The translations under genes were made by a program, and so were the position numbers. Of a stretch of 15,792 nt of DNA, positions 1 through 15,792 are shown piece after piece. The stretch's first letter is position 1; each line of letters opens with the position of its first letter. The notes under the pieces were generated by a model. It was not told the origin of the DNA, made no database searches, and saw only the letters and a list, made by a program, of their open reading frames with translations. The DNA comes from Planctomycetales bacterium (lineage in GTDB: Bacteria > Planctomycetota > Planctomycetia > Pirellulales > UBA7805): assembly GCA_011772275.1 (NCBI GenBank), contig WVZU01000328.1, forward strand, positions 1 to 15,792, read 5' to 3'.

Positions 1-114
1 ATCAGGTGGCCTGACGTAAGACCCCCGACCAGCGTTGTCAGCGGATCTCGCCACCCGCACGATTCGTCCCGACAGAGCAAGGCAAAGCGAAAGTTGAATC
101 CCGTGCGTGGGATA

Positions 115-146
115 GGGCAGCGCCGCCGGTAGCGGCGGGACTGCCC
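115..146 (+). promoter_or_regulatory. Leader hairpin just upstream of the mfd start codon
   Basis: Six bases (115-120, GGGCAG) pair with 141-146 (CTGCCC), and six more (121-126, CGCCGC) pair with 132-137 (GCGGCG). The loop is five bases (127-131) and there is a three-base bulge at 138-140. The hairpin ends six bases before the ATG at 153 and contains the only purine-rich, Shine-Dalgarno-like stretch (GGCGGGA, 133-139). It could therefore mask the ribosome entry site of mfd. The pairing is seen directly; a regulatory role is inferred. Confidence 0.4.
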
Positions 147-152
147 CTTGCC

Positions 153-3100
153 ATGACGCGTGACGACCGGCCGCCGACGGCCGCCCCACCGCTGGCCGAC
201 CTGGCTGATCGGCTGGGGCGGCATCGCGACTTCGCCGACTTGTTGACCGCGCTGCAACCCGGCGCGAGCGGCACGTTGGACGGGGTCTGGGGGTCGGCCT
301 GCGCGCTGGTGGCGGCCGCGATCGGTTCGGCGGCGGCGGGCCCGCTGGTCGTGGTCTGCCCGGAGGCGGGTCAGGTCGACGATTTTGCCGCCGAGTTTTC
401 GCTGTTCAGCACCAAAACGGTCGCCACGTTTCCTGCCTGGGAATCCGATCCGGGCGAGCGGGTGGTGCACGACGAGGTATTTGGGCAGCGGCTGCGGGTG
501 TTGAAATGGCTGGCAAGCGGGCAGGCTCAGCAGGGAGACCAGCGGCCGGAGGTCGTAGTGACCAGCATTCAGAGCCTGCTGCAGCCGGTCAGCGACCAGG
601 GTGCGCTGCAGGCAGCCACCCGCAGCCTGCAGGTGGGCCAGCAGGTCGACGTCGACCCGCTGATCGGATGGCTGGTGCAGAGTGGGTTGCACCGGACGAG
701 TGCCGTCCAGTTGCCGGGCGAAGTGGCCGCGCGGGGTGGCATCCTCGACATCTTTGCCCCGGACTGGTTCGCCCCGGTCAGGATCGAACTGTGCGGCGAC
801 CACCTGGAATCGATCCGCCGCTTTGACGTGGCGACTCAGCGAAGCACGGCTCAGCTGGACGCCGTCCAGCTCACGGTCCTGGAGGCCGACCGGCCCGCCT
901 CCAGCCACCTGGCCGATTATCTGCCGGGGAACGCCTGGTGGCTGCTGCTGGAACCGGCTCGTCAACGCGAGGAGGCGGGCCACTACCTGCAGCGGACCGA
1001 AAAGCCGCAAGATCATTTCAGCCAGGCCGCGGTGATGCAACGGATCGGTCGCTTTGCCACCCTGACGGCCGAGGCGGTGGCGACGGCGCGGTCGGACTTT
1101 AGCTGTTCGCTGCCGATCCAGTCGGTGGAGCGGTTTAGCGGCGAGATGAGCCGGGTGCGGGACGAGCTGGACGGGCTGGGTTTGCAGAGCCAGATTCACG
1201 TGGTCTGCCTGACGGCGGCCGAGGTCGAGCGGGTGGGTGAGATTCTGGGGGATGCGGCGGCGGCCCGCGAGGGGCGGATGGAACTGCACGTGGGCCGCTT
1301 GAAGACCGGTTTTCGCATCCTCGCGCCCGACGTGGTGGTCATCAGCGGCGGTGAACTTTTCCTGCGGGAGGAGATCCATCGGCCCAGTCATCGTCGCCTG
1401 GGTCGCGCGATCGACAGCTTTACCGAGCTGCGGCGGGGGGACCTGGTCGTCCACCTGGCTCATGGCATCGGCCGCTACCGCGGCACGGAGGTCCTGGAAC
1501 GCGAAAACCTGGTGGAAGAGCACCTGGTGGTCGAGTTTGCCGAGGGGACGAAGATCTTTGTACCGGCATCCAAGATCGGGCTGGTCCAAAAATACGTCGG
1601 GGGCCGCAAGGGCCGGCCGCGGCTGGCCAAGATCGGCGGCAAGCGGTGGGCGCAACAGAAGAGAGCGGCCGAGCGGTCGGTGACCGACCTGGCGGCCGAG
1701 ATGTTGCAGCTGCAGGCCTCGCGTCAATCCCGGCCCGGCATCCGCTTTCCGCTGGACAGCCACTGGCAGCGCGAATTCGACGCCTCGTTTCCCTACCACG
1801 AGACGCCCGACCAGCTGGCCGCGATGGCGGCGATCAAGCAGGACATGTGCCAGGCCCGCCCGATGGACCGCCTCCTGTGCGGCGACGTCGGCTTCGGCAA
1901 GACGGAACTGGCGGTGCGGGCCGCGTTCAAAGCGGTCGACAGCGGCTACCAGGTGGCCGTGCTGGTACCGACCACCATCCTGGCCGAACAACACCTGCGG
2001 ACGTTCCAGGGCCGCATGGCCGAATTTCCCATCGAAATCGCCGTGCTCAGCCGCTTCTGCACCCGCAAGCAGCAGACCCAGACCATCCAGCGGCTGGCCA
2101 CAGGACAGATCGATATTGTCATCGGCACCCATCGACTGGCTCAACGTGATGTCCAGTTCGAAAACTTGGGTCTGGTGGTGATCGACGAAGAGCAGCGGTT
2201 TGGGGTGGAGATCAAGGAACGGCTGAAGCAGCTGAGGCAAACGGTGGACGTGCTGACGATGACCGCCACCCCGATCCCCCGCACCTTGCATCTTTCGCTG
2301 GTCGGCGCTCGGGACATCTCCAACCTGGCCGTGGCGCCCGAAGACCGGCTGGCGATCGAGACCCGCGTCACGCGCTTCCAGCCCGAACTGATTCGCCACG
2401 CGATATTGCGCGAGTTGAATCGCAACGGCCAGATATTTTTCGTCCACAACCGGGTGCAAGACATTCAAAACGTCGCGGCTCACCTGCGCCAGATCGTACC
2501 CGAGGCCAGCATCGATGTCGGCCACGGCCAGATGCCGGAATCCCAGCTGGAACAGGTCATGACCGACTTTGTGGCGGGTCGCTTCGACGTCCTGCTGGCG
2601 ACGACCATTGTGGAAAGCGGGCTGGATATACCCAACGCCAACACGATTTTCATCGACGACGCCGACCGGTACGGCCTGGCCGACCTGCACCAATTGCGGG
2701 GGCGGGTGGGACGTTACAAGCATCGGGCATACTGTTATCTGCTGGTGGACCAGCACAAGCATCTTTCCCCCACGGCCGCTCGACGCCTGCGGGCCATCGA
2801 AGAGTTCAGCGACATGGGTGCTGGCTTTGCGATTTCCATGCGGGACCTGGAGATTCGCGGAGCGGGCAATATTTTGGGGACCCAGCAAAGCGGTCACATC
2901 GCGGCGGTGGGTTACGAGTACTATTGCCAGCTATTGGAGAACGTGATTCGCCAGCAGCGACGCCAGCCGGCGATCCAGCAGCTGTTGGACGTGGATATCG
3001 ACCTGCCGGGCGAGGCCCATTTCCCGGACGATTACATAGCGGACATGCGGCTGAAATTGGACCTCTACCGGCGGCTGGCGCGGGTGACGACCGATGGCGA

Positions 3101-3404
3101 TCTTGAGCAGTTACGGGCCGAGCTAGCGGACCGATTCGGGCCGCCGCCGGCGGTGGCCGAGCGGATGCTGGCGCTGGCCGGCCTGCGGATCGACGCGGCC
3201 GTGTGGGCCGTGCACGCCATCACCAAAGAGCGGCAGTTTGCGGTGCTGACCTACACGGATCGGGCCCGTATCCGCCAGCTGGCCCAGTCCAGCGGCGGGG
3301 TGCTGCGGATCGTGGATGACCAAGCGGCCTATCTGCCGTTGGCCAGCGGGCGGGACGATCCGGACCAGATCATCCAGCAAGTCAAATCGCTGTTGCAGGG
3401 CTAA
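153..3404 (+). CDS. mfd: Transcription-repair coupling factor Mfd
   Basis: Mfd is a DNA translocase that pushes RNA polymerase stalled at DNA damage off the template and recruits UvrA for nucleotide excision repair. The 1083-residue product is full length for the family. The N-terminal third is the UvrB-like module. A CarD-like RNA polymerase interaction domain begins near residue 427 (GDLVVHLAHGIGRYRG). The superfamily 2 motor follows: Walker A GDVGFGKT (577-584), DEEQ box (678-681), MTATPIPRT, the TRG-like segment TTIVESGLDIPNANTIF, and motif VI QLRGRVGR (847-854). The C-terminal TRCF domain carries PDDYIADMRLKLDLYRRLA. The ATG at 153 is the only reasonable start; it lacks a clear Shine-Dalgarno and sits behind a hairpin. 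No frameshift or missing motor motif was seen. The identification is secure. Confidence 0.98.
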   Translation: MTRDDRPPTAAPPLADLADRLGRHRDFADLLTALQPGASGTLDGVWGSACALVAAAIGSAAAGPLVVVCPEAGQVDDFAAEFSLFSTKTVATFPAWESDPGERVVHDEVFGQRLRVLKWLASGQAQQGDQRPEVVVTSIQSLLQPVSDQGALQAATRSLQVGQQVDVDPLIGWLVQSGLHRTSAVQLPGEVAARGGILDIFAPDWFAPVRIELCGDHLESIRRFDVATQRSTAQLDAVQLTVLEADRPASSHLADYLPGNAWWLLLEPARQREEAGHYLQRTEKPQDHFSQAAVMQRIGRFATLTAEAVATARSDFSCSLPIQSVERFSGEMSRVRDELDGLGLQSQIHVVCLTAAEVERVGEILGDAAAAREGRMELHVGRLKTGFRILAPDVVVISGGELFLREEIHRPSHRRLGRAIDSFTELRRGDLVVHLAHGIGRYRGTEVLERENLVEEHLVVEFAEGTKIFVPASKIGLVQKYVGGRKGRPRLAKIGGKRWAQQKRAAERSVTDLAAEMLQLQASRQSRPGIRFPLDSHWQREFDASFPYHETPDQLAAMAAIKQDMCQARPMDRLLCGDVGFGKTELAVRAAFKAVDSGYQVAVLVPTTILAEQHLRTFQGRMAEFPIEIAVLSRFCTRKQQTQTIQRLATGQIDIVIGTHRLAQRDVQFENLGLVVIDEEQRFGVEIKERLKQLRQTVDVLTMTATPIPRTLHLSLVGARDISNLAVAPEDRLAIETRVTRFQPELIRHAILRELNRNGQIFFVHNRVQDIQNVAAHLRQIVPEASIDVGHGQMPESQLEQVMTDFVAGRFDVLLATTIVESGLDIPNANTIFIDDADRYGLADLHQLRGRVGRYKHRAYCYLLVDQHKHLSPTAARRLRAIEEFSDMGAGFAISMRDLEIRGAGNILGTQQSGHIAAVGYEYYCQLLENVIRQQRRQPAIQQLLDVDIDLPGEAHFPDDYIADMRLKLDLYRRLARVTTDGDLEQLRAELADRFGPPPAVAERMLALAGLRIDAAVWAVHAITKERQFAVLTYTDRARIRQLAQSSGGVLRIVDDQAAYLPLASGRDDPDQIIQQVKSLLQG

Positions 3405-3422
3405 ATCGGCCCTGTCTATACT
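3393..3422 (+). promoter_or_regulatory. Weak candidate promoter overlapping the end of mfd
   Basis: TTGCAG (3393-3398) and TATACT (3417-3422) are separated by 18 bases. The -10 box matches five of six consensus positions, but the -35 box only three. It would start transcription about 125 bases upstream of the peptidyl-prolyl isomerase gene. Terminator-like hairpins lie between it and that gene, so attenuation is possible. The support is sequence resemblance only. Confidence 0.25.
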
Positions 3423-3452
3423 CCGCGGCCACTCCGGCACAGCCCAAGGGCG

Positions 3453-3530
3453 GGCGGTCCCCCCTCCGTTGCGCGACCGCCGGGACCTTTTCTGGAGAGC
3501 CACGGACCTGGGTGGGTCCCAGGCCTTTTT
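3453..3530 (+). terminator. Terminator-like hairpins between mfd and the isomerase gene
   Basis: Two structures lie in the 150-base gap after mfd. First, GGTCCC (3456-3461) can pair with GGGACC (3482-3487), followed by TTTT; a competing stem is GGCGGTC (3453-3459) with GACCGCC (3475-3481). Second, CCTGGG (3507-3512) pairs with CCCAGG (3518-3523) around a five-base loop, followed by CC and T5 (3526-3530). The second looks most like an intrinsic terminator, though the stem is only six base pairs before a bulge. Intrinsic terminators are not well characterised in planctomycetes. Confidence 0.4.
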
Positions 3531-3554
3531 CCCAACCGCCCCCAGGGGGATGCG

Positions 3555-4742
3555 GTGACGATGATCAGCAAAACGATCCGCGGCCTGACGGTAACGGCCC
3601 TGCTGGGGTGCAGCGGTCCGGCGCCGCTTGCTGCGCAGGGACCGCTGGCCCACGACCTGCCGGGGGTCGCTCGACCCGGTCCGGCCGGTTTTCCAGCCGG
3701 CTTACCGACGTCCTGGTCGACCCCCGCCCTGCCGCCAGCGGCCGCCCCGCCAACGCCGCAGCTGGTCGAAGCCGCTCAAATCATCGCGCGGGTCGGCGAC
3801 GAAATCATTCAGGCCGGCGACATCACGGCCAGCGTCGACGCGTTGATGGAGGAAAACCGCGATCGGATCCCTGCCGAACACTGGGATCAGCAACGCCAGG
3901 TCTTGATTCAACAATCGCTCAAACGGGCCATCGAAACGAAACTGGTGTTTGTCGACGCCTTGCGGACGATCCCTCCCGAAGCGTTTCCCAACGTGGAAGA
4001 ACAGGTCAACCAGCAGTTCCACAAGGAATACGTCAAAATTCTGATGGAATCCCTGAAGGTGGGTTCCCTGGCCGAATTGGAGACGAAATTAAGCGCCAAC
4101 GGTTCCTCGATCGAGCGGCAGAGGCAGAATTTCCTGGAACGCAGCCTGGCCGCTCAATGGGTGCGGCAAAACACCAAGGACGACCAGCCGATCGGCCACG
4201 ATGAAATGGTTCGGCACTATCAGGAGCACACGAAGGACTACGAGCATCCGGCCAGGGTGAAATGGCAGCAGCTGACGGTCTATGTCAGCGGCCATCCCGA
4301 CAAAGAGTCTGCTTATCAAAAAATCGTCACGATGGGCAACGAGATCCTGATCGAAAAGGCGGACTTCGCCGAGGTTGCCAGACGTCAGTCGGAAGGAGCG
4401 ACGGCCCCGCAGGGTGGCCAGCGCGACTGGACGACCCGCGGTGCCTTGAAATCGAAGTTGTTGGACGAGGCCCTTTTTTCGTTGCCGGTCGGCCGGCTGA
4501 GCCCTATTTTGGAAGAGAAGGACGCTTTTCACATTGTGCGTGTTTTGCAGCGCGAACCGGCTGGCCGTACCTCATTTCGCGACGCCCAAATCGAGATCCG
4601 CGGGAAGATCAAAAACGAGCGGCGGGAGGCGGCCCGCCAGGCGTATTTCGAGCGGTTGCGGAAGGAGATTCGCGTCTGGACGATCTTTGACGATCCGGTG
4701 GCCAGTCGCGAGGCGTTTTCCTCGACGTCGGCGGGGCGCTGA
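3555..4742 (+). CDS. Exported peptidyl-prolyl cis-trans isomerase, SurA/parvulin type
   Basis: The protein (395 residues from GTG 3555, or 393 from ATG 3561) is a predicted cell-envelope folding helper catalysing proline cis-trans isomerisation. It begins with a basic start and a short hydrophobic stretch ending in ALLGC (Cys19), a possible though non-ideal lipobox; signal peptidase I cleavage near the following PLAAQ is the alternative. A Pro/Ala-rich linker (about 45-70) leads into a SurA-N-like helical region (about 72-230) and a PPIC-type rotamase domain (about 231-345) with the family's typical GGQRDWTTRG and LPVGRLSPILEEKDAFHIVRV segments. A charged helical tail follows. AGGGGG at 3544-3549 lies five bases before the GTG and eleven before the ATG, so I kept the GTG. 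The fold assignment is confident; exact substrates are unknown. Confidence 0.88.
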   Translation: MTMISKTIRGLTVTALLGCSGPAPLAAQGPLAHDLPGVARPGPAGFPAGLPTSWSTPALPPAAAPPTPQLVEAAQIIARVGDEIIQAGDITASVDALMEENRDRIPAEHWDQQRQVLIQQSLKRAIETKLVFVDALRTIPPEAFPNVEEQVNQQFHKEYVKILMESLKVGSLAELETKLSANGSSIERQRQNFLERSLAAQWVRQNTKDDQPIGHDEMVRHYQEHTKDYEHPARVKWQQLTVYVSGHPDKESAYQKIVTMGNEILIEKADFAEVARRQSEGATAPQGGQRDWTTRGALKSKLLDEALFSLPVGRLSPILEEKDAFHIVRVLQREPAGRTSFRDAQIEIRGKIKNERREAARQAYFERLRKEIRVWTIFDDPVASREAFSSTSAGR

Positions 4743-5166
4743 TCTGCCGGTTGGCCAACTTTTTCGCAGGTCCCCGCCCCCAAATCGCAAGTCGGCTGGC
4801 GAAAATCCCCGCTGCTCGGCCGCCCGTGGGACCGGACGGGCTGGCGGCCGCGGCCCGACCATGTTTCCTTTTCGCCCCGATCTGCCCCGCCGCCTGGGAC
4901 CCAGCGGCCCTGAGAAACCGCCTATTTCCCCAGGGCGGCTTGTCATCCAGCGGTGGCGAATTGAGAAACGCGGGTCAACTCGTTAAATTGCTTAGCGGGC
5001 GGGCGTTCTCTGACGGGCAAGGACCTGGCAGCAGGGGCCCGGTCGGGAGCGGGCGGGCTTGAGCGGGCTGGCCGGACAGCGGTGCGAAGCCGTTTCCGAC
5101 GCGAACAGTGGTGGACCCACCTGGAAGAACGAGCCCAACGAGGCACTAACCTGCGGGAGCGACTTG
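4743..5166 (+). other. 424-base spacer upstream of gltA: hairpin and possible promoter, no gene
   Basis: No convincing coding region was seen here. The gltA frame stays open back to 5059, but that extension has no citrate synthase resemblance. The stretch holds a GC-rich imperfect hairpin: CGGCCG (4817-4822) pairs with 4845-4850, and CCCGT (4823-4827) with ACGGG (4836-4840). A possible promoter lies at 4961-4989. The spacer separates the isomerase gene from citrate synthase, implying separate transcription. Confidence 0.5.
4961..4989 (+). promoter_or_regulatory. Candidate promoter for gltA
   Basis: TTGAGA (4961-4966, five of six consensus positions) is followed after 17 bases by TAAATT (4984-4989, four of six). 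This is one of the few AT-richer spots in a very GC-rich spacer. It would give a leader of about 170 bases before the ATG at 5167. The call rests on resemblance and position only. Confidence 0.35.
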
Positions 5167-6456
5167 ATGAGCGAGACGGCCAGGCTACAGCTTGGAGATC
5201 AGCATATCGACTTGGCGGTGATCACCGGGACGGAAAACGAACGGGCCCTGGACATCAGCCAGCTGCGAAACACCACCGGCTTGATCACGCTGGACGAGGG
5301 CTACGTGAACACGGGTTCGACGTCCAGTGCGATCACCTACTTGGACGGCGAGAAGGGGATTTTGCGTTACCGTGGCTATGCCATTGAGGAGATTGCCGAG
5401 CACTGCGATTTTGTTGAGACCAGTTATCTGCTGATGTACGGCGAACTTCCCAACGCTGAGCAGTTGCACGATTTTCGCATGTCTTTGCGACGGCATACGA
5501 TGCTGCACGAGGACATCAAGAGTTTTTACAGCGGTTTCCCCCGCGATGCTCATCCGATGGCCAGTTTAAGCGCCGTGGTCAGCGCCTTATCGACCTTTTA
5601 CCAGGATTCGCTCGACCCCCGCGACCCGCGCCAGGTGGAGATCTCTACGCACCGCTTGATGGCCAAGCTGCCGACGATTGCGGCCTTCAGCCACAAGAAG
5701 TCGATTGGCCAGCCGTTTTTTTATCCGCGTAACGACCTGACATACTGCGAAAACTTTTTGAACATGATGTTCGCCGTACCGACCGAACCGCATGAGATCG
5801 ACCCCGATTTCGTCGACGCCGTCAATCTCTTGCTGATCGTCCACGCGGACCACGAGCAAAACTGCAGCACGTCCACGGTGCGGATGGTGGGTTCGTCGGA
5901 TGCGAACCTGTTTGCATCGATCGCGGCTGGGATTTGTGCGTTGTGGGGTCCGCTGCATGGTGGAGCGAACCAGGCCTGTGTGGAGATGCTGGAACAGATC
6001 ATTGCCGACGGCGGTGACATCGGCAAGTATGTCGACATGGCCAAGGACAAGAACAGCGGTTTTCGTCTGATGGGTTTCGGTCATCGCGTTTACAAGAATT
6101 ACGACCCGCGGGCCCGCATTATCAAGGGCGTATGTGACCGGCTGCTGGCGAAAATGCAACGCGTGGATCCGTTGTTTGACGTCGCCAAGGAACTGGAAGA
6201 GGTGGCGCTGAAAGATCCTTATTTTGTTGAGCGGAAGTTGTACCCCAATGTCGACTTCTATTCCGGCGTCGTCTACCGGGCCCTGGGGATTCCGGTACCG
6301 ATGTTTACCGTGTTGTTCGCCATGGGACGGCTGCCCGGCTGGATCGCTCACTGGCTGGAAATGCACTCTTCGCCCAACAAACGCATCCACCGGCCACGCC
6401 AGGTCTACACCGGGTCGAGGACTCGAAAATTTATCCCTGTGGAAAAACGCGCCTGA
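5167..6456 (+). CDS. gltA: Citrate synthase, type II (Gram-negative hexameric type)
   Basis: This enzyme condenses acetyl-CoA and oxaloacetate to citrate at the entry of the TCA cycle. From ATG 5167 the product is 429 residues, close to the 427 of E. coli GltA, and alignable along its length from memory. The catalytic triad is visible: His264 in GPLHGGAN, His306 in GFGHRVYKNYDPRA and Asp363 in NVDFYSG, matching E. coli His264, His305 and Asp362. The ADHEQN block (His229) and the C-terminal MHSSPNKRIHRPRQVYTG are also typical. I chose 5167 because GGGAG (5155-5159) sits seven bases upstream and the conserved N-terminus starts soon after; the frame is open further upstream without similarity. 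The receiver-ATPase gene starts 49 bases downstream and may share the transcript. Confidence 0.97.
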   Translation: MSETARLQLGDQHIDLAVITGTENERALDISQLRNTTGLITLDEGYVNTGSTSSAITYLDGEKGILRYRGYAIEEIAEHCDFVETSYLLMYGELPNAEQLHDFRMSLRRHTMLHEDIKSFYSGFPRDAHPMASLSAVVSALSTFYQDSLDPRDPRQVEISTHRLMAKLPTIAAFSHKKSIGQPFFYPRNDLTYCENFLNMMFAVPTEPHEIDPDFVDAVNLLLIVHADHEQNCSTSTVRMVGSSDANLFASIAAGICALWGPLHGGANQACVEMLEQIIADGGDIGKYVDMAKDKNSGFRLMGFGHRVYKNYDPRARIIKGVCDRLLAKMQRVDPLFDVAKELEEVALKDPYFVERKLYPNVDFYSGVVYRALGIPVPMFTVLFAMGRLPGWIAHWLEMHSSPNKRIHRPRQVYTGSRTRKFIPVEKRA

Positions 6457-6505
6457 TTGCGGGAGGCGGGTGTTTTCGGCGCACCCCGCATCTCGCACCT
6501 CTCTT

Positions 6506-7414
6506 ATGCCACGTATTCTGATCGTTGACGATTCGGCCGCGGACCGGGGGCTGGTGGGCAGCATTCTGAAGGATCTCCCCCACCTGGAACTGGATTACGC
6601 CAACGATGGAAAGGTGGCCCTGGAGAAAATCAACCAGTCGATCCCCGACCTGGTGCTGACCGACCTGGTCATGCCTCATCTGAATGGACTGGAACTGGTC
6701 AAGGCGGTCCGCCAGCTGGATGCGGCGATCCCGGTCGTGCTGATGACCTCCAAGGGCAGCGCCAAGATTGCGACCGACGCCCTGGTGGCCGGGGCTGCCA
6801 GTTACGTGCCCAAGAGCGAGTTGGTGAACAGTCTGACCGAGACGGTCGACCACGTGCTGGCAATCTCGGCTCCTGTCCGGGGCCACAACCGGCTGATGGA
6901 GTCTCTTACTCGTCGTCGCGTCGTGTTCGAACTGCCCAACAGTTCGACGCATATTGCTTCGCTGATCAGCTTTGTTCAGGACCAGGTGGCCTACCTGGGC
7001 CTTTGCGACGAATCGGAACGCATTCGTTTGGGCGTGGCGTTGGAAGAAGCCCTCTCCAACGCGATGTATCACGGCAACCTGGAGGCGGATTCCTGCCTGA
7101 AAGAACACGATGCGGCCGCCTTCGACCGCCTGGTCCAACAGCGGCGGCGGGAGGCGCCGTACTGCGAACGCAGGATTTTGGTTGAGATTAGCATGAGCAG
7201 CGAGGAGGCGGTGGTTGTCATCCGGGACCAGGGCCCTGGTTTCGATCCGAGCTCGTTGCCCGATCCCACCGATCCGGAAAACCTGGACCGGCTTTGTGGC
7301 CGGGGAGTGTTGTTGATGCGAACGTTCATGGACGACGTCCAATTCAGTGCCCGCGGCAACGAGGTGACGATGATCAAGCGTCGCCAGGCCAGCGAGCCAG
7401 CGGCCGCTTCCTGA
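6506..7414 (+). CDS. Response regulator receiver fused to an RsbW-like ATPase domain
   Basis: The 302-residue protein joins two signalling domains. Residues 1-120 form a CheY-like receiver with the acidic pair Asp8/Asp9, phosphoacceptor Asp53 (LTDLVMP), Thr81 and Lys103 all present. From about residue 138 comes a GHKL/HATPase_c_2 domain of the RsbW/SpoIIAB anti-sigma kinase type: N box ALEEALSNAMYHGN (Asn185), G1 box IRDQGPGF (Asp241), and GRGVLLMRTF (G2, 265-274). A charged segment of about 30 residues (192-223) separates the N and G1 boxes. The likely role is phosphorylation-controlled switching of an anti-sigma or serine-kinase activity, but no sigma factor, anti-anti-sigma protein, PP2C phosphatase or sensor kinase lies in the window. 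ATG 6506 places the LIVDD strand at the N-terminus as expected; no Shine-Dalgarno is visible. The frame extends upstream into gltA but is not coding there. Confidence 0.9.
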   Translation: MPRILIVDDSAADRGLVGSILKDLPHLELDYANDGKVALEKINQSIPDLVLTDLVMPHLNGLELVKAVRQLDAAIPVVLMTSKGSAKIATDALVAGAASYVPKSELVNSLTETVDHVLAISAPVRGHNRLMESLTRRRVVFELPNSSTHIASLISFVQDQVAYLGLCDESERIRLGVALEEALSNAMYHGNLEADSCLKEHDAAAFDRLVQQRRREAPYCERRILVEISMSSEEAVVVIRDQGPGFDPSSLPDPTDPENLDRLCGRGVLLMRTFMDDVQFSARGNEVTMIKRRQASEPAAAS

Positions 7415-7459
7415 CGCGGCCGGCAGGCAGGCCTGGCCGGGGCAGCGGCCCCGGCCGCG
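7415..7459 (+). terminator. Strong GC hairpin cluster directly after the receiver-ATPase gene
   Basis: Immediately after the stop codon, CGCGGCCGG (7415-7423) is perfectly complementary to CCGGCCGCG (7451-7459). A second, competing hairpin pairs GGCCGGGGC (7435-7443) with GCCCCGGCC (7448-7456) around a four-base loop AGCG. Both stems are nine uninterrupted pairs and exclude each other because they share 7451-7456. No T tract follows, so this is not a classical intrinsic terminator. It may act in Rho-assisted termination, as an RNA 3'-end stabiliser, or as a switch. Confidence 0.45.
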
Positions 7460-7544
7460 ACCCGCCAGATGGGCTCGGCGGCGGCATCTGCCGGGCGGCC
7501 GTTCGCCCAGTCCAGCCGCCCCGGCGGAGGTTCTGCAAGGACGT

Positions 7545-7572
7545 TTGATGGCCGCATCCCTTGGAGTATAAT
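7545..7572 (+). promoter_or_regulatory. Strong sigma70-like promoter of the solenoid gene
   Basis: A perfect TATAAT (7567-7572) is preceded at 16 bases by TTGATG (7545-7550; four of six -35 positions, TTGA intact). Transcription would start near 7579, giving a leader of about 75 bases before the ATG at 7653. This is the best promoter-like sequence seen in the window and suggests that the downstream gene is expressed independently of the gltA/receiver genes. Confidence 0.6.
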
Positions 7573-7652
7573 GCACAGATAGAGTGCGTTTTCCGGACAG
7601 CAGAAGAGGCCAGCACGAATCGTTCGCCGCCCCGACGCGATGGCGCGGGTAG

Positions 7653-9236
7653 ATGATGTTACGTCCGGAAAAGCTTGACTTCCGAGTCTGGAAAGCGACC
7701 GTCGGGTCGTGGGGCCCGTTGAATGCGGTCTTCAAGCGCTTTGACAAGAACACGGCAGACGTTCTTCGGCGGAAGACCAGTGGCCTGCTGAATCATCTGG
7801 TCGAGCAGAAGCCCGATTTCGACGTTGCGAGGCTGATTGTCAAGACGTTGCCGGTTGCCGCCGAGCAGATGTCGGCCAAACAATACGAGGAGACGCTGGA
7901 ACTGGTCGCTCGACTGGAAAGTTCCGGCTTCAACACGACGCATCTGTTGAACAAGGCCCTGCCCGCCTTGGGGAATTGCTGCACGGCGGGGGATTCGTTT
8001 TCCACCAACTTGGGCTACTTGGAAGGGCTGATCGGCCACATGCGCAGCCATGACATGGACGCCGGCAAACCTTTGATGGTGGCGGTGCAGGCGGCCACCA
8101 AAGGACTGGACTCTCGCCAACTTGGCAACAGCATCCTCTTCTGTTCGCGCCTGGCCAAAACGGGAGTCGATCCGACGGACACTTTGCGGTTCGGCCTGCC
8201 GGCCGCGGCGACCGCTTTGAACAGCCAGCAGTTTCGGCTGGCCCTCTCGCTGGCCACCCACGCCGCTCAACGCCACCTCAACGTCACCGACCTTTTGGAA
8301 AAGCAGCTGCCTTCGGTGGCCCATGCTGTTTCGCCTGAGCAGTTAACCGCCGGTTTCCGCCTGGCATTGAAGCTTGAAGAGCACGAAGTCTTTATCACGG
8401 ACTTCTTTAAAACGGGGCTGGTCGCACTGGTCGAGATCGGCGAAGCCAGGGAGATACTCACTCGCAATCTCGACTTGATTGCCGAACGGCTGATCTCGCT
8501 GAAAAAGGACGGCATCGAGCTGAATTTGCCGTTGACGGCCATGACCAGCGGCTGCGAACATCAGGACGATTTTCCCGCCACCTTGGAGGCTTTGTGCCGT
8601 TTTGCTCGGCAGGTCAGCCAACACAACGTGTCGCCGGTCAGTTTGATGCAACACGGCTTTCCCGTGGGCGTGAGCCATACGCCGGCAACGTTCAGGGCGG
8701 CCTTGAACAATCTGGTCACGGTGGTCGTCCGCTTGCGGGGTGCCAAGATAGACGAGCACCTGTTGCAGTTCATCATCGAATACGGCATGGACCGTGTGGC
8801 CAAAGTCAGCCAGACCGAAGCAATTTTCCGCGACAACCTGGTTCTCCTGCTGAAATCGTTCCGCCAACTGATTTTCAGCCAGATCGACGCCAAGAGACAT
8901 CAAAAGGCCCTGCAGACCATACGCGATTCGCCTGACGTTTATGTGAACGTGGTCGAATCGCTGAAAGGTGCCGTCCAGTTGCGGGGCGGGCTGGCTTGCA
9001 TTTACGAACTGGCGACGCATGCGGAGTTCGACTGGCGGCGGATGTCGGTCAAGCGGGTGGTCGAACTGTCGTCCCAGATGGCGGACGCGCTGCAGGCGGG
9101 ACATACGGTCCGCGTTGGATACGATCCAAAGGACGGTCCGCAACTGCGGGTGACCCCCTGCCAGCAAGTTTCGACTGAGGCCCCCCCCGCATCAGCCCCC
9201 CCGCTCGCTCAACAAGCGGTTCGACCTAATCCGTGA
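7653..9236 (+). CDS. Unknown protein built of nine ~37-residue helical repeats (alpha-solenoid)
   Basis: I do not recognise this 527-residue protein. After a short N-terminal region (1-55), residues 56-407 can be cut into nine consecutive units beginning at 56, 93, 135, 172, 209, 246, 288, 326 and 366. Spacings are 37, 42, 37, 37, 37, 37, 42, 38 and 40. The usual pattern is a hydrophobic residue, Asp/Asn/Ser two positions later, LL, then LP-x-h, a polar turn, F or L, and a second helix with L at i+4 and i+7; see for example LNVTDLLEKQLPSVAHAV (209-226). This is typical of helix-pair repeats of the TPR/PPR/HEAT kind, which commonly bind proteins or RNA. A helical region (408-500) and a Pro/Ala-rich tail follow. 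No signal peptide, membrane segment or catalytic motif is visible, so it is probably a cytoplasmic scaffold. ATG 7653 (ATGATG) has no clear Shine-Dalgarno. The gene has its own promoter and overlaps the convergent GTPase gene by 11 bases. Confidence 0.8.
   Translation: MMLRPEKLDFRVWKATVGSWGPLNAVFKRFDKNTADVLRRKTSGLLNHLVEQKPDFDVARLIVKTLPVAAEQMSAKQYEETLELVARLESSGFNTTHLLNKALPALGNCCTAGDSFSTNLGYLEGLIGHMRSHDMDAGKPLMVAVQAATKGLDSRQLGNSILFCSRLAKTGVDPTDTLRFGLPAAATALNSQQFRLALSLATHAAQRHLNVTDLLEKQLPSVAHAVSPEQLTAGFRLALKLEEHEVFITDFFKTGLVALVEIGEAREILTRNLDLIAERLISLKKDGIELNLPLTAMTSGCEHQDDFPATLEALCRFARQVSQHNVSPVSLMQHGFPVGVSHTPATFRAALNNLVTVVVRLRGAKIDEHLLQFIIEYGMDRVAKVSQTEAIFRDNLVLLLKSFRQLIFSQIDAKRHQKALQTIRDSPDVYVNVVESLKGAVQLRGGLACIYELATHAEFDWRRMSVKRVVELSSQMADALQAGHTVRVGYDPKDGPQLRVTPCQQVSTEAPPASAPPLAQQAVRPNP
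7818..8873 (+). repeat. Region encoding nine tandem ~37-residue protein repeats
   Basis: These bases encode residues 56-407 of the solenoid protein. The repeat is visible at protein level only; the DNA of the units is strongly diverged, so this is an old duplication series and not a recent tandem array. Five of the nine units are exactly 37 residues; two have a five-residue expansion (93-134 and 246-287). The ninth unit is the least well defined. Confidence 0.65.
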
Positions 9237-10635
9237 CCTCGTGCCGCGGCTGAAGGATTTGGTAGATTTGTTCGGCGAGGGTCGAGCAAATCGTGTCGGA
9301 ATTTTCCGGAGGGGGCAGCCGGCGCAAGGAGGCGAAACAGCGTTCCACGTTTTTTCGTCCAGCGGCCTGGATGGCGGTGACGATGCCGGGTGGGGAAGGT
9401 TCGGCTTCCAAGCGGACCTGCCCGCGTCTGGCGTGGGCTCGGTCGGCCACCACGTCGACATACAAGAGGGCTCGATCGAGCACGACCCAGGGAAAATTCG
9501 GGTTTTTCATCGGTCCGATCTTCAGCAGCTGTCCTCCCAGGGGAAACCCTTGAATTTTGACTTCGGGCAGTTTTGTCGCCGCATACCAGCTGGCGGCGCC
9601 ACCGGTCGCCCCGCCGATTAGCGTGCCGAAGGGAAAGGAAACGGCTGCCGAAGCGGCATCGACCATGCCGCCGGCGACCGCGCCAGCCGCGGCACCGGCG
9701 GCTGTCAGCTGTTTACGGCTCAGCCCCAGCCGATTCCAGCTGTCGACGTCAAACAGGTCTTCGCCGGCAATCTCCAATGGGTGTTCGGCGACCTCCAGCT
9801 GGTGGTGCAGAAAGATCCCTTTCAGCCGATGGTGTCCGGCACGTTCGCGGCGCCGCAACTGGTCATAATATTTTTCCGCGAGGGCCTGCTGGTAAGCGGC
9901 CGGATCGGCATCGGTCGCCAATCGCTTTGCATCGACGCGCGTCATCATCTCCACCAGCATCTCGGAAATCACTTCGGCCGCCTCGCGAAGGTTCGCCAGC
10001 CGATCTGCGCGCAAGCTCTCAATCGCCCGCTGCAGAGGTTCACGCGTCGCCTCGCTGATCTCGCGCAGCATCTTCAACAGCCGCAAGCGCTGCTGGAAAT
10101 CGGCTTGATGCGCGTTGAAGGGGCGGACGATATTGAAGAACTGGTCCAGCATCGCCTGCCAGGCGGTGGAGTAATCTTCGCTGCCGGTGGAATTGATGAG
10201 GGCCACGCGGGGTTGAGCGGTCCAGCGGAGGATTTCCATTTCTGCTTCGTATTTCGGGCTGGGCGGCTTCGAGCCGTCGACAACATACAGAATGGCGGCC
10301 CCGTCCAGGATTGGCCGCAGCAGCTCGCACTCCTGCCCAAACTCGCCCCTCCCCTGGTGCTCTGCCACAAACTCCGCCACCACCTCCCGCCGCTGGGCCA
10401 TCGATCGCTCCCGTTCCTGCAGCCACGTCAGCACCTGCCGCGGCCGCTCGAATCCGGGCGTATCCACCAGCGTGTACAGTGTCTGCCCGCCCACGCGCAT
10501 GGGATATGCGCGGCAATGTCGAGTCGTGCCTGGCATCGCGTCGATCCGTACCGAATCGTCGGCGGCCAGCGTCGATACGATACTGGACTTGCCGCGATTG
10601 ACATGGCCGACCACGACGAACACGGGGGACTTCAT
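9226..10635 (-). CDS. Era-like GTPase with DUF3482 domain
   Basis: The 469-residue protein starts with a P-loop GTPase domain: G1 GHVNRGKS (10-17), switch I PGTT (35-38) and G3 DTPG (58-61). In place of the canonical NKxD guanine-specificity motif it reads NSTG at 148-151 (ALINSTG), which as far as I recall is usual for DUF3482 proteins. The DUF3482 part includes a long charged helical middle, a Gly/Ala-rich stretch (AAGAAAGAVAGGMVDAAS) that could insert into a membrane, and a signature near NPNFPWVVLDRALLY followed by AHARRG. The gene overlaps the upstream DUF2868 gene by four bases (ATGA), and GGGGAGGG (complement of 10642-10649) gives a strong ribosome binding site seven bases before the start. 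In proteobacteria DUF2868 and DUF3482 genes are regular neighbours; their function is not established. The 3' end overlaps the convergent solenoid gene. Confidence 0.9.
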   Translation of the reverse strand: MKSPVFVVVGHVNRGKSSIVSTLAADDSVRIDAMPGTTRHCRAYPMRVGGQTLYTLVDTPGFERPRQVLTWLQERERSMAQRREVVAEFVAEHQGRGEFGQECELLRPILDGAAILYVVDGSKPPSPKYEAEMEILRWTAQPRVALINSTGSEDYSTAWQAMLDQFFNIVRPFNAHQADFQQRLRLLKMLREISEATREPLQRAIESLRADRLANLREAAEVISEMLVEMMTRVDAKRLATDADPAAYQQALAEKYYDQLRRRERAGHHRLKGIFLHHQLEVAEHPLEIAGEDLFDVDSWNRLGLSRKQLTAAGAAAGAVAGGMVDAASAAVSFPFGTLIGGATGGAASWYAATKLPEVKIQGFPLGGQLLKIGPMKNPNFPWVVLDRALLYVDVVADRAHARRGQVRLEAEPSPPGIVTAIQAAGRKNVERCFASLRRLPPPENSDTICSTLAEQIYQILQPRHEVTD

Positions 10636-12209
10636 CCATGACCCTCCCCTGCCAGCGACGCGGGGTCGGTGGCTCGCTCTTCAACCAGGGGTTGGACGGC
10701 CAGCCAGGGATCCCCCAGGTTGGCCAGGCAGCGTCGCCAGATTTCCAGATCCTGGCCGGTGGGCGTCACCGCCGCGCCTTGCTGGTCGCGGTGGAACAGC
10801 AGCACGACAATCAGGACGCCCTCGCCCAGCTGCTTGCGCATGTGGGTCAGGAAGTCCAGGTATTCCGCCACGGGCGGCTCCCATGCTTCGACCACCAGGA
10901 GGACTTGCCCGCCTGGGGCGATCGCGGGCAGGGCGTCGAGGGCCTGCCGGTCCTGTGCCTGGTCCAGCTGGCCGACCAGATACAACTGCCCGACGCCGGC
11001 AGCCCCACGATGTTGCAGAATCTGTTCCAGCTGCGGCCGCGGCAGCTCGACTCCCGCCCACTGCACAACCGTCAGCGGCCCGCTTTCCAGTTCGACAGCG
11101 CCCTGCTTTAACTCTGCACGTCCCCCCTCCGCCTCTGCTTCCTCTTGGCCCGTCAGCGCCTGCATTTCCACCAGGGGGCGATGTAGCCTTTCGATCAGCT
11201 TGAGCACGTCGTGATGTTCCCAGCGGACGTGGCGCAAGGCATAGCGGACCCTTGCATCGGCGATCAGCCAGGTCAGCAGCCGGGGCAGGAGCCCGTAGCA
11301 CAGGAGGGAGGCCAGCAAAAACGGCCACCACGCCGCCCAGACGCTGATCGGCACGCGGCGAAAATCCCGCTCTGCAAGTTTCGAATAACGCGTCTTTTCG
11401 ACCTGGTGCAGCGTCGGGATCCCCGGCTCCCAAGCCGACCACGGGCCGCCGATAATCGTGGCCATCTGATGCAGAGCCGCCGGCTGCAACATCGTGCTCC
11501 GCCAGCCAAACGTTGGATCGTTGCCGTAGGAAATTGCCACAAAGGCCACGATCGCGCCCACGTTGAAGGTGACGGCAAAGGTCTGGGTCAAGCGGACCAG
11601 CAGCCAGAGCCGCAAGGGACCGTACAGCCAATCCAGCCGCCGCGCTTCGCCGCGTGCCAGGTCCATCACCTGGCGATAATCGCGGGAGACTCGATTGGCC
11701 AGCCACAACAAGACGGCGGGGGGGATCCGCCCCATCCCGCGTAACAACATCTGCACGGCCGAACCGCCCGGCAGCACGGCCAACCAGCTGGCGGGCATCA
11801 CGGCCACCAGCCACAGCAGCAACAGCACGACCTGCAGGCCGACCAGCGCGGACCAGAAGAAAATCACGTTTACCGGACGCTGCGTGTCGTACGCCAGCCA
11901 GGGGACGACTGCGGCGATACCGAACAGCAGCCCCAACATGCCTAAAAGCAACCCGATCAGCTCAAGATAACGCTCAGCCTTCTGACCCGTTGTCTCGCTG
12001 CCGGCATATTCACTACGCCTCAGTTGATCCAGCCAGGCGGCCAGCAAGCTGAGTCCCTCCAACCGATCCGCGCCGATCTTTGCACCGATCTGTCCGTCGC
12101 GCCGCCGCAGCTGCTCGATATCGGTCGTCTGGTCACGGCGGAGCTGCAGTTCCAGATCAATCAGGTCGGCGATCTGCAGCCACCGACGCCTGCCAAGTTT
12201 TGCTGCCAT
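10632..12209 (-). CDS. DUF2868 membrane protein, partner of the DUF3482 GTPase
   Basis: From ATG 12209 the product is 525 residues. Four hydrophobic segments are visible at about 84-106, 115-137, 199-226 and 290-312. Between the last two lies NDPTFGWRSTML, followed by GGPWSAWEPGIPTLHQVEKTRY, resembling the DUF2868 pattern of a FGWSTT block followed by PW and an SRYF-like motif. The C-terminal part is soluble, with strand-like VLLVVEAW and VLIVVLLF segments. The frame is open to 12314, but MAAKLGRRRW at 12209 is the likelier start because the preceding codons look like spacer; the ribosome binding site is weak. With the overlapping GTPase gene it forms a two-gene operon. I infer a membrane anchor or effector for the GTPase. 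The family assignment is from recalled motifs, with no search. Confidence 0.85.
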   Translation of the reverse strand: MAAKLGRRRWLQIADLIDLELQLRRDQTTDIEQLRRRDGQIGAKIGADRLEGLSLLAAWLDQLRRSEYAGSETTGQKAERYLELIGLLLGMLGLLFGIAAVVPWLAYDTQRPVNVIFFWSALVGLQVVLLLLWLVAVMPASWLAVLPGGSAVQMLLRGMGRIPPAVLLWLANRVSRDYRQVMDLARGEARRLDWLYGPLRLWLLVRLTQTFAVTFNVGAIVAFVAISYGNDPTFGWRSTMLQPAALHQMATIIGGPWSAWEPGIPTLHQVEKTRYSKLAERDFRRVPISVWAAWWPFLLASLLCYGLLPRLLTWLIADARVRYALRHVRWEHHDVLKLIERLHRPLVEMQALTGQEEAEAEGGRAELKQGAVELESGPLTVVQWAGVELPRPQLEQILQHRGAAGVGQLYLVGQLDQAQDRQALDALPAIAPGGQVLLVVEAWEPPVAEYLDFLTHMRKQLGEGVLIVVLLFHRDQQGAAVTPTGQDLEIWRRCLANLGDPWLAVQPLVEERATDPASLAGEGHG

Positions 12210-13410
12210 GTCGGCCTGCTGGCTCTCTGCGGGACTTCCGCGACAACTTCCACCGGTGAAGGGCGAACGGGGGTCCGCAAACAAACGTCTTTCAGGGCAT
12301 CCTTCCCGCCGCACCCCAGATGCTTAAGGCCTCATTCTGCCGATCCACACCTGGCCTGGCGCGGTTCACCCGGGTGGGCGGGCTGGTTTGTCCCGTCGCA
12401 CTGGGACGAAATTCCGCCCGCGGCACCCCACTGGCCAGGGTGCTGTCGATCTTGTGGCTGCCCAGCGACCGCGGGAAAGACGATTCTTCCTGATCCGCGT
12501 CAAAATTCGCGGCCGCTTCAGCGGACCGGCGGATCGACGTCCCCGCAATCTTGCGGACCCTCCACCCACGATCCGTATCTTTCACTTTGTGCGGGCGACG
12601 CCAGACCGTCAAGGTAGGGACGAGGGCCCCGGAACGAAGTGATCCTGCGGACGATACCTGCGGGTCATTTTCAGCTCGCCCGCCCCTTGGGGGACAAGCA
12701 ACCATGGCCTGCCATTGCCGTTGCGATTCGATCGGCGGATCATCGGTCTTCCCTGCGACGGCCGCGTGAAACACCGATTTCGCCTGGCCGCCATCGACCG
12801 CCAGGACCCATTGCGCGTCGGCTGCCCGACCGATTTGCCGGGCCCCATCTACCCGGGCCCCATCTGTTCGTGCCCTATCCACCCGACCTGCGGGCGGTCG
12901 TCGGGCCCGACGGTTTGGCCTTGCCAGCCGTTGCCCGGTTTCCTGAACCATGCCTGGTCCCGGCGCGGCGCGTTTTCTGTGGATCCCGGCCGCGGTACCG
13001 GCCGACAACTTTGCAGCTGCGCCGTCGGTACTGGTGGTGCGTCGCGGCACCCGTTTGGGCCCGCCAACGGTTCGTTGACATGCCGACGGGGCATCCGCTT
13101 CGATTTTTTTACTGGCCGGGCGGCTTGCTTTGTCTTTTGTTTGTGGGGCTCCTGGAAGTCGACATCGACAGGCGCCGCCGGCTGGTTGCCGAGCCGCTGG
13201 CAAGGTAAAGTGGATTCACGAGTTTGCTGGACACGGTTTCTGCCACGCTTTGGCAGGCGCTGGGGCAGCGACCGAAAAAAAACGGGCATTGAGCAAGAGG
13301 TCTGGCGGGACGTCCCGGCGAGAGTCGTTGTTGGAAGGCCGGCCGCGGCGGTGCGATCCGCGGGGCCATTCCGCTCCCGCAGGGGCGGTGCGGTCAGGAG
13401 CCCCAACCAT
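12210..13410. other. 1.2-kb stretch without a recognisable gene
   Basis: Several long open frames cross this region on both strands, for example minus-strand 12292-13203, but their translations are Arg/Pro/Ala-rich, resemble no family known to me and are what stop-poor GC-rich DNA gives by chance. Visible structure is minor: a hairpin of TTGTCCC (12388-12394) with GGGACGA (12403-12409), and a 12-base direct repeat CGGGCCCCATCT at 12839-12850 and 12854-12865. The missing N-terminal part of the downstream sulfatase is not recognisable here in any frame. Confidence 0.5.
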
Positions 13411-13812
13411 GAAGTGCAGTTGCTGGATCTCTACCCGACCCTGCCGGACCTGGCCGGCCTGCAACCCGATCCGCAACACGAGGGCCACTCCCTGGTCCCT
13501 CTGCTCTCCCTGGTCCCTCTGCTGAAAAACGCTCAGGCCGACTGGCCTCACGTGGCCCGCAGCAGCTTCGGGCCGGGCAATGTGGGAATCGTTGCGGAAG
13601 ACTTCCGTTACATCCGGTACCAAGACGGATCGGAAGAGCTCTACAACCGGCAGGCCGATCCTCACCAATGGCACAATCTGGTGGACCAGCCGGACAGCCA
13701 GCAAACCCTGGCCGAACATCGGGCCTGGCTTCCGGCCGATTATCATCCCGTGCTGGAAACCGGTTCCACCGGGCACAAGGCCTACGAGGCGGCGGAGGCG
13801 AACCGCCGCTGA
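13411..13812 (+). pseudogene. C-terminal remnant of a sulfatase
   Basis: The last 133 codons of a sulfatase (alkaline phosphatase superfamily) are preserved. EVQLLDLYPTLPDLAGL, GHSLVPLL, VAEDFRYIRYQDGSEELYNR and QADPHQWHNLVDQP match the normal C-terminal sulfatase sequence, ending in a TGA at 13812. Everything upstream is missing: the metal-binding N-terminus, the CxPSR site that becomes formylglycine, and the central domain. The open frame continues to 12715 but with unrelated translation, so the breakpoint lies near 13400. The remnant also has a six-residue in-frame duplication (SLVPLL twice). It cannot be an active sulfatase. Planctomycetes carry many sulfatase genes, so decay of one copy is unsurprising. 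Confidence 0.8.
13488..13523 (+). repeat. 18-bp perfect tandem duplication inside the sulfatase remnant
   Basis: The 18-base unit CTCCCTGGTCCCTCTGCT occurs twice without a gap, at 13488-13505 and 13506-13523. It duplicates six residues (SLVPLL) where intact sulfatases normally have a single SLVPLL before the next polar segment. The perfect identity indicates a recent slippage event, consistent with relaxed selection on a dead gene. Confidence 0.9.
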
Positions 13813-13964
13813 TCCTTGGACTGCTGCGTTGCCTTATGCTACCGTCCCCGTTAACAAGCCGCGGATCAGCAGCCGCTGCCGGGCATCGACGGCAAAACGG
13901 GGCTGCCTGAGCAAACCAAGATGTCCCTTCGGTGAATTCCGAGGGCGCCGGTTCTGTCGACTCC

Positions 13965-13994
13965 CGCCCCAGGTGCTGGATATCCCCTGGGGCG
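13965..13994. repeat. Nine-base perfect inverted repeat (hairpin)
   Basis: CGCCCCAGG (13965-13973) is perfectly complementary to CCTGGGGCG (13986-13994), with a 12-base loop. No T tract follows on the plus strand. It may be part of a small RNA, a dispersed palindromic element or a structure left from the decaying sulfatase locus. The pairing is seen directly; the role is unknown. Confidence 0.6.
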
Positions 13995-14053
13995 TATGGG
14001 TGAGCAAGCAGCGTTAGAGAAGAATTTTTTGTGGCGGACACGCCCGCGGCGCT

Positions 14054-14067
14054 CCCGCCATGGCGGG
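14054..14067. promoter_or_regulatory. 14-bp perfect palindrome near the DUF1080 promoter: operator candidate
   Basis: CCCGCCATGGCGGG reads the same on both strands and lies about 27 bases upstream of the candidate -10 box at 14095. Overlapping outer arms CGCCCGC (14041-14047) and GCGGGCG (14063-14069) can also pair. A dimeric repressor or activator could bind here and control the DUF1080 gene. In GC-rich DNA such palindromes also occur by chance. Confidence 0.35.
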
Positions 14068-14094
14068 CGCGCTGCTCTCCCACCCCGGTCATGT

Positions 14095-14100
14095 TACAAT
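14095..14100 (+). promoter_or_regulatory. Candidate -10 box of the DUF1080 gene
   Basis: TACAAT matches five of six positions of TATAAT and lies in a locally AT-rich stretch (ATGTTACAATTACG) in otherwise GC-rich spacer. No good -35 box is found 16-18 bases upstream. The leader to the ATG at 14182 would be about 75 bases. Confidence 0.4.
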
Positions 14101-14181
14101 TACGCGCTGGCAGGCCGGGGCAGGGCCATCCAGGGGAAGGCGGGTTGTGCACGTGCGGGAAAAGTACCGCAGGAGTTTTTC

Positions 14182-14814
14182 ATGAAAAAGCTGTGGCGCT
14201 TGGCAATCGCCCTTTTCCTGGCCGGCGCGCTGGCCCCCGTCGCCGAAGCAGAGACCCCCTCTGACTGGATCTCGCTGTTTGACGGCAGGTCGCTGGATGG
14301 GTGGAGGGCGAGTGAAAACGAGGGCAGCTGGCGGATCCAGGAGGGGGCCATCGTCGCCAAGGGCCCCCGCAGCCACCTGTTCTACGTCGGCCCGAACGCC
14401 CCGTTTGAAAACTTTCACTTCAAGTGCGAAGTCATGACCCGGCCCGGCAGCAATTCGGGAATCTACTTCCACACCAGGTTCCAGGACGCAGGCTGGCCAA
14501 GGTTTGGCTACGAAGCGCAGGTGAACAACACGGGCAGAGACCCCAAGCGGACCGGCAGCCTGTACGGGGTCGTGGATGTCAGCGAAGCAGCGGCCGAGGA
14601 CAACCAGTGGTTCCGTGAAGAAGTGATCGTCCAGGGCAAGCGGATCCAGATCATCGTCAACGGCAAGACGTTGGTTGACTTTACTGAGCTGCCCGACCGC
14701 AAACCGGGCAAAACTTTCACCCGCATCCTCAGCCAAGGAACCTTTGCTCTGCAGGCCCATGATGCAGGCAGTGAAGTGCACTACCGTAACATTCAGGTCA
14801 AAAAGCTACCCTAA
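14182..14814 (+). CDS. Secreted DUF1080 protein (3-keto-disaccharide hydrolase family)
   Basis: The 210-residue protein has a classic signal peptide: basic MKKLWR, a hydrophobic core ALFLAGALAPV, and probable cleavage after AEA (residue 23). The mature part is one concanavalin-like DUF1080 domain (PF06439): LFDGRSLDGW (32-41), GSWRIQEGAIVA, PGSNSGIYFH (88-97), GYEAQVNN (109-116), and a final FALQAHDAGSEVHYRNIQVKKL. The family is strongly expanded in planctomycetes and linked to glycoside breakdown, including 3-keto-glycoside hydrolysis, acting in the periplasm or outside. ATG 14182 is chosen because AGGAG (14171-14175) sits six bases upstream and the signal peptide starts exactly there; the frame is open to 13996 without sense. 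The universal stress gene follows after 53 bases. The substrate cannot be told. Confidence 0.93.
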   Translation: MKKLWRLAIALFLAGALAPVAEAETPSDWISLFDGRSLDGWRASENEGSWRIQEGAIVAKGPRSHLFYVGPNAPFENFHFKCEVMTRPGSNSGIYFHTRFQDAGWPRFGYEAQVNNTGRDPKRTGSLYGVVDVSEAAAEDNQWFREEVIVQGKRIQIIVNGKTLVDFTELPDRKPGKTFTRILSQGTFALQAHDAGSEVHYRNIQVKKLP

Positions 14815-14867
14815 GCCGGCGCGGATCCGGGTCCGTGTTGATAAAGCTTGTTCGGCAGGATTCCCCC

Positions 14868-15320
14868 ATGATGGAATTTGATACGGTTTTGGTTCCTGTC
14901 GATTTCTCGGAGGCGTCCGAACAGGCGTACGATCGCGCGCTGGAACTGGTTACAGGATCCAATCCCTTGGTCGTGCTCCTGCATGTCCTGGACCCCGGCC
15001 TGGCCGACTTTTCCCAGCTACACGGTTTCGGGTCGGCCGAAGAAACCATGCGGATCATGCGGCAGAACGCCGAGAACAAATTGCTGGATTACCAGCAGCG
15101 GAAACCAAGCGGCGTGGATGTGCAGACGCTGTTATGCGAAGGCGTGCCTTTTCTAGAGATCGTTAAAAAAGCGGACGAATTGCAGGTGCATGCGATCGTG
15201 ATGGGCAAGGTGGGGACGCGAGGGCAGGTAGAACGGATGCTGTTCGGATCGACGGCCGAACGGGTGATCCGCGCCAGCACCCGTCCCGTGCTCGTGCTGC
15301 CCTGGCATCCAGGCCGCTAA
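14868..15320 (+). CDS. Universal stress protein, UspA family
   Basis: The 150-residue protein is a single Usp domain: first strand DTVLVPVDFSE (5-15) with the nucleotide-contacting Asp12, VVLLHVLDP, the AIVMGKVG strand and the final RPVLVLP strand. The ATP loop reads G113-x2-G116-x10-GS (127-128), one residue longer than the usual G-x2-G-x9-G-[S/T], so ATP binding is likely but not certain. Usp proteins act in the cytoplasm during stress or growth arrest. Starts at 14868 or 14871 (ATGATG) both fit the AGGA at 14857-14860; a longer GTG start at 14835 adds eleven residues without Usp similarity. It follows the DUF1080 gene closely and may be cotranscribed, though the functions are unrelated. 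Confidence 0.93.
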   Translation: MMEFDTVLVPVDFSEASEQAYDRALELVTGSNPLVVLLHVLDPGLADFSQLHGFGSAEETMRIMRQNAENKLLDYQQRKPSGVDVQTLLCEGVPFLEIVKKADELQVHAIVMGKVGTRGQVERMLFGSTAERVIRASTRPVLVLPWHPGR

Positions 15321-15792
15321 GTTGACGACTCTGGAACAGGGTCCCGTCATCGCCAACGGCCGCCATCGGCTGTCGCGGCACGGCAGCGGGCAGCTGAAGA
15401 CCGCCGGGCCAGTGGGGCTGGGGAAATGTCTCCAGCGTAACGGATACACCGAAGGACCCGCCGGGCCAGTCTCCTAAAAGTCCCAGGACCGCGTGGGGCA
15501 GAGGCCCTGCCAGCTTGACCCAAACCATGCCTGGCTGCCCCATCGCCCTGCCAGGGATCTTGAAACGGGAAATCCAGAGCCACCCCCGCCGGGCTGGCTG
15601 TGTGTCCACGGTCGATTGGCAAGGAGCGAAAACAGGCCCCAAGTTTCGGTACTTCCTGCCAGCGGCGAAAATCTTGGCGACTTTCGCTACGGCGGGAAGG
15701 GGGTCGGGCGGGGTGAAATGTTGGGCCTGAGAAAGGACGGGGCAGGGATTTGTCACCAACCTTTTGGCGAGCGACGATAAGTCTTTGCCTGG
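15321..15792. other. 472-base end of window without a recognisable gene
   Basis: Open frames on both strands (plus 15493-15780, minus 15163-15759) give Pro/Arg/Gly-rich translations matching no family known to me. A small hairpin pairs 15418-15424 (CTGGGGA) with 15429-15435 (TCTCCAG, one G-T pair) about 100 bases after the stress protein gene, without a T tract. A 13-base direct repeat is listed separately. Confidence 0.5.
15401..15470 (+). repeat. 13-bp direct repeat downstream of the stress protein gene
   Basis: CCGCCGGGCCAGT occurs at 15401-15413 and again at 15458-15470, 57 bases apart, with the 15418-15435 hairpin between them. The copies are identical over 13 bases. No function is evident; chance is possible in GC-rich DNA. 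Confidence 0.55.

Follow-up and report, generated by a model that had tools for sequence, protein, structure and literature searches.

A near-orphan protein of a Planctomycetales bacterium with a predicted array of nine two-helix repeats

Arrays of two-helix units are commonly used to hold a partner protein, and the described families are distinguished in part by the length of the unit, which is 34 residues in TPR, 35 in PPR and 37 in HPR proteins, while TALE-like proteins consist of near-identical units of 33-35 residues with a variable residue pair. Units of 38-40 residues are given for OPR proteins in a passage of PMC8635915, a different repeat of 37 residues is reported from a Phytophthora protein in part of the text of PMC5472282, and Planctomycetes are described as rich in alpha-solenoids in a section of PMC3837014. 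A search of the largely open-access literature on such repeats found no paper describing the repeat reported here.

The gene in question lies on the forward strand at 7653..9236 (ATG at 7653, TGA at 9234-9236) of a 15,792-nucleotide contig of a Planctomycetales bacterium, analysed over its full length (the window), and encodes a 527-aa, probably cytosolic protein (P0001) of the alpha-solenoid kind. The open reading frame is a real gene, having a relative (P0003, 524 aa, from a 2852-bp contig) that is 57% identical across 94% of its length and a normal GC3 of 0.742, inside the range of 0.704-0.827 obtained for seven other genes in the window. A promoter-like site, TTGATG-16-TATAAT at 7545..7572 (+), was recognised by consensus match about 80 bp before the start codon; the pattern occurred once in 7300-9400 compared with a mean of 0.3 in shuffles. 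The protein as a whole is basic (pI 8.6), and no hydrophobic segment suggesting a membrane span was found in it (maximum 19-residue Kyte-Doolittle mean 1.2).

Searches of family libraries agreed with the first-pass annotation, which had recognised no family for this protein. Thus, Pfam-A gave no TPR, HEAT/PBS-HEAT, PPR, TALE, mTERF or RAP match at E <= 10 in P0001 or P0003, a threshold to be read with the HMMER filters in mind, which discard most matches above E ~0.1, and NCBIfam gave no TPR, HEAT or PPR family for P0001; no enzyme family was recognised for it in either library. Matches rejected as chance-level were Pfam TruB-C_2, T2SSF, FlgM and MOZART1 (E 0.17-0.32), NCBIfam CdvB1/B2 (E 0.022; 14 bits, where the cut-off is 350) and, for P0003, PHROG 955 (E 0.37). 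PADLOC reported nothing for P0001, P0003 or P0004, and Rfam had no match inside the window. A PDB sequence search with P0001 returned as its sole match a myosin chain at E 1.2, which was rejected, and one with a P0001/P0003 profile returned 11 distinct sequences at E 0.013-1.2, including haemoglobins, an epimerase and two TPR proteins, which were taken as chance.

With units of 37-42 residues, P0001 differs from both TPR and PPR proteins. HPR and OPR proteins have a similar unit length and the same helix-pair plan, as judged by a comparison made without profiles, but are eukaryotic organelle proteins with a C-terminal RAP domain, for which P0001 has no Pfam match. It is improbable, in our estimate, that P0001 is a degenerate TPR, HEAT or PPR member that has drifted beyond profile recognition: the general plan of putatively antiparallel helix pairs is shared, the long-protein family described below is weakly PPR-like and the P0001/P0003 profile drew the two TPR chains from the PDB at E 0.84 and 1.2, but the libraries yielded no such family, in Pfam for both relatives or in NCBIfam for P0001, and the period departs from that of TPR and PPR. 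The kind of protein is known, while the repeat family is one that the searched libraries lack.

Periodicity in the sequence was assessed by a BLOSUM self-offset comparison over residues 41-410 of P0001 and P0003. The peak at offset 37 that was to be expected from the first-pass annotation was found, being the highest by z in P0003 (4.7) and the second-highest in P0001 (z 5.0, as for the highest, 116). Peaks at 116, 79, 74 and 42 can be composed from 37 and 42, which is not true of further listed offsets (17, 53, 112, 59 and others, z 1.5-2.9). When P0001 was shuffled in 7-residue blocks, the offset-37 score was reached at offset 37 in none of 2000 shuffles and anywhere between offsets 15 and 119 in 3 of 2000. 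Hydropathy autocorrelation placed lag 37 at the top for P0001 and only fourth for P0003, where it fell outside the top 12 when residues 1-500 were taken.

The nine units, which span residues 56-407, measure 37, 42, 37, 37, 37, 42, 38, 40 and 42 residues, so that four rather than the five originally counted are exactly 37 residues long. When each unit was tested with a profile built from the other eight and 400 shuffles served as the control, units 1 (residues 56-92, 7818..7928), 2 (93-134, 7929..8054), 4 (172-208, 8166..8276), 5 (209-245, 8277..8387), 6 (246-287, 8388..8513) and 9 (366-407, 8748..8873), all on the forward strand like the remaining parts of the gene, were reached by 0, 0, 0, 1, 1 and 3 shuffles, respectively, in P0001. 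Units 3 (135-171, 8055..8165), 7 (288-325, 8514..8627) and 8 (326-365, 8628..8747) were weak: in P0001, 44, 15 and 15 of 400 shuffles scored as high, and in P0003, 9, 5 and 2 of 400 did so. The regular LP pattern proposed for the array held in register in units 1, 2, 4 and 5 only; unit 8 carries FP. The nine units are thus correct as structure but uneven as sequence. Repeats at the DNA level within the gene were limited to a single 16-nt pair at 88%, and the solenoid units are therefore old. Over the first six units, with helix limits taken from a two-sequence AlphaFold model, 47 of 81 residues in the first (A) helices and 55 of 104 in the second (B) helices are identical between P0001 and P0003, so that, with A and B helices almost equally conserved, no binding face stands out.

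A second AlphaFold run, for which alignment rows had been added because they were judged homologous beforehand, gave one model of five with a score of 74.2 (46.6-58.1 for the other four; pTM 0.59). In this best model each unit is predicted to form a helix pair, putatively antiparallel, and the nine pairs coincide with the units first proposed: residues 58-69/75-90, 96-109/113-132 and 139-151/154-169 for units 1-3, 175-188/191-206, 211-225/228-243 and 251-261/266-285 for units 4-6, and 291-298/307-322, 328-335/344-363 and 368-385/389-408 for units 7-9, the first helix being short in units 7 and 8. Helix pairs for units 1-5 also appear in the two-sequence model. The N-terminal segment that precedes the array (residues 1-55, 7653..7817) is the best-conserved part between the two proteins (36 of 55 residues identical); residues 1-42 of P0001 mostly have pLDDT values below 50. 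After the ninth pair the model shows extra helices and a beta-hairpin, namely four helices and hairpin strands 485-491/495-501 in a C-terminal region of residues 408-500 (8874..9152), followed by a low-confidence, poorly conserved tail of residues 501-527 (9153..9233) with 7 of 27 residues identical to P0003.

The main rival to a protein-holding role is a nucleic-acid-binding solenoid of TALE/BurrH, PPR or mTERF type that would read DNA or RNA along its units. We regard this reading as unlikely. TALE and BurrH proteins, which are also arrays of two-helix units, were the nearest natural folds to the second model in Foldseek, but the match was insignificant (E >= 1.5e-3, TM about 0.2), Foldseek gave no match of any kind at E <= 0.001, and with the second model the TALE and BurrH rows had rmsd values of 17-24 A across long stretches. 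Designed helical repeats ranked above TALE/BurrH in both fold searches; the search with the first, poor model returned chiefly such designs and weak TALE rows. The units of P0001 are longer than those of TALE-like proteins and diverge over their entire length, where TALE-like units would be nearly identical apart from a variable residue pair, and neither TALE nor PPR nor mTERF was among the Pfam matches. None of the PPR stretches noted in the long family was significant by itself (i-E 0.25-0.77 for the better of the matches), and the P0001/P0003 profile retrieved no PPR chain from the PDB at E <= 10. The solenoid is also neutral to slightly acidic (34 K+R versus 37 D+E), which argues against nucleic-acid binding and, on charge, tilts the choice of ligand toward protein over RNA. 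A viral fold library gave no match at E <= 0.001; tape-measure proteins, many of which were among its top 50, were rejected as generic helices.

Close relatives of P0001 were few. In a collection of 5.8 billion proteins, two relatives were found among 7996 scored candidates, P0003 and P0002, and the latter is P0001 read from its second ATG. A scan of the family with a two-sequence profile gave matches at E <= 1 in 2 of 10 genomes, the window genome (a 3.33-Mb draft, 84.6% complete) and one other, G001, where the matches (E 0.03 and 0.67) were attributed to chance; the gene was not found in the nine other genomes of the family, several of which are incomplete (62-99%). With at most three candidates scored per genome, the same profile matched at E <= 0.001 in 1 of 396 genomes of the order, the window genome, and in 3 of 392 genomes of the phylum, the window genome and two remote ones, G439 and G584; a six-row profile with at most four candidates per genome returned the same 3 of 392. 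Among 98 relatives of one genome, G584, the six-row profile matched G584 itself and G439 (up to 16 candidates per genome). Contig scans with the two-sequence profile confirmed no relative among 43 pattern stretches from genomes and none among 71 from viruses, two short patterns of limited sensitivity having been used in each. Weak matches in 11 other genomes (E 0.05-0.6) were treated as chance, and one weak-match locus, L014, presumably resembles a sigma-70 factor. The 527-aa protein is therefore nearly an orphan, known from one genome and one relative, for which the description planctomycete-specific is too wide.

The two remote matches led to a family of long proteins, in which the protein of G439, a genome of the same phylum, is joined by five others (P0004-P0009, six proteins from 7988 scored candidates). 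These proteins of 1259-1484 aa have an N-terminal solenoid and a strongly conserved C-terminal domain with the motif TKRRAH...EGVC...GG.H...LALPGINPS...SNR. A scan of genome contigs yielded six loci from 21 pattern stretches: L041:6001-10452 on the G439 contig, L042:5471-9736 and L043 in uncultured bacteria, L044:5977-9756 in a Kofleriaceae bin, L046:5818-9825 in a Myxococcales bin and L045 in a Woesearchaeota bin, of which L043 and L045 were matched in their C-terminal part alone. For the repeat itself, planctomycete-specific proved too narrow, the Kofleriaceae and Myxococcales bins both being Myxococcota. The Woesearchaeota protein was rejected as a repeat carrier, the long-family N-terminal HMM being absent from it at E <= 10 and giving E 120 with filters off. 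This 1028-aa protein (L045:4615-7701) bears the C-terminal domain behind a different N-terminal part, a sharing that could be due to transfer, domain swap or binning error. Pfam-A gave nothing better than E 0.025 for the six members, and two family fragments had no NCBIfam match at E <= 1. Six ORFs chosen from beside two of the long-family genes had no common theme (YceI, an LRR protein and a kinase-TPR protein around one; a glycosyltransferase and two PAS/histidine kinases around the other).

Profile comparison shows homology between the repeats of P0001 and the N-terminal solenoid of the long family. The P0001/P0003 profile scored 116.4 against the long-family profile, and 105.3 when N-terminal parts alone were compared, whereas two sets of 40 column-permuted controls reached at most 28.5 and 23.3 and reversed controls 15.8 and 14.8; the highest control overall, 30.0, was the P0001/P0003 N-terminal part against its own reverse and exceeded the permuted controls. 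A long-family HMM built without P0001 and P0003 found them at E 1.2e-19 and 3.2e-19. Applied to 476 ORFs, it gave 14 matches, consisting of nine frames of five long-family proteins, some of which were themselves in the HMM, and five copies of the window gene, and at E <= 10 nothing in the other 462 ORFs (the Woesearchaeota protein among them), 600 shuffles and two reversed sequences. A single-unit profile was weak on the long proteins (best E 3.2e-5, with P0008 not above reversed controls), and it is therefore the whole-array profiles that carry the link; describing the unit by a regular expression failed on these proteins. The long-family period also differs: P0004 and P0005 have units of 39 and 43 residues, compared with 37 and 42 in P0001, the peaks of P0006 and P0008 are sums that fit these lengths, and P0007 and P0009 show no distinct peak. 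The long family has a weak likeness to PPR chains of the PDB around its helix ends.

By these profile comparisons, P0001 is a shortened form of a repeat domain not described before, with a C-terminal part of a different kind. Its best match to the long family is nearly collinear, pairing residues 56-415 with profile columns 99-507, while residues 411-527 scored 25.7, inside the null (up to 28.5), and the C-terminal domain of the LALPGINPS region is absent. Both features would fit a remnant, that is, a long-family protein of which the solenoid part survived the loss of the conserved domain, with a reduced or vestigial role, a reading to which we give little credence. Thus, P0003 is of similar length and is 53-65% identical to P0001 in the N-terminal cap, the repeats and the C-terminal region, as for a maintained protein; the frame is open and GC3 is normal, and since scores are obtained in further registers as well (86.6, 69.1 and lower), collinearity with the long family is uncertain.

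The genes around the solenoid gene are, in order, one that we take to be mfd (kept in relatives), a PpiC-type rotamase, citrate synthase and a response-regulator/HATPase fusion, and, beyond the solenoid gene on the opposite strand, a DUF3482 GTPase, whose gene end the solenoid gene overlaps by 11 bp, and DUF2868. The fusion (6500-7414) joins a response-regulator receiver domain to an anti-sigma-type HATPase (HATPase_c_2), and a second copy, 39% identical, was noted elsewhere in the genome (G000:C339). The solenoid gene occupies a gap of 1811 bp between response regulator and GTPase. Four genomes (G002, G006, G007 and G008) keep the gene order from mfd through rotamase, citrate synthase, response regulator and GTPase to DUF2868, with response regulator and GTPase 49, 41, 41 and 75 bp apart, respectively, and on a short contig of a fifth (G005) this junction is 31 bp. 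All five belong to one genus, g3, and with the flanking genes 31-75 bp apart in them, the solenoid gene was either gained here or lost there; its base composition, which matches that of its neighbours, speaks against a recent foreign origin. Four further genomes were uninformative: G001 has the GTPase and no response regulator at E <= 1e-30, G004 has a GTPase fragment at a contig end, and in G003 and G009 neither gene was found. Because the five relatives keep the neighbours without the solenoid gene, these yield no partner for its product.

Other features were noted in this region. The DUF3482 GTPase and DUF2868 genes (9226-12314, minus strand) overlap by 4 bp and adjoin in 7 of 7 relative regions, so that these two families of unknown function look like one unit. 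An ORF at 12715-13812 had as its sole match SGSH_C (sulfatase C-terminal, E 1.6e-6, just under its cut-off) and is probably a truncated remnant, its first half appearing non-coding by eye. After the GTPase of G001 lies a gene for a small 155-aa protein (L035:8405-8872, minus strand), HEAT-like by eye, so that a different helical-repeat gene may be present near the equivalent place.

Taken with the predicted structure, we infer that P0001 is probably a soluble alpha-solenoid scaffold and most likely acts in the cytosol as an adaptor holding another protein; as to whether its partner is indeed a protein, our judgement is evenly divided. In such a scaffold the nine two-helix units would stack into one elongated, probably curved array, with the conserved N-terminal segment and the C-terminal helices and beta-hairpin as putative caps at its ends, and the partner would be held along the surface of the stacked helices. 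A bolder proposal, for which we see only a slight chance, is that P0001 and the long family form a new class of modular two-helix repeat (37/42 and 39/43 residues), convergent with TALE and PPR without sharing their descent, whose units would each contact nucleic acid in members of the Planctomycetota and Myxococcota. P0001 supplies a testable profile for a helical repeat not recognised by the Pfam-A and NCBIfam copies searched, and a near-orphan gene is tied to a family, undescribed so far, from Planctomycetota and Myxococcota whose members are about 1400 residues long. The protein adds to the richness in alpha-solenoids that part of PMC3837014 reports for Planctomycetes.
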